Both the position numbers and the translations under genes were made by a program. From Natrinema caseinilyticum (GTDB lineage Archaea > Halobacteriota > Halobacteria > Halobacteriales > Natrialbaceae), in contig NZ_CP100445.1 of the NCBI RefSeq assembly GCF_024227435.1, positions 1 through 64,000 of the forward strand: a DNA stretch of 64,000 nucleotides, in the 5' to 3' direction. Below the pieces are notes generated by a model, which saw only the letters and a program-made list of their open reading frames with translations, was not told where the DNA came from and did no database searches. How positions within the stretch are numbered: the stretch's first letter is position 1; every line of letters begins with the position of its first letter. Below, piece after piece: positions 1 to 64,000 of this stretch.

Positions 1-63
1 ATATGGCGTGAGCGAGTGTACCTACCCGAAGCCTCTTATGAACCAGCCCCCAAAGATTGGGTG

Positions 64-1281
64 ATGAGCGACACTGTGGACGACGTCGACCTCCCATACG
101 ACGAGGACGAGGCGTCCCAACAGGAGAAAATCCAGGCGCTCGAGGAACGGCTGGAGATCCTCGAGGCGCAGAACGAGGATATGCGCGACAAGCTCCTCGA
201 CGCTAACGCCGAGAACAACAAGTACCAGCAGAAACTCGAGCGTCTCACACACGAAAACAAGAAACTCAAGCAGTCACCACTGTTCGTCGCCACGGTCCAG
301 GAAATAACGGACGAGGGCGTCATCATCAAACAGCACGGGAACAACCAGGAGGCGTTGACCGAAGTCACCGACGAGATGCGCGACGATCTCGATCCCGACG
401 CGCGCGTGGCAGTCAACAACTCGCTTTCCATCGTCAAGCCCCTCTCGAACGAGACGGACGTCCGGGCTCGCGTGATGGAGGTCACCGAGAGCCCCGACGT
501 CAGCTACGAGGACATCGGCGGCCTCGAAGAGCAGATGCAGGAAGTCCGGGAAACCGTCGAGATGCCCCTCGAGAAGCCCGACATGTTCGACAACGTCGGG
601 ATCGATCCGCCGAGCGGGGTCCTGTTGTACGGGCCACCTGGGACGGGCAAAACGATGCTCGCGAAAGCCGTCGCCAACCAGACCGACGCCACCTTCATCA
701 AGATGGCCGGCTCCGAGCTGGTTCACAAGTTCATCGGCGAGGGGGCAAAACTCGTCCGGGACCTGTTCAACGTCGCCCGTGAGCACGAACCCGCCGTCAT
801 CTTCATCGACGAAATCGACGCCATCGCCGCCAAGCGCACGGAGTCGAAAACCTCCGGCGACGCGGAGGTCCAGCGGACGATGATGCAACTGCTCTCCGAG
901 ATGGACGGCTTCGAAGAGCGCGGTGAGATCCGCATCATCGCGGCGACCAACCGCTTCGACATGCTCGACCGCGCGATTCTCCGCCCCGGCCGGTTCGATC
1001 GCCTCATCGAAGTGCCGAAGCCGAACCAGGAGGGCCGCGAAATCATCTTCGAAATTCACACTCGCGGGATGAACGTCTCCGACGACGTCGAATTCGGAGA
1101 ACTGGCGGCCGAAGCCGACGAGGCCTCCGGTGCGGATATCAAGGCCGTCTGTACCGAAGCCGGGATGTTTGCCATCCGTGACGACCGCACCGAGATCCAA
1201 ATGGAAGACTTCCAGAACGCCTGGGACAAAGTCCAGGCCGAATCGGACGAGACCGAGGACGTCTCGAAAACGTTCGCCTGA
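64..1281 (+). CDS. pan: Proteasome-activating nucleotidase (PAN)
   Basis: AAA+ ATPase ring that unfolds proteins and feeds them to the 20S proteasome in the cytoplasm. The 405 residues show an acidic N terminus, a coiled coil at about 18-70, an OB-fold region at about 72-130, and an AAA+ module with Walker A GPPGTGKT at 190-197, Walker B IFIDEIDA near 247 and RPGRFDR near 310. ATG 64 is chosen over an in-frame GTG at 16 because a TATA-like TCTTATGA at 34-41 lies about 25 bases upstream, which fits a leaderless transcript. The C terminus ends SKTFA, so the hydrophobic-Tyr-X tail that docks PAN on the 20S core is present only loosely (TFA). Family assignment is certain; which PAN paralogue this is cannot be told here. 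Confidence 0.96.
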   Translation: MSDTVDDVDLPYDEDEASQQEKIQALEERLEILEAQNEDMRDKLLDANAENNKYQQKLERLTHENKKLKQSPLFVATVQEITDEGVIIKQHGNNQEALTEVTDEMRDDLDPDARVAVNNSLSIVKPLSNETDVRARVMEVTESPDVSYEDIGGLEEQMQEVRETVEMPLEKPDMFDNVGIDPPSGVLLYGPPGTGKTMLAKAVANQTDATFIKMAGSELVHKFIGEGAKLVRDLFNVAREHEPAVIFIDEIDAIAAKRTESKTSGDAEVQRTMMQLLSEMDGFEERGEIRIIAATNRFDMLDRAILRPGRFDRLIEVPKPNQEGREIIFEIHTRGMNVSDDVEFGELAAEADEASGADIKAVCTEAGMFAIRDDRTEIQMEDFQNAWDKVQAESDETEDVSKTFA

Positions 1282-1555
1282 GCACCTCGTCCAGCGGTCG
1301 ACGGCCGTCCGTCGCTTCTGGCCACGACTCCATCGGCCGACGAGTCGGGACGGTACTGTGCCGACTCGAGCGTGGTGTCGCCCTTTTCCCCACGAGTCGT
1401 CCCGATCCCGTTCCTCGTCGTCCGGGCGCCGTCTCGAGATCCAGGGACGCGAATCTCGCCAACGGGACTCGTAGCCGCCGGGCCGGACCGATGTGAACGC
1501 TGCGCCTCTCCGAGACATGGCAACCCTTTTCCCCCGCGCTACAGAATCCGATGGT

Positions 1556-1948
1556 ATGTCGGACGAAAACGAATCACCTGACGGAGAAGACACAGGAGAG
1601 GGCAGCGAGGAGAAATCCTTCCGCGAACGAGTGGAGGAGATTCGAGAAAAGCGTGCCGAAGAGGGAGAGGGCGAGGGCGAAGGCGAGGCCCCCGAAAGCC
1701 CGTTCGGCGGCGGGCCCGGCGGTCCCGGCGGACCCGGTGGAATGGGCGGAAATCCGTTCGCCCAGATGATGGGCGGCATGATGGGAGGCGGTCCCGGTGC
1801 TGGCCCGGGCGGTCCCGGTGGGCCGGCCGCGGGCGGACAGGAAGAGAGCAACGAAGAACTGGTCCGCGAAGTCCGCCAACTCCGCGACGAAATGCGCGAC
1901 CAGACTCGCGCTCTCAAGCGAATCGCAGACGCGCTCGAAGACCAGTAA
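1556..1948 (+). CDS. Acidic, Gly/Pro/Met-rich small protein downstream of PAN
   Basis: Unrecognised 130-residue protein. It has an acidic, charged helical N terminus (about 1-45), a low-complexity middle of GGPGG, GGMGG and MMGGMMGGG repeats (about 46-95), and a C-terminal amphipathic helix likely to form a coiled coil (VREVRQLRDEMRDQTRALKRIADALE, split here as VREVRQLRDEM then RDQTRALKRIADALE). There is no signal peptide or membrane segment. ATG 1556 was chosen over upstream in-frame ATGs because the acidic haloarchaeal composition begins there. It follows pan on the same strand after 274 bases, so it probably has its own promoter. Function unknown. Confidence 0.75.
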   Translation: MSDENESPDGEDTGEGSEEKSFRERVEEIREKRAEEGEGEGEGEAPESPFGGGPGGPGGPGGMGGNPFAQMMGGMMGGGPGAGPGGPGGPAAGGQEESNEELVREVRQLRDEMRDQTRALKRIADALEDQ

Positions 1949-2127
1949 GCCAGTACCGATCATCGCGATCCGTTTTCGCCGCTGTCCTGGCCCGGAAAGC
2001 GACACAACGACCGTTTTTCTCGCCAACTCCGAACCGACCCGGAAACCCGACCGAACTACCCGACTGCGTGTCGCGACGGACAGCTACCCGCCAGTAGCGG
2101 CGCTGCCCGGGCGTCCATCCGGTGGTG

Positions 2128-3906
2128 TCACTGTCTGACCCGGAGGCGCCCCTTCTCGTCGTATCGGAACCCGGCCGTTTCGAACGCCGACCGTGCGGCG
2201 TCCACGTCTACTTCGCCATCAGTCCCCAGAAACGGTGTTTCGGGGTCGCCATCGTCCCACTCGAGGCTTTCGGGGACCCACTGTTTGGTGACCGGTGTTG
2301 CGATGGGCCGTGCCTTTCCGTGAAACACGTTTTCGACCAGCCATTCCTTGTCTAGCAACTGTGCGATGACGAGCCGGAACCGCGGATTGCTAAACGGCGC
2401 TTTGCGAGCGTTGAACCCGAGAAAGTAAAACGTCCACGACGGCGACTCGAGTAACCGACTGGTCTCGGACATCTCGATTCCGTCGACGACGTTCGATTCC
2501 AGAGACGAACTCGTGACGTCTGCGATGTCGTTTCCGACGGCACTGATCGCCGTCTTGCTGCTCGGGGTGATCCCGACGGTGAACGCGTCCACGGTCGGTT
2601 CCGGAAGATCGACGTCGGATCTGAGCGTGAAGTGGGTTCCGAAGCGTTCGAGCGTGAGTTGATCGCCTTCCGTCCGTCCCGTAAACTGATAGGGGCCGCT
2701 TCCGATCGGTGGAACGTTGTTCGTGACGACCGCTTTCGTGGTTCCCTGGGCGAGGCTGGCGCCGCCCGGTCCCATCGCGTCGGTAGCTCGTTCGCGCCAG
2801 ACGTGAGCAGGGAGTATGGGGACGAGAAAGGCTCGTTCGCCGACCGCTGGACTGGTTTCGACAGTGATCTCCAGGCGAGTGGGACTCCGGATCGCGACCG
2901 TTTCGACCGCCTCTACCTGCCCTCGATACCGGGGTGCTGGTGTGTCGACTTCGTGGCTCCCGAGGGACATGTCTCGAAGGAACCGGTACGTAAACCCGAC
3001 GTCGGCGGCGGTTAGCGGCCTTCCGTCGTGAAACTCGCACCCGTCTCGGAGACGGATATCCGCCGTTCGTCCGTCCCACTCCCACGACTCGGCGAGCCAC
3101 GGTCGAATGTCCCCGTCTGGATCGTCCGTTGCAAGCGAGTCGTACAGTAATTCCGTGAACGTACCCCGACCGCGGTACCCGACTGCGAGTGGGTTCAGGT
3201 TCTCGGTCGGTCTGGCATCCGTATGGGTCGCGCGAAGCGTTTCGACGCCCGCGGCCGGGTCGAGGCCGAGGTAGCCGCGCCGCGTCGCAGGGTGGCCGTT
3301 GCCCCACCCGTCGAACCGGTCGGTTCTGACGACCCGGTGTTCTTCCGGAACGCAGATCGGAACGAACGGTTGGACCGTCGCGATCGACTCGAGTGCGTCC
3401 GTGACTGCTTCGCGGCGGTCTTCCCCTTCCAAACGGCGTTGCTTCTCGAGAAAGGCGTCGACGGTCAGGTTAGTGAACCCGAACGGATTTTGCCACCCCG
3501 ATTCGTCGGCGTACAGCGAGTGCAGGGCCTGATACAGAAAGTCCGGATCCGTTCCACCCGGATGTCGACCGATGCAGACGTCGAAATCGTGGTCGTAGAG
3601 CACTGTCTGGAGGAAATCGATACCTGAACGGACGTCGAAGGAAACGTCGATCCCGACCGTCTTGAATATTCGTTCCAGCTCGTTTGCGATTCGAATACCC
3701 TCTCTGTCGCTGTCGGCGGGAAGCGTCGTGATGGTCAGCGAGAGTTGTTTGATGTTGTTGCGGGTCACGATATCCCGGAGCCGACGAATGCAGCCGCTGG
3801 TCGAAGCTGTCAAACCGGTCGTCGCAGCCAACATGGCCCGACGACTGACGGTACTGCCGTCAGCGTCGCGGTTGCTCCGTTTTCGGGCAGCCCGTCGTCC
3901 GTTCAT
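2128..3906 (-). CDS. Family-5 (DppA/OppA-like) solute-binding lipoprotein, circularly permuted
   Basis: Extracytoplasmic binding protein of peptide/nickel-type ABC importers. The N terminus has a twin-arginine signal (RR at 22-23) and lipobox TSGC with Cys39, so it is exported folded and lipid-anchored. The domain order is unusual. Residues about 53-200 (starting LSLTITTLP, with DPDFLYQALHS and ending RTDRFDGWG) look like the normal C-terminal lobe of this family. Residues about 215-592 (NLNPLAVGY, PWLAESWEW, GCEFHDGRPLTAADV) look like the normal N-terminal part, and the protein stops at AGFRYDEKGRLRVRQ where the family usually continues. No permease or ATPase genes are adjacent. A paralogue lies at 4934-6715. 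Confidence 0.88.
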   Translation of the reverse strand: MNGRRAARKRSNRDADGSTVSRRAMLAATTGLTASTSGCIRRLRDIVTRNNIKQLSLTITTLPADSDREGIRIANELERIFKTVGIDVSFDVRSGIDFLQTVLYDHDFDVCIGRHPGGTDPDFLYQALHSLYADESGWQNPFGFTNLTVDAFLEKQRRLEGEDRREAVTDALESIATVQPFVPICVPEEHRVVRTDRFDGWGNGHPATRRGYLGLDPAAGVETLRATHTDARPTENLNPLAVGYRGRGTFTELLYDSLATDDPDGDIRPWLAESWEWDGRTADIRLRDGCEFHDGRPLTAADVGFTYRFLRDMSLGSHEVDTPAPRYRGQVEAVETVAIRSPTRLEITVETSPAVGERAFLVPILPAHVWRERATDAMGPGGASLAQGTTKAVVTNNVPPIGSGPYQFTGRTEGDQLTLERFGTHFTLRSDVDLPEPTVDAFTVGITPSSKTAISAVGNDIADVTSSSLESNVVDGIEMSETSRLLESPSWTFYFLGFNARKAPFSNPRFRLVIAQLLDKEWLVENVFHGKARPIATPVTKQWVPESLEWDDGDPETPFLGTDGEVDVDAARSAFETAGFRYDEKGRLRVRQ

Positions 3907-3936
3907 CTCGTACGTTGCCTGTAGTTACCTACCGCG

Positions 3937-3949
3937 ATATAACAGTATT
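3937..3949 (-). promoter_or_regulatory. TATA/promoter element of the first binding-protein gene
   Basis: On the minus strand this reads AATACTGTTATAT, ending 31 bases upstream of the start codon. The same element, 12 of 13 bases identical, stands at exactly the same distance before the paralogous gene (6746-6758). TTATAT is a good TATA box; the conserved upstream half could be the BRE or an operator. Confidence 0.65.
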
Positions 3950-4076
3950 TTGCTCTCCGGAGATCTGGGTCCGTCGACGACTCAGCGTCGTTCGTGTGCC
4001 GATCGGACGTCCCCATGTCGGAAAGAGCCGGACGACGGATCGGACTCGACCGGACGGGAAACCGCCGCCGGTGTGA

Positions 4077-4928
4077 TCAATCGTGTTCCTGTCCCCAGGG
4101 GATTCGGTCACCGAATTGTTCGGATAACTCCGCCAGTGACCAGCGATCGACGAATCGGTCCGAAAGAGAGACACAGAGGGCAGCGAGCAACAGGCCGGCG
4201 GTAACGTCTATGCCCCAGTGAATCCCGAGGTACATCGTGGAAATCGCGACGCTGGCCGCAAGAACGACCGCGACGGGGAACCACTTTGGAAACGCCGAGC
4301 GCGTCATCCAGGCGAACGTCGCGACGGTGGCCGACAGCGATGTGTGCAACGACGGAAACACGTTCGTGTTACTGTTCACCTCGCTGGTGAGGTACTGATA
4401 CTGTGGATTCGTATCGTACAGCATCCGCTCCATCAGTTCGGCGGGCATCAGGTTCCGAGGACCGTACGCGATGATGAAAATGTACAACACGAGCCCGATC
4501 GCGTAGTTGAGCGCGTAGGCGGTCAACAGTCGACGGAAGACCCGCGTATCGGAGAGCGTAAAGTACGCGATAACGGGGAATATCAACAGGAACGTGTAGC
4601 CGTAGACGTAGATCGTCGAGAAATACGCGTTCGTCTCGGCCGTCTGTATCGACTGAAAGATCAGAATGAACTCCCCCTCGACGTTGTAGAACGTCGATGT
4701 CAGGTGGATTCCGATCTCACGCGACAGTTTCGGCGCCGTCTGCCTGGCGACACGATTGATCAGCAATACGATGAGCAACACGACGATTACGGGACCGGCG
4801 GTCCTGAGTCTGCTTCGCCACTCGGCTCGAGTCTGTGCGAGCCGTTCGCGACCGACAAAGACGGCGATAGAGAGCGGCAGCAAGATTACGATAACGGTGA
4901 CGAGCTGTGTCAGCACCTCGGCTAGCAT
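4077..4928 (-). CDS. PAP2/Aur1-like membrane phosphatase or inositolphosphotransferase
   Basis: Integral membrane protein of the PAP2 superfamily. The 283 residues carry about six hydrophobic segments. The phosphatase motifs are visible as FPSLHTSLS (motif C2, around residue 190) and MYLGIHWGIDVTAG (motif C3 with the catalytic His and Asp, around 235). The long N-terminal half resembles the Aur1/inositol phosphorylceramide synthase-like branch more than small PAP2 enzymes. The substrate is likely a lipid or isoprenoid phosphate, by inference. Its start lies only 5 bases after the stop of the binding-protein gene at 4934-6715, so the two are probably one transcript. Confidence 0.85.
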   Translation of the reverse strand: MLAEVLTQLVTVIVILLPLSIAVFVGRERLAQTRAEWRSRLRTAGPVIVVLLIVLLINRVARQTAPKLSREIGIHLTSTFYNVEGEFILIFQSIQTAETNAYFSTIYVYGYTFLLIFPVIAYFTLSDTRVFRRLLTAYALNYAIGLVLYIFIIAYGPRNLMPAELMERMLYDTNPQYQYLTSEVNSNTNVFPSLHTSLSATVATFAWMTRSAFPKWFPVAVVLAASVAISTMYLGIHWGIDVTAGLLLAALCVSLSDRFVDRWSLAELSEQFGDRIPWGQEHD

Positions 4929-4933
4929 CGCTT

Positions 4934-6715
4934 CTAGTAGCCCCCAAGCAGTCGTCCGTTATCATCGTAACGGAAGCCTGCCCGCTCGAACGCCTTTTTG
5001 GCCGCTTTGACGTTGAGCGTTCCGTTCGAACCGACGAACGGCGTTACCGGGTCCTCGCCATCCCACTCGAGGTCGGACGGTACCCAGTCGCCGGAAACCG
5101 GCGTTGCTGTGGGTGTCGCGTTTCCGTAGAACACGTCCTCGACGATCGCGTTCTTGTCCAGCAACTGCGTGATGGCCCGGCGAAAGTGGGAGTTGCTAAA
5201 CGGCGAGTTTCGAACGTTGAACCCGATGTGGTAGAACATTCGGGACGGGGATTTGAGCTGTTCGATCGTCGAGGAGTCCGGAATCGCGCCCAGGGAGTAC
5301 GCACCGAGCATCGAGGCCGTCACGTCCGCACCGCCGTCATCGATGCGCCCGATCGACGAGGCGCTCCCCGGGTCGACGGTGAACCGCAGTTCCTCGAGCG
5401 TCGGTTCGGGCAACTCGACACCGGCTCGCAACGTGAAGTGATCGTCGTAGCGCCGCAGCCGAAGCGACTCGCCTTCGGTCCGAGTATCGAACTGGAACGG
5501 GCCGCTACCGACCGGTGGCACGTTGTTATCAGTGACGACACTCCACCGTCCCTGCGGAGCGGTAAACTCGCCGCTGACGGCGTGTTGATTGACCCGCTCG
5601 CGCCAGATGTGCGCCGGCAGGATCGGCACGGTAAGCGCTCGTTTAAACGGTTCCCGGCCGCCCGTCACGGTGAACGTTAGTTCGTAGTCGCTTTCGATCG
5701 TGATCTCGTCGATCACATCGACATGGCCCTGATACCGCGGCGCTGGTGATTTCAGGGGCGCTCGTCCCAGCGACGTATCTTCCAGGAATCGATAGGTGAA
5801 CGCGACGTCGTCGGCTGTCACCAGTTCACCGTCGTGGAACTGACAGCCCCGTCGGAGCGTCACCGTCGCCGTGTGCGTCGATTCGCTGGTGTCCGCCGAC
5901 TCCGCGGGTAGATCCCACGATTCGGCCAGCCACGGGGTCACGTCGCCTTCGTATTCGGTTCCCAGCGAGTCGTAGAGCAGATCGATCACCATCCCGCGTT
6001 TCCGAAACGTCGACGAGAGCGGATTGAGATTCACCGTCATCCGACTGTTCGTAACGAGCGCGTGAAGCCGGGTGATGTCGTCGGCCGGCTCGAGCCCGAG
6101 ATAGCCGTAGCGGGTCGCGAGGCGACCGTCCTCCCAGCCGTCGAACCGATCCGCTCTGGCGACGCGATACTCGTCGGGGAAACAGATCGGTTCGAACGGC
6201 TTCTCCTGAGAAAGCCCCCGTAACACCCATTTGACGTCTTCCGTACGATCCTCGCCGTCGGTTTGGCGCTGTTCTTCGAGACGGGTGTCGAAAGCCATGT
6301 TGGTGAACCCGAACGGGTTCTGCCAGCCTGCTTCGCTGGCATACGTAGAGTGGAGGGCCTCGTAGAGGAAATCCGGATCGTAGTCCGCCGGGTGGAGGCC
6401 GACGTACAGGTCGAAGTCGTGGTCGAGCAGCACCGCTTCGAGTAGTTCCGACCGCGACCGCATGTCAAGCGCGACGTCTATTCCGACCTTCTCGAGACGT
6501 TCCTCGAGACGGCGCGCTATCTGGACGTTCTGTCTGTCAGCATCTGCAGGAACCGTAGCTATGGAGAGCGATAGCTGATCGGTCGTGCTGTGGTTGACGA
6601 CGCTTCGAACGCGGTCGATACAACCGCTCGTCGTGATTGCGGCGCCTGCGGCGCCGGCTGCGAGGAACGAGCGTCTGCTGACGCTGTCCTCAGATGGAGT
6701 GGGGTTCCAATTCAT
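4934..6715 (-). CDS. Family-5 solute-binding lipoprotein, circularly permuted (paralogue)
   Basis: Paralogue of the gene at 2128-3906, 593 residues, alignable along its whole length. Twin arginines at 14-15 and a lipobox TTSGC with Cys32 predict Tat export and lipid anchoring. As in the paralogue, the segment normally C-terminal in DppA/OppA proteins comes first (LSLSIATVP, DPDFLYEALHSTY, ending RADRFDGWED at about 190). The normal N-terminal part follows (VNLNPLSSTF, PWLAESWDL, GCQFHDGELVTADDV), and the chain ends AGFRYDDNGRLLGGY. It is probably cotranscribed with the PAP2 gene. No transporter subunits are adjacent, so it may share permeases encoded elsewhere. Confidence 0.88.
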   Translation of the reverse strand: MNWNPTPSEDSVSRRSFLAAGAAGAAITTSGCIDRVRSVVNHSTTDQLSLSIATVPADADRQNVQIARRLEERLEKVGIDVALDMRSRSELLEAVLLDHDFDLYVGLHPADYDPDFLYEALHSTYASEAGWQNPFGFTNMAFDTRLEEQRQTDGEDRTEDVKWVLRGLSQEKPFEPICFPDEYRVARADRFDGWEDGRLATRYGYLGLEPADDITRLHALVTNSRMTVNLNPLSSTFRKRGMVIDLLYDSLGTEYEGDVTPWLAESWDLPAESADTSESTHTATVTLRRGCQFHDGELVTADDVAFTYRFLEDTSLGRAPLKSPAPRYQGHVDVIDEITIESDYELTFTVTGGREPFKRALTVPILPAHIWRERVNQHAVSGEFTAPQGRWSVVTDNNVPPVGSGPFQFDTRTEGESLRLRRYDDHFTLRAGVELPEPTLEELRFTVDPGSASSIGRIDDGGADVTASMLGAYSLGAIPDSSTIEQLKSPSRMFYHIGFNVRNSPFSNSHFRRAITQLLDKNAIVEDVFYGNATPTATPVSGDWVPSDLEWDGEDPVTPFVGSNGTLNVKAAKKAFERAGFRYDDNGRLLGGY

Positions 6716-6745
6716 AGGGTTATGTCACACCTGTTTGCGTTTGAT

Positions 6746-6758
6746 ATATAACAATATT
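6746..6758 (-). promoter_or_regulatory. TATA/promoter element of the second binding-protein gene
   Basis: Minus strand AATATTGTTATAT, 31 bases upstream of the ATG at 6715. It is nearly identical in sequence and identical in spacing to the element at 3937-3949. Confidence 0.65.
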
Positions 6759-6924
6759 GTGTACTATAGCCGAATGCCGGGTGGGGTAAAGAATCTTTTC
6801 AAACAGCGGTACATTACGATCATATTAAAGTTTGGCTGTGAGTCGCACGCAACGGTTCCGGCCGGGGACGACTCCGACGTCGACGGAACGCAACATCAAT
6901 AGGGAAACCCGGGATAGACACCGT

Positions 6925-7203
6925 ATGGACATCGCTGCCGAGCGGATCGAGCGCCTTCACGACCTCGCTCGAGCGGCGGCGGCGGCGGGTGAAGACGACC
7001 GCGCTCGAGAGTACGTTCGTCTGGCACGTCGAATCGCGGAGCGAAACAGACTCTCTCTTCCGCGGGAGTTCCGTCGGTTCACCTGTGATCGCTGTGACGC
7101 CTATCTCAGGCCGGGGAAAAACGCTCGCGTCAGGGTACAGGACGGGCACATCGTGCTCACCTGCGACTGTGGTGCCCACGCCAGATATCCGTACGAGGAC
7201 TGA
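6925..7203 (+). CDS. rnp4: Ribonuclease P protein component 4 (Rpp21 family)
   Basis: Protein subunit of archaeal RNase P, which matures the 5' ends of tRNAs. The 92-residue protein has an N-terminal helical region (IAAERIERLHDLARAAAA) and the family zinc ribbon, with Cys pairs CDRC and CDC plus PREFRRFTCDRCDAYLRPG. ATG 6925 is chosen because the Rnp4 family begins there; a TATA-like ATCAATAG lies at about 6894-6903. It heads the order rnp4-yhbY-mscS, although the next gene has its own TATA box. The stop codon TGA coincides with the terminal TGAC of an IS1341/TnpB-type end scar (7201-7235). Confidence 0.93.
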   Translation: MDIAAERIERLHDLARAAAAAGEDDRAREYVRLARRIAERNRLSLPREFRRFTCDRCDAYLRPGKNARVRVQDGHIVLTCDCGAHARYPYED

Positions 7204-7235
7204 CTTCTCCCAGGACTGAAGTCGTGGGGTTGTGC
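7201..7235 (-). repeat. IS200/IS605-type (TnpB element) end scar
   Basis: Read on the minus strand this is a short hairpin (CCCACGACTTCAGTCCTGGG) followed by AGAAGTCA. It matches the end of the intact TnpB element at 58291-58320 in layout: AA, hairpin, GGAG, then a terminal GTCA. No transposase gene remains beside it. Its terminal TGA is the rnp4 stop codon. Confidence 0.6.
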
Positions 7236-7586
7236 GGTCACAGACCGCATCCACGACGGCGGGAGTTCCGAACTCGCTCGTCCGTCGTCCGCTGTCACAG
7301 ACAGCGACGGGAACGGGCTCGACACGGTTCGGTTTGGGCGGAGCCAGTACCGCCCCCGTCCCGGACAGCGGGCTCTCGCTCCCTTGCCCGGAACTCGGCA
7401 ATACACGGCCCGTACTGCCTGATAGTCGATCTTACGCGCTTCTTCCCACGAGTGAACGCGTGGGATTTCGCGCTGTTCCCGTTGTAATCGCGGTCAGTCG
7501 CGAACGTTGCCCGCGTCAGGCGGTGGCTCCCGACGTTACAATCCGATTCGAGAAGATTAAAACGCGTTGCGTCGCTATCGAACGCC
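7236..7586. other. Intergenic region with decayed mobile-element sequence
   Basis: About 350 bases between rnp4 and yhbY with no credible intact gene. It is bracketed by two element-end hairpins (7201-7235 and 7437-7471). The minus-strand reading between them (EPVPVAV, FGTPAVVDAV) loosely resembles the tail that follows the zinc finger in haloarchaeal TnpB proteins, so this may be the last piece of a lost element. A TATA-like GATTAAAAC near 7554-7562 is placed correctly to drive yhbY. Confidence 0.4.
7437..7471 (-). repeat. Second IS200/IS605-type end scar
   Basis: Minus strand AAATCCCACGCGTTCACTCG then TGGGAAGAAG: the same AA-hairpin-GGRAG layout as the scar at 7201-7235 and the live element at 58291. 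The terminal GTCA is diverged. Probably a degraded element end. Confidence 0.45.
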
Positions 7587-7835
7587 ATGGATAAACAGGA
7601 GCGCAAGCGAGAGGCGCACGACCTCGATGTTACCGTTTGGGTCGGAAAGAGTGGCATCGATTCGGTCGTCGACGAACTCAACGATCAACTTTCGAGTCGT
7701 CCCCTCGTGAAAGTGAAGTTCCTCCGTGCTGCCCGTGCGGGTAGTTCGACCGAGGAGAAGGCGGCCGACCTCGCGGACCGCGTCAACGCAGAACTGATCG
7801 ATACGCGCGGTCACACGGCGGTGTTCTCTCGATGA
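7587..7835 (+). CDS. yhbY: YhbY/CRM-domain RNA-binding protein
   Basis: Single-domain CRM RNA-binding protein of 82 residues. The family associates with ribosomal precursors and folded RNAs. Visible features are the conserved WVGKSGID turn (the GxxG-type loop of the CRM fold, residues about 18-26), VVDELNDQL, and the strand VKVKFLRAARAG. It overlaps the start of mscS by 4 bases (ATGA type), so translation is coupled. The neighbourhood with rnp4 suits an RNA-processing role. Confidence 0.9.
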   Translation: MDKQERKREAHDLDVTVWVGKSGIDSVVDELNDQLSSRPLVKVKFLRAARAGSSTEEKAADLADRVNAELIDTRGHTAVFSR

Positions 7836-8749
7836 GGGCCAGTGACACCCTCTCTCCGATACAGGCTCTCGGTCCGATCGGGCGGGCGCTCGACGAAGCC
7901 GGACTCACTCCGGCCCTCGCAGCGAGCGCCGAAAGCGCGATCAAGTTCGTCATCGCGTTCGTCGCCATCTGGTTCGTCGGCAGAGTACTCGTACTGCCGC
8001 TGGTAAGACAAACCTTCGACAAGCGTGGCCTCGACGAGCACGTACAGAACCCGCTGTTGATGCTGACGAAGTTCGGGATCGTGTTCGGTGCCGTCGCGAT
8101 CGCCTTCGGGTTCGCAGACTACGGAAACTTTCTCGTCTCGATGGCCGGGATCGCAGCGGCCGGCGCGTTCGCGGTCGGTCTCGCGATGCAGGACGTGCTC
8201 TCGAACTTCGTGGCGGGCGTATTCATCTACACTGACAAGCCGTTCCGAATCGGCGACTGGATCGAGTGGGACGACGGCAGCTATTCCGGCGTCGTCGAGG
8301 ACATCGGACTCCGCGTTACTCGCGTGCGCACGTTCGATAACGAACTGCTCACCGTGCCGAACTCAGCGCTGACAGACGGCGTTCTCAAGAACCCGGTCGA
8401 CGCGGACGAACTCCGACTGAAGTTCCCCTTCGGAATCGGTTACGACGACGACATCGAGCGGGCAACCGAGATTATCGTCGACGAGGCGAGGCGTCACCCC
8501 GACATACTGGACGACCCCGCACCATCCGTTCGACTGACCGAGCTCGGTTCGTCCGACGTCGGTCTCCAGTCGCGCTTCTGGATCGCTGACCCCTCTCGCG
8601 CCAACTTCGTCCGCATCCGCGGCGAATACGTGACCGCCGTCAAACAGCGCTTCGACGCGGAAGGGATCGACATCCCCTACCCCGTCCGAACGCTCGAGGG
8701 AGGCCTCTCGCTCGAGACGGGTCAGAGTCTCGTCGAACCGGCCGAGTAA
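7832..8749 (+). CDS. mscS: MscS-family mechanosensitive ion channel
   Basis: Small-conductance mechanosensitive channel that opens under membrane tension and releases solutes during osmotic downshift. The 305 residues have transmembrane segments at about 25-50, 70-95 and 100-130. The pore helix is rich in Gly/Ala (GIAAAGAFAVGLAMQDVLSN), followed by the typical beta domain (FRIGDWIEWDDGSYSGVVEDIGLRVTRV, in two parts FRIGDWIEWDD and GVVEDIGLRVT) and C-terminal alpha/beta domain. The start overlaps the yhbY stop by 4 bases. Confidence 0.95.
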   Translation: MRASDTLSPIQALGPIGRALDEAGLTPALAASAESAIKFVIAFVAIWFVGRVLVLPLVRQTFDKRGLDEHVQNPLLMLTKFGIVFGAVAIAFGFADYGNFLVSMAGIAAAGAFAVGLAMQDVLSNFVAGVFIYTDKPFRIGDWIEWDDGSYSGVVEDIGLRVTRVRTFDNELLTVPNSALTDGVLKNPVDADELRLKFPFGIGYDDDIERATEIIVDEARRHPDILDDPAPSVRLTELGSSDVGLQSRFWIADPSRANFVRIRGEYVTAVKQRFDAEGIDIPYPVRTLEGGLSLETGQSLVEPAE

Positions 8750-8813
8750 CGAACTGGAATCGGCGGTTCGTTTCCGGTATCGAATTTCCCGTCACGTTCG
8801 GTCGCCGATTCAC

Positions 8814-9626
8814 CTACGATATGTCCCGGACGGTGGCGTTTTCCAGCGGTTGGAACGAGAACGTCTCGTCGTCCAGACCGGTATTGAACGTGACCGACTC
8901 GAATTGCTCGGTCATGACGATTCGTTCACCGTCCGGTTCCTCGAACACGACTTTCTCTTTGAGCGGATAGTCGTACTCCGTATCGATCCACAGCCGTTGT
9001 TCGACGACCCGAAGTTTTTCTTTCGGATTACTGGTCTCGAGGGCGAAGACGAATCTGGTCTCGCCGACGATCGCTGAAATCTCCTTCTCGACGGTCTCGT
9101 TTTTCGCTTCGAGGTCGAGGACGTGTGTTTCCCGATTCGCGACCTGTTCGGTGCCCCGGTACTCGATATTGTATTTATCGAGGGTTTCGTCGGCCGTTTC
9201 GGCTCGAGCAGACCGTGTCTCCTCGTTGTCGAACAGCTCGTCCGGGACGAAGTACTCCGCCGTGTTCGAATCCGGATAGTAGAACCAGTTCTTCGTGGCG
9301 TTCGAGACGTAGATATTGCCGATTCTGCCGGAATCCGCCGAATCGAGCACCGTCGTCCGCTCGTTGATATACGGTCGTGTCTTGACGCGCACCGTTTCGA
9401 CGACCGTTTCGGACTCGTTGGTCACTTTGTTCGTTCGCGTTCCCTGTACGTCCTCGAGGTCGTCCGCGTGAACGTAGGCTCCGTCGAATACCTTCGAGAG
9501 GTTCGGTTCAGTGTCGGTCGTGCCGTCTTCGTTCTCGGCCGCGGGCGTACTAATCATCGAACAGCCGCTGAGAAGCACCATCAGGGCGAGCAGTCCGAGG
9601 ACGGCCGTGTGTCGCCTGTTTGCCAT
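8814..9626 (-). CDS. LolA-like surface lipoprotein
   Basis: Secreted lipoprotein of 270 residues. It has a hydrophobic signal segment (LGLLALMVLLSGC) with lipobox LSGC, then an acidic spacer and a beta-rich domain. Segments such as RTRPYINERTTVL, KNWFYYPDSNTAEYF, RLWIDTEYDYPLK and FNTGLDDETFSF resemble the half-barrel of LolA/LppX-type lipoprotein carriers that haloarchaea encode as cell-surface proteins. The substrate is unknown. It is monocistronic, with an AT-rich promoter (TTTATATCC, minus strand, near 9640) directly upstream. Confidence 0.8.
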   Translation of the reverse strand: MANRRHTAVLGLLALMVLLSGCSMISTPAAENEDGTTDTEPNLSKVFDGAYVHADDLEDVQGTRTNKVTNESETVVETVRVKTRPYINERTTVLDSADSGRIGNIYVSNATKNWFYYPDSNTAEYFVPDELFDNEETRSARAETADETLDKYNIEYRGTEQVANRETHVLDLEAKNETVEKEISAIVGETRFVFALETSNPKEKLRVVEQRLWIDTEYDYPLKEKVVFEEPDGERIVMTEQFESVTFNTGLDDETFSFQPLENATVRDIS

Positions 9627-9863
9627 CGATATAATTATCGGATATAAACACTGTAAGTTTTTCTATGTCTCACTCCCGAACCGAACGTGTGCCGGTCGAG
9701 TCGGACGCCTCATCGCTCGACTACCGAGGGGAGTGCCTAACACGGGGGCGAGGGCGATCTGGCTATCGTCGACACGAATGCCTGTCGACGGATGTCCACG
9801 CCCCCGAAAATCCGCGAGCACCCGGGACGGTGCATCCGCTCGACGTCGTAGTTGATGAGGTAT

Positions 9864-10172
9864 GAATGCGGACGACCGCGATTGCCCGCCGTTCCGGCCG
9901 GGGGAATCCCGGTTGCCTTCTCCACCCCGCGACCCGTCGAGCGACAGGTGTTCGGCGGTCCACTGCTCGCTTCCGCGCCTGATGGGCTGTCGCCGACTAA
10001 CCACGATGGGGCGTCCCTGCGGACGGCCACCGTAGACCGCTGTCCCCGACGGACGAGGCTTCTCTGTTGGCTCCCGGGGCCCCGGTCGGTCTGACCGGAC
10101 GCCCGCGGCGTTCGGACCCCGCTAAAGACCATAGCGCGGGTTTCGAGCAGGGCCTAACTGCCCGTCCTAGTC
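9864..10172 (-). ncRNA. ffs: 7S signal recognition particle RNA
   Basis: RNA scaffold of the signal recognition particle. On the minus strand the conserved tip of helix 8 is recognisable at 9961-9983 (CAGGCGCGGAAGCGAGCAG, with the GGAA tetraloop and the AGCAG bulge), about 190-210 bases from the predicted 5' end as in archaeal 7S RNAs. The long helix 5 pairs CCGGGGCCCCGGGAGCC with GGCAACCGGGATTCCCCCGG. The ends pair GGACG (near 10165) with CGTCC (near 9872), closing helix 1. Length is about 305 bases. The ends are inferred from base pairing and from the TATA box at 10192-10201. Confidence 0.87.
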
Positions 10173-10191
10173 CATCCATGGATAGTCGGGC

Positions 10192-10201
10192 GGTACTTAA
10201 G
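10192..10201 (-). promoter_or_regulatory. TATA box of the 7S RNA gene
   Basis: Minus strand CTTAAGTACC, centred about 26 bases upstream of the predicted 5' end of the 7S RNA. This matches archaeal TATA spacing. Confidence 0.6.
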
Positions 10202-10259
10202 GGCTTTTCGTCTCTCGGATCGACGCCGTCTCCGGGTACGTGGCCGTCGAACGGAAACG

Positions 10260-10377
10260 TGAGTGACCGCTTTCGGGTGTCGGTCGGTTTCCCCTGTGCG
10301 GTGGCCGACTCTGCCGTCGGTAGCCGGACCTCGAGGACGCCGTTGGTGTATTCGGCGCTCATCTCCTCGAGGACAGT
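10260..10377 (-). pseudogene. C-terminal fragment of an Hsp20 small heat-shock protein
   Basis: Minus-strand reading TVLEEMSAEYTNGVLEVRLP followed by TAESATAQGKP matches the last beta strands of the alpha-crystallin domain (the conserved A-Y-x-N-G-V-L-x-V-x-x-P pattern). A stop codon lies directly upstream at 10378-10380. No other part of the protein is present and the frame runs on into the 7S RNA gene. It therefore looks like a leftover rather than a gene. Confidence 0.5.
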
Positions 10378-10494
10378 TCATGCTTGTCAGTGGTTCGTAC
10401 TAATTCTGTTTGACTATATGGTCGGTATCGTGTGGCACGAAATAACGTGAGAGGGAGGAAAAGGCCCATTAGTTCCCCGACAAACCGTGTGAAT

Positions 10495-10836
10495 ATGGGA
10501 CTCGGAAGCACTGCCAAAAAGATCCAGACCCTCTCGGATCGAGCCGAAGCGATGTACAAGCAGGTACAGAAACTCCAGCAACGAATCACCGGCCTGGAAG
10601 AGAAGACGGCGGAAACGCACGATACGGTCACGCGCATGGACCACCAGCTCACCGAACAGCGCGCACTCCTGCTCGCCATCGCGGAGGAGCAGGGTCTAGA
10701 CGGAGAGGAAATCCTGGCTGAGGCGGCGATCGACGAAGCGGAACTCGAGGCGACGGACGAGGCCGGTGACGACCGGCGATCCGCAGCGACCGAGGACGCG
10801 GCCGACGCGGCTGCCCGCGATCCGCCTGCCAACTAG
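10495..10836 (+). CDS. Conserved haloarchaeal coiled-coil protein (DUF5798-like)
   Basis: Unrecognised function. The 113 residues begin GLGSTAKKIQTLSDRAEAMY and continue as a long heptad-rich helix (about 8-75: YKQVQKLQQRITGLEEKTAE), followed by an acidic, Ala-rich disordered tail ending DPPAN. The start GLGSTAKKI is typical of the haloarchaeal DUF5798 family as I remember it; that label is unverified. ATG 10495 is preferred over an earlier in-frame GTG because the family start lies here. No signal peptide or membrane segment. Confidence 0.75.
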   Translation: MGLGSTAKKIQTLSDRAEAMYKQVQKLQQRITGLEEKTAETHDTVTRMDHQLTEQRALLLAIAEEQGLDGEEILAEAAIDEAELEATDEAGDDRRSAATEDAADAAARDPPAN

Positions 10837-11025
10837 ACCGCTCTCCGCTCACTCGAGCCGGCAGCTCCGATCATGCGCGTGGAAAGACTATCTTCCGTCT
10901 GTCACCGTACTTCCGAACGAAGGGGACGCACCACGGGAACTGGAGGCCCGTTTCAGTTCGGTAATCGATTCACTCATCAGGTAAGCAATCAATACGCTCA
11001 TTAAATTTCGTCGAAACGTGGGACT

Positions 11026-12162
11026 ATGAGCCGGCATCGAGGCGCACTCCGATCGGTGGAGGAAGCGTCGCCCGCCCTTCGACAGAAAGTCGAAACGTAC
11101 CGCGATCAGGGCGGCCTACTCGGTACGTTCACGTACGTGTTCACGTATCTCGAAACCGAGGATCCGGATCTCGCCGCGACGCTCGCGACGATACCGACCG
11201 ATCTGTTCGTCACGAGCGCGCTCCACGACGACGCCATCGACGAGGCCGATAGCTGGGACGCCGACCGAAAGTGCCGCCTGAACGAGCACGTTACGGTCGG
11301 CGATCTGGTCTATACGAACGTCGTCGAAGCCGTTTCCGACGCCGCCGTCGGGATCGATCTGGGCCCGACGCTCGAGGTCGTCCGAGAAATCGGAACCGGC
11401 CAACTCGCTGAGGAGGCGGTCGAGGCGACTCCGTCGACCGAAGAAGACGCCGTCGCTCGCGTCGAGGACCGCGGCGGCGTCTGGGGTGATCTCGCGGTCG
11501 AACTCGTCGCGGCCGCCGGCCGATACTCCAGTTCCCAACTCGAGGCGCTCCGGACGATCGCGACGAACAGCCTGTTCGTGCTGACGGTCATCGACGATCT
11601 AGCGGACCTGCCGGAAGATATCGGAAACGACGTCGCAACGCTCCCGCTTCTCTGTTTCGGCGAACGTGCCGACGAGTACGCGTCTCCCCGGGCCCTGATC
11701 GACGCCGTCCTCGCGTCCGACGTGCCCGACCGACTGGCGGATCTCGTGGCCCGACGACGGGCCGCAATCCGGACCGCCGTCGCCGAACTCTGGGACTCGA
11801 TCGACCACTCCGACGAGGCGCTTCTCGAGGCGACCGATCGCGCACTGGAGTGGTACTGCGAATCGGTCTGTTCGGTCCCGATTGCGGAAACCGTTCCAGC
11901 GGAGCAGCGCCGCGCGATTCGGGAGCGACTGACAGGTGACGAGGAGCCGAGACGCCGTTATATCGCCGCACACCTCGCCCGATTGCCGGTGGCCGTCCCC
12001 GCGGACGACGCAGCCGCCGTCGTTTCCGACCTTCCCGCGGACCGGCTGGCCCGAACGGCGGTTCGCATCCACCACCTCGACTCGGTCGTCGATAGCGTCC
12101 TGTCCACGACGCTCGAGGATGCGCTAGCGGATCTTCGGGCCGCGTCGGCATCGACGTCGTAA
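11026..12162 (+). CDS. Class I isoprenoid synthase-like protein
   Basis: All-helical 378-residue protein of the polyprenyl synthase superfamily. Two aspartate-rich metal-binding motifs are visible: HDDAIDEAD at about 66-74 (first DDxxD region) and DDLADLPEDIGND at about 190-202 (second). The chain-elongation signature KxxR and the usual GxLH patterns are not obvious. It may therefore be a divergent prenyl-diphosphate synthase or a squalene/phytoene-like enzyme; the exact product cannot be assigned. Membrane ether lipids and carotenoids make such paralogues common in haloarchaea. An AT-rich stretch at about 10988-11005 (CAATACGCTCATTAAAT) may hold the promoter. Confidence 0.75.
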   Translation: MSRHRGALRSVEEASPALRQKVETYRDQGGLLGTFTYVFTYLETEDPDLAATLATIPTDLFVTSALHDDAIDEADSWDADRKCRLNEHVTVGDLVYTNVVEAVSDAAVGIDLGPTLEVVREIGTGQLAEEAVEATPSTEEDAVARVEDRGGVWGDLAVELVAAAGRYSSSQLEALRTIATNSLFVLTVIDDLADLPEDIGNDVATLPLLCFGERADEYASPRALIDAVLASDVPDRLADLVARRRAAIRTAVAELWDSIDHSDEALLEATDRALEWYCESVCSVPIAETVPAEQRRAIRERLTGDEEPRRRYIAAHLARLPVAVPADDAAAVVSDLPADRLARTAVRIHHLDSVVDSVLSTTLEDALADLRAASASTS

Positions 12163-12188
12163 TCCGAATCGTCACGTCGGGGTCCCGC

Positions 12189-12599
12189 TCAGGCGACGAG
12201 ACGACGGTGCTGGACCTTCATGCAGTAATCCTGAACGACTGTTTTCCCGCCGGCCTCCGCGCGATCGGCGGCCCCGTCGTCGCGGATGCCCAGTTGCGTC
12301 CAGATGGCCTCGATCTCGTCCCGTTCGAGCGCCGCGTCGACGATGTCGGCGACCTCCGCGCTCGGTCGGAAGAGACAGACGACGTCGATCGCTTCGTCGA
12401 CGTCCGCGAGGGAGTCGTAGGCGGTCCGACCGAAGATCTCGTCGGCGTACGGATTGACCGGAATCACGTCGTAGCCGTGTCTCCGCATGTACTTCGGAAC
12501 GCCGTGGGCTGCTTTTCCCGGCGTGCTCGAGCAGCCGACGACGGCGATCGTGTCGTACTCGAGAACCGCCGCGATCTCGTCTTTCGATTCGACTGGCAT
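12189..12599 (-). CDS. CoA-binding domain protein (YccU-like)
   Basis: Small Rossmann-fold CoA-binding protein of 136 residues. The glycine-rich nucleotide loop reads TIAVVGCSSTPGKAAHGVPKY (20-40), followed by the HGYDVIPVNPYADEIFGR strand-turn and VVCLFRPSAEVADIVDAAL, the same layout as the N-terminal domain of succinyl-CoA synthetase alpha. It ends DYCMKVQHRRL with the conserved C-terminal C-x-K-x-x-H. Its cellular role is not known; it may sense or carry CoA thioesters. Confidence 0.88.
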   Translation of the reverse strand: MPVESKDEIAAVLEYDTIAVVGCSSTPGKAAHGVPKYMRRHGYDVIPVNPYADEIFGRTAYDSLADVDEAIDVVCLFRPSAEVADIVDAALERDEIEAIWTQLGIRDDGAADRAEAGGKTVVQDYCMKVQHRRLVA

Positions 12600-12700
12600 G
12601 GACCGACAAACGAACTCCAGGAGTAAACGTTCCGGGATTGCGACGCGGTGGTGTACCGCCGACTACGCCGCCGTGGCGCGATTACAGCGGTCGCGAGACG
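12600..12700. other. Short spacer before element-end scar
   Basis: About 100 bases between the CoA-binding gene and the scar at 12701. No gene seen; possibly decayed element sequence. Confidence 0.3.
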
Positions 12701-12732
12701 AAAGCCCACGCTGTAGTCGTGGGAGGACGTCA
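12701..12732 (+). repeat. IS200/IS605-type (TnpB element) end scar
   Basis: Plus strand AAAGCCCACGCTGTAGTCGT then GGGAGGACGTCA: an AA lead, a CCCACG/CGTGGG hairpin, and the GGAGG...GTCA terminus shared with the intact TnpB element (58291-58320). No transposase remains. The last three bases, read on the minus strand, are the TGA stop of the RAD55-like gene. Confidence 0.6.
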
Positions 12733-13362
12733 GGTGGAGAATCCGGCCGTCCGTATGTCGGGCTCTTCGCCATCCGCGGTCTCCTCGAGTTCGAGAACTG
12801 CGTCGAACAGTTGTTTGAGCGTGTTCATCGTTTGATCGTCGTGAGCCGTCGAATCGATGACGTAGACGCCCATCGCGTCGGCGCTCTGAATCCGACCCGT
12901 AAAGACGTGGAGGAACCGGAACACGGTTTGCAGATCGGAGTACATCAGTAGCGTCGAGACGGAGTGCAAGAGGACGCGGTTCTCCGTCAGCCCGCGGGTT
13001 TCGTAAAACTCCTGGAGGAACTCCGAGAGCTTGATTCCGATCCCGGTCATGTCGACGGGCGATGACGCGTACTTGATCCGCGGGTCGTCGTCGATCGTTC
13101 CGATCCCGCGTTGTTTCGTCACACAGTCGACGACGCCGAGGTTCGGTTCGACGTCGCCGTCGATGTGGTCGTCGAAGCTTTTGAGGACCTTGTCGGCGCT
13201 GTCTTTCGTCGTCACGACGATCGAACCGTTCCCCTCGTTTGCGCCGCTCGCGAGAATATCGAAGGCGATCCGTCGTTTACCCGTCAGTGGTGGGCCCGCG
13301 ACGAGTACGTTGGTCCCCGGATCGATCTGCACGTCCGGAAGGACGTCTGCAAGGTCATACAT
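12730..13362 (-). CDS. RAD55/KaiC-like RecA-fold ATPase
   Basis: RecA-superfamily ATPase of 210 residues, related to the RAD55/KaiC-like proteins that haloarchaea use in signal transduction. It has a Walker A-like AGPPLTGKRR at 22-31 (second Lys-Thr replaced by Lys-Arg), a strand GSIVVTTKDSADKVLKSF, and a Walker B-like NRVLLHSVSTLLMYSD around 128-143 in which the usual acidic pair is not clear. ATP hydrolysis may be weak. It ends GFST, with the stop supplied by the adjacent element scar, so the C terminus may be trimmed. Confidence 0.8.
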   Translation of the reverse strand: MYDLADVLPDVQIDPGTNVLVAGPPLTGKRRIAFDILASGANEGNGSIVVTTKDSADKVLKSFDDHIDGDVEPNLGVVDCVTKQRGIGTIDDDPRIKYASSPVDMTGIGIKLSEFLQEFYETRGLTENRVLLHSVSTLLMYSDLQTVFRFLHVFTGRIQSADAMGVYVIDSTAHDDQTMNTLKQLFDAVLELEETADGEEPDIRTAGFST

Positions 13363-13542
13363 ACCAGATACTCACATCCATCGCCTTGGCGACGACCGTT
13401 GCTGGCACTGCAACACACCAGTGCTCGGCGTGTTGTATGAGAATACGCGAACCGGCTTATAGTACTTTTGATTATACAACCCTCGGGTTGCTACCCCGGT
13501 CGGAATTCGTCATCGGTCGACCGCCGAATTCGCACTCGCGTG

Positions 13543-14406
13543 TTATCCGGACCCTGGGAGTTCGAGCGCCGCACGCCCGACGATAAACGCCAGCGCCGCG
13601 AGGAACATGCCATACTTCAGGCGGGATTGACCGAGCGTCGGGTTCCCGAAACTCCGATACGCGGCGACGAGCATAATGGCGTCGGCCGGCGCGACCATCA
13701 CCAGGTAAGCCACCCCGAAATCACCGGTGAGAAACGGGACCGGACTCGCGACCACGGCCATCACGAGAAGAACGGCGGCGATACCGAGCGCGCGACGTTC
13801 CCCGACTGCGATCGGCAGCGTGTTTAATCCCTCCTCGCGGTCCCCTTCGATGTCCTCGACGTCTTTGATAATCTCGCGCGTCAGTGTGGCGACTCCCGCG
13901 AGGACGAAGAGGACGGCTGCCGGGGCTTTCTCCCCGGCCGGACCGATCGCCGCTGCCCCGAAAAGAAACGTACTGCCGACCAGATAGGCCACGAGCGCGT
14001 TCCCGAGCCCGGGCAGTCCCTTGAAGAGTTCGGTGTAGGCCACCAGCGCGAGGAGATTGACCGAGGCGATTGCGATCGCAAGTGTCGGAAGGGTCACCGC
14101 GAGCACGACGGCCCCCGCGAAGAGGACGAGGCTGAACGCGAGCGCTCCACGCGGACTCACCGCCCCACGGGGAATCGCCCTGTCGGGCTGGTTGACCCGA
14201 TCGATCTCCCGGTCGAAATAATCGTTGATCGCGTTGCCGGCCCCGACGGCGAGTCCCGTCGCACCGACCGCCGTGGCGACTGCGATCGGCGCCTCGACGA
14301 CGCCACCGGCGACGAACGCCCCGATGAACGTCAGCACGCTCGCCGCGAGTGCGTTCACCGGTCGCGTCAACTCGAGCAACCCGCGAGCGGTTTCCCCCGC
14401 TGTCAT
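13543..14406 (-). CDS. Digeranylgeranylglyceryl phosphate synthase (UbiA family)
   Basis: Membrane prenyltransferase that adds the second geranylgeranyl chain in archaeal ether-lipid synthesis. The 287 residues have about eight or nine membrane helices and the two Asp-rich sites of the UbiA family: NAINDYFDREIDRVNQPDRA at about 60-80 and DVEDIEGDREEGLNTLP at about 180-197. The RAIPRG motif after the first site is typical of the archaeal GGGP geranylgeranyltransferase branch. It appears monocistronic. Confidence 0.92.
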   Translation of the reverse strand: MTAGETARGLLELTRPVNALAASVLTFIGAFVAGGVVEAPIAVATAVGATGLAVGAGNAINDYFDREIDRVNQPDRAIPRGAVSPRGALAFSLVLFAGAVVLAVTLPTLAIAIASVNLLALVAYTELFKGLPGLGNALVAYLVGSTFLFGAAAIGPAGEKAPAAVLFVLAGVATLTREIIKDVEDIEGDREEGLNTLPIAVGERRALGIAAVLLVMAVVASPVPFLTGDFGVAYLVMVAPADAIMLVAAYRSFGNPTLGQSRLKYGMFLAALAFIVGRAALELPGSG

Positions 14407-14556
14407 AGCGGAGAATGGTCAGTCGGGCTGGTTAAACGGTCCGGTCCGCCGCCGTGATCCGGTCTGCCGTCTCCGGACGCTCGAGCCAACTGAGCGGCCC
14501 CGTCGTGTGGAGCCTCCGTCTCGGCCGCTCCGTTCAGTTCGACGCGGACCGACGAC

Positions 14557-14739
14557 CTAGCACCACTCGCCGAGATCGCACAGCGCGTCGGCCTCGACCT
14601 CGATCCACTTGCTCACTCGGTCCTCGCCGCTCGCATCGGCCGGGACGGCGGTCCAAACTCGCTCGTCGTCGGTGAACAACTCGAGCGGTGTCGCGTCGGA
14701 CACCACCTCCTCGCGGGTCGGGACATCGGGTTCCGTCAT
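14557..14739 (-). CDS. Small haloarchaeal protein (possible DUF7511-type domain)
   Basis: 60-residue acidic protein. The pattern ELFTDDERVWTAVPADASGE, then SKWIEVEADALCDLGEW, recalls short haloarchaeal domain proteins in which a variable strand is followed by the PxDAS...W.....A..DL.E motif. The DUF label is from memory and uncertain. No metal or catalytic motif seen. It lies alone between the UbiA gene and the tRNA. Confidence 0.6.
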   Translation of the reverse strand: MTEPDVPTREEVVSDATPLELFTDDERVWTAVPADASGEDRVSKWIEVEADALCDLGEWC

Positions 14740-14860
14740 GACACACGCATTCGTTGTGATTTCCTCCCAAAGACCCCAGGCGACGATTGTCAGTCGCTGA
14801 GAATTGGCGATCGTCAGGTTCGTCCTGCCGGCCCCGCTTGAGGCGGGCGAAAATCGAGTG

Positions 14861-14868
14861 ACTTATAC
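14861..14868 (+). promoter_or_regulatory. TATA box of tRNA-Arg
   Basis: ACTTATAC, centred about 29 bases before the tRNA 5' end. Confidence 0.6.
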
Positions 14869-14893
14869 GGTCTCATCGGGAACAAAGCGGTGA

Positions 14894-14968
14894 GGGCGCT
14901 TAGCTCAGTCTGGACAGAGTACTTGGCTTCGGACCAAGCTGTCGTGGGTTCAAATCCTGCAGCGCCCA
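14894..14968 (+). tRNA. tRNA-Arg (anticodon TCG)
   Basis: Cloverleaf of 75 bases. The acceptor stem pairs GGGCGCT with AGCGCCC, with discriminator A. The D arm contains AGCTC. The anticodon stem is CTTGG/CCAAG with loop CTTCGGA (anticodon TCG, reads CGA). The T loop is GGTTCAAAT, with two wobble pairs in the T stem. CCA is not encoded. No intron. The sequence downstream changes in character, and part of the tRNA 3' end is repeated at 18088. Confidence 0.96.
14956..14965 (+). repeat. Possible attachment site, tRNA copy
   Basis: CCTGCAGCGC in the T-arm/acceptor end of tRNA-Arg, repeated exactly at 18088-18097. Together they could be the two ends of an integrated element. Confidence 0.35.
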
Positions 14969-15232
14969 TATTTCCGAGGTGTGTAATCGCCCGACAGCGT
15001 CGGTTTTGACCGCTAATCGAACGCAGCGCCGTTGCTTTCGTTCGACTGTCGAACGACGGGTGGTTTCCACCGGAGTTCGCGTACAACCAAACAGGTGGCA
15101 ATTCAGAAAATCAATCGCCGATTGACCAGCAGTCTCGTACTCTGTCAGGAGACACGTACGTATCTGTTCATCGCGTTCAATAAGATCAAAAACCGGAGTC
15201 GGGAGACGCGACGGTGATTTCAAGGCGGTAGC

Positions 15233-15904
15233 TTACAGATTCGGCCCCGGAGCTGAATCCGATCCCGGCTCAATTTTCGCGTACAGGTAGTACGAGTACA
15301 CGACAGTAATCCCGGCTGTCAGAAGCGTTGGAACGAGAAGAAAGTAGATTGCATAGTCGCCGAAGAAAAGTCCGACGAGCGTGAAGACCGCGGTGAGTTT
15401 GAACAGACGTCCACCAAGCGCGTGGGTCCGCGCCCAGACCTCGTCGCTGCTGAGCGTCCACGGGGTCCGGATACCAGCGAACCAGTTCCGCTCGGCGTGT
15501 GGGAGAAAGACGCCGACGTAATAGAATAGGCCAGCCGCGCCGAACAGAATCAGAGCCGTGAAGTCGAATTCGTACCCGAGGTTGAACGCGATGATCCCGA
15601 CGTGGACGAGAAACATATACCCCATGAAGACGACGACGAACCAGTCGTAGTAGGCCCGGAACTCGGCGATGTTCTCTCGGAGTGGATCAATCCGGGGAAT
15701 CGCGGCGAACATGGCGAGTAGTCCCGCCGTCAGAACTGGGAATAGCCAGAGTGCAACTTGCTTCGACATAGTGCCGTCCGGTTCTCCGGCAGTGTTCCAG
15801 TGCGTGACGAGTTCTGCAGGGAGCGACGGAGCTGCGAGCAGGCTCACGATGCCCGAGAATATCACGAAGCCACCTGCTAACCCGAACCGGTGAATTGTCT
15901 TCAT
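15233..15904 (-). CDS. SdpI-like membrane protein (DUF1648 + SdpI)
   Basis: 223-residue integral membrane protein with about six hydrophobic segments. The N-terminal part (LPAELVTHWNTAGEPDGTMSK, two hydrophobic helices) is the DUF1648 pattern. The later segment NWFAGIRTPWTLSSDEVWAR, then THALGGRLF, is the hallmark of SdpI, the immunity and signalling protein of the Bacillus SdpC toxin system. In archaea the role is unknown, and no toxin-like partner is obvious next to it. It sits in the AT-richer island after the tRNA, with codon use less GC-biased than the backbone. Confidence 0.85.
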   Translation of the reverse strand: MKTIHRFGLAGGFVIFSGIVSLLAAPSLPAELVTHWNTAGEPDGTMSKQVALWLFPVLTAGLLAMFAAIPRIDPLRENIAEFRAYYDWFVVVFMGYMFLVHVGIIAFNLGYEFDFTALILFGAAGLFYYVGVFLPHAERNWFAGIRTPWTLSSDEVWARTHALGGRLFKLTAVFTLVGLFFGDYAIYFLLVPTLLTAGITVVYSYYLYAKIEPGSDSAPGPNL

Positions 15905-16219
15905 ACTCGACGATACGGTCTGTTCCCTGATGAATCAGTAGGAAAGCACCGGTGAACTGATTGTGGACGGTACTGCCGACTATATTGAGCACTCGGTGAG
16001 GACTACTTCTGGAGAAACCCGATGCAAGATACGCGCCCTTTACTGACCGCAACCAGACCAGAGTATCCAATCTGTGGAGGAGTTTAACAGAGCTAAAAGC
16101 GGGCTTTTGAGACTAACTTCCAGGACGCTGAGTCACCCGGAGAGCCACTCATCTAAATCGTAGCGGCAACTCATTCTTTATGACCGGGTGCTCAACAACC
16201 GATAGCACCAGTCCCAGAC
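15905..16219. other. Intergenic region without recognised gene
   Basis: About 315 bases between two divergently transcribed membrane-protein genes, so it should hold both promoters. No hairpin, repeat or short gene stood out. Confidence 0.4.
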
Positions 16220-16825
16220 ATGCGAGGAGAAATCAGCGTCTTCCGACCGGTCGAAGCGTACGCAGAGACCGTCTCTTCCAGAGCTCATGGTGTCGTCGCA
16301 ATCATCTCGTTCTGTGTGTTCGTCGGAACGATCGTCTTTGGCTTCGTCCCGGTCACAAGGGAGATCGAGACCTCCGGTTATTCGACCGCAGATCTACAGG
16401 AGGCAACAACTCGGACTGAAGTAGACACCATCCTACAGGCCTTCGAACCGGTCATGGATTCGGTTGTACTCCTTTCTGTGTTGGATTACCTCTTCATCGT
16501 CGCTGGGTTCTTCCTCTTTTTCTCGCTTCACTCCATAGTGATGAAGCGACTGTCATTCGACGATCGCCTAGTTCTGGTTCCGAAGGTCGGAATGATGCTG
16601 ACCGTCTGTTCACGGCTTCTCGATTCGCTGGAAAATCTCTGGGTTATCCTGATTTACTCAAACCCCGATAGCTATTCCACCACTTTCATCAGTTTGATGA
16701 ACACCACGCAATCAGCGAAATGGCTGGTGGTCGGGGTCGAATATCCTACCCTCGGACTGGCGATTGTTCTAGTTCTTCTGGCCCAATTTACACCTCTTTT
16801 CGACGGTAAGACGTTCCGGATGTAA
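16220..16825 (+). CDS. Four-helix membrane protein of unknown function
   Basis: Unrecognised 201-residue protein. Hydrophobic segments lie at about 24-45 (VVAIISFCVFVGTIVFGFVP), 80-105 (VLLSVLDYLFIVAGFFLFFS), 118-140 and 165-185. An extracellular-like loop between the first two carries many Thr/Glu. No catalytic motif is visible. Base composition is clearly more AT-rich than the backbone, which fits acquisition with the island. Confidence 0.7.
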   Translation: MRGEISVFRPVEAYAETVSSRAHGVVAIISFCVFVGTIVFGFVPVTREIETSGYSTADLQEATTRTEVDTILQAFEPVMDSVVLLSVLDYLFIVAGFFLFFSLHSIVMKRLSFDDRLVLVPKVGMMLTVCSRLLDSLENLWVILIYSNPDSYSTTFISLMNTTQSAKWLVVGVEYPTLGLAIVLVLLAQFTPLFDGKTFRM

Positions 16826-16901
16826 TCTCAGGCTCGGTTCTGTTGAAAGCCTATGGTCAGACACTCTTTGCGGTGAAACAGCTGGTGAGTGGAGATACCA
16901 A

Positions 16902-17180
16902 TCAATTGAATAGAACGAAGAATACTATCCCACCGGCAACCACCCCGACGATGCCAAGAAAGATTGCGAACCGCCGTTCTCTAGATGTCGGGGAACGTGT
17001 CTCAAGAACCCGTTCGAGTCCAACTCCGATTGCCGCGCCTGTTGCGACAAAGGCGACCATCCCTATCGGAACCTGGGCCGACACCAGGAATGCGAGTATC
17101 CCAATGGCGAGACCAAACCACACACCTGTAACCAGCCCGTAACCAGATGGGAACTGCTCTCTGCTATGGACGTTTGGCAT
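16902..17180 (-). CDS. Small two- or three-helix membrane protein
   Basis: Unrecognised 92-residue protein with hydrophobic stretches FGLAIGILAFLVSAQVPIG, MVAFVATGAAIGVGLERVL and FAIFLGIVGVVAGGIVFFVL. The short hydrophilic N terminus PNVHSREQFPSG has no signal. Located in the AT-richer island next to IS6. Confidence 0.6.
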   Translation of the reverse strand: MPNVHSREQFPSGYGLVTGVWFGLAIGILAFLVSAQVPIGMVAFVATGAAIGVGLERVLETRSPTSRERRFAIFLGIVGVVAGGIVFFVLFN

Positions 17181-17344
17181 GAGCGTACTCGGTTCGTTAA
17201 ATTGTAGTGTTCATAAATATGTGGCTCTGTTGAAATACCCAGCATGTGATGAGACCTGACCCGGTTGTGTCAATACAGAAGACGAGTTTAGCAGAGCGTG
17301 GGACAGAGCGCGAGTAGACAGGGGACAAGTTTGATTACAGAAGT

Positions 17345-17360
17345 GGCACCGTCTAGTTAG
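17345..17360 (+). repeat. Left terminal inverted repeat of the IS6 element
   Basis: GGCACCGTCTAGTTAG, matching the right end with two differences. Confidence 0.85.
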
Positions 17361-17401
17361 CGCGGTTTGAGAAGCGAGCAGGTCGTAGAGTGAGTTTGGC
17401 T

Positions 17402-18079
17402 ATGATGCTCGCAGACCTGCTCAGCGAGTGCTACGCGGCGGAATTTGATGAAGCTTGGGAGCGTGAGCGGACGGCGACGCCCGTCAGGGTGTTCGCCGTC
17501 CGGCTCCACGCGACCGGTTGTTCACTTCGAGAGATACAAGCAATTCTTCGCTTGATTGGCGTAGAACGCTCTCATCAAGCAATCTGGCACTGGGTGCATC
17601 GGCTGGCTGACAGCGTGCCAGACCCGCCGACGGCGAAGCCGTCGCGGGTCGCCATTGATGAAACCGCTGTCAAGATCAACGGCAACTGGTCTTGGGTATA
17701 CGCTGCAATAGATTTAGACTCACGATTAATCCTTGATGTCGCAGTGTTTGGACGACGAGGCACCGATCCAGCCGCTGCATTCCTACATCGATTGACCGAG
17801 AAACACGATCTCTCCGAGACGGTGTTTCTCGTTGATGGCTACGGGTATCTGACTGCCCTCTCTCGATTAGGGTTAAGCGGTCAGCTCAACTACGTCGAGC
17901 GAAACCTCATCGAAAAGTGGTTTCAGACCTTCAAGATGCGAGCTGACCGCTTCCATAATTCATGGGTGGGCAGTCGGGCGAGCGTCAGAGAATGGCTTGA
18001 ACAGTTTGTACACTACTACAACACACAACGACCCCACCAATCACTCAATGGACAGACTCCAGCCGAGGTGCTAAACTAG
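17402..18079 (+). CDS. IS6-family transposase (DDE)
   Basis: About 225 residues, the normal length of short haloarchaeal IS6 transposases. It has an N-terminal helix-turn-helix (TGCSLREIQAILRLIGVERS) and a DDE core with Asp in VAIDETAVKINGNW, Asp in FLVDGYGYLTALSRL and Glu in NLIEKWFQTFK, then the family tail HYYNTQRPHQSLNGQTPAEV. An in-frame GTG at 17390 is the alternative start. All catalytic residues are present, so it could be active. Confidence 0.93.
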   Translation: MMLADLLSECYAAEFDEAWERERTATPVRVFAVRLHATGCSLREIQAILRLIGVERSHQAIWHWVHRLADSVPDPPTAKPSRVAIDETAVKINGNWSWVYAAIDLDSRLILDVAVFGRRGTDPAAAFLHRLTEKHDLSETVFLVDGYGYLTALSRLGLSGQLNYVERNLIEKWFQTFKMRADRFHNSWVGSRASVREWLEQFVHYYNTQRPHQSLNGQTPAEVLN

Positions 18080-18087
18080 ACAGTGCC
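18071..18087 (-). repeat. Right terminal inverted repeat of the IS6 element
   Basis: Minus strand GGCACTGTCTAGTTTAG. The transposase stop codon TAG overlaps it. Confidence 0.85.
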
Positions 18088-18097
18088 CCTGCAGCGC
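18088..18097 (+). repeat. Possible attachment site, distal copy
   Basis: CCTGCAGCGC, identical to 14956-14965 in tRNA-Arg, directly abutting the right end of IS6. Any longer match to its left would have been removed by the IS. Confidence 0.35.
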
Positions 18098-18443
18098 ACA
18101 CTTACCAACCTCCTGCTTCGCGGCTTATTCAAATCGGCTTCTGAAACCCCTTGACCCTCGAAAACCGGCTTTTCGTGGTTCTGGATGTCTCTTTTGCCGA
18201 TACAATCCCGTCAACCCGCATCCTACGCCCTCGAGCAGCACGTCGGTTTTCGTTACCAATTTCGACGGGGACGACGCGAGTGTCGACCTGGCTACCGAGA
18301 TCGACGCCGACGACGGAGAAACCCCGACCTCCACGAGTCTGCCGAGGGGTAGGCCGGGTGGCACGAGCGCAGGTTCAACACAGCAACGTGGTTCTCAGAC
18401 GTGGAAATCCTGAGACAGAGTTTATCATCGTCTGACTTGCAAA
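18098..18443. other. Gene-poor region, decayed sequence
   Basis: About 345 bases with no intact gene. A plus-strand reading containing FVTNFDGDDASVDLATEIDA keeps protein-like composition but has no start and ends at an ordinary stop. It may be a worn fragment; no family recognised. Confidence 0.3.
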
Positions 18444-19095
18444 ATGTGCTATGATATCGATGACCGGATATGGGGGCTCATGGTCATCGTGTCGATTATC
18501 GCGCTCCTGCTCGGGAGATTCGCCTGTCGAAAGCGCGACGAGGCAGGCGGGACGCCGCTGACTGCCTCTCTCGTGGTGCTCGCCGATATACAGATTTGCG
18601 ACGCGCTCGATCCGGGATCGTCGGACATCGACACGAAGTTCTTCTGGATCCGACTATCGGGTGTTCGACATTGGAGCGATGATAGCCTGGATTTATGTGG
18701 TAGTGGGGTTTTCCGGTCGTGACCGCTGGATCAACCGCCGTTCAGCCGGGGTCACAGCGGCCGTTTCGATCATCATAGCCGTCCTCTTTTTTTCTTCCGG
18801 GCACCCGGGGGGTGCGTTGTCACACTTCCGAGCGAGGGGTCGACCGGGCCGGTCATGGCCGAGTCCGTCACCCCTGGCCCGCTGTTACTTGTACCGTTTT
18901 TTTATTGCGTTCGTCTCGCTCGGCCTCGCAACCGCACTCTATATCCAGTCGTTTCTCCGGGCACGCCACCTGTACCGGACCCAGGCGGTCGCAGTCGTCG
19001 CAACTGCGATCCTGCCCTGGATGGGGGACCTACTCCAGATGTTCGGCAGAGTCACCAACCTGGACCTCACTGGCCTGTTCCTGATACCGTCGGGC
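18444..19095 (+). pseudogene. Decayed 7TM-type histidine kinase N-terminal domain
   Basis: Pieces of the membrane-sensor domain found at the N terminus of haloarchaeal PAS kinases are spread over at least two plus-strand frames. These are FFWIRLSGVRH (about 18640-18670), AWIYVVVGFSGRDRWINRRS (about 18685-18745) and, after a further shift, SFLRARHLYRTQAVAVV with ILPWMGDLLQMFG and VTNLDLTGLF (about 18950-19085). These match in order the pattern FWxRL..., YTGRDRW..RR, RF..RARHLYRxQ, PW.GN..Y.FG...NLDLT. The PAS and kinase parts are missing. Frameshifts and truncation show it is not functional. Confidence 0.6.
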
Positions 19096-19098
19096 GGT

Positions 19099-20355
19099 CT
19101 ATCGCCGTATCGTCACCTGACGGAGTCGATCGGCGACACGCTCGGGTGTCTCGACGTACGGAAGTGTCTGCCGGTAGAATCCGTACGGCGACTGCTCGAC
19201 AACCAGATCAGACCGGTCGAGCGTGACGGTCGCCGCGTCCGTGCCGGGCGGTCCTGTCCAAAACCCTCGTTCGATAGAAACGTTCCGGATCGCGTCCAGC
19301 GGAACACGCCACTGAACGGCGTTGAGCCGCGTGTCGTATGCGATCAATTCGTCCTCGTACAGCCGGTACTCCATCGCCCCGAAGGCCAACTCGAAGTGAC
19401 CGATCCCCACGAGTACGAAACTGATAACGACTGTGACGAGTGCAACGCCGCTCCCGACGACTGTCGCCGTCAGTCCACCAGTGAACGCTCCGACGAAACC
19501 CACAATGGCCACCAGGAAGAGGGCGGCAACTCGAGAAAAGACGTTGAGTATTTCCCATTCGAGTCTGGGAACGAGTCCGTCGATGACCCCTGCGATTCGA
19601 ACCGCGTGCCGGTCGGTTCTGAAGCGCTCGCTCGGTCGTTCCGTCGGCTCTGAAAGTTCGAACGAATCCGCTCCCGTCGGCGGCGAGTCTCGGTGTGTCT
19701 CGCGTGCGATCCGTCCGACGACGAGGACGACTGCGATCGTGGTGAACCCGGTTGCGGGGCCGAAGTTGGCTCCCACGTGGACGAGGTCGACAGCGACGAG
19801 CGGAAGCGCCATCAGAATCGGCCCGAGCCATCGTACGCTCGGGAGAATTCTCTTAGCGGGTGGGCGATTCGAGTGGACAAATCGCCGAAAGGCCCAGCCG
19901 TGTTTTACGACGATAGCGAGACCACCGGCAGCTAGTATCCCGAGCGTCGGCGCTGACCCGACAGTGAACGGTGGATCGAGGGACGTCGTCGTCGGCCAGA
20001 GAGCGAAGGCGGTGAGTGGTGCCGCGATGAACAGCCCAACCACGGCCGGCTTGACGTTGTGCACCGCGACCGGCGGCACCCAATCGACTGGCTGGACGGT
20101 CCCGAGCTTCGGAATCAGAAACCTGAGCGGGTTCGGGTCGCCGTTCCGGCGCATTGCTGGTGGTTCTGTTGGCGAGTACGCTTCGCGTGGCGCTGCAACC
20201 ACTGTTTGACAGAACCGCCGAACTGTCTCTCCGAGCGTGTCTCCCCAGTAGAGTAACAGCACGACGTACAGCGAAAACGGATGGATCAGGACCGCCACCA
20301 GCGCGACGAGATCGACGGACGACGCGGTCGCGCGACTGGAAATAGTGTCAGTCAT
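19099..20355 (-). CDS. Membrane protein with C-terminal bacterial-PH-like domain
   Basis: 418 residues. About eight hydrophobic segments occupy 15-330, beginning LVALVAVLIHPFSLYVVLLLYWGDTLGE, given here as LVALVAVLIHPFSLY plus VVLLLYWGDTL; that N-terminal pattern recalls DUF6498 membrane proteins. The last about 90 residues (YRLYEDELIAYDTRLNAVQW, then RNVSIERGFW, TVTLDRSDLV) form a compact beta-rich unit like the bPH domains that archaea append to membrane proteins. No enzymatic motif. Function unknown; the domain calls are by pattern only. Confidence 0.65.
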   Translation of the reverse strand: MTDTISSRATASSVDLVALVAVLIHPFSLYVVLLLYWGDTLGETVRRFCQTVVAAPREAYSPTEPPAMRRNGDPNPLRFLIPKLGTVQPVDWVPPVAVHNVKPAVVGLFIAAPLTAFALWPTTTSLDPPFTVGSAPTLGILAAGGLAIVVKHGWAFRRFVHSNRPPAKRILPSVRWLGPILMALPLVAVDLVHVGANFGPATGFTTIAVVLVVGRIARETHRDSPPTGADSFELSEPTERPSERFRTDRHAVRIAGVIDGLVPRLEWEILNVFSRVAALFLVAIVGFVGAFTGGLTATVVGSGVALVTVVISFVLVGIGHFELAFGAMEYRLYEDELIAYDTRLNAVQWRVPLDAIRNVSIERGFWTGPPGTDAATVTLDRSDLVVEQSPYGFYRQTLPYVETPERVADRLRQVTIRR

Positions 20356-20435
20356 ACGGCCAGGTTACTGGTGGAATAAAAACATGTTGTCGATCGGCTC
20401 TCCGGGGGTGAACAGTACTCGAGACTGCATTCGAG

Positions 20436-22850
20436 TCACGCGGGAAGCGTAAACGAGAACGTCGCGCCTTCTCCCAGTTCGGACTCGACCCAGATGTCAC
20501 CGCCATGGCGTTCGACGATGCGCTCACAGAGTGCGAGGCCGATACCCATCCCGTTGTACTCCTCACGGCTGTGGAGCCGATCGAAGATCGTGAACACCCG
20601 CTCTTGGTAGTCTGGGTCGATGCCGATGCCCTCGTCTTCGACCGAGATCACCCACTCCTGACTCCGCCGATCGGCGGTGACGTGGACCCGCGGCGGGTGC
20701 TCGCCGCTATACGTAATCGCGTTGTCGAGCAAGTTCTGGAGTAATTGCCGGAGCTGGCTCGCGTCACCGTCGACGCGAGGGAGGTCCTCGGTCGTGATCT
20801 CGGCGTCGGTCTCCTCGGTCTGGAACTGTAGGTCCGCACGGACGTCCTCGAGAACGGTGTTCAGGTCGACGGGTTCGAACGAATCACCGTGGGTTTCGAC
20901 CCGCGAGTATTTGAGCAGGCCGTCGATCATCTCGCGCATCCGCTCTGCGCCGTCGACGGCGAACTCGAGGAATTCCTCGCCGTCTTCGTCGAAGGCATCG
21001 CCGTATCGCTGTTCGAGCAACCGGAGGTAACTCGTCACCATCCGAAGCGGCTCTTGCAGATCGTGGGAGGCGATGTATGCGAACTGCTCGAGTCGCTCGT
21101 TCGACTCCTCGAGTTTCCGTTCGTACTCTTTCCGGTCACGGATATCCCGGGTCACCCCGCACCGGCCGGTGCGACCGTCGCCGTAATGGTAGGGGCGGAA
21201 CCGAGTTTCCACGGGGATAGTCGCTCCATCCGCCGTCTCGAATTCGTACTCGAGGACGCCGACCTCACGCTGGCCGGTGACGATCTCGGCTTCCATCTCG
21301 TTGGCGGCTTCGTTTACCGCCTCACTGTTGATGAGGGTCGGAGGTTCTCCCAGCAGTTCTTCGCGTTCGTAGCCGACGAGTTCGCAGAACGCTTCGTTGA
21401 CGAGGACGAATCGATCGTTCTCGTCGAGGGCGTATACGCCGTCCCAGACCGTTTCAACGGTTTGCTCGTAACGTTCTAACTCCTGTTGCCGCTCCTTGCG
21501 CTCGGTGATGTCGCGGAAGTAGACCGAGAGGCCTGTTTCGGACGGGTACACCCGGACGTCGAACCATTTTTCGAGGGAGGGGAGTTGTTCCTCGTAGGAG
21601 ACGAATTCTTGCGCCTCGAGCGCGTGGCGGAACGCCTCATCGCCGCGCGTCTCGCGGGCGTCGGGAAACACGTCCCACACCGCTTCGCCGAGTAATTCCG
21701 CTTCAGAGCGTTGAAGGAGTTTTGCCGCCTGCTCGTTGACGTGGGTAAACCGGAGCTGATCGTCGACGGCGTAGAACGCGTCGGAGATTCGGCCGAGAAT
21801 TCGCTGGAGTTCGCTTTCGAGGTTCTGTTCGCGTCGATACCGATCGGTCATATCACGGGTGACTTTCAAGAATCCACGGACGGTTCCGTCGTCGGCCCGA
21901 ATTGCAGCGATCGTGACGTTCGCCCTGAACCGCGTTCCGTCGTTCCTGATGCGCCATCCCTCGTCTTCGATCGAGCCCGTCTCGGCCGCTTGCTCGAGAT
22001 TTCGTTCGGGAACGCCCGCTGCTCGATCTTCTTCGGTGTAGAACGTCGAAATGTGTTCGCCCAGCACCTCGTCTGGCCTGTAGCCTTTGATCCGTTCGGC
22101 ACCAGCGTTCCAGCTGCGGACGTAGCCGTCCGCATCGAGCATGAAGATCGCGTACTCCTCGACGGCGTCGACCAGCGTTTCGAACCGCGTCTGCTCGTCC
22201 CGCAGGGCGCGTTCTGATCGTTTCTGTTCGGTAACGTCGTAATAGAGTTCGACGCGGCCGCCGGCGAACGCGCCGGATTCGATCGGCTTGCTCCGGTGCT
22301 CGAGCCAGCGCGCGTCGCGACCTTCGCCCGCGGTCACGTGACACTCGAACCGTTCTGCGTACGTATTCTCCTCGTAGGTTGCCAACACTGTCTCGGCGAG
22401 CGAGTCTCCGTCCTCGACGATCGGAGCGATCCGATCCTCGACGAGTTCGCGCTTATCCCGCCCGATGACGTACGCGCGATCGAGGCCGAAATACCGTTCG
22501 AGCGTGTCGTTGATCCAGGCCACGTTGTACTCGTCGTCGAGGACGAACACCCCCACGGCAGCGTCATCGAGAACGTCCTCGACGAGAGAGTCGGCGACGG
22601 TCGGCCGCTCCTCGGCGTCGCCGGCTCGAGTACCGGTCGGCTGGTGCGGTCGCCACCACACGCGGCCGTTCGACCCCGCTTTCTTGGTCTCCAATTCGCC
22701 GTGGTCGACGAGTCGCTCGAGGCGCTCGTACGTGCTTCGGCGACCGAGGTCGAGTTGATCCGCCACCTCGATCGTCGTCTGTGGGGCTCCGAAAGCGTCG
22801 AAAAGCGCGAGTGTCTCTCGGAGACTTTCGGTCAGCGAACTCTTGGTCAC
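20436..22850 (-). CDS. Multi-PAS sensor histidine kinase with N-terminal HTH
   Basis: About 804 residues. Order: winged HTH (about 5-65: TIEVADQLDLGRRSTYERLE); PAS1 (DDAAVGVFVLDDEYNVAWIN); PAS2 (EEYAIFMLDADGYVRSWNAG, GEHISTFYTEEDRA); PAS3 (ISDAFYAVDDQLRFTHVNEQ); PAS4 (VWDGVYALDENDRFVLVNEA); HisKA with phospho-acceptor His in YIASHDLQEPLRMVTSYLRL; HATPase with N box QNLLDNAITYSGEHPP and G boxes DEGIGIDPDYQ and GMGIGLALCERIVE. No transmembrane helix, so it is cytoplasmic and probably redox- or ligand-sensing. GTG 22850 is chosen because a TATA box (minus GGTTTATACTGTA, near 22874-22886) stands about 27 bases upstream; TTG 22865 is the longer alternative. Confidence 0.92.
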   Translation of the reverse strand: MTKSSLTESLRETLALFDAFGAPQTTIEVADQLDLGRRSTYERLERLVDHGELETKKAGSNGRVWWRPHQPTGTRAGDAEERPTVADSLVEDVLDDAAVGVFVLDDEYNVAWINDTLERYFGLDRAYVIGRDKRELVEDRIAPIVEDGDSLAETVLATYEENTYAERFECHVTAGEGRDARWLEHRSKPIESGAFAGGRVELYYDVTEQKRSERALRDEQTRFETLVDAVEEYAIFMLDADGYVRSWNAGAERIKGYRPDEVLGEHISTFYTEEDRAAGVPERNLEQAAETGSIEDEGWRIRNDGTRFRANVTIAAIRADDGTVRGFLKVTRDMTDRYRREQNLESELQRILGRISDAFYAVDDQLRFTHVNEQAAKLLQRSEAELLGEAVWDVFPDARETRGDEAFRHALEAQEFVSYEEQLPSLEKWFDVRVYPSETGLSVYFRDITERKERQQELERYEQTVETVWDGVYALDENDRFVLVNEAFCELVGYEREELLGEPPTLINSEAVNEAANEMEAEIVTGQREVGVLEYEFETADGATIPVETRFRPYHYGDGRTGRCGVTRDIRDRKEYERKLEESNERLEQFAYIASHDLQEPLRMVTSYLRLLEQRYGDAFDEDGEEFLEFAVDGAERMREMIDGLLKYSRVETHGDSFEPVDLNTVLEDVRADLQFQTEETDAEITTEDLPRVDGDASQLRQLLQNLLDNAITYSGEHPPRVHVTADRRSQEWVISVEDEGIGIDPDYQERVFTIFDRLHSREEYNGMGIGLALCERIVERHGGDIWVESELGEGATFSFTLPA

Positions 22851-22851
22851 G

Positions 22852-22881
22852 ACAGTATACGACAAGGTACTTTACAGTATA
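22852..22881 (-). promoter_or_regulatory. Promoter with direct repeat, histidine kinase gene
   Basis: Two copies of ACAGTATA (plus strand 22852-22859 and 22874-22881), 22 bases apart, or two helical turns. The distal one forms part of the TATA box of the kinase gene. Could be a regulator site, or TATA sequence by chance. Confidence 0.4.
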
Positions 22882-23764
22882 AACCCTCCGCCCACGGAGG
22901 ACAAAGGCGCGCCCGGTGGCCCGCTGGTCGGGAAACTGGCGGTAGACCACCCGCAGATCAGCGGGTGCTCGACTTCGAACGCGGTACCCTCACCTCTCTC
23001 GCGGGGGATACCCCACGAGACTCGGGTCGGAACGCCGATACTGTCCGATCGTCCCGACACGGGCGTGGCGCGTCGGTCCGCATCCAGGACGGCGACGGGC
23101 CGCCGAAATCGGTCGTGCGGCGATTCACGCACGGCCTCGAGGCCGAGGTTCTCTCGCTTTCGACAGAGAGACGGTTCCCTCGAGCGGGACCGGTCAGCCG
23201 TCTTCCTCGATTCGAGAAAAGGAGCGACTGCCACACTCACAGCCGCTTCGGGAACCGAACGGTATGATCTGCCCGCCAGAATCGCGCGTCGATGCATACA
23301 CTGATCCACAATCGTCGCAAGCCGCGAGAAAACGGCTCCACCTCTCGTCGCCTCCTGTCACTTACTATTTAGTATAGATACCAAATCACTTAGGTCCACC
23401 CGAATCGGAAACCGACAGTCGACGGTTCCGGCACCGAAACACCGATCGCGACGAACGCGGTCAATTCGAGTATCCGCAACGTCAGTCCGACCCTCTCTCG
23501 TTTGTCGTGGAAGTTCCCCGCGACGGACTCCCGTAGTACGCGACGAGGGAGAGGTCGGCGGCGCTGCCAAACGATAGCAACACGCCGATGGACCAGTACG
23601 ACTCGAGCCCCGAGAACGCGGCGGGACCCATTCACCCGGAACTGCGCGACCGAGTACACTCGCAGACGAGTTTGCGAAACAGCAATTCCGTTCCGTCCGG
23701 ACGCGACCGTCGAAGTGTGGCGTGATTTACACTCGCTTTGGGTCAATTCTGTCTCGCCCCTTCC
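22882..23764. other. Gene-poor region of about 0.9 kb
   Basis: No convincing intact gene. The minus strand at 23390-23640 has protein-like readings in two frames (SYWSIGVLLSFGSAADLSLV, then LTLRILELTAFVAIGVSVPE) that could be one decayed small membrane protein. An AT-rich stretch at 23362-23382 contains TACTATTTAGTA, a short inverted repeat (TACTA/TAGTA), and could be a promoter or operator. Confidence 0.35.
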
Positions 23765-24142
23765 TTAGCCCCCGGATCCGATCCCGTCGTCCATGTCTTC
23801 AGCCCACTCGAGAAGGGGCTCGAGGTGGTGACTCAGGTCTCGACCGGTCTCCGTGAGTTCGTACTCGACCCGCGGTGGAATTTCAGCATACTGTTCGCGG
23901 GCGAGAATTCCGGCCTCGACGAACTCGTCGAGTCTCTTCGAAAGCGTCGAACTGCTCACTTCGTCGAACGTCTCCTCGATGTCTCCATACCGTGCCGGGC
24001 CGATCGCACCGACCACACAGACGAGTTGCATCGCGTAGCGACGGCTGAGGAGATCCATCACTCCTCCGAGCGGACAGAGACAGTCGTGGTCGTTCTTCGG
24101 CGAGGGTGGCGCGTCTGTTACTGTGTCGGAGGTGTCCACCAT
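23765..24142 (-). CDS. HxlR-family winged-helix regulator
   Basis: 125-residue DNA-binding regulator. The HxlR/DUF24 pattern is clear: CPLGGVMDLLSRRYAMQLVC (helix 1 with the conserved Cys-Pro and the W/R-Y-x-x-x-L run), ARYGDIEETFDEVSSSTLSK (recognition helix), RLDEFVEAGILAREQY, and PRVEYELTETGRDL (wing). Such regulators often respond to aldehydes or redox change through the N-terminal Cys; here CLCP has two Cys. A TATA-like GTATAAGG (minus, 24164-24171) about 27 bases upstream implies a leaderless transcript. Confidence 0.9.
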   Translation of the reverse strand: MVDTSDTVTDAPPSPKNDHDCLCPLGGVMDLLSRRYAMQLVCVVGAIGPARYGDIEETFDEVSSSTLSKRLDEFVEAGILAREQYAEIPPRVEYELTETGRDLSHHLEPLLEWAEDMDDGIGSGG

Positions 24143-24421
24143 AGGTTTCGTTCACCGCACCGGGCCTTATACTTTGATAGTGGCAGTATTGCTAGTTCGG
24201 GTTCCAAAGCTACTCTTCGTCCGTGGATAGCGTGGCTCGCGGCGAGCGGTCGGACGGTGGCCGAGTGGGAGGAACCCGCCGACGTTCGACGCGTACTGAC
24301 AGAACCGATGCCAGCGTCCGGTTGCGAAAATACAGTTTTGAACACTATGTATGGAATACAATGGAGTAGCATGCCCAAAATCGAATAGTATGTTCAGATT
24401 TATCGGACAAACTCTTTGCGA

Positions 24422-24637
24422 ATGACTGTCAAACATCATCATATGGACGACGTGGTAATCGATCTAGATGGGAGGGCGGAAGTAGATCTGCAGACCGTAG
24501 ACGTTGGAGTCGCGGGAGACACGGTCGCGTTCGGAATCGAGGGAGTAATTCGGGAGGTCGATGATGACGTTCTGGATGGCCTCAGCGGGAAGTCTCTCAC
24601 CCCGACGGAGATTCACTTTTCCGTGGCCGACGACTGA
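24422..24637 (+). CDS. Small acidic protein of unknown function
   Basis: 71 residues (TVKHHHMDDVVIDLDGRAEV, then DTVAFGIEGVIREVDDDVLD), beta-rich and acidic. No motif recognised. ATG 24422 follows an AT-rich leader (AATAGTATGTTCAGATTTAT at about 24385-24405) that could hold the promoter. A shorter start at ATG 24443 is possible. Confidence 0.55.
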   Translation: MTVKHHHMDDVVIDLDGRAEVDLQTVDVGVAGDTVAFGIEGVIREVDDDVLDGLSGKSLTPTEIHFSVADD

Positions 24638-24663
24638 GCGGGTTCGCCGAGTGTGGGTGAGCG

Positions 24664-24993
24664 TTACCGGGGTTTCCCGTCGGAACGATGGAGGGAGATG
24701 ATTCCGTCGGCTTGGATACGAACGACGTAATCGTCGTATCGAAAGGAGACGCGGCCGCCGGAGTCGCGCGGTGTCCCGTCAGAGAGCGGCCGAAACAGCG
24801 CATCGAGGGCGTCAGAATCGACGAAATCGGCAAGCACGGCTAATTCTTCCGGTTCGGTATCGGTGAGTGTGGTAACTGCCCGGATGAGTTCCCCACTGAC
24901 CAGGTCCGAACTCGGATCGAAGGTCGTCCGATAGCGCTGCTCCCCCGGTTTGTCGCTGTGGCGATCAGAATCACCGTCGTGGTGGTCGGTCAT
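24664..24993 (-). CDS. HalOD1 output-domain protein
   Basis: Haloarchaeal output domain 1, found alone or attached to response regulators and sensor proteins; the ligand is unknown. About 109 residues: a His/Asp-rich N terminus (DHHDGDSDRHSD), then the domain core LIRAVTTLTDTEPEELAVLA, DSDALDALFRPLSDGTPRDS, GRVSFRYDDYVVRIQADGII. ATG 24993 is preferred over a longer in-frame start because the acidic N terminus is typical. Confidence 0.85.
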   Translation of the reverse strand: MTDHHDGDSDRHSDKPGEQRYRTTFDPSSDLVSGELIRAVTTLTDTEPEELAVLADFVDSDALDALFRPLSDGTPRDSGGRVSFRYDDYVVRIQADGIISLHRSDGKPR

Positions 24994-25254
24994 TGTCTGT
25001 GGATCAGAAGCGAGTACGAACTGTGTGAGACGCCTCACGCGTGTCGACCGCCGCGCGAACGAGACGCCCCCACTTGAGTCCCACTACCTCGAGCGGCACC
25101 GGTCACACAGTGTGTATCGTCCCAAACTGTACACCTCGTACATCTAGATACCGCCGCAACTCGAATAAAGGTGGCGAGCGACGCGTCACGGAGTCGACCG
25201 AACAGTCGACGGAGACCGCGTACTTTGACCCAAACCGACCGACTACCGAAGTCA

Positions 25255-25281
25255 CTCGAGACCGCGGATAGCGGTCTCGAG
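25255..25281. repeat. Perfect 11-base inverted repeat (hairpin)
   Basis: CTCGAGACCGC, loop GGATA, GCGGTCTCGAG. A strong hairpin with 11 uninterrupted pairs in the middle of a gene-free stretch; terminator-like or part of a small RNA, with no T run on either side. Confidence 0.6.
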
Positions 25282-25371
25282 AGGAATCCGGCCCACTCGA
25301 AGGCCGACCCTCACCGATCGGAACGAACGCCGCGCCGGCGTTTCGGCGTTCCGGAGTCACGTGCCCGTGCG
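25255..25371 (-). ncRNA. Candidate small RNA (speculative)
   Basis: A minus-strand TATA-like TGTTTATAGC (25391-25400) would start transcription near 25370, and a perfect hairpin ends at 25255. No coding sequence longer than 23 codons lies between. This is only a promoter-plus-hairpin argument. Confidence 0.2.
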
Positions 25372-25963
25372 AATAGGTCCATCGTTTCTTGCTATAAACA
25401 ATAGATATAAGTCTGCACGAGTCAACAATCAGAACGGACGTGGCTCTCTCCGAGTCACAGGGGGCGTCCGCGCACCTGTTCCGTGTGCGATCGGCAGCCG
25501 ACACGTGGACTCCACGCACCGCGCTTCGAAGCCGCGACCCCGAACAGGTCGACGCGATACCTCTCCCCGGGCGGTCAACGGTATCCCCGCGAGGTGCCGT
25601 CGGATCCGAATTCGAACGCCGAACAGCGACCGCCGTGTTCGGCATACCCGACGGGGTGACTCGAGCGGCGTCCACTCACCGCCGCTCGAGTCGCGGCGGA
25701 CAGTCGGGCCGCCGACGCCGGCCGATCGATCCGCCGTCGTCTCGAACCCATCACCTCGATTGCCCCGTCGGCGTCCGGCCCGCGGTCATGGCTCGAGCGA
25801 GCCGGTTTCCGTTCGAACGGTCGTTTCGCCGGTCGGGTATCGTTCTCTCGATCGGCTATTCCCGGGTGCGCCGGTCGATCCTCGGCGCGCGAATCCGGCC
25901 CGATCCGGTCCGAATTCTCGAGTGAACGACGGTCCGCCGGGAACGGTCGGACGCGGCGTCCGG

Positions 25964-26308
25964 CTATCGACACCCGGAGAACGACTCCTCGTGGCTGTCG
26001 TCCGCGAGCCACGACCGGACCCGATCGACCAGGGCGGCGGCGACGGTCTCTGCGATGCGGTCGGGCGATTCGGAGAGGTCCCAGACGTACTCGCCGCGCC
26101 GTGTGACGGACTCCCATTCGACGTAGTCGTGGCGGTCTAACTCGAGCAGGACCGACTCGAGGGCGGCCTCGTCGAAGCGGTAGCCGAGTGCGTTCTCGAT
26201 CGCCGTGTTCAACTGGGCTGTCGTCGCGAGAGTGCGGTCCTCGCGGTCGTGTTCGGCGAACGGACGCGCGGCGCGTGGGGTCGGCGGTGATGGCGGCCGA
26301 TCGGTCAT
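25964..26308 (-). CDS. Small protein with winged-helix-like segment, unknown
   Basis: 114 residues, not recognised. The segment TTAQLNTAIENALGYRFDEA, then LESVLLELDRHDYVEWESVT and RRGEYVWDLSESPDRIAETV, has the helix-helix-wing pattern of a compact winged helix, but no family could be named. The N terminus is Pro/Arg-rich. Stands alone; no operon partner is evident. Confidence 0.55.
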   Translation of the reverse strand: MTDRPPSPPTPRAARPFAEHDREDRTLATTAQLNTAIENALGYRFDEAALESVLLELDRHDYVEWESVTRRGEYVWDLSESPDRIAETVAAALVDRVRSWLADDSHEESFSGCR

Positions 26309-26514
26309 CGTCGGCCGCCGATTGCGACGGGAATTGCTTTACTCTAACTGACGACTGCGGCGAGGTCGAACGGCGGCGGCGGTGCCGGTGTCTGCCCCCA
26401 TCGCTATCTGGAGACTGTCACCGGGGAGTCCGTCTCGGCGCCCCGAGTGACCGGATACTCCGTGGCGATTTCCGATCTAATTCTCGGATATCGGAGGTTC
26501 GACCGCCCTCCGCG

Positions 26515-27171
26515 CTAGTACTCGCCTGCCGGATCGCTGAGGATGATAACGGCTTCGCCGTCGATGACCGTGTCGCCGTCTCCGCTGACGACCTGCGTGT
26601 GTAGTCGGTACCGACCACCGCCGAGGGATTCGACGATTTCACACGAGGCAGAGACCGTCTCGCCGATCTCGACCGGCCCGGTGAACTCTAGATCCTGCGA
26701 GAGGTAGACCGTCGTGCCGGGAAACCGGGCCAGCGCGGCGCTGATGGTCCCGGCGACGAGCGCTCCGTGGGCAATTCGGCCGCTGAACCGGGTATCTTCG
26801 GCGAATCCGGGCTCGAGGTGAAGCCGGTTGGTATCGCCGGATATCCGCGAGAAAGCGGTGACGTCGGCGTCCGCGATCGGTTTACTAAATCGGACGTAGT
26901 CGCCGACGCCGAGTTCGTCGTACTCGTCAGTCGAACGTTCCATGAGCCAGGCCTCGTCGCCGAAAGCGACCCCGTCGACCGAGTCGGTCGCTGTCGTCGA
27001 CGCTGACTCGGATCGAGACCCATCGCTGGACGAAGGGGAGACTCCCATCGCTGCGAGGAGAGCGTTGTTGGCCTCGACGTAGCTATTCAGGACGTGTTTC
27101 GAGATGCTCGTCCAGTTCGTTGGTGATGATGCGGACTCGACGCGTTCGGAATCGGGGCAGTGACTACTCAT
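26515..27171 (-). CDS. MaoC-family hot-dog dehydratase (PhaJ-like)
   Basis: 218 residues. The C-terminal about 130 residues form a MaoC/(R)-specific enoyl-CoA hydratase domain. It has YVRFSKPIADADVTAFSRIS, the catalytic Asp/His motif SGDTNRLHLEPGFAEDTRFS (D-x-N-x-x-H), GRIAHGALVAGTISAALARF, and PGTTVYLSQDLEFTGPVEIG. The first about 85 residues are an unusual helical, Ser-rich extension (NWTSISKHVLNSYVEANNAL). In haloarchaea such enzymes supply (R)-3-hydroxyacyl-CoA for polyhydroxyalkanoate; that role is inferred, and no PHA synthase lies in the window. Confidence 0.87.
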   Translation of the reverse strand: MSSHCPDSERVESASSPTNWTSISKHVLNSYVEANNALLAAMGVSPSSSDGSRSESASTTATDSVDGVAFGDEAWLMERSTDEYDELGVGDYVRFSKPIADADVTAFSRISGDTNRLHLEPGFAEDTRFSGRIAHGALVAGTISAALARFPGTTVYLSQDLEFTGPVEIGETVSASCEIVESLGGGRYRLHTQVVSGDGDTVIDGEAVIILSDPAGEY

Positions 27172-27375
27172 TGTGCTGTGGCGAGCGCTGTCGTTCTGGG
27201 GACGCTTCCGTGTCGACTACGACAGCCAGCGCCTTTGTCGTATCCCCAAATCATATGGGGAACTGACACATACGGCGGCCCCTCCGAGCCCCGGCCGTGA
27301 GTCGCGACCGCTCGTTCGTCTGCGTCTCGCGTGAGGGCTGGTGCACGACGCGGTCGGAAGGGCCCTCGAGCCGAC

Positions 27376-28203
27376 CTACGCTGCGGAGTGGTCGTCGAGA
27401 AAGTCGGCCGCCGCCGCGTTGAACGCGCCCGGACGATCCTGATTGACGAGGTGACCGGACTCGGTGAGTTCGAGTCGGTCGCCGTCGGCGACGGACGAGA
27501 CGATCTGACGGCCCTGTCGTTTGACCAGCGGGGCTTCCTGTTCGCCGTGGACGACGAGCGTGGGCGTTTCGACGCCCGTCAGCTCGGGTGGGTCGTACCG
27601 GTACAGGGCGTCGAAGATCTTTCGGAATTCGGCCGACGAAATGTCGCCCACGTCGGCGATCGCCTCGGCTCTGATATCGGGGTCGACGGACAGCCACCGC
27701 TCGCCGGTCGCCGCCTGGATCGAGTACAGCATCGATTGGAACGTCCCCGTCGTTCCCGACAGCGATAAGGACGTGGTCAGCGCCGGTAGCGGTGTCCAGA
27801 GGTGCTTCAGACCACTCGGTAACTCGACCGGCGGCATCGACCGAACCGCCCCGCCCAGGATCGCTGCCGCGGCACTCGCAGGGTGGCGATCCAGAAACTC
27901 CTGGATGACCATCGATCCGAGCGAGAGCCCGCAGAGAATCGGCCGCTCGATCTCGAGTCGGGAGAGCAGCGCCTCGAGATCGTCAGTGAAGAGTTCGATC
28001 GAGTAGCGGTCGGGCGCCGTCGCACCGGTGTTTCCGTGACCGCGAACGTCGAGGGTGACGACCTGATACTCGTCCGCGAAGTGGTCGACCTGGGGGGCCC
28101 AGGCTTCACCGTTCATCCAGCCACCGTGGACGAACACCAGCGGCGGGCCATCACCGATGGTCCGGTACCAGATCGTGCCGTCCTCGAGCGCGAGTTCTGC
28201 CAT
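27376..28203 (-). CDS. Alpha/beta-fold hydrolase
   Basis: 275 residues. Alpha/beta hydrolase core: oxyanion-hole strand PPLVFVHGGWMNG, VVTLDVRGHGNTGAT, nucleophile elbow GLSLGS (Ser at about 94), acid region PTLVVHGEQEAPLV and catalytic His in LTESGHLVNQDRP. Similar to 3-oxoadipate enol-lactonase/carboxylesterase-type hydrolases; the substrate cannot be assigned. Same strand as the MaoC gene, about 200 bases upstream of it, so a shared transcript is possible. Confidence 0.88.
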   Translation of the reverse strand: MAELALEDGTIWYRTIGDGPPLVFVHGGWMNGEAWAPQVDHFADEYQVVTLDVRGHGNTGATAPDRYSIELFTDDLEALLSRLEIERPILCGLSLGSMVIQEFLDRHPASAAAAILGGAVRSMPPVELPSGLKHLWTPLPALTTSLSLSGTTGTFQSMLYSIQAATGERWLSVDPDIRAEAIADVGDISSAEFRKIFDALYRYDPPELTGVETPTLVVHGEQEAPLVKRQGRQIVSSVADGDRLELTESGHLVNQDRPGAFNAAAADFLDDHSAA

Positions 28204-28319
28204 AGCAGCATTCAGGTTCGCCCGCTATTAGATCGGTTGGTTGCGTCTGCACGACGTGCGAACGTGACCGTCACGTTTCCGGCCGGACTGGGCCTCCCTC
28301 GCGGGGCAGCGTTCGGGTT

Positions 28320-29909
28320 TCAGCGTTCGTGTCCCGCATCGTCCTCGAGCCAGCGGTCCCAGAACGAATCGAACTCGGATTCGGATTCCGTGAGCCGGTC
28401 CCAGTCGGCGAGGCCGCGCTCCTCGCGGGTTCCCGGCACGGTGTTGTCGAGAAACAGTGCAACGAGGCCGCCGACCGCCATTCCGGTCGAGCCGATGATG
28501 TAGACGGTGTCGACGACGGCCTGTGCAGCGGCCTCGATCGGGACCGCGACGGCCGACCCGCCGATGCCGGTCGCGGTCACCACGGCGGCGACCGTTCCCT
28601 CGAGGCCGACGGCCCCGCGAAACGCGATCGTGCTCTCGAAGTTGCCCATGTACGCGGGTATCGCCAGCCCGACGAAGAGGGCGAAACCGATGATGAACGT
28701 GTTTCGCGAGGAGTCGAGATCGACGTGACGGAGGTTCGAGATCCCGACGGCGACGATCTGGCCGAACATGGCGATGAAGAGGCCGCCGACGATCGGATCT
28801 GGAATCGTCGCGATCAACTGCCCGAAGTACCCCACGAAGCCGACGACGATCATGACGGCGGCCCCGAGCTGAACGACGTATCTCGAGGCGACGCCGGTCA
28901 GCCCGATCGCGCCGATGTTCTCGGAGTACGACGTCGAACCGCCGGTGCCCATAATACCCGAGAAGACGTTCATCAGTCCCTCCATCCCGATCCCGTGGTT
29001 GATCCGTTTCTCGCTCGGGGCGCCCGACCCGGAGAGGTTCGCCACCGCGTAGTAGTCGCCGATGCTCTCGACGATCGAAGCGAGGACGCCGGCGAACATC
29101 CCGATGACGAACGCCGTCGTGAACTGCGGGGTGCCCCACTGAAGCGGGTAGATCGGCAGGAGCAGCCTGGCGTCCGCGACCTGCCCGAGCGGCACGTGCC
29201 CGGGGTGGCCGACGCCGATGACGCCGAACGCGGAGGCGGCCGCGGCGACGACCCAGGCGATCACGAGCGCCAGAATGACCGGGTAGAGTCTGAACGCCTT
29301 GTGTCTGACCTCGAGATACTGCGAGAACAGGATAATGAGCCCGAGCGTGAGGCCGAGCAGCGGCCAGCTCTGGTTCGCCGTGGTTATCTGGGGCGCGTCG
29401 AACAGCGCCAGGCCGATCAGCGCGATGGTCGGCGCGACGACGACCGGCGAGAGGAATCGGCGGAGTTTCCCGACCAGTCCGAAGTATCCCATCGCGACTT
29501 CGACAGTTGCGGCGACGATGATCGCACCCTGGAGCTGTAGCAGTGCGGCTTCCCAGGTCGGTTGGCCCTGGACGCCCCCCGCCGTGACGACGCCGACGAT
29601 AGCCAGTGCGGGTGCGAGCATCGAGAACGGCGCCCCCTGGACGATCGGATATCGGTTGCCGACCGTCGTCTGTGCGAGGGTCGCGATCCCCGAGACGACG
29701 AAGAAGGTGCCGACGAATCGGGCCGTCACGTTCGAGGGCATCCCCATCGCCCCCGCGAGAATCAACGGCACTGCGATATTGGCACCCACCATCGTCAGAT
29801 AGTGCTGGATTCCCAGCACGATCGATTCGGCGAGCGGCGGTCGCTCGTCGATCCCGTACTCGATATCGTCCCCGGCCGTCCTCTCGACCGCCGATTGCTC
29901 CCCCGTCAT
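28320..29909 (-). CDS. NCS2 family nucleobase (xanthine/uracil) permease
   Basis: 529-residue nucleobase:cation symporter of the NCS2/UraA-UapA family, with about 12-14 membrane helices. Family marks include GIQHYLTMVGANIAVPLILA (N-terminal QH motif), YPIVQGAPFSMLAPALAI, the region EKRINHGIGMEGLMNVFSGI (charged NAT-signature area), and GTGGSTSYSENIGAIGLTGV. Substrate (xanthine, urate or uracil) is not certain. Monocistronic. Confidence 0.92.
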   Translation of the reverse strand: MTGEQSAVERTAGDDIEYGIDERPPLAESIVLGIQHYLTMVGANIAVPLILAGAMGMPSNVTARFVGTFFVVSGIATLAQTTVGNRYPIVQGAPFSMLAPALAIVGVVTAGGVQGQPTWEAALLQLQGAIIVAATVEVAMGYFGLVGKLRRFLSPVVVAPTIALIGLALFDAPQITTANQSWPLLGLTLGLIILFSQYLEVRHKAFRLYPVILALVIAWVVAAAASAFGVIGVGHPGHVPLGQVADARLLLPIYPLQWGTPQFTTAFVIGMFAGVLASIVESIGDYYAVANLSGSGAPSEKRINHGIGMEGLMNVFSGIMGTGGSTSYSENIGAIGLTGVASRYVVQLGAAVMIVVGFVGYFGQLIATIPDPIVGGLFIAMFGQIVAVGISNLRHVDLDSSRNTFIIGFALFVGLAIPAYMGNFESTIAFRGAVGLEGTVAAVVTATGIGGSAVAVPIEAAAQAVVDTVYIIGSTGMAVGGLVALFLDNTVPGTREERGLADWDRLTESESEFDSFWDRWLEDDAGHER

Positions 29910-30035
29910 CGATAGTCGCCGACTATCAACCGAGGACGCGCATAGGGCTGTTGATTCGCGACCGTCGTTGGTCCCGGCTCGTGACGGCGTTCGGGCGGTC
30001 CCACGGGACGCGCCGAGGAGGATGCCCGTGCCCGC

Positions 30036-30903
30036 TCAGTACCGATTTCGCTCCGCAGCGTATCCCCGCCGGAGCGTCTTCACGACGTTTGTCACGGCGG
30101 CCGCCTCGGTCGCGCCGAATCCGAGCGCGACCTGCCAGTCCGCCGCGTCGGCAGTCCCGATGTAGTTCCCGAAGGCGACGTCGATCGCCCCCTCGTTGTA
30201 CTCGTCGCTGTCGAGTCGGCCGTCGCCGTGTCGATTGCGCCAGTCCGCGCAGTCGTTCTCGGTCTCCGCGTAGATGTCGTTCCAGGCGCTCTTTCCCGCC
30301 CCGTCCGTTCGACCGATACGCTGTCCGTCGAAGGTCGTCTTCTCGCCCGCCCGATGGCCGACTGCGACGTGCCAGTCGCCGCCTCGAGCCACGACGAGAT
30401 CGTATCCCCCGCGACCGGTGGTCCACGCCTCGTTGCGTCGGTCGTCGATCGCCGGGTTCAGGAGCGTGCAGATCGTCCGCTCGTTGTCGCCGAATTTGTC
30501 GTCGTAATCGTGGCCGTATCCGTCCATCGATCGAGACTGCCGGGACGCCGCTCGCTTTCCGGACCGAGACGTTCCGACCGTTATCGCGTACGTTCGCCGT
30601 GTTTACTTCGCCGTTGTCCCAGACGAACGTGTGGAGGCCCGCGATGCGGAGCGCGTCGTCGAGGCCGCTGATGGCTTCGAAAACGCCACCGGTGTTGCCG
30701 AGGTAGTCTCGATGTTCTCGAGCGGAAATGCGGACGTCGTTCCGTCCCGCTGCCGTAACCGCGTCGCTTTCCGCGTCCCCTTCCGCGGCGGCGTCGGCGC
30801 TCGAGGCCGCCGAAACCGTGTTCGTCCCCGATACCAGCCCGACACCGAGGAGGGCGCGTGCGCTCGCTTTCAGTATCGATCGTCGAGTCGATCCCCGTGA
30901 CAT
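30036..30903 (-). pseudogene. Twin-arginine-secreted protein of unknown function, frameshifted
   Basis: The first part (RRSILKASARALLGVGLVSG Tat signal, then ISAREHRDYLGNTGGVFEAI, NTANVRDNGRNVSVRKASGV) breaks at about 30527, where the frame turns arginine-rich. The natural continuation DGYGHDYDDKFGDNERTICT through NNPA-like NPAIDDRRNEAWTTGRGGYD and ATEAAAVTNVVKTLRRGYAA lies in another frame ending at 30036. The junction GATGGACGGATAC holds a partial GGA repeat. RHGDGRLDSDEYNEGAIDVA resembles an EF-hand-like calcium loop. Joined, it would be about 288 residues and extracellular. A sequencing error is possible. No family recognised. Confidence 0.65.
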
Positions 30904-31033
30904 CGCCGGATGTTACGCGACCCATACTCATAAAATAAATTATATATTTATGGTGGATTTTTGTTGTATTGAAACGTGTGATTGAGGGGCAACACTTCCT
31001 TCGAGGCGAACCGAGACGGGGTCGGTGGCAGCG

Positions 31034-33265
31034 CTAGAACTCCTTCGAATCGGTCGCTGCGCGACCCGCAGCGGACCGGACGGTCTCGGCCGACAACGCG
31101 GAAAGATCGACCAGTTCGCCGTCCGTTTCGCGCGCGATCGTGGCCGAGAGGGTCGCGCGCGTCTCGGCCCCGGCGTCGACGACCAGGACTCGAGCATCCG
31201 TCGTCGCGAGCGCTCGTGCTGCGGTGCGCGTCTCGGCCGTCGGACTGCCCTCGGCGACGTTCGCACGACCGTCGGTCACGAGGACGACGACCGCTGCGTC
31301 GGTGTCGGTCCGTTCGAGGGCCCGTCGCGTGGTCTCGAGACCGGCCGAGAGGGGGGTCCGATCGCCGGACGGGAGGTCCTTGAGGTGGCGAGCGGCGAGG
31401 GAGACGCTATCGGTCGGCGGGAGCAACACCTCGGCGTCCTCGCCGGCGAAGGCGACGAACGCGACCCGATCGCGGTGTTCGTAGCTGTCGCGCAGGAGTT
31501 CGAGGACGACGCCCTTGGCGGTCCGCATCGCCGGTCGCATCGAGGCGCTCGCGTCGACGGCGAAGACGACCGTCACCGACGTTTCGCCCGACCGAACGGA
31601 TCGTCGAAGATCCGCCTCCTCGACCTGCGATTTGCCGCGGCTCGCGGCCGACCGAACCGAGGCTGCGGCGTCGACGGGGCCATCGCCCGACGCGGGTTCG
31701 GTGCGAATTCGAGCGCCACGATTGTCGACGCTCGGGACCGACTTCGCTCTGGATCCCGACGTCGCCCCGGAAGTCGTGCTCTCGGTCCGCGGCGCCTCGA
31801 GATCCGGCGGGGTTGCCTCGCCGATTTCGGCCCGCTGCTTGCCCGGAACGAGCGGCGCGGCGCGTTCGTCCTCGCCGCGGTCGGGCCTCCGTTCGTCCTC
31901 GCCAGGCTCGTCGCCCTGATTCTCGACATCGGTGTCGGCGGTTACCCGATCGGACGAGGCCGGTCGAGAGTCGCCCCCGCGTCGCCCTGGATCGGAGTCG
32001 TCACCGTCAGTGTCGAGGTCACCCGAATCGTCATCATCGCCATCGCCCGTCTCGCTCGAGCGGTCGTCATCGGAACCGTCGGTATCGCTCGAATCGTCAC
32101 GACCGGAACCGTCGGTGTCGTGATCGCTCCCGTCTCGGTCGCGATTATCGCGGTGGTCCGCCTCGCCCGATTCGGCGTCCGATTTCCCGTCGTCCCCGTT
32201 GCTCTCGCCGGGCGCACCGTCGTCCGAGACGTCGTCGAACCTGTCCTCGAGCAACTCGTCTATGTCCGGTTCGTCGTCGAACGGCGCACTTCGGAGTCGG
32301 TGGGGGAGTGCGTACGTCGCGGCCTCGTGGATATCGGATTCGATGACGGTCTCCCGGCCCTCGAGTGCGGCCAGCGTCATCGCGGTTCGAGCCGTGGCGA
32401 CGTCACCGCGATGGCCGTCGACACCGGCCTCGAGACAGAGGGTGGCGATTTGGGCTTTGAACTCGGTCGGAAGATCCACGCCGGGGAGTCGGTCTCGGGC
32501 GGCGGCCAGATCGGTGCGAAGCGCCGCGACGTCGTCGGCGTACACCGTCTCGAGCGCGGTGTCGCCGCTGTCGTCGTCCCCGAGTGCTCTGTCGATTATT
32601 TCGACGCGGTCGTCGACGTCCCGACAGCCCTCGACGGTGGCTTGCAAGGCAAAGCGATCGCGGAGCTGGGGTCGCAACTCTCCTTCTTCGGGATTCATCG
32701 TGCCGATCAGGGTAAAATTCGCGGGATGAGTGACGCTGATACCATCGCGTTCGACGGTGTTGATGCCGCTCGCCGCCGCGTCCAGGATCACGTCGACGAG
32801 GTGATCGTCCAGCAGGTTGATCTCGTCGACGTAGAGAACGGCGCGATTCGCTCGGGCCAGCAAGCCGGGATCGAAGTCGGCCTCGCCCGCGAGTGCGTCC
32901 TCGACGGAGAGGGTACCGACGACGCGGTCCCGCGTCGCACCGAGGGGAAACGTGACGAGCGGGACCGGCCGACTCTCGACCGGGAGGTCGTCGGGATCAC
33001 GCCCGCGACACGCTTCGCACTGCACCCCGTGGTCGTCCGGCGAACACCCGTACGGACAGTCCGCGACGACACGCTGCTCCGGGAGGAGTTCGACGAGCGC
33101 CCGAACGGCGGTCGACTTCGCGGTTCCTTTCTCTCCGACGATGAGCGCCCCGTCGAGACCGTCGTTCGCAGCGACGGTAAGCAACACGCGTTTCAGGTCC
33201 TCCTGTCCGACGATCGCCGGAAACGGGAGTGACGATAGCTTTTTGCCCTCGGCGTATGCAACCAT
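31034..33265 (-). CDS. Magnesium/cobalt chelatase ATPase, ChlI-ChlD fusion with VWA domain
   Basis: 743 residues. The N-terminal AAA+ ATPase is ChlI/BchI-like: AIVGQEDLKRVLLTVA, Walker A GEKGTAKS at about 46-53, Cys cluster CPYGC...CEAC, Walker B VLYVDEINLLDD, FTLIGTMNPEEGELRPQLRD. A long Asp/Glu/Ser-rich linker (about 345-540) follows, then a ChlD-type von Willebrand A domain with MIDAS motif FAVDASASMRPAM. It powers metal insertion by CobN, which is divergently encoded 34 bases away. ATG 33265 is chosen over TTG/ATG further up because these would lie in the shared promoter. Confidence 0.93.
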   Translation of the reverse strand: MVAYAEGKKLSSLPFPAIVGQEDLKRVLLTVAANDGLDGALIVGEKGTAKSTAVRALVELLPEQRVVADCPYGCSPDDHGVQCEACRGRDPDDLPVESRPVPLVTFPLGATRDRVVGTLSVEDALAGEADFDPGLLARANRAVLYVDEINLLDDHLVDVILDAAASGINTVERDGISVTHPANFTLIGTMNPEEGELRPQLRDRFALQATVEGCRDVDDRVEIIDRALGDDDSGDTALETVYADDVAALRTDLAAARDRLPGVDLPTEFKAQIATLCLEAGVDGHRGDVATARTAMTLAALEGRETVIESDIHEAATYALPHRLRSAPFDDEPDIDELLEDRFDDVSDDGAPGESNGDDGKSDAESGEADHRDNRDRDGSDHDTDGSGRDDSSDTDGSDDDRSSETGDGDDDDSGDLDTDGDDSDPGRRGGDSRPASSDRVTADTDVENQGDEPGEDERRPDRGEDERAAPLVPGKQRAEIGEATPPDLEAPRTESTTSGATSGSRAKSVPSVDNRGARIRTEPASGDGPVDAAASVRSAASRGKSQVEEADLRRSVRSGETSVTVVFAVDASASMRPAMRTAKGVVLELLRDSYEHRDRVAFVAFAGEDAEVLLPPTDSVSLAARHLKDLPSGDRTPLSAGLETTRRALERTDTDAAVVVLVTDGRANVAEGSPTAETRTAARALATTDARVLVVDAGAETRATLSATIARETDGELVDLSALSAETVRSAAGRAATDSKEF

Positions 33266-33299
33266 ATTTGCGTTAATACAATAGAGGTTTAAAAACGCG
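33266..33299. promoter_or_regulatory. Compact divergent promoter, chelatase gene / cobN
   Basis: Only 34 bases separate the two start codons. TTAATACAA (33273-33281) sits at -27 to -19 of cobN. On the minus strand TTTTTAAACC (33286-33295) sits about 25 bases before the chelatase start. Each TATA box therefore lies next to the other gene's start, both transcripts must be leaderless or nearly so, and any regulator here would affect both. Confidence 0.65.
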
Positions 33300-36200
33300 A
33301 TGGCACGCATCGGTATTTACACCGCGACGGAGAACGAACTCGGCTCGATCGGTCGAGCCGCGGAGCGTCTCGAGGGCATCGAACTGGTCGTCCGCTCGGA
33401 GAGCGACCTCGCGGACGAAGCCGCCGTCGAGGAGTTCGTCGAGGAATTGCGCGACGCCGCGGCAGCGATTTTCTGGCTGCACGGGGCCGAAGACAGTATG
33501 CCGGGCTACGACTACGCGAGGGATGCGCTCGCCGAAGCGGGCGTTCCGCTGATCGTCAAATCGACCGGCGACGCGTTCGCCGTCGAGGACACGACGGTCG
33601 CGCCACCACACCGCGACGTCGTTTCCGACTACCTCGAGAAGGGCGGAACGATCAACGTCGAAAATCTGTGTCGGTTCCTCGTCGCCGAGTACGAGGGCCG
33701 ACCCGTCGAGTACGACGAGCCGGTCGGGCTGCCCACGGAGGGGGTGTATCACCCCGACTATCCGGGAATCGAGTACGACGACCTGCTCGCGACGTTCGAT
33801 CCCGAGAAGCCGACGGTCGCGATCTGGTTCTACGAGTCCCACTGGACGCACGAGAACACCCGCTACGTGGACGCGCAGGTCCGGGCGCTCGAGGCACAGG
33901 GTGCGAACGCCCTTCCGATCTTCTGTAATCCGGCGACGGATACCGACGAGCAAGAAGACGCCGAGTGGGTGACTGACAACTGGCTCCTCACTGACACCGA
34001 CTACCCGATCGTCGACGCCGTCCTGTCGTCGTTCATGTTCTCCCTCTCGATGGACGAACGGGGCCGGAGTGCCAGTGACGAAGGCTCCAGCGCCGAAGAG
34101 GTCTTCCTCGACCGTCTCGGCGTCCCCGTCCTGCAGACGGTCACCACGATGCGTTCGCGGTCGCGCTACGAGTCCAGCGACACGGGCGTGATGGGCTTCG
34201 AACTCGCCCTCTCCGTGGCGCTGCCGGAGTTCGACGGAAACGTCGTCACACACCCCATCTCGGGGAAAGAGCGCACCGACGACGAGGCGGGCATCGGTTC
34301 CGCGCCGAAGCATCACTTCCCGATCGAGGATCGGATCGACCACGCGACACGGCTGGCCGTCAACTGGGCCCGACTCCGACACACGCCCAACGAGGACAAG
34401 CGGGTCGCGGTCGTCCTGCACAACTACCCCCCGAGCGACGACGGGATCGGGACCGCGTTCGGCCTCGACAGCCCCGAATCGACCGTCAACCTGCTCTCTG
34501 AACTCGAAGAGCGCGGGTACGACCTGGGCGACGAGGTGCCCGAAAGCGGGCAGTCGCTCGTCGGTCGGCTGACGGCACAGCTCACGCTCGAGGACCGCTG
34601 GGTCGCCCCGGAAGACGTCCGGGAGTTGTCGGTCGACGTGGTGTCGCCGGACGCGTACCGGCGGTGGTTCGACGCGGCGGACGAGCGGTTTCAGGAAAAC
34701 GTCGTCGAAGAGTGGGGCGATCCGCCGGACCGGCCGTTCGCGATCCCCGGCGTCGAGTTCGGCAACGTCCTCGTGACCGTCCAACCGCCGCGCGGGTTCG
34801 GGATGGACCCCTCGAAGGTCTACCACGACTCGGACCTCCAGCCCCTACACGACTATTACGCGTTCTACGGCTGGTTGCGTAACAGCTTCGAGTCCGACGC
34901 GATCGTCCACCTCGGAACCCACGGCAGCCTCGAGTGGCTCCCCGGGAAGACCGTCGGACTGAACGGCGAGAGCGCGCCCGATCAGTTGATCGACGACGTC
35001 CCGAACGTCTACCCGTACATCGTGAACAACCCCGGCGAGGGGACCCAGGCCAAGCGCCGCTCGTACGCGGCGATCGTCGACTACCTCACGCCGGTCATGC
35101 GGTCGGCGGGCACCTACGACGAACTCTCGGAGCTCGAGGAGCTCGCGAATCAGTACCGCGAGGCCGGTATGGAAGACGCTCGAACGGACGACGGCGACCA
35201 CCTCGAGACGCTGATCCGCGAGACGGTCGAGGAACTCGACCTCGCCGTCGAACTCGGGGTTTCAGGAACCATCGACGAGGAGGCCGACGTCCGTGGTCCC
35301 GACGAGGCCGGCTCGACGCTCGCCGAGGGCGACGTCGACGGCGACGACCTCGAGATCGACGACCTCGTCGAGCGAATACACGAGTATCTCACCGACGTGA
35401 AGACGACCCAGATCCGGCTCGGACTCCACACCATGTCCGAACCGCCCGAGGGCGAGCGCCTCGTGGAGTATCTCGTCGCGCTCACTCGGCTCGAGAACCC
35501 CGGCGCGCCGAGCCTGCGCGAGAGCGTGGCCGGCGCACTCGGCGTCGACTACGAGACCATGCTCGAGTCGCCCGGCGAGTACGACGACGCCCTCGGGATG
35601 ACGTACGCCGAAGCCGCGGACGCGGTCTACGAGACCAGCGTCGAGCTAATCGAGACGCTCGCGGCGCACGACTTCGACGTGCCGGCATCGGAGCGGGAAG
35701 CCGGCCCGAACGACGAGGTGAACACCAACCTGCTCGTGGTCGACCTCGAGACGATCGGCGACGGGCGAGCGAAATCCGGGGCCCACGACGACCTTCGGGA
35801 GGCGCTCGCGTTCGTTTGTGATGAAGCAAAGCCGCGCGTTCAGGGGGCCGAGGACGAGATTCCACGAACCGCTGACGCGCTTTCGGGAGCGTACGTCCCA
35901 CCCGGAGGCTCGGGTGCGCCGACCCGCGGCGGCGTCGATCTGCTGCCGACCGCGCGGAACTTCTACACCCTCGATCCGCGGAAGGTTCCGGCGAAAGCCG
36001 CCTGGCAGGTCGGCAGCGAGGTGGCCGAGGGCGTCCTCGAGCGCCATCGCTCCGAGAACGGGGCGTATCCCGAAGAGATCGGTGTGGTAGCGTGGGGAAC
36101 CCCCACCGTCCGCACCCGCGGTGAGACGATCGCCCAGGTGCTCGCGATGATGGGCGTCGAACCGCAGTGGACCGACGCCGGCCGGATCGACGACGTCGAA

Positions 36201-37190
36201 CCGATTCCCCTCGAGACCCTCGGGCGGCCGAGAATCGACGTGACGACGCGCGTTTCCGGGCTCTTTCGGGACGCCTTCCCGGCTGTCGCGGGGGTGATCC
36301 ACGACGCCGTCGACGCGGTCGTCGATCTCGACGAACCGCTCGAGATGAACTACGTGAAGAAACACGTCGAGGAGGACCGGGCCGAACTCGAGGCCGCAGA
36401 CGGACTCGACGAATCGGACGCCAGAAAAGCGGCGAAACACCGCGTCTTCACGACCCGGCCCGGCGGCTACGGCGCCGGGACTAACAAGGCCGTCGACGAG
36501 GGCAACTGGGACGACCGGTCCGATCTCGCAAGCGTCTACGTCCAGTGGGGCGGCTACGCGATGGGCTCGAGAGGACGCGTCTCCGACGCCCACGACGCGT
36601 TCGAACGGCGGCTCTCGAGCGTCGACGCGACCGTCAAACTCGAGGACACGATGGAACAGGACGAGTTCGACTCGTCGGACTGGTACGCCTTCCACGGCGG
36701 ATTCATCTCGGCCGTCTCCGAAATCTCGGGCGAGGAACCCGCCTCGTACGTCGGCGACTCTTCGGACCCCGACAACGTTTCGGTCTATACGAACGAAGAG
36801 AAGGTCCGCAAAGCCATGCGTGCGCGCGTTCTCAACCCCGACTGGCTCGAGTCGATGGAGGACCACGGCTACAAGGGCGCCGGCGATCTCTCGACGACCG
36901 TCGACGTGACGCTGGGCTGGGACGCGACGACCGGCGTCGTCAGCGACATCCTCTGGGCGGAGGTCGCCGAGAAGTTCGCCTTCGACGACGATCGACAGGA
37001 GTGGATGCGCGAGGTGAATCCGTGGGCGCTCGAGTCCATCACGGACACCCTGCTCGAGGCGATCGAGCGCGATCTCTGGGACGCCGACGACGGGACGATC
37101 GACCGCCTTCGCGATCTGAACCTCGAGGTCGACGGCGACCTCGAGGGGCGGACGACCAACGAGGCCGTGGGGGTAGCAAACGATGACTGA
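33300..37190 (+). CDS. cobN: Cobaltochelatase subunit CobN
   Basis: Large porphyrin-binding subunit of the ATP-dependent cobalt chelatase; 1296 residues, the normal size. CobN/BchH landmarks: MPGYDYARDALAEAGVPLIV, WFYESHWTHENTRYVDAQVR, GFELALSVALPEFDGNVVTH, the metal-site region HLGTHGSLEWLPGKTVGLNG, the DVKTTQIRLGLHTMSEPPEG linker, RNFYTLDPRKVPAKAAWQVG, the GVVAWGTPTVRTRGETIAQV segment and VYVQWGGYAMGSRGRVSDAH. Normally it inserts cobalt into hydrogenobyrinic acid a,c-diamide (late, aerobic route). It is combined here with the divergent ChlID gene and followed by cbiC, cbiE. Confidence 0.97.
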   Translation: MARIGIYTATENELGSIGRAAERLEGIELVVRSESDLADEAAVEEFVEELRDAAAAIFWLHGAEDSMPGYDYARDALAEAGVPLIVKSTGDAFAVEDTTVAPPHRDVVSDYLEKGGTINVENLCRFLVAEYEGRPVEYDEPVGLPTEGVYHPDYPGIEYDDLLATFDPEKPTVAIWFYESHWTHENTRYVDAQVRALEAQGANALPIFCNPATDTDEQEDAEWVTDNWLLTDTDYPIVDAVLSSFMFSLSMDERGRSASDEGSSAEEVFLDRLGVPVLQTVTTMRSRSRYESSDTGVMGFELALSVALPEFDGNVVTHPISGKERTDDEAGIGSAPKHHFPIEDRIDHATRLAVNWARLRHTPNEDKRVAVVLHNYPPSDDGIGTAFGLDSPESTVNLLSELEERGYDLGDEVPESGQSLVGRLTAQLTLEDRWVAPEDVRELSVDVVSPDAYRRWFDAADERFQENVVEEWGDPPDRPFAIPGVEFGNVLVTVQPPRGFGMDPSKVYHDSDLQPLHDYYAFYGWLRNSFESDAIVHLGTHGSLEWLPGKTVGLNGESAPDQLIDDVPNVYPYIVNNPGEGTQAKRRSYAAIVDYLTPVMRSAGTYDELSELEELANQYREAGMEDARTDDGDHLETLIRETVEELDLAVELGVSGTIDEEADVRGPDEAGSTLAEGDVDGDDLEIDDLVERIHEYLTDVKTTQIRLGLHTMSEPPEGERLVEYLVALTRLENPGAPSLRESVAGALGVDYETMLESPGEYDDALGMTYAEAADAVYETSVELIETLAAHDFDVPASEREAGPNDEVNTNLLVVDLETIGDGRAKSGAHDDLREALAFVCDEAKPRVQGAEDEIPRTADALSGAYVPPGGSGAPTRGGVDLLPTARNFYTLDPRKVPAKAAWQVGSEVAEGVLERHRSENGAYPEEIGVVAWGTPTVRTRGETIAQVLAMMGVEPQWTDAGRIDDVEPIPLETLGRPRIDVTTRVSGLFRDAFPAVAGVIHDAVDAVVDLDEPLEMNYVKKHVEEDRAELEAADGLDESDARKAAKHRVFTTRPGGYGAGTNKAVDEGNWDDRSDLASVYVQWGGYAMGSRGRVSDAHDAFERRLSSVDATVKLEDTMEQDEFDSSDWYAFHGGFISAVSEISGEEPASYVGDSSDPDNVSVYTNEEKVRKAMRARVLNPDWLESMEDHGYKGAGDLSTTVDVTLGWDATTGVVSDILWAEVAEKFAFDDDRQEWMREVNPWALESITDTLLEAIERDLWDADDGTIDRLRDLNLEVDGDLEGRTTNEAVGVANDD

Positions 37191-37254
37191 CGGCGGCGCG
37201 GCGGCGGTCGACCGTCTTCGGCCGGCAGCCGATACTCGCGGAACGTGATCCACG

Positions 37255-38004
37255 ATGAGCGACAGCCAGGAGTTCGAGACGGAGTACGCGGATCTGGGCG
37301 CAACGACACGGAACGCGATGGACATCGCACAGACGAGCATGGATATCGTCCGGCAGTTCACCCCGGACGAGACGCTGGCCGATCGGATCCGACAGAAGTC
37401 GGTCCACTCGATGGGCGATATCGAGTTCCAGCACCTACTCGCGTTCACCGGGTGTGACGAGGTCGGCGACGACGCGGACGCGCCCGTTCGAGCCGGCGCG
37501 CGGGCCGTGCTCGAGGAGGCACCCATCGTCACGGACATCACGATGGTGAAAGCCGGTGTCACGGGCCGGGGTCACGACTGCGAGGTCTCGAAGGCGATCG
37601 GTCACGGGAAGGAACTCGCCGAAGAAACGGGGATGACCCGGACCGCCGCGTCGATGCTCGAACTCGACGAGGCCGACGCCTTCGAGGGCGCGATCGTCAC
37701 GATCGGGAACGCGCCGACGGCGGCGCTGGCGCTCGCCGACTGCATCGAGCAGGGGACGCGGCCGGCGGTCGTGGTCGCAACCCCCGTCGGCTTCGTCAAG
37801 GCCGAGGAGAGCCGCGAGCGCATCCGCGCCGTCAGCGAGGAGTACGGCGTGCCGGCGATCACGCACGTCGGCCGCCGCGGCGGGAGCGGGCTGGCCGCCG
37901 CGCTGACGAACGAACTGATCCACGTCGCGACGGACGTCCGGACCGACGGCCTCGAGTTGGGCCTCGACGCCGAGACGCGAGCCGAAACCGGCGAGAACCG
38001 ATGA
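37255..38004 (+). CDS. cbiC: Cobalt-precorrin-8 methylmutase CbiC
   Basis: Moves the methyl group from C11 to C12 to give cobyrinate. 249 residues; family pattern visible in TRNAMDIAQTSMDIVRQFTP, SVHSMGDIEFQHLLAFTGCD, VTDITMVKAGVTGRGHDCEV, IVTIGNAPTAALALADCIEQ, and VVVATPVGFVKAEESRERIR. The His of HSMGD and Arg in TGRGHD are consistent with the catalytic pocket. The C-terminal extension (about 225-249) is acidic. ATGA overlap with cbiE couples translation. Confidence 0.95.
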   Translation: MSDSQEFETEYADLGATTRNAMDIAQTSMDIVRQFTPDETLADRIRQKSVHSMGDIEFQHLLAFTGCDEVGDDADAPVRAGARAVLEEAPIVTDITMVKAGVTGRGHDCEVSKAIGHGKELAEETGMTRTAASMLELDEADAFEGAIVTIGNAPTAALALADCIEQGTRPAVVVATPVGFVKAEESRERIRAVSEEYGVPAITHVGRRGGSGLAAALTNELIHVATDVRTDGLELGLDAETRAETGENR

Positions 38005-38834
38005 GCGGGGACTACGACCTCGACGCGGGACCGGATCCGGCGAGATTCGCCGCGGGTGGTGCTGAGCCGGATATAAACGAGGAGATGGCGGACCCGGTCT
38101 ACGCCGTCGGCGTCGGTCCCGGGAACCCGGAGTACCTCACACCGCGTGGAGAGCGAGCGATCGGTGAGGCGGACGTCGTCGTCGGCTTTGCGACCGTCGT
38201 CGAGTTCGTCGCGGAGAAGACGGACGCCGACCTCCTGACCTGCGGGTACGAGGACGAAGCCGCGACACTCGAGGAGTTCGCCGACCGCGTCGCGGCCGGC
38301 GAGTCCGGGACCGCCGTCGCGATGGGCGATCCCAACCACTCCGGCTATCAGTTCGTCGGAAAGGTACAGGACGCCGTCGAACGCGCTTCCAGGAACCCCG
38401 ATTCGCACGCCCATCGGGACGCCGTCGAACGCGGGGAGTCCGACGTTCCGGTTCGTATCGTTCCCGGCATCTCGTCGCTCCAGGTCGCCGCGAGCCGCGC
38501 CCGAACGCCGATGGAGGACGCGGAGTTCGTGACGCTCCACAAAAGCGGCGACCTCGAGTCCGACATGGACCGACTCGCGGCCGCGGTTCACGATCGGCAT
38601 CTGCTCGTGCTTCCGCGGCCCTACGATCGGATGCCCGCCGATATCGCCGCCTCTCTGCTCGAGCAGGGCGCCGAACCGACGCTCGAGGCGCTCGTCCTCG
38701 AGCGATTGACCCACGACGACGAGGAAATCCATCGGTTCACGCTCGCGGAGCTGTCGGAATTCGCCGGGGGGAGCGGACGAGACGACACGCCGTTTTCCGA
38801 TCTGGTCGTGCTCGCGGTTCGCCAGCCGGTGTAG
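38001..38834 (+). CDS. cbiE: Cobalt-precorrin-7 (C5)-methyltransferase CbiE
   Basis: SAM-dependent tetrapyrrole methylase acting at C5. 277 residues: YAVGVGPGNPEYLTPRGERA (the GxGPGxxxLLT-type start of the fold), VAMGDPNHSGYQFVGKVQDA, RIVPGISSLQVAASRARTPM (PGISS, usual for CbiE), HLLVLPRPYDRMPADIAASL. It partners CbiT, encoded separately at 42618 as in other archaea, and carries a non-conserved 30-residue N-terminal extension. Confidence 0.93.
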   Translation: MSGDYDLDAGPDPARFAAGGAEPDINEEMADPVYAVGVGPGNPEYLTPRGERAIGEADVVVGFATVVEFVAEKTDADLLTCGYEDEAATLEEFADRVAAGESGTAVAMGDPNHSGYQFVGKVQDAVERASRNPDSHAHRDAVERGESDVPVRIVPGISSLQVAASRARTPMEDAEFVTLHKSGDLESDMDRLAAAVHDRHLLVLPRPYDRMPADIAASLLEQGAEPTLEALVLERLTHDDEEIHRFTLAELSEFAGGSGRDDTPFSDLVVLAVRQPV

Positions 38835-38919
38835 TCGGTCGTCGAACCGGAGAGAGTACGACGGCCCTGCTCTCTTCCGGGTCGCCGTCAGACGACTCCG
38901 TTCGAGCCCCACCATCGAG

Positions 38920-39060
38920 ATGAGCGAAGACCTCCGCGAGGAAATCGACGGCCACCTCGCGGACGGCGAGCGCCGCGAGGAGTTCATCGCCGAACTCGTC
39001 CACCACTACGAGGCCGGAGGCAACTTCGCGTGGGAGGGAGACGGCGGCCCGCCGTCGCGA
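38920..39060 (+). pseudogene. Remnant of a small haloarchaeal protein
   Basis: MSEDLREEIDGHLADGERRE then EFIAELVHHYEAGGNF and EGDGGPP looks like a complete-type short haloarchaeal protein (about 45 residues, helical, ending near GPP). Here it has no stop and its frame runs through non-protein-like sequence and an element scar into the NikR gene. It is most likely broken at its 3' end. Confidence 0.45.
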
Positions 39061-39251
39061 TGGTCTCGTCGCGGGTCATTTCCCCGGCCACCTGGTCGAG
39101 TCGGTCGCGAGCCCGTGATCCGGCTCCACTCCGGGGACGGCACCGAGTGCGACCGCGCCGAGGAGGACACTGACCGATTCGCTCGGTACCACTGCTCTCC
39201 GAGAGACAGCGCAGGCCACTCGCGGAGGAGTTGTTACACAGATTCGAGGAG
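39061..39251. other. Spacer before element scar
   Basis: About 190 bases without recognisable gene; open in frame with both neighbours but of arginine-rich shadow composition. Confidence 0.3.
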
Positions 39252-39283
39252 AAAGCCCACGACTTCAGTCGTGGGGGTAGTCA
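39252..39283 (+). repeat. IS200/IS605-type (TnpB element) end scar
   Basis: Plus strand AAAGCCCACGACTTCAGTCG then TGGGGGTAGTCA: the same AA-hairpin-GGGGG-GTCA layout as the scars at 7201 and 12701 and the live element at 58291. No transposase beside it. Confidence 0.6.
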
Positions 39284-39345
39284 CTATCGAAACGGGGGAG
39301 AGCACGATGCAGAGGACGTTTGCCTCGTCGGGACGAGGTGCGGGT

Positions 39346-39741
39346 ATGCGAACGAGTTTCAACATTCCCGACGAAATCGTCGAGGAATTCGACCGGGTGT
39401 GGCAGGAGCAAGGGATCGAGAACAGATCACGTGCTGCCAGAGAGGCGATGCTCGAGTACATCGAATCACACACCAAACTCGAGGAGACGAGCGGCGAAGT
39501 CATCGCGCTCGTCGGGTTCGACTATCGCCACCACGAGGTGATCGGTGCCCTCCACGCCGTCCAGCACGACTATCAAGACGTGATCCAGAACACGAGCCAC
39601 ACGCACCAGGGCGAGTGGTGTTTGGAGTCTCTCTTCTGTCGGGGGCCGGCCGAACAGGTGCGCGAACTCACCTATCGTCTCCGCGATTTCGACGGTGTCC
39701 GGCGGGTCAAAGTCATGGTCATTCGCGAGAGTACCGAGTAG
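39346..39741 (+). CDS. nikR: NikR-type ribbon-helix-helix metal-responsive regulator
   Basis: 131 residues. N-terminal ribbon-helix-helix MRTSFNIPDEIVEEFDRVWQ and NRSRAAREAMLEYIESHTKL; C-terminal ACT-like metal domain with the nickel-site region GFDYRHHEVIGALHAVQHDY, NTSHTHQGEWCLESLFCRGP (His, His, His, Cys in NikR order), ending VRRVKVMVIREST. The first strand starts RTSFNIPDE, as NikR does, so ATG 39346 is preferred; ATG 39307 is an in-frame alternative. Its place between cbiE and cbiA suggests it controls cobalt/nickel uptake or this B12 locus, by inference. Confidence 0.88.
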   Translation: MRTSFNIPDEIVEEFDRVWQEQGIENRSRAAREAMLEYIESHTKLEETSGEVIALVGFDYRHHEVIGALHAVQHDYQDVIQNTSHTHQGEWCLESLFCRGPAEQVRELTYRLRDFDGVRRVKVMVIRESTE

Positions 39742-39794
39742 CTGAACCGGTCAGTTACCGTCGCTCGCTTCGTACGGCCCACCACCGTCGCTCG

Positions 39795-39962
39795 CTACTC
39801 GTCGCCCTCGTATTCGCGAAGCACCGTCGACACGGTATTCGAGACTTCCTCGAGTGCGACGTCGTTGGTCTTCCTGAGGTCGCCCTCCTCTCGAGCGGCA
39901 CTCAGGTGGCGAAGCGCCTTCTGAAGTTCGCGTTCGGTCTCGGTTCGGTGGTCACCGCTCAT
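39795..39962 (-). CDS. Small acidic helical protein (55 residues)
   Basis: Reads MSGDHRTETERELQKALRHL, then SAAREEGDLRKTNDVALEEV and SNTVSTVLREYEGDE, stop TAG. Halophilic acidic composition and amphipathic helices throughout make it a credible small gene. It is opposite in direction to nikR and cbiA. No family recognised. Confidence 0.6.
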   Translation of the reverse strand: MSGDHRTETERELQKALRHLSAAREEGDLRKTNDVALEEVSNTVSTVLREYEGDE

Positions 39963-40127
39963 GGTTCGAGGGAGCGGTCGTAACCGACTCAGGCGGTTAA
40001 ACTCGTCGGTAGTGCGAACTGTTCACACCGTTCGTCGGCGGCCGAAGGCGCGCGTCGCAGTCGACGGAAACAGCCGAAGGCGGGTGCACCATCTCGTCGC
40101 GCGTCGGAGCGATCTCCGATGGGTTCA

Positions 40128-40148
40128 AGTACAATTGTACTAATACAA
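40128..40148. promoter_or_regulatory. Palindromic operator candidate upstream of cbiA
   Basis: AGTACAATTGTACT (40128-40141) is a perfect 14-base palindrome. It overlaps CTAATACAA (40140-40148), which resembles sequences before cobN (TTAATACAA) and cbiT (TTACTACAA). Likely promoter plus operator of the cbiA transcript. Confidence 0.55.
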
Positions 40149-40156
40149 ATAAAGCA

Positions 40157-40234
40157 ATGGTAAAACTCCCGCAGTCCACGGTGCGTGACCGACCGATGGA
40201 GGCGACGGCCCTCGGCCCGGAACGGGGACGATGA
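40157..40234 (+). CDS. Possible 25-residue leader peptide overlapping cbiA start
   Basis: ATG at 40157 opens a 25-codon frame (MVKLPQSTVRDRPMEATALG, then PERGR) whose TGA at 40232-40234 overlaps the cbiA ATG at 40231. The first ATG lies just after the palindromic promoter region, so ribosomes starting here would hand over to cbiA. It may instead be merely the 5' leader; no conservation test was possible. Confidence 0.3.
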   Translation: MVKLPQSTVRDRPMEATALGPERGR

Positions 40235-41544
40235 AAGGGATCGTCCTCGGCGGTGTCAGCTCCGGCGTCGGAAAGACGGTCGCGGCGCTGTCGGTGATCC
40301 GAGCGCTCGAGTCGGCCGGGTACGCGGTCCAACCGGCCAAGGCGGGACCGGACTTCATCGATCCGAGCCACCACGAGGCGGTCGCGGGTCGCCCCTCCCG
40401 GACGCTCGATTGCTGGCTCGAGGGGAAAGACGGGCTTCGACGGAACTACCACCGCGGCGAAGGCGACGTCTGCGTCGTCGAGGGTGTGATGGGGTTGTAC
40501 GATGGCGACTGCTCGAGTACCGCTCTGGTCGCGGAGGCCCTCGAATTGCCGGTGGTCCTCGTCGTCGACGCGAACGCGGGCATGGAGAGCGTCGCGGCGA
40601 CGGCGCTCGGGTTTCGCGAGTACGCCGAGACGATCGGTCGCGATATCGACGTCGCCGGCATCGTCGCCCAGCGCGCACACGGCGGACGCCACGAACGGGG
40701 AATCCGTGACGCCTTGCCCGACGATCTCGAGTACTTCGGTCGCATTCCTCCCTCGAGCGACCTCGAGATACCCGATCGACATCTCGGCCTCGAGATGGGG
40801 GCCGAAGCCGCGCTGCCGACTGACGCGCTTCGGGCGGCCGCCGACTCCCTCCGGATCGAGCGACTGGCGGCCGTCGGGAGCGAGCCGCCGGCCCCCGAGA
40901 CGCCGATCGAGCCCGCCGAGTCGGTCGACGCCACGGTCGCCGTCGCCAGCGACGGGGCCTTCTGCTTTCGGTATCCGGCGACGATCGACCGTTTCCGGGA
41001 GCGGGCGGAGGTGATCTCGTTCTCGCCAGTTGCGGGCGATCCCGTCCCCGACTGCGACGCTGTCTATCTTCCCGGTGGGTATCCCGAACTCCACGCCGAC
41101 GAACTCGAATCGGCCGGCACCCTCACGGAACTGGGCGACCGCGCTGCCGAGGGGCTCCCCGTCCTCGGCGAGTGCGGCGGACTGATGGCGATGAGCCGAT
41201 CGCTGACCACGACCGACGGCGAACGCCACGCCATGGCCGGCATCCTTCCGTCGGACGTGCGGATGCACGATCGGTATCAGGCGCTGGATCACGTCGAACT
41301 CGAGGCGATCGGGAGAACGCTGACGGCGAACGCCGGCGAGCGGATTCGAGGCCACGAGTTCCACTACTCGAGCGCCGCGGTCGACGACGACGCCCGGTTC
41401 GCATTCGAGACGGTCCGCGGCGACGGCATCGACGGCGACCACGACGGCCTGACCGAGTACCTGTCGCTCGGCACGTACGTCCACGTCCACCCCGAGAGCG
41501 GGGCGTTCGACCGGTTCCTCGAGCGCGTCGCGACGGCGAACTGA
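40231..41544 (+). CDS. cbiA: Cobyrinate a,c-diamide synthase CbiA
   Basis: Amidates the a and c side chains of cobyrinate using glutamine and ATP. 437 residues: P-loop GGVSSGVGKTVAALSVIRAL at 6-25, KAGPDFIDPSHHEAVAGRPS, VEGVMGLYDG, then a class I glutamine amidotransferase domain with PGGYPELHADEL, nucleophile Cys in VLGECGGLMAMS, and His in GHEFHYSS. The start overlaps a short upstream frame. It probably has its own promoter (40128-40148). Confidence 0.95.
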   Translation: MKGIVLGGVSSGVGKTVAALSVIRALESAGYAVQPAKAGPDFIDPSHHEAVAGRPSRTLDCWLEGKDGLRRNYHRGEGDVCVVEGVMGLYDGDCSSTALVAEALELPVVLVVDANAGMESVAATALGFREYAETIGRDIDVAGIVAQRAHGGRHERGIRDALPDDLEYFGRIPPSSDLEIPDRHLGLEMGAEAALPTDALRAAADSLRIERLAAVGSEPPAPETPIEPAESVDATVAVASDGAFCFRYPATIDRFRERAEVISFSPVAGDPVPDCDAVYLPGGYPELHADELESAGTLTELGDRAAEGLPVLGECGGLMAMSRSLTTTDGERHAMAGILPSDVRMHDRYQALDHVELEAIGRTLTANAGERIRGHEFHYSSAAVDDDARFAFETVRGDGIDGDHDGLTEYLSLGTYVHVHPESGAFDRFLERVATAN

Positions 41545-41616
41545 CGCTCGCGCGGTCATTCACGGATTCTGAAACCGAGTCAAGTAGTTAACACGAACGA
41601 TCGCGTACGAGCTAGT

Positions 41617-42399
41617 ATGGCCGAAACCGTTCACCGACTCGAACCCCTGGAGCGCAAGCCGCTTTCCGACCGCACCTGTCTCGTCACCGGTTCCTCACGC
41701 GGGATCGGTCGCGAAATCGCGTTCGAACTCGCCCGCTGTGGTGCCGACGTGGTGGTCAACTACCGCTCGTCCGAGGACCGTGCGCTCGAGGTGACCGAAA
41801 CCATCGAGGAAAACGGCGAGACGGCGATCCCGGTGCAGGCTGACATCTCCGAGCCGGCGCAGGTCGAGCGGATGGCCGAGGACGTCCACGACGAACTCGG
41901 CGGGATCGACGTGCTGGTCAACAACGCGGGAATCACCGTCGATCGAACGTTCGAGGACATGACGTACGAAGACTGGACGGCCGTCATCGACGTCAATCTG
42001 AACGGGACCTTCAACTGCACGAAGGCGTTCTACGAGGACGTCAAAACGTCGAACCACGGCAGGCTGATCAACATCTCGAGCGTCGTCGGCCAGCAGGGCA
42101 ACTACGGCCAGGCGAATTACGCGACCTCGAAGGGCGGACTGTTCGCCTTCACCCGGACGTTGGCGCTGGAACTCGCCAGCCACGGTTCGACGGCCAACTG
42201 CGTCGCGCCCGGTTTCACCGAGACGGACATGCTCGAGAAGGTGCCCGATCGGGTCCAGAACAAGATTCGAGCGGACATCCCGCTTGACCGGTTCGCCGAA
42301 CCGTCGGACATCGTCGGGATGATCCGGTTTCTCGCCAGCGATCAGGCGGAGTACATGACCGGGCAGGTGCTCGGCATCAACGGCGGCATGGAGTGGTAG
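41617..42399 (+). CDS. fabG: SDR-family 3-oxoacyl-ACP/acetoacetyl-CoA reductase (FabG/PhaB-like)
   Basis: NADPH-dependent short-chain reductase, 260 residues. Cofactor loop TGSSRGIG, VNNAGITVDR, catalytic Ser/Tyr/Lys in NISSVVGQQGNYGQANYATS KG (split: NISSVVGQQG, YATSKG), PGFTETDM, and the family end GINGGMEW. The sequence resembles FabG/PhaB enzymes that haloarchaea use for PHA precursor synthesis; the PhaJ-like MaoC protein in this window could act in the same pathway. It separates cbiA from the cbiT operon without obvious functional link. Confidence 0.93.
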   Translation: MAETVHRLEPLERKPLSDRTCLVTGSSRGIGREIAFELARCGADVVVNYRSSEDRALEVTETIEENGETAIPVQADISEPAQVERMAEDVHDELGGIDVLVNNAGITVDRTFEDMTYEDWTAVIDVNLNGTFNCTKAFYEDVKTSNHGRLINISSVVGQQGNYGQANYATSKGGLFAFTRTLALELASHGSTANCVAPGFTETDMLEKVPDRVQNKIRADIPLDRFAEPSDIVGMIRFLASDQAEYMTGQVLGINGGMEW

Positions 42400-42572
42400 C
42401 GACGGACTGCGTCGAGTCATCGCGAGAGTCGTCGGTGCGACGAGTTGCCCCACTCCCAACAAACTCGAGCGACGCGTCACGCTCGCGCGCCTCCTTCTGC
42501 GCCGGACCGTCACGCTCGCGTCGACAAATCTAGTTGCGATACTGCACATGCAGGTGAGCAACCGTAGTTGCC
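42400..42572. other. Intergenic spacer before cbiT operon
   Basis: About 170 bases, no gene seen. Confidence 0.3.
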
Positions 42573-42595
42573 TTACTACAAACAAAATTGTTTTA
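42573..42595 (+). promoter_or_regulatory. AT-rich promoter/operator of the cbiT operon
   Basis: TTACTACAAACAAAATTGTT in an otherwise GC-rich region. It contains TTACTACAA, similar to the cobN and cbiA promoters, and ACAAAATTGT, similar to the ACAATTGT core of the palindrome before cbiA. Confidence 0.5.
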
Positions 42596-42617
42596 CGGGA
42601 GGGCTCTGTTGAATCGG

Positions 42618-43226
42618 ATGATGTCCCCCATCGCGCTTCCACACGACGCGAAGGCCGGACCGACCAAGTCGGAGGTCCGTGCCGTCGTTCGGTCGAAGCT
42701 CGCGCTCGAGTCGGACGATCACTTCGCGGAGGTCGGTTCCTGTACGGGAGCCGTCACGATCGAAGCCGCACAGCGAGCCGGGCGGGTGACCGCCCTCGAA
42801 CGAAAGTCGGAGCGACTCGAGACGACCGAGCGGAACCTCGCCGCGAACGAGGAGTCGGTCCGGGCCGACGTCGAACTGCGCAACGCGGAAGCGCCCGCGG
42901 GGCTGCCCGACGACGCCGATGCGCTCTTTCTGGGTGGGAGCCGTAACTTCGAGGCCGTGCTCGACCACGCCGTCGAAACCGCCATCGATCGGGTCGTGAT
43001 GAACGTTTCCCGACTCGAGGTTGCCGGGCGAGCCGCGGCGGCCTTCCGCGAGCGCGACCTGCTCCGCGAGATCGTCCAGTTCCAGGTGAGCCACGGCTAC
43101 GAACTGGCCGGCGCGACGAGTTTCGACGCGGACAACCCGGTCTACATGCTGGTCGGGAGCGCGACGTCGGACGAAGACGGCGATGGCACCGAAACAGTCG
43201 CCGACGGCGGTGAGGCGACCCGATGA
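42618..43226 (+). CDS. cbiT: Cobalt-precorrin-6B C15-methyltransferase (decarboxylating) CbiT
   Basis: Class I SAM methyltransferase that methylates C15 and removes the C12 acetate carboxyl. About 202 residues: LPHDAKAGPTKSEVRAVVRS is the CbiT start, followed by motif I FAEVGSCTGAVTIEAAQRAG (a Cys-Thr variant of the usual GCGSG), VTALERKSERL, and ALFLGGSRNFEAVLDHAVET (GGS motif typical of CbiT). Starts at ATG 42618 or 42621. First gene of the main cob operon; overlaps cbiL by 4 bases. The acidic C-terminal tail is not conserved. Confidence 0.93.
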   Translation: MMSPIALPHDAKAGPTKSEVRAVVRSKLALESDDHFAEVGSCTGAVTIEAAQRAGRVTALERKSERLETTERNLAANEESVRADVELRNAEAPAGLPDDADALFLGGSRNFEAVLDHAVETAIDRVVMNVSRLEVAGRAAAAFRERDLLREIVQFQVSHGYELAGATSFDADNPVYMLVGSATSDEDGDGTETVADGGEATR

Positions 43227-44032
43227 CGCTGTCCGGCGTCGGACTCGGACCCGGCGAGGCCGACCTCGTGACCGTCCGCGGGAAGAGGGTCCTCGAGAAC
43301 GCCGACGTTGTCTACTCGCCGGGCCGCCTGTCGCGGACCGTCGCGCTCGAGCACGTCGACGAGTCGAAGATCGGCGATCTCGAGTTCCCGATGACGAGAG
43401 ACGAGGAGAAACTGCGGGCGGCGTGGAAGGAGGCCGCGGCGGAGATCGCCCCGAACGCGCGCGACGGCGACGTCGCGTTCGTCACACTGGGCGACCCGAA
43501 CGTGTACTCGACCTTCGGGCACCTCCGCCGGACGATCGACGCGTTCCACCCCGACGTGGACCTCGAGATCGTCCCCGGCGTGAGCGCGGTAACGGCCTTC
43601 GCGACCGCGCTGGGGGTCGAGATCGAGGCCGGTGCGGGGCTCTCCTTGCGGGAGGCCGCCGGCGGCCACAGCCCGACGGGGCCGGATCGGATGATCCTGT
43701 TCAAGGTAACCGATGCGCCGGCCACCCACGAGGGCCTCGCCGAGGCCAATTACGAGGTGACCTACGGCCGCCGGCTATTCATGGAGCAGGGCGAGACGCT
43801 CGTCACTGACGATCCCGCAGCGATCGACCAGCGCGACTACTACACGCTCGCCTACGCCGAGAAAGCGGACCTCCAGGTCGAGCGGGCGACTGCGGCCTTC
43901 GAGACCGATCGCACTGAGTCGGAGGCCCGCTCGGACGGCGGCCGCGAGGTGAGCGACGACGAACGGGCCGCCACAGAGCGCGCGAACGGCTGCGAGGGTG
44001 GCGACTGCGGACACGGCGGAGGGCACCGATGA
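43223..44032 (+). CDS. cbiL: Cobalt-factor II C20-methyltransferase CbiL
   Basis: Tetrapyrrole methylase fold, 269 residues. SGVGLGPGEADLVTVRGKRV, VTLGDPNVYSTFGHLRRTID, LEIVPGVSAVTAFATALGVE and a final RDYYTLAYAEK place it in CbiL. The C terminus carries an extra acidic tail ending CEGGDCGHGGGHR, a Cys/His cluster that could bind cobalt or nickel. Both ends overlap neighbours by ATGA, so expression is tightly coupled. Confidence 0.93.
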   Translation: MTLSGVGLGPGEADLVTVRGKRVLENADVVYSPGRLSRTVALEHVDESKIGDLEFPMTRDEEKLRAAWKEAAAEIAPNARDGDVAFVTLGDPNVYSTFGHLRRTIDAFHPDVDLEIVPGVSAVTAFATALGVEIEAGAGLSLREAAGGHSPTGPDRMILFKVTDAPATHEGLAEANYEVTYGRRLFMEQGETLVTDDPAAIDQRDYYTLAYAEKADLQVERATAAFETDRTESEARSDGGREVSDDERAATERANGCEGGDCGHGGGHR

Positions 44033-44931
44033 CCGACGACGCGGAAACCGACCCGCAGGACGCGATCGACTCGGAAAGCCAGCGGCGCCGCGACGGACTG
44101 GACGATCGGATCTTCGAGCACAGCGCCGGCGACGAACAGGAGGGGATCCCCTTCGTCGGAGCCGGCCCCGGCGACCCGCGCCTGCTGACCGTCGCCGGGG
44201 CGGAACTACTCGAGGTGGCCGACCTCGTCGTCCACGCCGGTTCACTGGTCAACAGCGAACTGATAGAGGAGTACTGCGCCCACGCGAAGCTGGTAAATTC
44301 CGTCGGCAAGGACCTCGAGGAGCTGATCCCCCTGATGCGGGACGCCTACGAGGGCGGCGACAACGTGGTCCGCCTGCACAGCGGCGATCCCGCGATTTAC
44401 GGCGCGGCGCTCGAGCAGATGGACGCGCTGGAACACGAGGGCGTCCCGACGTACTTCGTGCCGGGCGTCACGTCCGCGTTTGCCGCGAGTGCGACGCTTC
44501 GGACCCAACTGACGCTCAACGAAGTCGCGAACCACGTCGCGTTCACGCGGCCGCGAGGGAGGACCCTGACCGAGGCGGACGACCACATCTCCGACTTCGT
44601 CGAGATGGGCGACGTGACGACCTGTATCTACCTCGGGACTCACGCGGTTCGCGATACGATGGATCGGCTTCTCGAGGACGATCACGACCCCGAGACGCCG
44701 GTCGCGGTGATCTACCACGCCTCGTGGCCGGACGAGGACGTGATCGTCGGGTCGATCGGGAACATCGCCGACAAAGTGGAGAAAGCAGGGTATCGCGCCT
44801 CGGCGCTGGTCGTCGTCGGCGACGCCGTGACCGGCGCGGGCTACGAACGCTCCTTCCTCTACGGCGACTGGGCCACCGGTGGTTCTGCGTCGTCGGAGAC
44901 CGCCGGCGAGACGGAAGCGGGTGACGACTGA
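44029..44931 (+). CDS. cbiF: Cobalt-precorrin-4 C11-methyltransferase CbiF
   Basis: 300 residues. Tetrapyrrole methylase with IPFVGAGPGDPRLLTVAGAE, LVVHAGSLVNSELIEEYC (HAGSLV is diagnostic of CbiF), VRLHSGDPAIYGAALEQMDA, VPGVTSAFAASATLRTQLTL, VAFTRPRGRT, and VIYHASWPDEDVIVGSIGNI. The N-terminal 35 residues and C-terminal 20 are acidic extensions. Confidence 0.95.
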   Translation: MTDDAETDPQDAIDSESQRRRDGLDDRIFEHSAGDEQEGIPFVGAGPGDPRLLTVAGAELLEVADLVVHAGSLVNSELIEEYCAHAKLVNSVGKDLEELIPLMRDAYEGGDNVVRLHSGDPAIYGAALEQMDALEHEGVPTYFVPGVTSAFAASATLRTQLTLNEVANHVAFTRPRGRTLTEADDHISDFVEMGDVTTCIYLGTHAVRDTMDRLLEDDHDPETPVAVIYHASWPDEDVIVGSIGNIADKVEKAGYRASALVVVGDAVTGAGYERSFLYGDWATGGSASSETAGETEAGDD

Positions 44932-44991
44932 GATGCGCCGGAATTGCGGCTGGGAACGCCGCGAGCCGTTCGATTTACTGGAGGTTCGGCT

Positions 44992-45990
44992 ATGAGCTCA
45001 GGAACTGAGAACGCGGATACGACTGACGATGGTGGATCGGACGCCGAGGGCGGTCACTGTTCGACGCCGGATTCGGACGGCGAAGTCGCGACGGAGATCG
45101 CGATCGTCTCCTTCGACCGGAAGATGGACACCGCCGAGGAGATCGAAGCGGGAATCGGTGATCGCTACGAGACGGTCGATGTCATCGAGTATCACGGCGA
45201 CGTCTTCGAGGAGCACTGGGGCGAGTACGACTGTTTCGTCGGTCTGATGGCCTCCGGGATCGCGATGCGGAAGACGGCCCACCTGCTCGACGACAAGTGG
45301 GACGATCCGGCCATCTGCGTCGTCGACGAGGAACTGACGTGGGCCATCCCGATCACGGGCGGCCACCACGGCGCGAATCAAGTCGCACAGGACCTCGCGA
45401 CGATGGGCGCGGTCCCGGCGATGACAACCGCGAGCGAAGCCGCGGGCAAGCGAGGTGTCGAGTCGCGCGCGAAGGCGATGGACGCCCACATCGTCAACGG
45501 CGATTCGACGGTGCAGACGAACCTCGCCGTCCTGGACGACACCCTCGGGCCCGTGGCCAGACTCGACGGCCCGAAGGCCGTGCTCGTCGGCGACGACGTG
45601 ACGGTCCTCAAGCGCAACACGGACGACGGGATCGTCGTCGGCACCGGCAGCGTCTCCGGTGCGAGTAAAGCGGCGTTCCTCGCCGCGTGGGAGACGGCCC
45701 TCGAGCAAACCGACGACGACCTCGCCGACGTCGAGTTCGTCGCCACCGCGACGCGAAAGGAAGACGAGGACGGCCTGCTCGCGGCCGCCCGGGAACTCGA
45801 CCTCGGCGTCGTCGCGTTCGACAAGGAAACGCTGCTCGCACACGAGGGGCCGACCCCCTCGAAGTCGAAGGAACTGATCGGCTGGCCCGGCGTCTCCGAG
45901 GCCGCCGCAATCGCAGGTGGAGCCGAGCAGGAACTCGTACTCGAGAAAATCAGCTACGAGGGCGAGGTTACGGTGGCGATCGGTCGATGA
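44992..45990 (+). CDS. cbiG: Cobalt-precorrin-5A hydrolase CbiG
   Basis: Opens the delta-lactone ring and releases acetaldehyde. 332 residues: an acidic N-terminal extension, then [80 protein letters not shown], and the C-terminal CbiG domain [34 protein letters not shown] 44992 is chosen because a good ribosome-binding site (GGAGG) stands about 9 bases upstream, one of the few clear ones in the operon. Confidence 0.94.
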
Positions 45991-46874
45991 GCGGGACCGA
46001 AACCGACGCCACGGACGCGAGCGCCGAGGCCGACGGCACCCCCGCCGACCACGGTACGCTCTCCGTCGTCGGCATCGGTCCCGGCCTACCCGACCACATG
46101 ACCAAGCGGGCCGCCGTGGTTATCGAATCGGCGGACGTCGTCATCGCTTCGAGCCTCTACCAGGAGTTCCTGCGGGCCGACGGGACGATCCCACCGGAGG
46201 AGCGAACCGACGTGGACGGGATCGCCACTCGAGACGACGGATCCACGCAGGAGATCGTCCGCTCGACGATGGGCCGCCAGACCGAACTCGCCCGCGCGGC
46301 ATTCGACTACGTCCGGGAGGGAGAGGACGTGGCACACGTCTCCGGCGGCGACCCGTCGGTCTACGGCAAGTCGGATCTCGTCTTCAAGATGGCCGACGAA
46401 GCGGACGCGACGGACGTGCCGATCGAGATCGTTCCCGGCCTCACCGCGGCGCTCGGCGGCGCTGCCAACGTCGGTGCGCCGCTGTGTAACGACTTCTGTA
46501 CGGTCTCGCTGTCGGACAAGTGGCGCGGCTGGGACGAGATCGAGGAGAAGCTTCGCGCAGCCGCGATTTCTGGCTTCGTGATCGTTCTCTACAACTGCTG
46601 GCGCAACTACGAGAAGGCCGTCGATATCGTCCGCGAGGAGCGGACCGACGGCGCCGCCGTGGCCATCGTCAACGACGCCGGCCGGGAAGACGCCGGGCGC
46701 AACGGCGAGAGCCAGTTCATCACGACGTTGGGCGAGGCCGCCGACCACGACGACAAGGTGTCGGGGATGGGAACCTCGCTGATCATCGGCAATCACGAGA
46801 CCGAAACCTGGCGCAACGACGACCGAACGTACCTCGTCACCCCCCGCGGCGGGCGTGACGTCGACGATTTCTGA
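45987..46874 (+). CDS. cbiH: Cobalt-factor III C17-methyltransferase CbiH, first copy
   Basis: 295 residues; start ATG overlaps the cbiG stop. Tetrapyrrole methylase: LSVVGIGPGLPDHMTKRAAV, VAHVSGGDPSVYGKSDLVFK, EIVPGLTAALGGAANVGAPL, CNDFCTVSLSDKWRGWDEIE, VIVLYNCWRNYEKAVDIVRE and YLVTPRGGRDVDDF. The NDF.TVSLSD and YN motifs are those of CbiH. It diverges from the second copy and from classical CbiH (GKSDLVFK, no signature YALAG), so the two may have separate roles. Confidence 0.9.
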   Translation: MSGTETDATDASAEADGTPADHGTLSVVGIGPGLPDHMTKRAAVVIESADVVIASSLYQEFLRADGTIPPEERTDVDGIATRDDGSTQEIVRSTMGRQTELARAAFDYVREGEDVAHVSGGDPSVYGKSDLVFKMADEADATDVPIEIVPGLTAALGGAANVGAPLCNDFCTVSLSDKWRGWDEIEEKLRAAAISGFVIVLYNCWRNYEKAVDIVREERTDGAAVAIVNDAGREDAGRNGESQFITTLGEAADHDDKVSGMGTSLIIGNHETETWRNDDRTYLVTPRGGRDVDDF

Positions 46875-46892
46875 ACCAAACCGCAGACACCC

Positions 46893-47921
46893 ATGAGCAC
46901 GGACACCAACGCGGATGCTGACACGGAATCGACTTCCAACTGCGGTGCCTCGCCGAGCGAAGCGAGCACCGACGACTCGAGTTCGAACTACGGCGCCTCG
47001 AGCAGCACCGACGACTCGAGTAGCTCCGAATGCGGCGCGTCCTCGAGTTCGAGTGCCTCGTCTTCGAGCGTGTGCAGCGCCTCGAGTTCCGACGACTCGA
47101 GCAGTAACGAGCGGGAGGTCGGCGCGACGGTCGACGACTTCGACGCCTCGCCCGGTCAATTGATCGCCGTCGGCCTCGGTCCCGGCCATCCGGAGGGGAT
47201 GACCGAGCGAGCGAAGTCGGCGCTGCTCGAGGCCGATCACATCGTCGGCTATACGACCTACATCGAGCTGATTCCCGACGAAATCACCGAGGAGGCCGAC
47301 GACGTCTACGACACGCCGATGTGCGGCGAGGTCTCCCGAACCGAGGAGTCGATCGACCGTGCGCTCGCTGGAAACGACGTGGCCATCGTCGGGAGCGGCG
47401 ACCCGAACGTCTACGCGCTCGCGGGGCTCGCACTCGAGATACTCGAGTCCAAGGGCGCGACGGCCTCGATGGTCGACTTCGAGGTCGTTCCCGGCGTGCC
47501 GGCGGCCCAGTCCTGTGCGGCCCGACTGGGCGCGCCGCTGGTGAACGACACCGTCTCGGTGTCGCTCTCGGACCACCTCGTCCCGATGCCGGAGATCGAG
47601 TCGCGACTGCACTCGGTGGCCAGCGAGAACTTCACGATCACCATCTACAACCCGTGGAGCCGCAAGCGCCGGAAGAACTACGAGAAGTGCTGTGAGATCC
47701 TCCTGGCTCACCGCGATCCAGACACGTCGGTCGGCATCGTCCACGGGGCCGGCCGCGACGACGAGCAGGTGACGATCACCGAACTCGGTGAACTCGAGGA
47801 ACTCGGCGAGAGCGAGATCATCGACATGACGACGACGATCGTCGTCGGCACCGAGGACACCTACGTCTGGGACGACCGGATGGTGACCCCGCGCGGCTAC
47901 GAGACGAAGTACGACTACTGA
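46893..47921 (+). CDS. cbiH2: Cobalt-factor III C17-methyltransferase CbiH, second copy, with Ser-rich N terminus
   Basis: 342 residues. The first about 75 residues are a low-complexity Ser/Asp region with repeats SECGASSSS, SNYGASSSTDDSSS and CSASSSDDSSS. The methylase follows: LIAVGLGPGHPEGMTERAKS, HIVGYTTYIELIPDE, VAIVGSGDPNVYALAGLALE, EVVPGVPAAQSCAARLGAPL, VNDTVSVSLSDHLVPMPEIE, FTITIYNPWSRKRRKNYEKC, VTPRGYETKYDY. This is the canonical CbiH copy. Confidence 0.93.
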   Translation: MSTDTNADADTESTSNCGASPSEASTDDSSSNYGASSSTDDSSSSECGASSSSSASSSSVCSASSSDDSSSNEREVGATVDDFDASPGQLIAVGLGPGHPEGMTERAKSALLEADHIVGYTTYIELIPDEITEEADDVYDTPMCGEVSRTEESIDRALAGNDVAIVGSGDPNVYALAGLALEILESKGATASMVDFEVVPGVPAAQSCAARLGAPLVNDTVSVSLSDHLVPMPEIESRLHSVASENFTITIYNPWSRKRRKNYEKCCEILLAHRDPDTSVGIVHGAGRDDEQVTITELGELEELGESEIIDMTTTIVVGTEDTYVWDDRMVTPRGYETKYDY

Positions 47922-47951
47922 GCGACGATCCCACCAGCGAACGACACCACT

Positions 47952-48218
47952 ATGCCACGATACGAAGTCACCATCGAGAAAGACGCCTGTGACGGCATCT
48001 TCGCCTGCCTGACCCGCGACCCGCGGTTCGTCGAGGGCGGGGACGGCCTCGCGACGATCGATCCCGGCGCGGATCCGGTCTACGACTGCGAGGGCGAAGT
48101 GACTGACGACGCCGAGCGCGTCGTCGCGACGTTCGACGACGACCGCATCGACGAGGCCCAGCAGGCCGCCGCGGCCTGCCCGACGGACGCAATCGTCGTC
48201 CGGGAGGTGGGCGAATGA
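47952..48218 (+). CDS. Small ferredoxin in the cobalamin operon
   Basis: 88 residues. DACDGIFACLTRDPRFVEGG and a late AAAACPTDAIVV give the C...C...CP arrangement of single-cluster ([3Fe-4S] or [4Fe-4S]) ferredoxins, with a further Cys at about 45. The acidic insertion between is haloarchaeal. It could supply electrons to a reduction step of corrin synthesis, for example the missing precorrin-6A reductase step. It overlaps the next gene by 4 bases. Confidence 0.85.
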   Translation: MPRYEVTIEKDACDGIFACLTRDPRFVEGGDGLATIDPGADPVYDCEGEVTDDAERVVATFDDDRIDEAQQAAAACPTDAIVVREVGE

Positions 48219-48931
48219 GCGGTACGGAAGCTCCGACCGAAGTCGAGGTCCCGTTGGATCCGCTCGCGGGCCACCCCGCGACGGCGTACTTCTGGGGTCA
48301 CGTCGCCGGTAGCGGCGACGTCTCGGACGACCGAATCGAAGTGGTGACCAACGACGAGGAATCTGCACAGGTGCTCGCCGCGGTCGCGGGCGGCGACCTC
48401 GAGCATGAGACGACCACCCGCGACTACGCCCACGACACTTCGATCACGCGCACGGAAGACGAGTACGCGCTGTCAATCGACGGAGAGGGGAGCGAACGAG
48501 ACGATCCCGCCGGCGCGGGTCTGCTCGGACGGAGCGGCGCGCTCGGCCTCCCCGTCGACGGCCGTGGAAACTATCGCTTCGGTGCGTTCGCGAGCCACGA
48601 TCGTGAACTGCTCCGGGGCCTGCTCGAGGGCTGTGGCACGATCTGTTTCAAGTCCTCCAGTGGAACGGTCGGCATCTCGTTCGTTCACGACGATCGAGCG
48701 TTGCTCGAGCTCGCGCGGGAGCTGATCGCGGAGTGTCCGGTCGACGCGCCCGTCGACGAGCTCTCGGAGACCTCGTCGGGCGGTTACTGGTTCGGCGTCG
48801 ACGACGCCGCCGCGCCCGACTTCGGGACGTGGTGCTACGGGGACTGCGAGGAAACCGGACTGTTCGCGCCGAGTCGCCGGCGCAAACTCGAGCAGAGCCT
48901 CGAGCAGGCCGATGCGTACGACGACGAGTAG
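48215..48931 (+). CDS. Cobalamin-operon orphan with degenerate LAGLIDADG fold
   Basis: 238 residues, translationally coupled to the ferredoxin. Two segments match the LAGLIDADG helix pattern position by position: FWGHVAGSG at 26-34, followed by DDRIEVVTNDEESAQVLAAV, and LRGLLEGCG at 133-141, followed by VGISFVHDDRALLELARELI. The spacing of about 107 residues and the C-terminal CYGDCEETGLFAPSRRRKLE also fit a two-repeat homing-endonuclease fold. The aspartate that binds catalytic metal is replaced in both motifs (Ser33, Cys140), so nuclease activity is unlikely. The cluster CYGDC (207-211) plus Cys140 could bind metal or a thiol. Role in B12 synthesis inferred only from position. Confidence 0.75.
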   Translation: MSGTEAPTEVEVPLDPLAGHPATAYFWGHVAGSGDVSDDRIEVVTNDEESAQVLAAVAGGDLEHETTTRDYAHDTSITRTEDEYALSIDGEGSERDDPAGAGLLGRSGALGLPVDGRGNYRFGAFASHDRELLRGLLEGCGTICFKSSSGTVGISFVHDDRALLELARELIAECPVDAPVDELSETSSGGYWFGVDDAAAPDFGTWCYGDCEETGLFAPSRRRKLEQSLEQADAYDDE

Positions 48932-48961
48932 CCAACAGACCGACCAAAATAACGATTACCG

Positions 48962-50188
48962 ATGAGTACACCCGACGAGACCACGCCCGCGCCCGGCTTC
49001 GACGACGAGGCCGTCCTGCTGGTCGGCCACGGTTCCCGGCACGAGAAGTCGAACGAACAGGTTCGCGAACTGGCCGCCGACCTCGAGTCCCGGCTCGGGA
49101 TCCCGGTCGACGCCGCGTTCCTCGAACTCGCGGAGCCCGCGATCGACGAGGCCTTCGCGGAACTCGCACTCGTCGTGTCGAGAGTGACCGTCGTCCACTG
49201 CTCGTTGTTCGCCGCGAGCCACGTGAAAAACGACGTGCCGCTCTCGATCGAGCGGGCTCGCGCCGAACACGACCTCGAGATCGACAACGGGGGCCACCTG
49301 GGTGTTCATCCGGCGATTCTCGACCTCCTGGACGACCGCGCCGCCGCCGTCGAGTGTGACCTGGACGTCGATCGCAGCGCGGACGACGTCGCCGTCGTCC
49401 TCTGTGCGCGGGGCTCGAGCGATCCGGACGCCAACGGCGACGTTCACAAACTCGCCCGCCTGCTGTTCGAAGGCCGCGCGTTCGATCGCGTCGAGGCGAC
49501 GTTCATCGGTGTGACGGAACCGACCCTCGACGACACGCTCCACGGCCTTTCGAAACACAGGCCCGACGCCGTCGTCGTCCTGCCGTACATGCTCGGGGAC
49601 GGCGTCCTTACCCAACGCGTGCGCGACTGGACGGGCGGATTCCACGACGAGTATCCGTACGTCGACGCGCTCGCCGGCGACCCGCTCGGAACCGACTCCC
49701 GGTTACTCGACGTTTTCGCCGATCGCTGGCAGGAGGCCCGAAGCGGGAGCGTGGAAATGTCCTGTGACACGTGCAAGTACAAAGTCGACCTCGAGGGCTA
49801 CGAGGAGGACGTCGGCGGCGCGCGAGCGATGCTCCGGGCGCTGGCCCACCAGGAGGCCCACGCCGACCGCGAGGACGTCGACGACGAACCCCACAGCCAC
49901 GACGCGCCGGAAAAGCACGTCGCGGTTTGCATGAATCAGACCTGCGCCGAGCAGGGGTCGCCGGCGGTTCTCGAGCGACTGCGACAGGAAACCCGCGACT
50001 CAGCGCACTGCGATGCTCGCATCACGCGATCGTCCTGTCTGAGCCGGTGTGGCGACGGGCCGATGGTCGCGGTCTACCCCGACGGGGTCTGGTACGGCGA
50101 TGTCGCGAGCGAGGACGCCGAGCGGATCGTGGGCGACCATCTCGACCGGGACCGAATCGTCAGCGACCTCGTCGATCAGACGCTGTAG
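48962..50188 (+). CDS. cbiX: Sirohydrochlorin cobaltochelatase CbiX fused to a [2Fe-2S] domain
   Basis: 408 residues. Two CbiX-type halves: VLLVGHGSRHEKSNEQVREL and VHCSLFAASHVKNDVPLSIE in the first (His residues of the chelatase site), VAVVLCARGSSDPDANGDVH and VVLPYMLGDGVLTQRVRDW in the second. A His/Cys-containing linker (MSCDTCKYKVDLEG) precedes a C-terminal thioredoxin-like [2Fe-2S] ferredoxin domain with Cys in CMNQTC, SSCLSRCGDGPMVAVYPDGV. CbiX inserts Co2+ into sirohydrochlorin, the early step of the anaerobic route. Fe-S tails on CbiX are known but their role is not settled. Confidence 0.94.
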   Translation: MSTPDETTPAPGFDDEAVLLVGHGSRHEKSNEQVRELAADLESRLGIPVDAAFLELAEPAIDEAFAELALVVSRVTVVHCSLFAASHVKNDVPLSIERARAEHDLEIDNGGHLGVHPAILDLLDDRAAAVECDLDVDRSADDVAVVLCARGSSDPDANGDVHKLARLLFEGRAFDRVEATFIGVTEPTLDDTLHGLSKHRPDAVVVLPYMLGDGVLTQRVRDWTGGFHDEYPYVDALAGDPLGTDSRLLDVFADRWQEARSGSVEMSCDTCKYKVDLEGYEEDVGGARAMLRALAHQEAHADREDVDDEPHSHDAPEKHVAVCMNQTCAEQGSPAVLERLRQETRDSAHCDARITRSSCLSRCGDGPMVAVYPDGVWYGDVASEDAERIVGDHLDRDRIVSDLVDQTL

Positions 50189-50267
50189 CCGCGCGAATTA
50201 TCGTGGTGTCCACGTGGAATAGCACGCCAACCGACTGCAGATACGAACCCGATTCAACACACGACCC

Positions 50268-50639
50268 ATGAGCTGTCACGAAATCGAAGCACTGCGACTC
50301 GGACTGATGAGCGTCCTCGGCGTCGGGGACGATAGCGCCCGCGAACACGCGGAAAAAGAACTCGAGGGCCACCTCGAGGGCCCGATTCGGGGCCTCGCGG
50401 AGGCCGGTAGCCTCGCGGAGGTCCAGCGCCACCTCGACGCGGCGCTGGTCGATTTAGAGGAATCGATCGCAGCGATGGACAGCGACGACCCCGAGTACGG
50501 TTATACGCGAGGACGACTGCTTGCCGTTCGCGACGCCGAGCGAGCGGTAGCGCGGCTGAGCGTACAGGGAGAGAGCATCGTCGACGGACTCGGGGATGCC
50601 CACGACACCCTCCACGAGACCTTTCCGGTCGAGGAGTGA
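50268..50639 (+). CDS. DUF3209 family protein of the cobalamin operon
   Basis: 123 residues, all helical. The start MSCHEIEALRLGLMSVLGVG is characteristic of the DUF3209 family that accompanies cbi genes (from memory of the family). CHE at residues 3-5 could be a metal ligand. No biochemical role is known to me. The stop overlaps the region of the next gene's start by a few bases, so the two are coupled. Confidence 0.85.
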   Translation: MSCHEIEALRLGLMSVLGVGDDSAREHAEKELEGHLEGPIRGLAEAGSLAEVQRHLDAALVDLEESIAAMDSDDPEYGYTRGRLLAVRDAERAVARLSVQGESIVDGLGDAHDTLHETFPVEE

Positions 50640-50641
50640 CG

Positions 50642-51922
50642 ATGAGCGAAACGATGAGCGAAGCCGATTCCGAGACCGAGTTCCGGTCGGTCCCCCTCGG
50701 CGAGATCGAGCCCGCCCGGAGCCGACACATGTGGACCCGATCCGCAGTCGACGTCGCCGAGTCCGGCGACCTCGTCGTCACCGGCGAGTGGGACGGCACG
50801 GTCACCGCCCGCGACGCCGACTCGCTCGCGGCGCGCTGGACGGCCGACCATCCGGACCACGCGGTCGGGATCGCATCGATCGCGGGTGACGACGCCGAGA
50901 CGATCGTCGTCGCCGGCCGCGGTGAGACGGGAACAATCGCGGCCTACGACGCCGAGACGGGCGACCGGCGCTGGCGCTACGACACCGTCGACGATCTCGG
51001 CGAGGCGGTCAAGGACGCCGTCTTCTACCTTCCCTACGTCGTCGCGCTCGAGATCGGAACAGACGCCGACGGCAACGAGGTGTTCTATGCGGCCGCGCGC
51101 CGCTACGAGCGCGACGGCGAGATCCGCCGGTGGCACAGCGCGGTCTACGCGCTCGAGGCTGATGGAACGGTACGCTGGAGCTACGGGACCGACGCCTCAC
51201 CGATCGCGCTCGATCTCGACGCCGATGGCGAGCGCCTCGCGGTCGGCTACAACCGCTGTATGGGCGACCACGACACCGGCCTCGTCGTCCTCGAGACCGA
51301 GGCCGGCGGCGTCGAATGGACCTGGGACCCCGGAACGGTGGGTGACCGACGCGTCGGCGATGTCTCCGTCGACGGGAAATCGATCGCCGTCTCGAGCCAC
51401 GGGGACAAGCGCGGCTATCTGTTGGGTCCCGGCGGGGCCGAGCGATGGAGCGTCGACCTCGCGTGCGAAACCGAAATCGACGGTGAGACGCTGTACGCGT
51501 ATCCGAATCACGTCACCGCGAGTGACGACCGGGTGGCGTTCGTGACCGGGAACACCTACGCGAAAGCGAGCCGCGAGACCGAGAATCGACATCCGAACGA
51601 ACACCGAATCGTCGCGTTCGACGGACTCGGTGAGTTCGTCTGGGAGGACGAACTCCGCGGCTTCGTTCACGGTCTCGGCGTCGGCGGCGAGCGGATCGTC
51701 GCTCCCTGCGCCCAGAACTTCCGAGTGCGTGATCCCGAGACGCACGGCGTCCGCTGGTTCGACCTCGACCGGGGTGACGGCGGGACCGCGGACGTCGACG
51801 GAATCGCAACCGCGGCCGCCGTCGATTCCGGGACGGTCGCCGTCGTCGAAGAGCCGGTCGAGTACCACGATGACGGCGAGACGCGCGGCGAGTACGCGCT
51901 CCGTGTCGGATCGTTCGAGTAG
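50642..51922 (+). CDS. PQQ-like beta-propeller protein of the cobalamin operon
   Basis: About 427 residues in blades of the form VVTGEWDGTVTARDADSLAA, VVAGRGETGTIAAYDAETGD, AVYALEADGTVRWSYGTDAS, LVVLETEAGGVEWTWDPGTV, typical of PQQ/BamB-like propellers (W-D or W-R/K closing each blade). No signal peptide, unlike most of that family, so it should be cytoplasmic. Last gene of the operon; a scaffold or cofactor-handling role is possible. Start ATG 50642 or 50654. Confidence 0.85.
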   Translation: MSETMSEADSETEFRSVPLGEIEPARSRHMWTRSAVDVAESGDLVVTGEWDGTVTARDADSLAARWTADHPDHAVGIASIAGDDAETIVVAGRGETGTIAAYDAETGDRRWRYDTVDDLGEAVKDAVFYLPYVVALEIGTDADGNEVFYAAARRYERDGEIRRWHSAVYALEADGTVRWSYGTDASPIALDLDADGERLAVGYNRCMGDHDTGLVVLETEAGGVEWTWDPGTVGDRRVGDVSVDGKSIAVSSHGDKRGYLLGPGGAERWSVDLACETEIDGETLYAYPNHVTASDDRVAFVTGNTYAKASRETENRHPNEHRIVAFDGLGEFVWEDELRGFVHGLGVGGERIVAPCAQNFRVRDPETHGVRWFDLDRGDGGTADVDGIATAAAVDSGTVAVVEEPVEYHDDGETRGEYALRVGSFE

Positions 51923-52150
51923 CCCGTTCGCTCCGCTGTCCTCTCCGCAAGCCGCATCGATTTCATCGTGTCGGTCCGTCGCACACGCAAGGCGAATCCA
52001 CTCAACGCACACACCCCTCTGTCATCCCGTACGATGATCGAGGGTCCAGAAACAGACGGCCGCGAGGTGTCTTCGAAACCCGTTCAGAGCGGGTCCCTCT
52101 CGAGCCGTCACGGCGGGGGCGAACGCTCGGCTGGGCCGTACCGCCGTCCG

Positions 52151-52900
52151 ATGACCGACGGTGGACAGGCCGAAATGGAAGACGCGGACGGCGGTGACTC
52201 GAGCGACGAGGAAACGACGGAACGTGAAGAAACGGAAGCGAACGACGCGGAGGCCGTCGAAGCGGAGGCTGAAGGAGGGGAGGTAGAGGAAGAAGCGGAG
52301 GCTGAAGAGGAAGCCGGGGAAGAAGCGGAAACTGAAAGAAAGGGCGAGCAAGAGGAGGAGGAAGCGGAGTATCACGTCGAGGACGCCGACGACGTCTACC
52401 AGAGCGACGACGCGTCGGGGGTCCTCCACCTCGACCTCGACGGTTTGTTCCTGGATTTGCTCGGCCTCGAGGTCAATCTGAATCCGGTCACGCTCGACGT
52501 CTCGGCGCGTCCGGGGGAGGGAAACCTGCTCGGTAACCTTCTGTCGTCCGTCGCGGGGCTGATAGACGGAACCGAAGCCGTGGCGGACAAAGCGAAATCG
52601 CTGCTGAGCAAGCCCCAGGAGTGGCTCGGGGGGCTGTTCGGCGGCGGTGGAAAATCGGACGAGGAACGAGCGGCGGGTGAATCCGAAGAAGCGGACGAGT
52701 CACCCGGTCGGCTCAGGTCGGCGATCGGCTGGCTCAAAGAGAAGGTGGCCGCGCTCGTTCCGAGCTTCCCCACCGAGGAGATCGTGGCGGTGGTAGTCAG
52801 AGAGGTGCTCGAGCAGCTGGTCGAACGGCTCGAGCCGGACCGGGACGAGGAGGCCGACGAACGACCTGAACCGCAGTCACGAGCGGAGGCGACATCATGA
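52151..52900 (+). CDS. LLGLEV/LLGNLL-domain protein, first gene of a four-gene operon
   Basis: 249 residues. About 1-80 is an extreme Glu/Asp run (AEAEGGEVEEEAEAEEEAGE), about 89-142 is a conserved unit HLDLDGLFLDLLGLEVNLNP then LDVSARPGEGNLLGNLLSSV AGLIDG (as two parts), and about 205-235 is a hydrophobic helix region WLKEKVAALVPSFPTEEIVA, VVVREVLEQLVERLEPD. The LLG...NP..LD..A..G.GNLLGNLL unit recurs in secreted and unknown proteins of haloarchaea and actinobacteria, as I recall, without assigned function. No signal peptide. ATG 52034 is an alternative start, but that stretch is basic and unlike the protein. Overlaps the next gene by 4 bases. Confidence 0.75.
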   Translation: MTDGGQAEMEDADGGDSSDEETTEREETEANDAEAVEAEAEGGEVEEEAEAEEEAGEEAETERKGEQEEEEAEYHVEDADDVYQSDDASGVLHLDLDGLFLDLLGLEVNLNPVTLDVSARPGEGNLLGNLLSSVAGLIDGTEAVADKAKSLLSKPQEWLGGLFGGGGKSDEERAAGESEEADESPGRLRSAIGWLKEKVAALVPSFPTEEIVAVVVREVLEQLVERLEPDRDEEADERPEPQSRAEATS

Positions 52901-53322
52901 GCGACGAATCACTCACACAGCGGATCGATACCGAAACGATCGCCGACACCGTCGACGTGGACGATCTGGTCGAGGGAACCCAGTGGGAAGACGAGTTCGA
53001 CGGCGAGAAGCCCTTCGGCGAAGCCCTCGGTGGGCAGATCGGCGCGCTCGTCGGGCGAGCGGTCGGCGAATCGCTCGGCCGAACGATCGGAACGATGGTC
53101 GTCGACGAATTGCTGAGTTCCGGCGAAACGGAGGCCGAAGAGGGCGACGAGACATCCACGGAGGACGAAGAGACGAGCGCGGATACGACCGGGGACGAAG
53201 GCACCGACGAGACGACCGACGATGACGAACAAGCGTCCGATGCAGGCGACGAGGGTGATGCCGAGGAAACGCCGGACGAAACGGACGAATCGAACGACGA
53301 GACGGAGGCCGACGGGGAATAA
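52897..53322 (+). CDS. Glycine-zipper protein with acidic tail (second gene of operon)
   Basis: 141 residues. Glycines stand at 41, 45, 49, 53, 57, 61 and 65, one every fourth residue (GEALGGQIGALVGRAVGESL then GRTIGTMV), a perfect glycine zipper able to pack helices tightly or insert in membrane. Residues 76-141 are almost only Glu, Asp, Thr and Ser. The start ATG overlaps the previous stop. No signal peptide, no enzyme motif. Related in plan to the next gene. Confidence 0.78.
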   Translation: MSDESLTQRIDTETIADTVDVDDLVEGTQWEDEFDGEKPFGEALGGQIGALVGRAVGESLGRTIGTMVVDELLSSGETEAEEGDETSTEDEETSADTTGDEGTDETTDDDEQASDAGDEGDAEETPDETDESNDETEADGE

Positions 53323-53375
53323 GACCGTGAGACGAAGACAGCCTGACGGCTCAGAACGGAATCGAGGTGGTGCTC

Positions 53376-54143
53376 GTGAGTGACGGAACCGGACTCAAGG
53401 AGATGGTCGCCGACGAGGTCGGCAAACAGGTCGACGTCACCGATATGCTGGGCGACGGCGCCATCGAAAACAGCGTCTACGGGGACGATATCGGGGCGTC
53501 CATCGGCCGTCGATTCGGGGAACGAATCGGCCGTCAACTGGGGTCTTCGATCGGTCGCGAGGTACACGTGACGATCGTCGACGGCATCGAGGAGGGAAAT
53601 GACCTCGGTGAAATCACGACCGAACTCACGACGGGGGTCCGAGACGCGTTCCGTACGTCTCTCGAGGATCTCGAGGGCAGGGAATCCGTCGCCTCGGTGG
53701 CCAGATCCGTCCGTGACGGCGGTACCCTCGAGGATCTCGCCGATGGAATCGGCGCCGACGAAAGCGGTGCCGACGAAGAGTCGGAATCAGAGAGCGAATC
53801 ACGAGCGCGGTCGGAAGCCGAGGCGACTGGTGACGAAGACGAGGACGACGCGGACGCCGAAGCGTCGGGCGGGGAGTCGGACGAAGCGCAGGAACACGAC
53901 GACGGACGGGAGAACGGGGCCCTCGAGACCGCCGACCGATCGGTTGACGACTTGGCAGAACTCAGGAGGGACACCCTCGAGGATTTCCTCGGCGTGTTGT
54001 CCTACGACGATTTGCAGTCGGTCGCCAAGGACGTCGACGTGACGGCGAACCTCAGTCGGGAGGAGATGACCGACGAGATCATCGACACGGTCACGACGGG
54101 CGAGGAAGCCGCCGATTCGAAAGCGGATGCGAAAGCCGAGTAA
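53376..54143 (+). CDS. Glycine-zipper protein with C-terminal SAP-like domain (third gene of operon)
   Basis: 255 residues from GTG 53376, chosen because GAGGTG lies about 8 bases upstream. Glycines at 36, 40, 44, 48, 52, 56 and 60 (GDDIGASIGRRFGERIGRQL then GSSIG) again give a seven-step zipper. A middle helical part, an Asp/Glu/Ser linker, and a C-terminal helix pair RRDTLEDFLGVLSYDDLQSV, AKDVDVTANLSREEMTDEII resembling SAP/Rho-N helical-extension motifs follow. Partner of 52897-53322 by design. Function unknown. Confidence 0.78.
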   Translation: MSDGTGLKEMVADEVGKQVDVTDMLGDGAIENSVYGDDIGASIGRRFGERIGRQLGSSIGREVHVTIVDGIEEGNDLGEITTELTTGVRDAFRTSLEDLEGRESVASVARSVRDGGTLEDLADGIGADESGADEESESESESRARSEAEATGDEDEDDADAEASGGESDEAQEHDDGRENGALETADRSVDDLAELRRDTLEDFLGVLSYDDLQSVAKDVDVTANLSREEMTDEIIDTVTTGEEAADSKADAKAE

Positions 54144-54237
54144 ACGTCGGAGACCGATTCGGCGGTCGATCCGATCGACGGCAGCGCGGACGGACGACGG
54201 GGCGAAACGACCGACGGAGCAAGAATACTCGACAACG

Positions 54238-55086
54238 ATGGGTACGCACGACGAACTGACCGATCGGGTGCACGAAATATTGACACGAGCCGAGGCGTCC
54301 AGCGGGTCGCTCGTTCTGAGACCCAGTTCGGATGGCGAGACTGACGCTGCGACGGCCGATTTGCTCGCGGCCGCGAGGGAGGCGCGTGACCTCCTCGAAT
54401 CGACGGATCCGAGGAGGGTGCTCGAGGCACTCGGGCTGGCGACGCTCCCCGATGGCTCCGAAGCGGATTCGATTCCGGAAGCCATCGCTCGTGGAGAGTC
54501 GGCCCAACTCGAGTCGCTGGAGCGACTGCTCAATCTCGCGAAGCTCGCATCCCGGAGTGACGACGGTGAACTCGGAGGTGCCGTGGAGGGGCTTCGAGAG
54601 ACGATCGGCGAAGCGGACGAATCAACAGACGCGGCCGAAGCGAGCGACGGCGTCGGGGACGAATCCGAGCGCGTGTCGTCGGCCGACGGACCCGGCGCGA
54701 CCGCGGCCGAACGGGACGAGACGGACGAGTCTGCCGAAGAATCCGCGGAACGCCTGCGGTCGGCGGTGCAATCGTCGGTTTCGGACGTCGGGACGCAGCT
54801 CCAGCAGCTTCGGGACCAACTCGAGGCGGCGAAAGGCGAGGCGGGGGATGCAGAAGACGATACTTCGGGGGAGGATGCTTCGAACGAGGCCGAAACGGAG
54901 GAGACGGATCCGGACGAGGAAATCGACGGAGAGTCCTCGACGCTCGAATTCGGAACTGCTGGGGGCCGCGACAGCGCTTCGAACAGCGGTGGTCGCCACT
55001 CGACGATGGCACCGCCGCCGTCGAAACGGGCGGATATGCGCGGTCCCCCTCATTTTTCGACGATGCCCGATAAACGGGGAGACTGA
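54238..55086 (+). CDS. Helical acidic protein with repeated STM tail (fourth gene of operon)
   Basis: 282 residues, helical and acidic (TDRVHEILTRAEASSGSLVL, LLAAAREARDLLESTDPRRV, LSSSVSDVGTQ-like coiled coil VGTQLQQLRDQLEAAKGE). The last about 35 residues are distinct: RHSTMAPPPSKRADMRGPPH then FSTMPDKRGD, with two STM units around a basic Pro-rich linker. Such a tail looks like a conserved recognition peptide. ATG 54238 is chosen because the upstream in-frame stretch is strongly basic. Same strand, 94 bases after the third gene. Confidence 0.75.
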   Translation: MGTHDELTDRVHEILTRAEASSGSLVLRPSSDGETDAATADLLAAAREARDLLESTDPRRVLEALGLATLPDGSEADSIPEAIARGESAQLESLERLLNLAKLASRSDDGELGGAVEGLRETIGEADESTDAAEASDGVGDESERVSSADGPGATAAERDETDESAEESAERLRSAVQSSVSDVGTQLQQLRDQLEAAKGEAGDAEDDTSGEDASNEAETEETDPDEEIDGESSTLEFGTAGGRDSASNSGGRHSTMAPPPSKRADMRGPPHFSTMPDKRGD

Positions 55087-55195
55087 CGGGAGAGACGTCG
55101 AGGACGGTCTCGGGCGGCTCGCGTGGGAGATCAGCCAGTCTCCCCGAATTCGGTGGTTCGGAGGGCATTTTTGTGTTCCCGTCGTACGTGGCCGC

Positions 55196-55912
55196 ATGAA
55201 GATTCGGGGCGAGCGTGAATGCACGGAGTGTGGGACTCGCTGGTCGTACTACGAGACGGGCAGCGTCGGGTGTCCGGCCTGCGGAAGTCTTCGCAGCGTC
55301 GGCGTCGACGAGCGGACCGAACACACCGACTTGCAGGTATCGTTCGACCTCACGCCCGTGCGGAACGCGATCGACGAGGTCGCGACGGACGACCTCGCCG
55401 AACGGGCCCGCGACCGCTGTCGAGAGTACGTTCGCTGTCGTGGCTTCGTCAACGCGGGCACCCTCCGCGATCTGGACGACACGTACCTCGCGGCGATCGA
55501 ACTGCTACACGTCGCCGACATCGTCTCCCGTGATATACGGCTCGAGGACCGCGAAGAACTCTATTTTCTGGCGTTGCTGCGCGATGCCGATCGGGGTGAG
55601 CGACCGCCGGTCGAGGACGTCCCCGACACGCTGCGATCGGCCCGCGGGCTCGCGTACGCGAACGCGGTCCGTGAGTACCGCCGCGACCTCCGCACCTGGT
55701 CCGGAGACCGCGACCTGACTGCGAGCGAACGACGCGCGCTCGAGACGCTGGGCGAACACGTAACGCGCATCCGAATGCTCGACGGCGATATCGAACCGCG
55801 GGCCGCCGAACGGCTCGTCGAAGCGACTCGCGACCTGGCGAACGGCCTCCGTGGCGAGGAACGAGCGTTCGCGCGGGCCCAGGAGCGATTGAGCGATCTC
55901 GACCTCGAATAG
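55196..55912 (+). CDS. Zinc-ribbon haloarchaeal protein (DUF7117-like)
   Basis: 238 residues. An N-terminal zinc ribbon CTECGTRWSYYETGSVGCPA CG (two CxxC pairs at about 9-30) precedes an all-helical domain (NAIDEVATDDLAERARDRCR, TYLAAIELLHVADIVSRDIR, ELYFLALLRDADRGERPPVE). The family label is from memory; function unknown. Possibly nucleic-acid binding through the ribbon. Stands alone. Confidence 0.75.
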   Translation: MKIRGERECTECGTRWSYYETGSVGCPACGSLRSVGVDERTEHTDLQVSFDLTPVRNAIDEVATDDLAERARDRCREYVRCRGFVNAGTLRDLDDTYLAAIELLHVADIVSRDIRLEDREELYFLALLRDADRGERPPVEDVPDTLRSARGLAYANAVREYRRDLRTWSGDRDLTASERRALETLGEHVTRIRMLDGDIEPRAAERLVEATRDLANGLRGEERAFARAQERLSDLDLE

Positions 55913-55971
55913 GGCAGAGGACGGTTGCCTCGAGGAGCGCGAGGAGCAGTAGCGAGGGTGTGCGGACGGAC

Positions 55972-56865
55972 TCAGGGGAGGTCGACGGCGACGTTTTCCT
56001 GCATACTGGCGGCTTTGACGGTGTTATAGAGTAGCATCGCGCGAGTCATCGGTCCGACGCCGCCGGGAACGGGCGTGATCGCGCTCGCCTTCTCTTGGGC
56101 GCTCTCGAACTCGACGTCGCCGACGAGTTCGTATCCCTTCTCGGTATCGGCGTCGACCCGATTGACGCCGACGTCGATCACGACCGTCCCCTCGGTGAGC
56201 ATCGAGCCGTCGACCAGTTCGGGAACGCCGACCGCCGCGACGACGACGTCCGCGTTACGGGTTTTTTCGCCGAGATCTTCGGTTCGGGAGTGACAGACCG
56301 TCACCGTCGCGTTGCCGTCGTCGGCTTTCTGAACGAGCAGATTCGCGAGCGGCTTTCCGACGATGTCCGATCGGCCGACGATCGTGACGTCCTTCCCTTC
56401 CGTATCGACCCCGGCGGACTCGAGCAGTTTCTGGACGCCGTGGGGAGTACAGGGGCGAAAGCGTGCGTCGCCGGCGACGAGCCGACCGACGTTCTCGGGG
56501 TGGAAGCCGTCGACGTCCTTGGTCGGGTCGACGCGGCGGATCACGTTCCGGTACTCGACGTGGTCGGGAACCGGGGCCTGGACGATGTACCCGTGGATCT
56601 CGGGATCGTCGTTCAGGTCGGCGATCGTGTCGAACAGGGCCTCGGGGGGCGCATCGCCGTCGACGTCGACGTGGTGGCTCTCGATCCCGACCTCCTCGCA
56701 ATCGCGTTGCTTCATGTTCACGTACGTCTGGCTCGCCGGATCGTCGCCCATGAGGACGGTCGCCAGTCCCGGCCGTGCGCCCGCGTCTGCGAGGGTCTCG
56801 ATCGCGTCCGTGAGGCCGTCTCGAATCTCACTCGCAACCGCGTTACCGTCGATGATCTCGGTCAT
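55972..56865 (-). CDS. folD: Methylenetetrahydrofolate dehydrogenase/cyclohydrolase FolD
   Basis: Bifunctional enzyme interconverting methylene-, methenyl- and formyl-tetrahydrofolate. 297 residues: DDPASQTYVNMKQRDCEEVG (catalytic Lys and Tyr of the YVxxKxK site), GYIVQAPVPDHVEYRNVIRR (IQ.PLP region, here VQAPVP), DVDGFHPENVGRL, VTIVGRSDIVGKPLANLLVQ (NADP site), and TPVPGGVGPMTRAMLL. The glyA gene at 60426 supplies its methylene-tetrahydrofolate. Confidence 0.96.
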   Translation of the reverse strand: MTEIIDGNAVASEIRDGLTDAIETLADAGARPGLATVLMGDDPASQTYVNMKQRDCEEVGIESHHVDVDGDAPPEALFDTIADLNDDPEIHGYIVQAPVPDHVEYRNVIRRVDPTKDVDGFHPENVGRLVAGDARFRPCTPHGVQKLLESAGVDTEGKDVTIVGRSDIVGKPLANLLVQKADDGNATVTVCHSRTEDLGEKTRNADVVVAAVGVPELVDGSMLTEGTVVIDVGVNRVDADTEKGYELVGDVEFESAQEKASAITPVPGGVGPMTRAMLLYNTVKAASMQENVAVDLP

Positions 56866-56963
56866 TACTCGAGTGGGCGACCGCGAGGCTCATTAATCCC
56901 CGGATTCGTGCCCAGAACGGCGCCAAAACGATCGTAAATATACAAGAACGTGCAGTGATCCGG

Positions 56964-57776
56964 TCAGAAACGCTCGTCGAGGAACGACGTAATCGCGTCG
57001 TTGACGGGCTCCGGCCGCTCCAGGTTGGAGGTGTGGCCCGCCTCCGGTACGACTACCATCTCGGCGTCGGGGAACTCCTCGAGCATCGGTTCGGCCCGCG
57101 ATGGATCGATCGATGGATCTTCCTCGCCGTGAACGATCAGGACCGGGACGTCAATCTCCGAGAGGCGGTCGGTGACGTCGGGGCGATCGAGCCAGGAGTG
57201 GAGTTCGTGGTAGACCGCCGCACCCGGGTAGGTCGCCCAGCGGTCGACCCAGGACTCGACGAGGTCGGGATTTTCCTCCCGGGTCGTTTCACCGAAGAGG
57301 TAGCCGGTCACGCTTTCGGCCAACTCGCGCGGATTCGGGTCGTGCGATCCCTCGAGCGGTTCGACGAGTTCGCCGTAGATCTCCTGTTCGTCGGCCGTGT
57401 GTGGAGCGGCCATCGAATCGATCAGGACGAGCCCGTCGACTCGATCCGGATACGCGAGCGCGAAGCGCAGCGCCATGAATCCGCCCATCGACATGCCCGC
57501 GACGACGGCGCTCTCCTCGCCGATCCCGTCGAGCAGCGCCGCACAGTCGTCGGTCAGATCACGCAGATCGTACCCCTGTGCGTATCGGTCCGTTCGCGCC
57601 CGCAGATCGTAGGCGACGGCTCGGTAGTCGTCTTTCACCGCCTCGAGTTGCGGCGCGAACATCGTCCGGTCCATCAGCGTCCCGTGGGCGAAGACCACGG
57701 GCCGTCCCTCGCCGACGTCGGTCGTCAGCGCGTCGGTTCTGGCCCGGTACATCTCCGTGGTCGTCTCGTCTTCCAT
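56964..57776 (-). CDS. Alpha/beta-fold hydrolase
   Basis: 270 residues. PVVFAHGTLMDRTMFAPQLE (oxyanion hole), AVAYDLRARTDRYAQG, nucleophile GMSMGG, acid VLIVHGEEDPSIDPSRAEPM, His in VPEAGHTSNLERPEPVN. Similar to carboxylesterases/haloperoxidase-like hydrolases; the substrate is unknown. Divergent from the split methyltransferase gene. Confidence 0.88.
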   Translation of the reverse strand: MEDETTTEMYRARTDALTTDVGEGRPVVFAHGTLMDRTMFAPQLEAVKDDYRAVAYDLRARTDRYAQGYDLRDLTDDCAALLDGIGEESAVVAGMSMGGFMALRFALAYPDRVDGLVLIDSMAAPHTADEQEIYGELVEPLEGSHDPNPRELAESVTGYLFGETTREENPDLVESWVDRWATYPGAAVYHELHSWLDRPDVTDRLSEIDVPVLIVHGEEDPSIDPSRAEPMLEEFPDAEMVVVPEAGHTSNLERPEPVNDAITSFLDERF

Positions 57777-58111
57777 GCGGGTTGGTAACGGTATCCATAT
57801 TGAAAAGGATATGTCATGCGGAAGTTCGCAAAAAGGGGTGCGCGTCGGGCGCTCCGACGATCGAGATCGGACCCGATCGCGAATTCACGAGCGGTCTCCG
57901 AGACGCTTCAAATTGCGTCGTCGACCGCCGCCGGTTCCTCGAGTTCCGGGTTCGCCCGCTCGATCCGGACGTCCTCGAGCAGGAGACCGACGGCTCGCGA
58001 GTCGATCGCCTGGGGCGGTGTGCGGAGTCCGAGCCGCCGTCCCGGTGGTGCGGGAGGTGGTACCGACTCTCTTTGAAGTTTGAACCCCTTCGATTCCGTT
58101 TTCAGGGTATA
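57777..58111. other. Intergenic region, no gene recognised
   Basis: About 335 bases between the hydrolase and the methyltransferase start. A minus-strand frame (ending AVGLLLEDVRIERANPELEE) looks semi-proteinaceous and could be a fragment, but lacks a start of its own kind. Should contain promoters for both neighbours. Confidence 0.3.
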
Positions 58112-58290
58112 GTGGACACGGATCCATTCGGTCGTGCTATCCGCGACCAGTACCTCGGTGACCGAACGGAACCGCTTCTCGATCGCGACGGGCACGACGT
58201 CCGCGAACACCGAATCGAGGAGTGGTATTTCGGTGCACACGACGAGGATGCGTGGCGGGATCGGTGGATGGACGGTCCGCTACTCGATGT
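58112..58290 (+). pseudogene. SAM-dependent methyltransferase, N-terminal part (interrupted)
   Basis: GTG 58112 opens DTDPFGRAIRDQYLGDRTEP, then YFGAHDEDAWRDRWMDGPLL DV, where the TnpB element begins. The remaining part resumes at 59857 with GAGAGRDALFYQERFETVAI. Joined, the two give LLDVGAGAGRD, a textbook SAM-binding motif I. The gene is therefore cut exactly in its cofactor loop and is inactive unless the element excises. Confidence 0.82.
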
Positions 58291-58352
58291 GACATCCTCC
58301 CTGCCGTGAACGGCGGGGCTTCCCCTACAAGGGGAATCCGTCTTGGCCGGTT
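58291..58352 (-). ncRNA. Putative omega RNA 3' region of the TnpB element
   Basis: In TnpB elements the guide RNA covers the end of tnpB and the right end. Here that is the sequence after the tnpB stop, with two stable hairpins. The guide would then be the flanking minus-strand bases ACATCGAGTAGCGGACC from the interrupted methyltransferase gene. Family knowledge plus layout; the 5' boundary (probably inside tnpB) is not visible. Confidence 0.5.
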
Positions 58353-59588
58353 TCAGTCCGAGTATGCCGAGAGCGTCATCTGCGAGGGGTTCTCGCTCGT
58401 CTCCCGGTGGACTGTGGCGCTGTCACAGGCGCTCCCATCCCGAGGCGAGTCATCGCGTTCCGGCTCCCAAGGAACGCTCTCTCCCCACGGGTCTACGCGA
58501 CTGGCGATATTCGCCGCCGCGTTGATGTCTGCTTGGAACTCCGACACGTGGCAATCGTCGTGCGGGCACACGAACTCCGCTTGCTGACTCCGCCGACCGA
58601 GACGACCGCAAGCGTGGCACGACTGCGAGGTGTACGCTGCATTGACGTACTCGACTGGAATGCCTTCTTCCGTCGCCTTGTCCTCGATGCGCCCCTGTAG
58701 CCGTGCGAACGCCCACGCATGAAGCCGCCGGTTGATGAACTTGCCGTAATCCAACCGTTCGCGGATGTACGACAGGTCTTCGAGGACGATAACGGGGTTC
58801 TCGAAGGATTCGGCGTATTCGACGGCCCGCCGAGACACCTTCTCGACAATATCCGTCAGGGCGTTCTGGTAGTGGTCGAATCGTTCGTCCACGCGCCACT
58901 CGGCGGCGTCACGTTCTTGAAGCCGCTTGAGCGTGGTGTGCATCTCTTTGCGGAGGTGTCGCGCCCGACTGCCACTCTCCATCATCGGCTCCCGGGGTAC
59001 GTCGCGTTTGAGGGCACAGCCCGTAATCAACGCGCTCTCACCTACGTCGAAACCGATGTGCGTCGGGTCGTCCGAGTCGGTCGGTTCTTCGACCGGGTAT
59101 TCGACGGTGACGTGCAACTCCCACGACGTGCGGTGTCGCTGTAGCCGCAACTCGCCTGCCTTCGCATCTCCGTCGAGCAGGTCGGACCACAGAGATTCTT
59201 GTTCGGGGTTAATCCGAAGCGGAATCCAGAAGTTCGTTCCGCGTCCGGGTTGCGGGGCCTGCCAGACAAAACCGTGTTCGCGCTCCCCCGAGTGGTCGAA
59301 CTTCGCGGCCCGATTGACGAGTCGAAGCGGATGCTCGTCGTCCAACTCCTCGGCGTTGTACGTCGAACGGAGTTTCGGGACGTAGGACTTAAGCGCGTCT
59401 TTGGCTTGGTACGGCAGGTCGTAGGGCGTCACAACGTCGTTGACGGCAGACATTGTGTCGGCTCTATTGTCGAAGGCGTCGTGGAGTGCTTCGCGGTAGG
59501 TGTCCAAGAGCCGCTGTAGGCGTTGCTCTTTGCCCGTAGTGGGCGTAGCGAGCGTGGCCTGTAGCGTCTTTGTCACCGTCTCGGACAC
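58353..59588 (-). CDS. tnpB: RNA-guided endonuclease TnpB
   Basis: About 411 residues from GTG 59588 (preferred over an upstream in-frame ATG at 59657, which would overlap the divergent small gene). RuvC-like active site complete: Asp in THIGFDVGESALITGCAL, Glu in NPVIVLEDLSYIRERL, Asp in QADINAAANIASRVDPWG. Zinc finger CHACGRLG...FVCPHDDCHVSEF. TnpB cuts DNA at sites matching the omega RNA guide and helps element retention after transposition. All key residues are intact, so it may be active. Confidence 0.93.
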   Translation of the reverse strand: MSETVTKTLQATLATPTTGKEQRLQRLLDTYREALHDAFDNRADTMSAVNDVVTPYDLPYQAKDALKSYVPKLRSTYNAEELDDEHPLRLVNRAAKFDHSGEREHGFVWQAPQPGRGTNFWIPLRINPEQESLWSDLLDGDAKAGELRLQRHRTSWELHVTVEYPVEEPTDSDDPTHIGFDVGESALITGCALKRDVPREPMMESGSRARHLRKEMHTTLKRLQERDAAEWRVDERFDHYQNALTDIVEKVSRRAVEYAESFENPVIVLEDLSYIRERLDYGKFINRRLHAWAFARLQGRIEDKATEEGIPVEYVNAAYTSQSCHACGRLGRRSQQAEFVCPHDDCHVSEFQADINAAANIASRVDPWGESVPWEPERDDSPRDGSACDSATVHRETSENPSQMTLSAYSD

Positions 59589-59643
59589 ACTACCCCGGTG
59601 GGCGACCGACACACATAAACGTAACGTTGGTGTAACACCATTC

Positions 59644-59781
59644 ATGAAGTACGTCAAAATAGAGTTCGAGGACGAATCGCAGTACGAGAGCCTGAAAGAG
59701 ACAAAGAAACACCACGGTCTGACGTGGAAAGGAATGCTACTCCACGCTCAGAAGGAGTTGGATTCCGGCAGTGCCGATTGA
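59644..59781 (+). CDS. 45-residue TnpB-associated protein
   Basis: MKYVKIEFEDESQYESLKET then KKHHGLTWKGMLLHAQKELD SGSAD (two parts). The strand-helix-helix pattern with KI.FEDE..Y..LK..K...GLTW...L resembles ribbon-helix-helix or similar small DNA-binding proteins that accompany haloarchaeal tnpB genes. It starts 55 bases from tnpB in the opposite direction, inside the element. It may repress tnpB; inference only. Confidence 0.7.
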   Translation: MKYVKIEFEDESQYESLKETKKHHGLTWKGMLLHAQKELDSGSAD

Positions 59782-59818
59782 GCGGTGGACAGCGTAGTCA
59801 AGTGACGCGATTCCCCAC

Positions 59819-59834
59819 CCGGCCTAAAGGCCGG
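59819..59834. repeat. Left-end hairpin of the TnpB element
   Basis: CCGGCCTAAAGGCCGG, a near-perfect palindrome next to the element boundary; the kind of structure recognised by Y1 transposases. Confidence 0.6.
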
Positions 59835-59855
59835 GGTTCCCTCGCTGATTAAAGA

Positions 59856-60376
59856 TGGGTGCCGGTGCAGGGAGGGACGCGCTCTTCTATCAGGAGCGGT
59901 TCGAGACCGTCGCGATCGAAGTGAGCGACCACCTCGTCGAAACGATGCGCGACCGGGGCGTGACCGACGCCCGGCGGGCAGATATGTTTTCGCTCCGCGA
60001 CCACTTCGATCGCGATCGGTTTCGATCGGCCCACGCGATCGGAACGCAGATCGGACTGGCCGGCTCGATTCCGGGCGTTCGCGAGTTCCTCGAGAGTCTC
60101 GCGTACGTCACGACGCCCGATGCGACCGCCGTCGTCGATAACTACGCGCCCGAACTGGACGCGACGGCGGACGTGTTCGCCTACCGGAACGATCCGAGGC
60201 CCGGGTTCGCACACCGCGTCTATCACGTCGTGTACGAGGGCGACGTGGGACGAACGTTGCTCTTCTGTGTCTTCAGCGTGGACCGCCTTCGCGAAGCGAC
60301 CGTCGGAACGCCCTGGGCCGTCGCTGCAACCACGTACGGCGACGTCCAGTGGCGGACGGTACTCGAAAAGGAGTGA
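59856..60376 (+). pseudogene. SAM-dependent methyltransferase, C-terminal part (interrupted)
   Basis: Continuation of 58112-58290: GAGAGRDALFYQERFETVAI (motif I and following), EVSDHLVETMRDRGVTDARR, ADMFSLRDHFDRDRFRSAHA, VREFLESLAYVTTPDATAVV, ending YGDVQWRTVLEKE. The total intact enzyme would be about 232 residues, class I methyltransferase; substrate unknown. An apparent ATG at 59855 is created by the junction. Confidence 0.82.
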
Positions 60377-60425
60377 TACGTCGAACTCGGAACACGTCAC
60401 GAAAGACCGTCTCACCCCGGATGCC

Positions 60426-61673
60426 CTACTCGTACAGCGGGTTCTCTTCGCACAGCACCGCGACTTCGTCGCGAACGTCCTCGATGACCCCCTCGTCGTC
60501 CGGGCTGTCGACGACGCGGGTAATCAGATCGCCGACTGTGCGGCAGTCGTCCTCGTCGAAGCCGCGCGTGGTCAGTCCCGGCGTCCCGGCACGAATGCCG
60601 CTCGGGTTGAACGCCGAGCGCGTCTCGCCGGGCACCGTGTTTCCGTTGAGGACGATACCGGCCGCTTCGAGAGCCTCCTCGGCGTCGCCGCCGGTCGTGT
60701 CGGGATGGCTATCGCGGAGGTCGACGAGGACGAGGTGGTTGTCCGTGCCGCCGGAGACCAGCGAAAACCCGTTCTCGGAGAGCGACTCGCCCAGGGCTTT
60801 CGCGTTCGCGATCGTTTGCGCTGCGTAGTCCTCGAACGAGGGCTCGAGGGCCTCCTTGAATCCGACGGCTTTACCGGCGATGTTGTGCATGAGCGGGCCG
60901 CCCTGGCCGCCGGGGAAGACTGCGGCGTCGATGTCGTCGGCGTATTCGTCGCTCGTCATGACGATGCCGCCGCGACCGGACCGGATCGTCTTGTGGGTCG
61001 AACCGGTCACGAAGTCGGCGACACCGACCGGCGACGGGTGGACGCCCGCCGCGACGAGCCCGGTGATGTGGGCGATGTCCGCCAGGTGGAGCGCGTCGAC
61101 GTCGTCCGCGACGTCCTGAATGCGCTCCCACTCGATCTCGCGCGGATACGCAGAATACCCCGAGACGATGATATCCGGTTCGAACTCGGCGGCGTGGTCG
61201 GCCAGCCCGTCGTAGTCCAGGTAGCCCGTCTCCGGATCGACTTCGTACTGTTCGACCTCGTAGAGCTGTCCCGTGAAGTTCGCCGGGTGGCCGTGGCTCA
61301 GGTGCCCCCCGTGGGTGAGATCGAGCGAGAGAATCTTGTCACCCGGCTCGAGCATGGCGAAGTAGACGGCCTGGTTCGCCTGCGTCCCCGAGTGTGGCTG
61401 AACGTTGACGTGCTCGGCGCCGAACAGCTCCGCCGCGCGATCGATCGCCAACTGCTCGACTTCGTCGGCGTACGTACAGCCGCCGTAGTAACGCTCGCCC
61501 GGATATCCCTCCGCGTACTTGTTCGTGAGCGCGCTGCCCTGGGCGTCGAGGACTGCCTCGCTGACGTGATTCTCGCTGGCGATCATCTGCAGCGTCTCTC
61601 GCTGGCGGTCTACCTCGCCCTCGAGTGCGTCGGCGACGGCGGGATCGACCTCGCGAACCTGATCGTGGTTCAT
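60426..61673 (-). CDS. glyA: Serine hydroxymethyltransferase
   Basis: PLP enzyme converting serine and tetrahydrofolate to glycine and methylene-tetrahydrofolate. 415 residues from ATG 61673: LQMIASENHVSEAVLDAQGS, LTNKYAEGYPGERYYGGCTY, VNVQPHSGTQANQAVYFAML, THGGHLSHG, DIAHITGLVAAGVHPSPVGV, PLP lysine in VTGSTHKTIRSGRGGIVMTS, VFPGGQGGPLMHNIAGKAVG, and SGIRAGTPGLTTRGFDE. Works with FolD, encoded 4 kb away. An upstream in-frame ATG at 61721 is less likely. Confidence 0.96.
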   Translation of the reverse strand: MNHDQVREVDPAVADALEGEVDRQRETLQMIASENHVSEAVLDAQGSALTNKYAEGYPGERYYGGCTYADEVEQLAIDRAAELFGAEHVNVQPHSGTQANQAVYFAMLEPGDKILSLDLTHGGHLSHGHPANFTGQLYEVEQYEVDPETGYLDYDGLADHAAEFEPDIIVSGYSAYPREIEWERIQDVADDVDALHLADIAHITGLVAAGVHPSPVGVADFVTGSTHKTIRSGRGGIVMTSDEYADDIDAAVFPGGQGGPLMHNIAGKAVGFKEALEPSFEDYAAQTIANAKALGESLSENGFSLVSGGTDNHLVLVDLRDSHPDTTGGDAEEALEAAGIVLNGNTVPGETRSAFNPSGIRAGTPGLTTRGFDEDDCRTVGDLITRVVDSPDDEGVIEDVRDEVAVLCEENPLYE

Positions 61674-61837
61674 ATCCGAAGTGCGGTCTGGCGACTGTAT
61701 AAGTGTACCCGTCCCCGGCAAGTCGGGCCACTATCGGCGGCCCGTGTTCGAGCGGGCGGCTTGTCGACTGTCCCCTCCCGCCGTTGCGACCACGGCCCGG
61801 TACAACTAACTTGTCCGAGTGACATTCAACCAACTGA

Positions 61838-63982
61838 ATGATTGAGTGGGCGGTAGACGAGGACACCCTCTACGTCACCGATGCCGATAACGCAGAGTTG
61901 GCGGTCACGGGTGAGGATTTCGTCATCGAAGATACCGGCGTGGATATTCCGCGCCCGGTCGACGATACGCTCGTTGTGACGACGGACGAACTTCGGTTCC
62001 CCCACGCGGTCGTCTACGCGTTCTCCCTCGGACTCGAAGACCAGTACGAACTCGATCCAGGGGGCGAGCCGCTGTCGCTGTCGCCCGGCGAGTACGTCGT
62101 CGACGTCGATACCGATATCAAGGCCTACCTTCGATTTTCGGGCGCTGCGACGATCGAGAAGACGGACGATTACGAGGAGGTCGTCGTTTCCTTTCCGAAC
62201 CAGACCCGCGTCATCCTCGGCGTCCGCTGTCGGCACGAATTCCCGGCCGGAACCATCACCGTCCCCGACCGTCCGTCGGCGATAGCCGAGGCTATTACCC
62301 ACATGGCCGCCTCACACAAGACGGACACCCCCAACCGCTCGTACCCCACGCTTCGGGGCCACCCGTCGCTTCTCGAACACGGCGACGAACTCGAAATTTC
62401 GGACTGCATCAAAGCGGACACTCCCGACCACGGCCTCGAGTTGGTCGTCCCGTCGGACTACGAATCCTTGTTCGTGACCGCACCGCTTGCGTACTACCTC
62501 CAGGCGACCGTGCGGACGACCGACGACGTCTCCGCAGACCGAGCCGGCTCGACGACCGATCGGCCGCGACTTCGACTTCCCGATCACGCGATCGAGAAGG
62601 TACTCTCGCCGATGCCAGACCTGGAACGCGACGTCGAACAGCTGCTTCGGAAAACGTTCTTCCTCGACTGTCTCGTCCGCAACGCCGGGCCGTACGGGAC
62701 GCGTCTGTCGGAGCTCAGCCTCCTCGACGCCCTCGAACTCGACGCCGACGCACTCTACGAAGCCAGTCCCCAGGATAGGCTCGCAACGTACCTCGAGGTC
62801 CCGTACGCGGCGATCAAACACCGCCTCCCGGACTGGCACCTCTCGACGTACGTGACGCCGGCGTACGACAGCATCGAAACGCTCCCGTTCCTGCTCGACC
62901 GATTGAGCATGGTCTATACGCCCCGCACGTCCAAACTCGAGGGGAAAGAACTGGTCGAGCGCTCGCTCGAAGACTTCTATCGAGGTCCCGGTTCCGTTTC
63001 GAGGGGCGGGACCGAGTCGCATCCCGACGCGGGGAGAGCCACGGGCCAGGTCGCTTCGGTAGACATCGTCAAACCGGAGCTTCGAAGCGGGCGCACTCAC
63101 GGGTGGCTCGCCGACGACGTTCCGATCGACGTCTTCAAATCCGCCCCAGAGGCCTACCACAATCGCCTCGATTTCCTCGAGCAGTCGAGCGATTCGACCT
63201 CGATCTGCGTCGTGCTCAACGATCCGGAGATGGCCGGCGAACACGATTACGTCGCCGGCATCTATCGACGGCGCTCGGAAGAACTGTCGATCGACGTTAC
63301 CGTCGAGGAATCGCTCGGCACGGCGGCGCTCGCTCGCGTCTTCGAAGCCGATCACGACTTCGTCCACTATATCGGCCACTGCGAGACCGGCGGGCTGTGT
63401 TGCCCCGACGGGACGCTCTCGGCCTCGAGCCTCGATCGATGTAACGCCCAGACGTTCTTCCTGAACGCCTGTGGCTCCTTTTACGAGGGAAAGAAGCTGA
63501 TCGAAAAGGGGAGCGTCGCGGGCGCGGTTACGTTCACGAAGGTCCTGAACGATCACGCGATCAAAGTCGGGTCCACGTTCGCCAAATTGCTGGTCCACGG
63601 GTTCAGTATCGAACGCGCCATGGGCCTCGCGCGCAGGCGAATCATGATGGGTAAGGACTACGCCGTCGTCGGTGACGGGACTCACTCCCTCACCCAGGGG
63701 AAAAGCCGTCTCCCGACGACGGCGACCCTCGAGGAACTCGATACCGCCGCCGATGGACGGCGGTACCTGCTTACCTTCGACTGTTACTCGACGCGAGTGA
63801 CCGGCTCGTATTACTTCCCACATACCGCAACGAACGAATACGCCTATCTCTGTGGCAACGAATCCAGCTTCACGCTGACCGAGTCGGAACTCGTCACGAT
63901 GCTCAAAGAAACGGAAGCATCGGTAATTTACGACGGGGACATTTACTGGTCGAAGGAACTGTGGCCTCGATTCGATCGATAA
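61838..63982 (+). CDS. CHAT-domain (caspase-like) protein
   Basis: 714 residues. An N-terminal beta-rich region (about 1-150: VVTTDELRFPHAVVYAFSLG), a helical middle (about 170-420), and a C-terminal CHAT/caspase-like protease domain: DFVHYIGHCETGGLCCPDGT with His510 and His514, and NAQTFFLNACGSFYEGKKLI with nucleophile Cys545, then GAVTFTKVLNDHAIKVGSTF. A C-terminal unit of about 75 residues (YLLTFDCYSTRVTGSYYFPH) follows. His-Gly/Cys and NACxS are the family's catalytic dyad motifs. No signal peptide. Likely protease; target unknown. Starts ATG 61838 downstream of a short AT-rich stretch. Confidence 0.8.
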   Translation: MIEWAVDEDTLYVTDADNAELAVTGEDFVIEDTGVDIPRPVDDTLVVTTDELRFPHAVVYAFSLGLEDQYELDPGGEPLSLSPGEYVVDVDTDIKAYLRFSGAATIEKTDDYEEVVVSFPNQTRVILGVRCRHEFPAGTITVPDRPSAIAEAITHMAASHKTDTPNRSYPTLRGHPSLLEHGDELEISDCIKADTPDHGLELVVPSDYESLFVTAPLAYYLQATVRTTDDVSADRAGSTTDRPRLRLPDHAIEKVLSPMPDLERDVEQLLRKTFFLDCLVRNAGPYGTRLSELSLLDALELDADALYEASPQDRLATYLEVPYAAIKHRLPDWHLSTYVTPAYDSIETLPFLLDRLSMVYTPRTSKLEGKELVERSLEDFYRGPGSVSRGGTESHPDAGRATGQVASVDIVKPELRSGRTHGWLADDVPIDVFKSAPEAYHNRLDFLEQSSDSTSICVVLNDPEMAGEHDYVAGIYRRRSEELSIDVTVEESLGTAALARVFEADHDFVHYIGHCETGGLCCPDGTLSASSLDRCNAQTFFLNACGSFYEGKKLIEKGSVAGAVTFTKVLNDHAIKVGSTFAKLLVHGFSIERAMGLARRRIMMGKDYAVVGDGTHSLTQGKSRLPTTATLEELDTAADGRRYLLTFDCYSTRVTGSYYFPHTATNEYAYLCGNESSFTLTESELVTMLKETEASVIYDGDIYWSKELWPRFDR

Positions 63983-64000
63983 TCCAATTCAGGGTCCACC

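Follow-up and report, generated by a model that had tools for sequence, protein, structure and literature searches.

Genes at the locus

Two of the genes in the window – the 64,000 nucleotides of Natrinema caseinilyticum DNA that were analysed – specify solute-binding lipoproteins of family 5 (P0001 and P0002), with a gene for a membrane phosphatase-like protein between them. The features are as follows.

2128..3906, minus strand: P0001, circularly permuted family-5 solute-binding lipoprotein, paralogue A (592 aa)
3790..3846, minus strand: twin-arginine motif and lipobox of P0001, SRR...SGC (residues 21-39)
3262..3753, minus strand: moved block of P0001, the counterpart of the C-terminal region in normal family-5 proteins (residues ~52-215)
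2131..3243, minus strand: block of P0001 that is the counterpart of the N-terminal region in normal family-5 proteins (residues ~222-592)
4077..4928, minus strand: PAP2_3 superfamily membrane phosphatase-like gene, between P0001 and P0002 (from Pfam)
4934..6715, minus strand: P0002, circularly permuted family-5 solute-binding lipoprotein, paralogue B (593 aa)
6620..6676, minus strand: twin-arginine motif and lipobox of P0002 (residues 14-32, read from the sequence)
6095..6580, minus strand: moved C-terminal-type block of P0002 (residues ~46-207; HMM and shuffle control)
4937..6082, minus strand: N-terminal-type block of P0002 (residues ~212-593; Pfam and HMM)

Both open reading frames are intact and open along their full length at these coordinates. 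Both paralogues were found in all 25 same-genus genomes searched (the genome of origin counted), the second copy being in two pieces in two of them; paralogue A was matched over nearly the whole query length in 25/25. Within the SRR...SGC motif of P0001, which we take to be a Tat lipobox, R22, R23, G38 and C39 do not vary among the 42 sequences of alignment A1. The Pfam TAT_signal match of P0002 (E-value=0.0076) was under the cut-off.

Order of the blocks

Pfam PF00496 matched residues 267-585 only of P0001 (146.3 bits) and 259-587 only of P0002 (168.2 bits; cut-off 32.4), stopping in both at profile position 283-284 of 368, and the Pfam search gave no PF00496 match in the front part of either. 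HMMs of the two blocks were trained exclusively on normal haloarchaeal proteins. In open-frame numbering, the normal C-block HMM matched residues 75-201 of P0001 and 60-190 of P0002, and the N-block HMM residues 234-586 and 225-543, i.e. after the C-block match. Both blocks of the PF00496 family are present in each protein, in the order C then N and not in the canonical order N then C; domain searches report a cut-off domain because the blocks are permuted. Using phmmer against the PDB, residues 235-320 and 400-538 of P0001 aligned with residues 55-142 and 198-328 of 5u4o, and front residues 69-180 with residues 374-484.

With the normal C-block HMM the moved block scored 52.7 bits in P0001 and 56.2 bits in P0002, and with the N-block HMM -2.6 and -3.7 bits, the top score among 2000 shuffles of each block being 8.0 and 6.9 bits, respectively. 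Chance is excluded as the source of the C-block match, since the real scores far exceed those of the shuffles and of the N-block HMM. On rotation of the mature proteins by ~170 residues the score against the normal family rose from 146 to 200 bits for P0001 and from 156 to 211 bits for P0002, each as one near full-length alignment. The best rotation was 165-175 residues for both, and lay at 0 or no more than 12 residues from 0 in three normal controls. Two of eight permuted relatives were nearly without gain (L058, 175.7 to 176.2 bits; L088, 169.8 to 170.0 bits); separate block HMMs still give C then N in these.

Predicted structure

The AlphaFold model of whole P0001 is confident (pLDDT=85 pTM=0.82). 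Its residues 222-592 matched residues 1-347 of DppA (1dpp_A; Z=20.3, rmsd=3.3, 325 aligned), and the best Z for the N-type block in the whole model was 23.1 over 324 residues. The front, C-type block of P0001 modelled alone is of low confidence (pLDDT=63 pTM=0.47), and in this low-confidence model residues 48-188 matched residues 336-478 of 1dpp_A (Z=7.9, rmsd=4.7, 133 aligned). The best Z was 8.1, and since the tool itself rates a Z of ~8 as weak, this comparison is used as support only. In one structure search the front-block model had no match at an E-value of 0.001 (best 2.1e-3). All 50 matches listed, for the whole model as for the front block, were family-5-type binding proteins, and those of the front block lay within the C-terminal range; that no cluster B protein appears in these lists is not in itself proof. 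The aligners were sequential, so that the two blocks were matched as separate ranges, and the type II two-lobed fold is read from the predicted model of P0001 alone. At the position of the aspartate that is presumably the ligand of the peptide amine in DppA, the permuted proteins examined here carry glycine or alanine, so that their ligand need not be a peptide.

Rotation against the normal family and the structure comparison agree with the first-pass annotation, which had claimed a circular permutation of both paralogues. The outcomes it had named as speaking against this – an extra domain, or residues 53-200 without homology to the C lobe – were not seen with phmmer, the HMMs or the shuffles.

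Distribution and position of the cut

Altogether 174 distinct permuted family-5 ORFs were collected from many genera; such counts are not prevalences, 73 of the loci coming from a search that used the window subfamily as query. Alphaproteobacterial permuted proteins, lying within ABC operons, were found too in a bacterial sample of plasmids only; judged by eye, these appear soluble, having a signal peptide without a lipobox. The Nitratireductor protein WP_206544944.1 is one of the permuted alphaproteobacterial relatives.

The joint is at HMM column 386/387 in both P0001 and P0002, as the claim of an identical joint had it, and the cut falls at columns 385-389 in 159 of the 173 permuted ORFs mapped. 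P0003 is cut elsewhere (column 360/361). The shared cut, the occurrence of both paralogues in every same-genus genome searched and a permuted clade that extends far beyond the two support the further claim that the permutation is older than the duplication. The permuted protein L184 shares 76-81% identity over its rear part, and 75-85% over its front part, with the normal proteins L211, L212, L213, L218 and L220, the parts being in swapped order; in its group the cut lies between AGYSE and KLKIELWW, in the same loop. The permuted rows L184-186 resemble normal proteins. In-frame double proteins of the order N-C-N-C also exist, in frames of 1582 and 1026 aa. L236 scored weakly against the normal HMM, and a doubled copy was not joined into one alignment; a permutation with another cut is suggested, and this protein was left out of the count of five events given below.

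Number of origins

Permuted family-5 proteins have more than one origin. The IQ-TREE trees, all of the 'quick' type and without bootstrap, need five changes of block order; with bacterial rows added, the starred branches force four, not five. The window proteins and the alphaproteobacterial rows form one clade (support 98, SH-aLRT). AU tests were run on 39 hand-chosen rows (16 of 33 permuted and 23 of 56 normal ones, bacterial rows left out). A single clade of all permuted rows was rejected (16 permuted versus 23 normal rows; p-AU=1.1e-8), as was uniting the main clade with the P0003 group (p=3.4e-5), with L087/L208 (p=8.1e-60) or with L183 (p=1.1e-5), the P0003 group with L087/L208 (p=6.0e-7), and L183 with L184/185 (p=7.6e-7).

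PAP2 gene and gene neighbourhood

The middle gene starts 5 bases beyond the end of P0002, and its product scores above cut-off for PF14378 (PAP2_3; 59.2 bits) and PF01569 (45.7 bits), with no sequence relative in the PDB at an E-value of 0.01. Among its distinct homologues PSxH is present in 105/105 and G-x-H-[WFY]-xx-D in 96/105. A PAP2 gene adjoins 88 of 121 permuted ORFs (loci of at least 7 kb, in a sample biased to the window subfamily), none of the 88 having DppB/C within 6 kb, and was found at 27 of 28 loci picked from the window subfamily. In the window subclade the PAP2 gene is adjacent instead of ABC genes: permease and ATPase genes are absent beside the window pair, which flanks PAP2 and does not have the neighbourhood of an ABC importer. 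Other permuted proteins lie within full DppBC-ATPase operons, and the genome itself has further DppB-type permeases next to other binding proteins. A literature search on haloarchaea, PAP2 and solute-binding proteins, covering few subscription papers, found nothing. The first-pass annotation, right about the pair, had underestimated the extent of the permutation (many relatives, bacteria among them, and several events) and had missed the linked PAP2 gene.

Proposed explanation and alternatives

P0001 and P0002 are very probably genuine cases of natural circular permutation of the family-5 fold (DppA/OppA, cluster C, type II). The chain would have its opening in the second lobe, where a loop leads from the helix ending AGF/AGY to the next strand, and a short stretch of residues would connect the old C- and N-termini. 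The protein is predicted to be an ordinary two-lobed binding protein, and would presumably fold as such in the cell; lipoprotein export would be kept, with the tether on the second lobe and not the first. The likeliest route may be an in-frame tandem duplication, N-C-N-C, from which the leading N block and the trailing C block were then lost while the signal peptide and linker stayed.

That PF00496 is seen in the rear part only, with the front part unmatched, could also be read as the mark of proteins in the usual order that carry an additional, unrelated domain at the N-terminus and are truncated at the C-terminus. This reading, to which we give hardly any credence, was rejected on the rotation test, with its single near full-length alignment, and on the shuffle control for the front-block scores; the predicted front-block fold matches the C-terminal range, and close normal/permuted pairs elsewhere are unambiguous. 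An assembly error, a frameshift or a decayed gene mimicking permutation has next to no probability: both frames are open throughout, paralogue A is near full length in all 25 same-genus genomes, and the same order in 174 ORFs from independent genomes of many genera refutes an artefact.

One ancient permutation of all these proteins, with the scattered tree positions due to tree error or reversals, would fit the cut common to 159 of the 173 mapped ORFs and the clade that joins the window and alphaproteobacterial rows. It is improbable nonetheless, being rejected by the AU tests (39 chosen rows, quick trees), pairwise unions included; P0003 is cut elsewhere, L184 and its normal relatives share 75-85% identity, and any reversal is itself a second permutation. 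Multiple permutation is preferred, and we think it likely that family-5 proteins have a natural hot spot of circular permutation at the AGY-helix/next-strand loop, with five or more independent events. On this view four of them lie in the loop or a few positions from it and one ~26 positions before, one is common to haloarchaea and alphaproteobacteria, one is recent enough to leave 75-85% identity between permuted and normal proteins, and one haloarchaeal permuted lineage has left ABC import and been recruited to a PAP2 membrane enzyme. As to function, there is almost an even chance that the window pair are ordinary orphan binding proteins feeding an ABC importer encoded elsewhere, with PAP2 incidental, as relatives in the same permuted clade occupy complete ABC operons and the genome has DppB-type permeases beside other binding proteins; against this, the PAP2 adjacency is kept across haloarchaeal genera with ABC permease genes absent nearby. 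It is a fair possibility, though somewhat short of even, that the partner of the pair is the PAP2 membrane enzyme and not a dedicated ABC importer, as gene order suggests. The pair would bind a small ligand extracellularly, and in that case might present or sense the substrate or product of that enzyme.

A very common protein family has been permuted several times at nearly one site. Natural proteins that are 75-85% identical but differ in chain order make the effect of permutation on folding, anchoring, ligand affinity and importer coupling directly testable; sensor design could make use of the cut loop as a permutation-tolerant site, and in the PAP2-linked lineage there are signs of a binding protein acting outside ABC transport.

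Comparison with known systems

P0001 and P0002 are homologous over both blocks to DppA, OppA, AppA and NikA (PF00496, cluster C, type II), with the same predicted fold and likewise exported, and relatives serve DppBC-type ABC importers. They differ in having the blocks swapped and the anchor on the second lobe, and in being flanked by PAP2 without ABC permease genes.

The first-pass annotation knew of no description of such a permutation. This holds for family 5, where none was found in the literature on permutation and binding proteins (titles and abstracts, few subscription papers), but a permuted protein of cluster B has already been published. TpMglB-2 (Tp0684) of Treponema pallidum, the sole published natural permuted binding protein found, is an ABC binding lipoprotein whose circular permutation is seen in its crystal structure, termed 'type Ic / cluster Bc', and has relatives in other bacteria (PMC4990184). 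Its fold is the sugar-binding one of cluster B (type I), with the cut in the N lobe, and its authors remarked that the permuted part is poorly conserved in sequence (PMC4990184). Tethering has been proposed in print to favour permutation; as a general reason this is questioned by the alphaproteobacterial members, which appear soluble. Like TpMglB-2, P0001 and P0002 are circularly permuted relative to their own family, as HMM order and rotation indicate; the permuted family-5 proteins, by contrast, belong to cluster C, are clearly homologous in sequence over both blocks and arose in several events.

Genes and block order

Both reading frames of the first-pass annotation were found where it had placed them. 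In minus-strand order the genes are:

6715-4934, minus: P0002, lipoprotein, first (coordinates confirmed)
4928-4077, minus: PAP2-superfamily gene, between the two
3906-2128, minus: P0001, paralogous lipoprotein, last (coordinates confirmed)

Upstream of the pair, on the opposite strand, lies an AAA ATPase (16-1281) with a weak, PAN-like match to the proteasomal ATPase OB domain.

The PF00496 match is confined to the rear of P0001 and P0002, reaching profile position 283-284 of 368. Separate N-block and C-block HMMs were made from six normal family-5 proteins that this genome encodes, divided after the AGY helix and ahead of the strand that follows it. They placed C ahead of N in P0001, P0002 and their orthologues, and N ahead of C in the normal proteins. 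A phmmer search of PDB sequences paired residues 55-142, 198-328 and 374-484 of 5u4o with 235-320, 400-538 and 69-180 of P0001, a swapped order. These results, together with rotation scores, bear out the proposal that the C block precedes the N block.

For rotation, a full-length HMM from 29 normal haloarchaeal proteins was used, and mature proteins were scored at every fifth rotation. P0001 scored 146.4 bits unrotated and 199.9 bits after rotation by 165-175 residues, and the score of P0002 went up from 156.3 to 211.3 bits over the same range; each then aligned nearly full-length (HMM about 64-69 to 522-523 of 545). For each of three normal controls the top score came unrotated or at most 12 residues away. 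L058 and L088, two of the eight permuted proteins scored in this way, hardly improved with rotation.

The genome carries nine proteins with ten PF00496 matches, six normal and three permuted by the block HMMs. The third permuted protein, P0003 (L005, L041; G000:C1 about 3139260-3141100), has its cut some 26 HMM positions before the usual one, ahead of the helix, and a gene for a DppB-type permease comes immediately after it. The moved blocks of P0001, P0002 and P0003 scored 52.7, 56.2 and 91.8 bits against the C-block HMM; the maxima among 2000 shuffles of each (1289, 1634 and 1828 of them scored by the program) were 8.0, 6.9 and 7.6 bits.

R22, R23, G38 and C39 are invariant in 42/42 aligned sequences, a pattern which we take to be that of a Tat lipoprotein. 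Where DppA has the Asp that presumably binds the peptide amine, P0001 has Gly and P0002 has Ala, whereas L183-186 retain the Asp; the ligand of the window pair therefore need not be a peptide.

Predicted structure

An AlphaFold2 model of P0001, based on 42 permuted sequences, had pLDDT 85.1 and pTM 0.82. Its best structural match by VIA-align was 4oet_A (Z 23.1, rmsd 3.7, 324 aligned), and residues 222-592 superposed on 1-347 of DppA (1dpp_A; Z 20.3, rmsd 3.3, 325 aligned). When the front block was folded by itself the model was weak (pLDDT 63.1, pTM 0.47), yet all 50 structural matches listed for it were family-5-type binding proteins; P0001 residues 48-188 fell on 1dpp_A 336-478 (Z 7.9, rmsd 4.7, 133 aligned). 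In these models the two ranges jointly span DppA almost end to end in swapped order. The permuted chain should adopt the usual two-lobed fold, the ligand sitting between the lobes, and the lipid anchor would enter the second lobe. In all 60 PDB chains listed the best stretch was the normal N-terminal part, so no solved permuted member was seen.

Distribution

Both paralogues occur in 25/25 same-genus genomes, the second being split in two pieces in two. A named-genome scan gave 73 loci from many genera, all haloarchaeal by title, with C-N order in 111/111 ORFs having both blocks above threshold. All fetched loci held 174 distinct permuted and 62 normal ORFs, figures that do not measure prevalence. 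A search of the phylum found junction-crossing matches, among the matches listed, in 22 of 33 genomes of the same order or closer and in four further genomes (G219, G159, G151, G197).

A plasmid tblastn returned alphaproteobacterial matches spanning the junction in one piece. Five bacterial proteins checked by HMM (Maritalea, Microvirga, Roseomonas, Ketogulonicigenium, Nitratireductor) had C-N order, and four lie in annotated ABC operons, the Microvirga record being without annotation. In the Nitratireductor protein, 202-529 match AppA (1xoc) 22-345 at 110.0 bits and 44-168 match 375-495 at 35.4 bits.

Recurrence of the permutation

The cut maps to HMM columns 385-389 in 159 of 173 permuted ORFs (truncated L055 was skipped). 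Trees were computed from alignments re-ordered to N then C, with order labels assigned from block order beforehand. The 89-row and 39-row trees each need five order changes, all forced by starred branches; with seven extra rows (five bacterial), four of five are forced. The permuted groups are:

Group 1: main clade, window pair and bacteria
Group 2: P0003 group
Group 3: L087/L208, grouped with normal L086/L188
Group 4: L183, next to normal L225
Group 5: L184-186, inside a normal clade

Uniting all permuted rows in a single clade lowered lnL by 730 and was rejected (p-AU 1.1e-8), as were five unions of permuted groups in AU tests.

L184-186, from three genomes of the same phylum, provide the clearest case. 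L184 shares 76-81% (rear) and 75-85% (front) identity with normal L211, L212, L213, L218 and L220. Around the cut, L211 reads ...AKQLLSQAGYSESN then KLKLELWWTPTHYGDTEKD...; in the L184-type protein the lipobox and linker are followed by KLKIELWWTPTHYGDTEKD, the chain ends ...AKEYLKKAGYSE, and the old C- and N-ends are fused as ...FRYYLVYSEEQKDTITIGVTDK. Judged from these comparisons, L184-L186 / L191-L193 is a recent natural circular permutation with normal relatives 75-85% identical. In L191 a DppB-DppC-ATPase cluster diverges from the permuted gene. Permutation probably proceeded by tandem duplication and then trimming, through an N-C-N-C intermediate; in-frame double proteins of this order, as such a route would need, exist in L240 (2114-6859, 1582 aa frame) and L242 (3310-6387, 1026 aa frame).

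Several unusual frames were also seen. The L183 protein (L190:5733-7496) has a signal peptide and, by eye, a PGF-CTERM-like C-terminal tail replacing the lipobox, and its neighbours are ATPase, DppC-like and DppB-like genes. In a 789 aa binding-protein-like ORF (L236:5296-7662) the HMM pieces are swapped and the cut is quite unlike the others; by eye it has a tail resembling PGF-CTERM, and importer-like genes follow it. The 1336 aa open frame L048:8217-12224 has a permuted binding protein as its rear.

Gene neighbours and function

DppB, DppC and ATPase genes adjoin permuted proteins of several groups (for example L053, L056, L059-L061, L194, L195, L198, L202-L208), so permutation and ABC import are compatible. 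In the window's subclade (100 in the tree with bacterial rows) a PAP2 gene stands directly behind in place of ABC genes. Loci no shorter than 7 kb contain 121 permuted ORFs, a sample biased to the window subfamily; PAP2 adjoins 88 of them, DppB/C is near 18 and 15 have neither, several of these being the second copy behind PAP2. The PAP2 cluster occurs in 27 of 28 chosen loci of the subfamily; the other large clusters, as far as inspected, are frames overlapping the lipoprotein or PAP2 genes, and the remainder reach at most 9 loci. PSxH is present in 105/105 distinct PAP2 homologues and G-x-H-[WFY]-xx-D in 96/105. From gene order alone, we prefer to regard the pair as binding lipoproteins serving the PAP2 enzyme; that they feed an ABC importer in trans is about equally likely.

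Near a permuted protein and PAP2 pair on Haloferax gibbonsii plasmid pHG2 (L251), the record annotates genes for phosphoglucosamine mutase, aryl-sulfate sulfotransferase and DegT aminotransferase. Six plasmid records were inspected (L246-L250, L252), and in four of them (L248, L249, L250, L252) M28 peptidase genes adjoin the permuted-protein operons, with a hydantoinase also in L249 and a racemase gene in L250; these neighbours hint that peptides or derivatives of amino acids are taken up.

Comparison with known permutants

Judged from titles and listings, no natural permutation in family-5 binding proteins was found in the open literature. TpMglB-2 of Treponema pallidum, a cluster-B binding lipoprotein, is described as a naturally occurring circular permutant; its authors proposed the name 'type Ic / cluster Bc' and gave tethering as a possible reason (PMC4990184). 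The phenomenon is therefore already known in binding proteins; within the open literature, its occurrence in family 5, recurrence near one loop, spread over two domains and PAP2-linked lineage appear new. TpMglB-2, as described there, is a natural permutant like the window pair, but belongs to cluster B, whereas the pair belongs to family 5.

What the first reader, a model, noticed from the sequence alone, without database searches (positions are those of the whole stretch)
48215..48931. Domesticated LAGLIDADG-fold protein in the B12 operon
FWGHVAGSG and LRGLLEGCG align to the LAGLIDADG motif residue for residue, each followed by the usual strand and helix, with a homing-endonuclease-like C terminus. 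The metal-binding Asp is Ser in one and Cys in the other. The gene is translationally fused in expression to a ferredoxin and sits before cbiX, so a nuclease fold seems recruited for corrin synthesis, cobalt delivery or regulation. To my knowledge it has not been characterised.
Basis: partly seen in the sequence, partly recalled or inferred. Interest (0 to 1): 0.85.

Follow-up and report, generated by a model that had tools for sequence, protein, structure and literature searches.

The report
Retired DNA-cutter fold in B12 operon
A salt-loving archaeon carries, inside its vitamin B12 gene cluster, a protein with the shape of a selfish DNA-cutting enzyme whose cutting site has been lost; it is kept by essentially every oxygen-respiring relative that makes B12, so an old nuclease fold has probably been put to work in making the vitamin.

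Summary
ORF 48215-48931 encodes 238 aa with two LAGLIDADG motifs. AlphaFold2 (pLDDT 87, pTM 0.84) gives the doubled alpha-beta-beta-alpha-beta-beta fold. All 49 PDB matches at E<=0.001 are LAGLIDADG proteins (WhiA 2e-6, I-DmoI 3e-6).

It is not a mobile endonuclease. Acidic ligand 2 is Cys in 60 of 62 homologues; ligand 1 is Asp in half and Ser/Ala/Gly/Asn elsewhere. The gene sits as ferredoxin>this>cbiX in 116 of 120 loci, with a 4-bp overlap to the ferredoxin in 112 of 118. Of 194 haloarchaeal genomes, 102 have it, all within the 106 with cbiG.

New points. (1) The three cbiG+ genomes lacking haem-copper oxidase also lack it, the ferredoxin (at the operon), DUF3209 and CbiX's 2Fe-2S domain. 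CbiD and CbiJ are absent from all 194 genomes, so it is probably not their stand-in. (2) The one aerobic cbiG+ genome without it has a second cbiX in exactly its place.

Best reading (about 0.4): a nuclease-dead accessory protein of aerobic cobalt-early B12 synthesis, acting with ferredoxin and CbiX near cobalt insertion. Function is inferred. The orthologue HVO_B0055 is listed as unassigned; I found no published mention of its fold.

The parts
48215..48931 (+). LAGLIDADG-fold protein, 238 aa (orthologue, by position and neighbours, of HVO_B0055)
   Evidence: AF2 and Foldseek; Pfam on homologues
48290..48316 (+). LAGLIDADG motif 1, residues 26-34 FWGHVAGSG (S33 replaces the catalytic Asp)
   Evidence: sequence; position 33 is S27 D27 A3 G3 N2 in 62 homologues
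48611..48637 (+). LAGLIDADG motif 2, residues 133-141 LRGLLEGCG (C140 replaces the catalytic acid)
   Evidence: C in 60 of 62
48632..48646 (+). conserved C140-x3-C144 pair at the former active site
   Evidence: C140 60/62, C144 62/62
47952..48218 (+). single-cluster ferredoxin (Fer4_15), stop overlaps the start of the LAGLIDADG gene (ATGA)
   Evidence: Pfam E 1.2e-14; overlap conserved 112/118
48962..50188 (+). cbiX cobaltochelatase, MSCDTC (MXCXXC) motif and C-terminal thioredoxin-like 2Fe-2S domain
   Evidence: Pfam CbiX 1.5e-43 and 2Fe-2S_thioredx 7.3e-7
50268..50639 (+). DUF3209 protein, same operon
   Evidence: Pfam 5.7e-51; present in exactly the 103 genomes that are cbiG+ and COX1+
50636..51922 (+). 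PQQ/beta-propeller repeat protein, overlaps DUF3209
   Evidence: Pfam PQQ_2 2.4e-9; conserved neighbour
46893..47921 (+). cbiH2 (C17 methyltransferase / ring contraction), Cys/Ser-rich N-terminal extension
   Evidence: TIGR01466 1e-90
45987..46874 (+). cbiH1, second CbiH-like methylase (start inferred from ATGA overlap with cbiG)
   Evidence: neighbour of cbiH2 in relatives
44944..45990 (+). cbiG (longest frame; start uncertain)
   Evidence: marker used for pathway presence

Best explanation
A haloarchaeal LAGLIDADG protein was domesticated in or before the ancestor of the aerobic-type B12 operon, lost its nuclease active site, and became a fixed part of that operon (shown: predicted fold, loss of acids, synteny, distribution, purifying selection). 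Most likely it works as a non-catalytic or redox accessory protein at the cobalt-insertion end of the cobalt-early pathway. It would partner the co-translated ferredoxin and the 2Fe-2S-bearing CbiX. It would use the conserved C140/C144 pair (with H73 and H158 as possible further ligands) in the old active site to hold Co(II) or the Co-tetrapyrrole in a usable redox state when oxygen is present (inferred). Its conserved Arg/Lys residues could hold the polycarboxylate tetrapyrrole in place of DNA (inferred).
For: Fold: AF2 pLDDT 87, pTM 0.84, helix-strand-strand-helix-strand-strand twice; Foldseek top hits WhiA, I-DmoI, bI3 maturase, PI-SceI; Pfam LAGLIDADG_3 in 25 of 62 homologues. B12 link: found in 102 of 194 genomes, all inside the 106 cbiG+ set (Fisher p 4e-51, not corrected for ancestry); ferredoxin>LAG>cbiX in 116/120 loci. 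Aerobic link: haem-copper oxidase is absent from 4 of 194 genomes; the 3 of these with cbiG (G061, G065, G165) all lack LAG (Fisher p 2e-5, but only two lineages). Their operons also lack ferredoxin, DUF3209, the propeller and CbiX's 2Fe-2S domain. Thermus and Leptospira pair the same long CbiX (2Fe-2S) with DUF3209. Link to cobalt insertion: in G013, aerobic and nested among LAG+ operons, LAG is gone and a second cbiX with a His-rich tail stands between ferredoxin and cbiX, keeping the 4-bp overlap. Not DNA-facing: the family is more acidic and less basic (K+R 8.5%, D+E 18.7%) than intein LAGLIDADG domains of haloarchaea (12.2%, 15.8%). Conserved C140/C144/H73/H158.
Against: No biochemical or genetic data. 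The aerobic association rests on three genomes from two lineages, and the replacement by a second cbiX on one genome. A regulator would show the same genomic co-occurrence. The anaerobes' deeply separate operon could solve the missing steps differently.
Confidence: 0.4

Rival explanations
1. It is (part of) the enzyme that fills one of the two missing steps of haloarchaeal B12 synthesis, C1 methylation (CbiD) or reduction of Co-precorrin-6A (CbiJ), for example a ferredoxin-driven reductase. This is the published suggestion for the four unassigned genes of the cluster.
For: CbiD and CbiJ are absent from all 194 genomes while the same searches find them in control genomes. Pfeiffer and Dyall-Smith name the unassigned cluster genes as obvious gap candidates (PMC8305020). 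Co-translation with a ferredoxin fits a reductase.
Against: G061, G065 and G165 have cbiT, L, F, G, H1, H2 and X, lack CbiD and CbiJ, and lack this gene too. G013 also lacks it while keeping the rest of the operon. No nucleotide- or SAM-binding fold is seen.
Confidence: 0.2
2. It is a DNA-binding regulator of the B12 operon, like WhiA, perhaps sensing redox through the co-translated Fe-S ferredoxin (a parallel to WhiA-WhiB).
For: The closest solved structure is WhiA, a domesticated LAGLIDADG transcription factor, which acts with the Fe-S protein WhiB (PMC4850268). Fixed pairing with an Fe-S protein.
Against: No helix-turn-helix segment (238 aa is taken up by the two repeats). Family charge is shifted to acidic relative to DNA-binding relatives of the same class. 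It is buried mid-operon and was replaced by a chelatase gene in G013.
Confidence: 0.15
3. It is a scaffold that holds ferredoxin, CbiX and CbiH together in a channelling complex, with no ligand of its own.
For: Fixed position and translational coupling; loss of catalytic residues.
Against: Strong conservation is centred on the old active site (C140, C144, E138, R134, S155, S188, Y208, K224), which suggests a ligand.
Confidence: 0.15
4. It is a free-standing homing endonuclease parked in the operon.
For: Fold.
Against: Acid 2 lost in the whole family and acid 1 lost in part of it; one copy at one fixed place, co-distributed with cbiG; purifying selection, dN/dS about 0.16-0.2 in three of four comparisons.
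Confidence: 0.02

Closest known systems
WhiA (DUF199; PDB 3hyi, 8dy7)
   Same: Host-domesticated LAGLIDADG fold, best Foldseek match; partner of an Fe-S protein
   Different: WhiA has a C-terminal HTH and is a bacterial transcription factor; this protein has no HTH, is acidic, haloarchaeal and sits inside a B12 operon
Monomeric LAGLIDADG homing endonucleases (I-DmoI, PI-PfuI, haloarchaeal intein HEs; Pfam PF14528, PF05204)
   Same: Two-repeat fold and motif helices; the family profile's only non-orthologous hit in 393 genomes is a LAGLIDADG-bearing 2061-aa ORF, E 7.7e-4 (same ORF)
   Different: Catalytic acids gone, not mobile, not in an intron or intein
HVO_B0055 of Haloferax volcanii (unassigned; RefSeq 'cobalamin biosynthesis protein' on relatives)
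   Same: Same slot between ferredoxin and cbiX1; close Haloferax homologues recovered (L144, L151, L155, L161)
   Different: Published as function unassigned with no fold named (PMC8305020)
Long CbiX plus DUF3209 pair of Thermus and Leptospira B12 clusters
   Same: Same CbiX with C-terminal 2Fe-2S domain, next to DUF3209, in bacteria whose clusters also hold cobalt-early genes
   Different: No LAGLIDADG protein in those clusters; CbiD (cobalt-precorrin-5B C1-methyltransferase) is annotated there

Membership tests
LAGLIDADG superfamily (fold) | Two-repeat alpha-beta-beta-alpha-beta-beta saddle with paired motif helices | tested here: met
   AF2 secondary structure; 49 PDB matches at E<=0.001, all LAGLIDADG
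LAGLIDADG superfamily (fold) | Sequence match to LAGLIDADG profiles | tested here: met
   25 of 62 homologues match PF14528 at E<=1, best 2.7e-5, individual scores seen are just under the 22.5-bit cut-off; window protein alone gives none; hhalign to intein domains weak, E 0.013; no PDB sequence match
LAGLIDADG homing endonuclease (active) | Acidic metal ligand at the end of both motif helices | tested here: not met
   S33 and C140; C140 in 60/62, Asp at 33 in 27/62
LAGLIDADG homing endonuclease (active) | Mobile, in intron, intein or scattered free-standing sites | tested here: not met
   fixed synteny 116/120, one copy per genome, distribution follows cbiG
WhiA | C-terminal helix-turn-helix domain | tested here: not met
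   both repeats fill the 238 aa; only one long C-terminal helix, 219-237
WhiA | Sequence-specific DNA binding and transcription control | not testable with these tools
   only indirect: acidic charge shift
CbiD or CbiJ functional replacement | Present wherever cbi operons lack CbiD/CbiJ | tested here: not met
   absent in G013, G061, G065, G165, which also lack CbiD and CbiJ
CbiD or CbiJ functional replacement | Methyltransferase or reductase activity | not testable with these tools
   needs substrate assays
CbiX accessory protein / cobalt handling | Conserved metal-capable residues at a defined site | tested here: inconclusive
   C140, C144, H73, H158 conserved, but distances not measured

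The most novel reading that the evidence does not exclude
A homing-endonuclease fold has become a tetrapyrrole- or cobalt-binding protein: the DNA saddle holds a cobalt-corrin intermediate and the old Mg-binding active site is now a Cys pair that, fed by the co-translated ferredoxin, lets an oxygen-sensitive 'anaerobic' B12 pathway run in air.
Probability: 0.2. Interest if true: 0.9.

Novelty: new variant of a known kind. Interest (0 to 1): 0.62.

Why it matters
Domesticated LAGLIDADG proteins known to me (WhiA, HO, maturases) still act on nucleic acid. A member recruited into cofactor metabolism would widen what selfish nuclease folds can become. Haloarchaea make B12 by the oxygen-sensitive cobalt-early route while respiring oxygen, with two steps unexplained. 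This work separates the operon's unassigned genes into a set that tracks with aerobic life, which redirects the search for the missing CbiD and CbiJ steps (CbiH1 becomes the leading candidate for methylation) and can be tested in Haloferax volcanii.

Tried and rejected
Sequence-only links were weak and are not relied on: window protein against Pfam and NCBIfam gave nothing; profile against PDB sequences gave only chance hits; hhalign to intein LAGLIDADG domains E 0.013, repeat 2 alone 0.0096, repeat 1 alone and repeat 1 against repeat 2 not significant; low profile diversity (Neff about 2.7) limits this test.

Rejected: active or parked homing endonuclease. Rejected: conserved Cys cluster beyond C140/C144. 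Weakened: CbiD/CbiJ stand-in.

An apparent cbiH2-ferredoxin fusion in Halospeciosus flavus (L143) is not used as evidence, because cbiG and cbiX of that locus are also frame-broken, so an indel artefact is likely.

The first dedupe script timed out. Identity of G061/G065 as Halodesulfurarchaeum is inferred from a 1.97-Mb genome size and lack of COX1, not shown; that genus does not grow with 0.1-5% O2 (PMC5437934).

Full report
What is there. ORF 48215-48931 (+) encodes 238 aa. Upstream lie cbiT, cbiL, cbiF, cbiG, cbiH1, cbiH2 and a single-cluster ferredoxin; downstream cbiX, DUF3209 and a beta-propeller protein. The ferredoxin stop and the ORF start share ATGA. This is a haloarchaeon; the nearest named record is Natrinema gelatinilyticum, 92% identical.

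Fold. The window protein alone matches no Pfam or NCBIfam family. Among 62 homologues, 25 match Pfam LAGLIDADG_3 (best E 2.7e-5), some in repeat 1 (for example L043 17-51, L066 21-60), others in repeat 2 (L072 158-200, L044 116-170), and a few touch Hom_end in repeat 1. The individual scores I saw are just under the curated cut-off, so sequence alone is suggestive. AlphaFold2 on an alignment of 56 gave pLDDT 87, pTM 0.84 and the elements H21-33, E34-36, E40-45, H48-58, E61-70, E78-89, then H122-140, E141-146, E151-158, H161-172, E191-195 and C-terminal helices. Foldseek against the PDB gave 49 matches at E<=0.001, all LAGLIDADG proteins: WhiA 3hyi 2.0e-6, I-DmoI 2.8e-6, bI3 maturase, PI-SceI, PI-PfuI. 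A family profile run over 393 genomes of the phylum found only orthologues plus one other ORF, G033 C1:2486938-2487297 at E 7.7e-4; that 2061-aa ORF also carries LAGLIDADG_3 hits. The fold is taken as established at the level of prediction.

Active site. The acid that ends motif helix 1 is Ser here; across 62 homologues it is S27, D27, A3, G3, N2. The acid of helix 2 is Cys in 60 of 62. Conserved instead are C144 (62/62), R134, G135, E138, G141, S155, S188, Y208, K224, and H73 (61/62) and H158 (58/62). Loss of Asp in repeat 1 occurs in the window's own family and separately in other families (kinship). A nuclease needing both acids is excluded on known LAGLIDADG chemistry. dN/dS against three relatives is 0.16-0.20, and 0.42 against the closest one, so the protein is maintained.

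Distribution. In an even sample of 194 Halobacteria genomes, 102 hold the gene and 106 hold cbiG; every gene+ genome is cbiG+. Order ferredoxin>gene>cbiX holds in 116 of 120 loci, with the 4-bp overlap in 112 of 118. So it belongs to B12 synthesis.

Does it fill a pathway gap? Haloarchaea lack CbiD and CbiJ: 0 of 194 for both, with positive controls elsewhere, in line with the published gap (PMC8305020; PMC6719526). The cluster's unassigned genes, among them HVO_B0055, are published as gap candidates. Four cbiG+ genomes lack the gene: G013, G061, G065, G165. In the last three the operon runs cbiT, L, F, G, H1, H2, X with no ferredoxin, DUF3209 or propeller beside it, and CbiX ends in a His-rich tail instead of a 2Fe-2S domain. 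These genomes lack CbiD and CbiJ as well. Haem-copper oxidase is present in 190 of 194 genomes; the four without it are G061, G065, G165 and the cbiG- G135. DUF3209 is present in 103 genomes, namely all cbiG+ COX1+ ones. So the extra genes track aerobic life rather than the CbiD/CbiJ gap. The anaerobic-type operons lie on a deep separate branch (long branches, rooting uncertain), and only two lineages are involved, so this is a lead and not a proof.

Link to cobalt insertion. G013 has haem-copper oxidase and an operon nested among gene+ operons. Between ferredoxin and cbiX it has, instead of this gene, a second cbiX of 313 aa with a His-rich tail, 61% identical to its own cbiX, starting in the same overlap with the ferredoxin. 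Other members of its genus have one match to that cbiX, and G039 and G058 keep the gene. One reading is functional replacement; chance is possible with one case. Thermus and Leptospira carry the same long CbiX with DUF3209 next to it, without the LAGLIDADG protein, so the CbiX/DUF3209 part of the set is shared with bacteria and the LAGLIDADG part is haloarchaeal. The MXCXXC motif of CbiX (MSCDTC) corresponds to the 4Fe-4S site reported for Bacillus CbiXL (title of reference 109 in PMC7242693).

Regulator? WhiA is the nearest structure, but there is no HTH, and the family has K+R 8.5% and D+E 18.7% against 12.2% and 15.8% in intein-type LAGLIDADG domains from the same class. This argues against, without excluding, DNA binding.

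Mechanism, shown and inferred. Shown: fold (predicted), loss of nuclease acids, fixed place, co-translation signal, co-distribution with cbiG, absence from the three oxidase-lacking producers. Inferred: metal or tetrapyrrole binding at C140/C144, partnership with ferredoxin and CbiX, need under oxygen.

Known or new. The gene is known as unassigned (HVO_B0055; 'cobalamin biosynthesis protein' in RefSeq). That HVO_B0055 is the orthologue rests on its place between HVO_B0056 and cbiX1 HVO_B0054 and on close Haloferax homologues; I did not align HVO_B0055 itself. No held paper joins LAGLIDADG and B12 synthesis or mentions HVO_B0055 other than PMC8305020. Preprints and most subscription papers were not searchable. 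The fold assignment and the aerobic split appear new.

Noticed in passing
window 46893-47165 and L193 6354-6640: CbiH2 has a Cys/Ser-rich N-terminal extension (CGASSS-type units); in G013 it consists of near-perfect tandem copies. Could bind metal; function unknown.
   Followed up: no
L194, L195, L196: A second, anaerobic type of haloarchaeal B12 operon: cbiT-L-F-G-H1-H2-X with a His-rich CbiX tail, no ferredoxin, DUF3209 or propeller, in genomes lacking haem-copper oxidase.
   Followed up: partly
window 48962-50188; L216 11897-13000; L217 9811-10980: CbiX with C-terminal 2Fe-2S domain next to DUF3209 is shared by aerobic-type haloarchaea, Thermus and Leptospira, suggesting transfer of an oxygen-linked B12 module.
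   Followed up: partly
L193 7703-8644: Second cbiX exactly in the slot of the LAGLIDADG gene in G013.
   Followed up: yes
L143 4724-6010: cbiH2 and ferredoxin read as one 429-aa frame in Halospeciosus flavus; other genes of the locus are frame-broken, so possibly an assembly artefact.
   Followed up: partly
L199 11828-12424: G078 carries a divergent LAGLIDADG orthologue (about 32% identity) away from its cbi operon and from cbiX.
   Followed up: partly
window 43223-44032: CbiL ends in a His/Cys-rich tail (CEGGDCGHGGGHR).
   Followed up: no

Follow-up and report, generated by a model that had tools for sequence, protein, structure and literature searches.

A four-gene operon in the 64,000-nucleotide stretch of Natrinema caseinilyticum DNA analyzed here (the window) is probably a previously undescribed accessory part of gas-vesicle (gvp) systems and not a free-standing system. 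Our preferred reading, to which we give a probability of about 0.6, is that its products P1-P4 form an assembly or shell module of gas-vesicle systems lacking GvpC, docking via P4 as GvpI does. Gas vesicles belong to the small number of gas compartments built of protein alone, and they serve as ultrasound reporters; descriptions of the haloarchaeal systems give a fixed repertoire of at most 14 gvp genes. The operon adds a GvpI paralogue and three families that no Pfam or NCBIfam model covers, and these are tied to gvp in about 80% of the sampled gvp-bearing haloarchaea. We found no description of it in the open-licence literature.

Operon layout and protein features

The operon spans 52034-55086 and consists of four closely spaced open reading frames on one strand (+), with P1 and P2 sharing 4 nt. 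Its features are listed below.

51981..52012, + strand: conserved element of high GC content, TCGCAYACGCAAGGCMAAY..CCACAACG, 22-53 nt ahead of the start of P1
52034..52900, + strand: P1, 288 aa from the very likely start (249 aa from 52151), with an acidic N-terminus, a beta-meander + helix module and a C-terminal helix
52421..52561, + strand: P1 core, VLHLDLDGLFLDLLGLEVNLNPVTLDVSARPGEGNLLGNLLSSVAGL, predicted as four short amphipathic strands and then a helix (alignments A1 and A7, AlphaFold)
52897..53322, + strand: P2, 141 aa, glycine-zipper helix and acidic tail
53017..53091, + strand: P2 seven-glycine zipper, residues 41-65
53376..54143, + strand: P3, about 255 aa, glycine-zipper helical hairpin, acidic linker and C-terminal Rho_N/SAP-like domain
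53481..53555, + strand: P3 seven-glycine zipper, seven Gly four apart, residues 36-60 from the GTG at 53376
53943..54122, + strand: P3 C-terminal three-helix domain, pLDDT about 95
54238..55086, + strand: P4, 282 aa, a second GvpI (GvpI paralogue)
54991..55083, + strand: P4 tail RHSTM...R.DM..FSTMP, corresponding to the GvpI tail motif by alignment with GvpI of Halobacterium NRC-1 and other gvp clusters

Most of what a preliminary description had read from the letters holds: the glycine spacing of the zippers in two adjacent genes (P2 and P3), the LLGLEV...GNLLGNLL unit of P1, the two STM units at the end of P4 (HSTM...FSTMP), and a conserved four-gene unit with neither signal peptide nor enzyme motif. 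Acidity, noted there for the tails of the zipper proteins, extends to all four proteins, which are very acidic with pI values of 4.05-4.14. No Pfam or NCBIfam family matched P1-P4 above cut-off, searches of Pfam, NCBIfam and the PDB with P1-P3 returned nothing but weak zipper and Rho_N matches, and fold searches against the PDB gave no significant match. P0001 and its core had no match in the plasmid collection. Directly upstream of the operon, at 48962-51922 of the window, lie genes for a CbiX-type protein with an extra ferredoxin-like domain, a DUF3209 protein and a PQQ-like propeller. Elsewhere, 16001-18079 is a patch of low GC content (0.53 vs about 0.62-0.67) with an apparent IS-type transposase open reading frame at 17390-18079.

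P1 had been placed at 52151. Its true start is very likely the ATG at 52034, because relatives keep the reading frame, the N-terminal motif and the block of upstream DNA there; the '(M/L/V)TDGG' motif near the P1 N-terminus, encoded upstream of 52151, is conserved in them. The GC-rich element (about 30 nt) occurs at the equivalent position in about 30 Natrialbaceae loci across genera and is a probable promoter or regulatory element, with no obvious TATA box. Its pattern, with up to three mismatches allowed, has a single match and no other copy in the window's own genome; a motif shared with gvp promoters is therefore not shown.

The P1 core model is of the EEEE-H type, a long helix following the strands (AlphaFold, mean pLDDT 63.8), and one face of the Leu/Asp module is all leucine while the other is acidic. 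The strand pattern resembles that of GvpA, and we considered P1 as a hidden GvpA homologue; this was rejected, as hhalign against the PF00741-type (GvpA/J/M) profile gave a probability of 0.3%. Exported proteins with a signal sequence from Actinobacteria, Chloroflexi, Rubrobacter and some haloarchaea contain the same core, and surface activity may thus be what it generally confers. Such exported loci include L089:5265-6080, L078:5763-6401 and L151-L182, with the widespread motif LDLLGL...GNLLGNLLCAVAGLLD. No gvp genes were found near the exported proteins at the bacterial loci examined.

By homology, P2 and P3 are paralogues. The P2 glycines stand at positions 41, 45, 49, 53, 57, 61 and 65. 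Seven glycines in register arose in only 4 (P2) and 6 (P3) of 200,000 composition-preserving shuffles, and a run of 6-8 is kept in all homologues found (57/57 for P2, 48/48 for P3), from which we conclude that the zippers are selected. In the P3 model, the zipper helix (38-75) is followed by a second helix to residue 100, at pLDDT of about 81-94, and the C-terminal domain has weak Rho_N/SAP matches in family members. Full-length P3 is confined to haloarchaea in the phylum-wide sample. A single gvp-negative genome (G034) has a P3 match, which covers the C-terminal region only, and this domain therefore has a life outside gas vesicles; the protein concerned lies near 4811-5161 of locus L024. A different zipper protein of 301 aa with another C-terminal end adjoins gvpM at L069:1240-2145, which suggests that the glycine-zipper proteins linked to gvp form a wider family.

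Association with gas-vesicle genes

We sampled 292 haloarchaeal genomes, 120 of which are gvp-positive (PF00741 found) and 172 gvp-negative. P1 was found in 95 of the 120 gvp-positive and in none of the gvp-negative genomes. The raw P1 matches came from 96 genomes, all gvp-positive, and one (G268, locus L078) was removed as a TAT-type exported relative. In at least 15 other genomes, from seven families, P1 and P2, in some cases with P3 and P4, are part of a gvp cluster or border on one. The order is ...J-K-L-M-P1-P2-P3-P4 at L021 and F-G-H-P1-P2-I-J-K-L-M at L022, L060 and L080; operon genes adjoin A-O at L023, L063 and L071, and P1-P2-P3-P4 stands beside a complete gvp cluster at L067, L081, L091 and L092. 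In Natrialbaceae the operon is mostly far from gvp, which is probably why it was overlooked earlier. In the window genome about 600 kb separate it from the main gvp cluster, L048 (M-L-K-J-I-H-G-F / A-(N)-O). Together, these distributions argue strongly for a link between P1-P4 and gvp systems.

The neighborhood search found the four genes together in 23 of the 25 sampled Natrinema genomes as well as in other genera. In those 23 the operon occupies the same chromosomal place, after a PQQ-type propeller gene, the left neighbor being kept across Natrinema, and the same 23 genomes carry gvp. Of the other two, G006 lacks both gvp and the operon, and different genes follow the flanking gene there; G014 lacks gvp and retains of the operon just a broken P3, a fragment in two frames. 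P2-P4 are kept and P1 is absent in G005. Relatives that carry P1, P4, the two zipper proteins and the Rho_N-like domain come from Natrinema, Haloterrigena, Natronorubrum, Natrialba, Natronococcus, Halopiger, Halobiforma, Haladaptatus and Haloarcula amylovorans, among others.

GvpC is the wall-strengthening protein of gas vesicles. Its profile (A3) matches 13 of the 292 genomes, only one of which (G020, a Natrinema) also has P1. Among gvp-positive genomes this near-exclusion has an unadjusted p of about 6e-9, a value inflated by phylogenetic relatedness. Absolute exclusivity is ruled out by G020, which carries two complete gvp clusters, L057 with GvpC and L056 without, so that P1 and GvpC are on separate clusters even there. 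P1-P3 are absent from all seven GvpC clusters inspected. Twelve gvp-positive genomes match neither GvpC nor P1, and the module is therefore not required everywhere. Neither the NRC-1 GvpC query nor profile A3 gave a match in the window's own genome, and homology of P1-P3 to GvpC was thus not found.

We also considered P1-P3 as a replacement for GvpN and rejected this, since 60 of the 96 P1 genomes also have GvpN; GvpN presence does not separate the P1 and GvpC groups. In the window strain itself, gvpN (L048:11976-12452; C1 about 655.98-656.45 kb) encodes 158 aa after an in-frame internal loss, with residues of about 66-245 of an intact relative (the ATPase core) missing. Most Natrinema keep GvpN.

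P4 as a GvpI paralogue

The STM units of P4 had been taken for the docking peptide of an independent system. Instead, they belong to a GvpI tail: GvpI is reached by an iterated P4 profile, the P4 tail RHSTM...DM..FSTMP aligns with HSTMP...SHSTVP of Halobacterium GvpI, and homology includes the ST(M/V)P tail. In the tree, operon P4 (21 rows) and cluster GvpI (23 rows) form separate clades with support of 100/100, and the two coexist within genomes of three families. Phylogenetically, P4 is thus an old GvpI duplication, a paralogue and not an ortholog of the cluster-encoded GvpI. GvpI binds GvpH, GvpF and GvpL and favors oligomer formation by GvpJ/K/M; when it is lost, the vesicles become very long (PMC7688916).

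Proposed role of the module

We favor an accessory module of gas-vesicle systems because of the conserved unit, its co-occurrence and co-location with gvp, the joint loss, and the P4-GvpI and P2-P3 homologies. By analogy with GvpI, the ST(M/V)P tail of P4 would dock to the GvpH/GvpF/GvpL assembly complex and bring the module there. The glycine-zipper helices of P2 and P3 could pack into helical oligomers kept soluble by the acidic tails. P1, with its leucine and acidic faces, may sit against a protein surface that is hydrophobic, for example the GvpA wall as it grows. Jointly, P1-P4 would shape or reinforce the wall or help to assemble it, a task that Halobacterium-type clusters give partly to GvpC. 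The self-assembling intracellular structure proposed in the preliminary description is plausible on these grounds, but not as a free-standing new system, as the set tracks gvp clusters and is often inside them. No evidence points to the pore also suggested there, and the pore and the independent scaffold were abandoned once the gvp association emerged.

Several haloarchaea with GvpC-less clusters are reported to make no visible vesicles (Pfeifer 2015; PMC4390858). Natrinema pellirubrum, Natrialba magadii, Halopiger, Haladaptatus and Natronobacterium are reported as Vac- with such clusters (PMC4390858). These reports lend weight to a different possibility, namely that the GvpC-less gvp genes of Natrialbaceae and other haloarchaea build, together with P1-P4, a distinct GvpA-based intracellular structure and not a buoyant gas vesicle. 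This would explain the Vac- look of the carriers, relatives from Natrinema, Natrialba, Halopiger and Haladaptatus do carry the operon, and both cluster and operon are nonetheless kept in most of Natrialbaceae. However, the essential gvp genes are kept in the clusters and the Vac- state may reflect laboratory conditions, and we regard such a diversion as unlikely. The operon makes the Vac- puzzle of GvpC-less haloarchaea directly testable.

A regulatory module, in which P3 through its Rho_N/SAP-like domain would control gvp expression with its partners and replace GvpD/GvpE, appears quite improbable. GvpC-less clusters do lack GvpD and GvpE (PMC4390858; also in the clusters inspected), and the P3 C-terminal helical domain folds confidently with its weak Rho_N/SAP similarity. 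However, the GvpC clusters L057, L093, L094 and L101 also lack D/E, yet are without P1-P3. Moreover, the strong acidity of all four proteins speaks against it, no domain of the winged-helix or another DNA-binding type was recognized in them, and P4 is a paralogue of an assembly factor. An independent structure connected to gvp only via shared ancestry or habitat would suit the mostly distant operons of Natrialbaceae but is highly improbable, given the absence of P1 from gvp-negative genomes, the in-cluster placement in seven families, the joint decay in Natrinema and the P4-GvpI homology.

Comparison with known systems

The Gly-zipper Pfam families PF13488 and PF05433 have GxxxG repeats in common with P2 and P3 (PF13488 vs P2, E 0.0054), but the likeness is confined to the motif: there is no outer membrane here and no signal peptide, and Gly-zipper_Omp scored 17.1 bits against P2, below the curated cut-off of 25. 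The exported actinobacterial and Chloroflexi proteins and the TAT-type haloarchaeal proteins (...LDLLGLxVxL...PGPGNLLGNLLCAVAGLLD) have the P1 core module but, unlike P1, an N-terminal signal sequence and cysteines. GvpC is an accessory gas-vesicle protein, as P1 is proposed to be, and the two almost never occur in the same genome. However, GvpC is a repeat protein whereas P1-P3 consist of zipper and beta modules, with no common sequence recognized.

P4 resembles GvpI of the Halobacterium salinarum pNRC100 gvp cluster in its C-terminal motif, in the iterated profile match and in the kind of neighborhood, whereas it has an acidic N-terminal part of about 190 residues and lacks the YGxRL end. 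It differs from the cluster-encoded long GvpI in its separate clade and in lying outside the gvp cluster of the window genome. For the GvpC-less cluster of Natrialba magadii and Natrinema pellirubrum, PMC3403918 and PMC4390858 report the main cluster alone and leave a companion operon unmentioned; a long GvpI was already noted in the main cluster of Natrialba magadii, and the P4 operon is unmentioned there (PMC3403918). The GvpC-less gvp cluster of Natrialba magadii and Natrinema pellirubrum is of the same type as L048 of the window genome, including the long GvpI.
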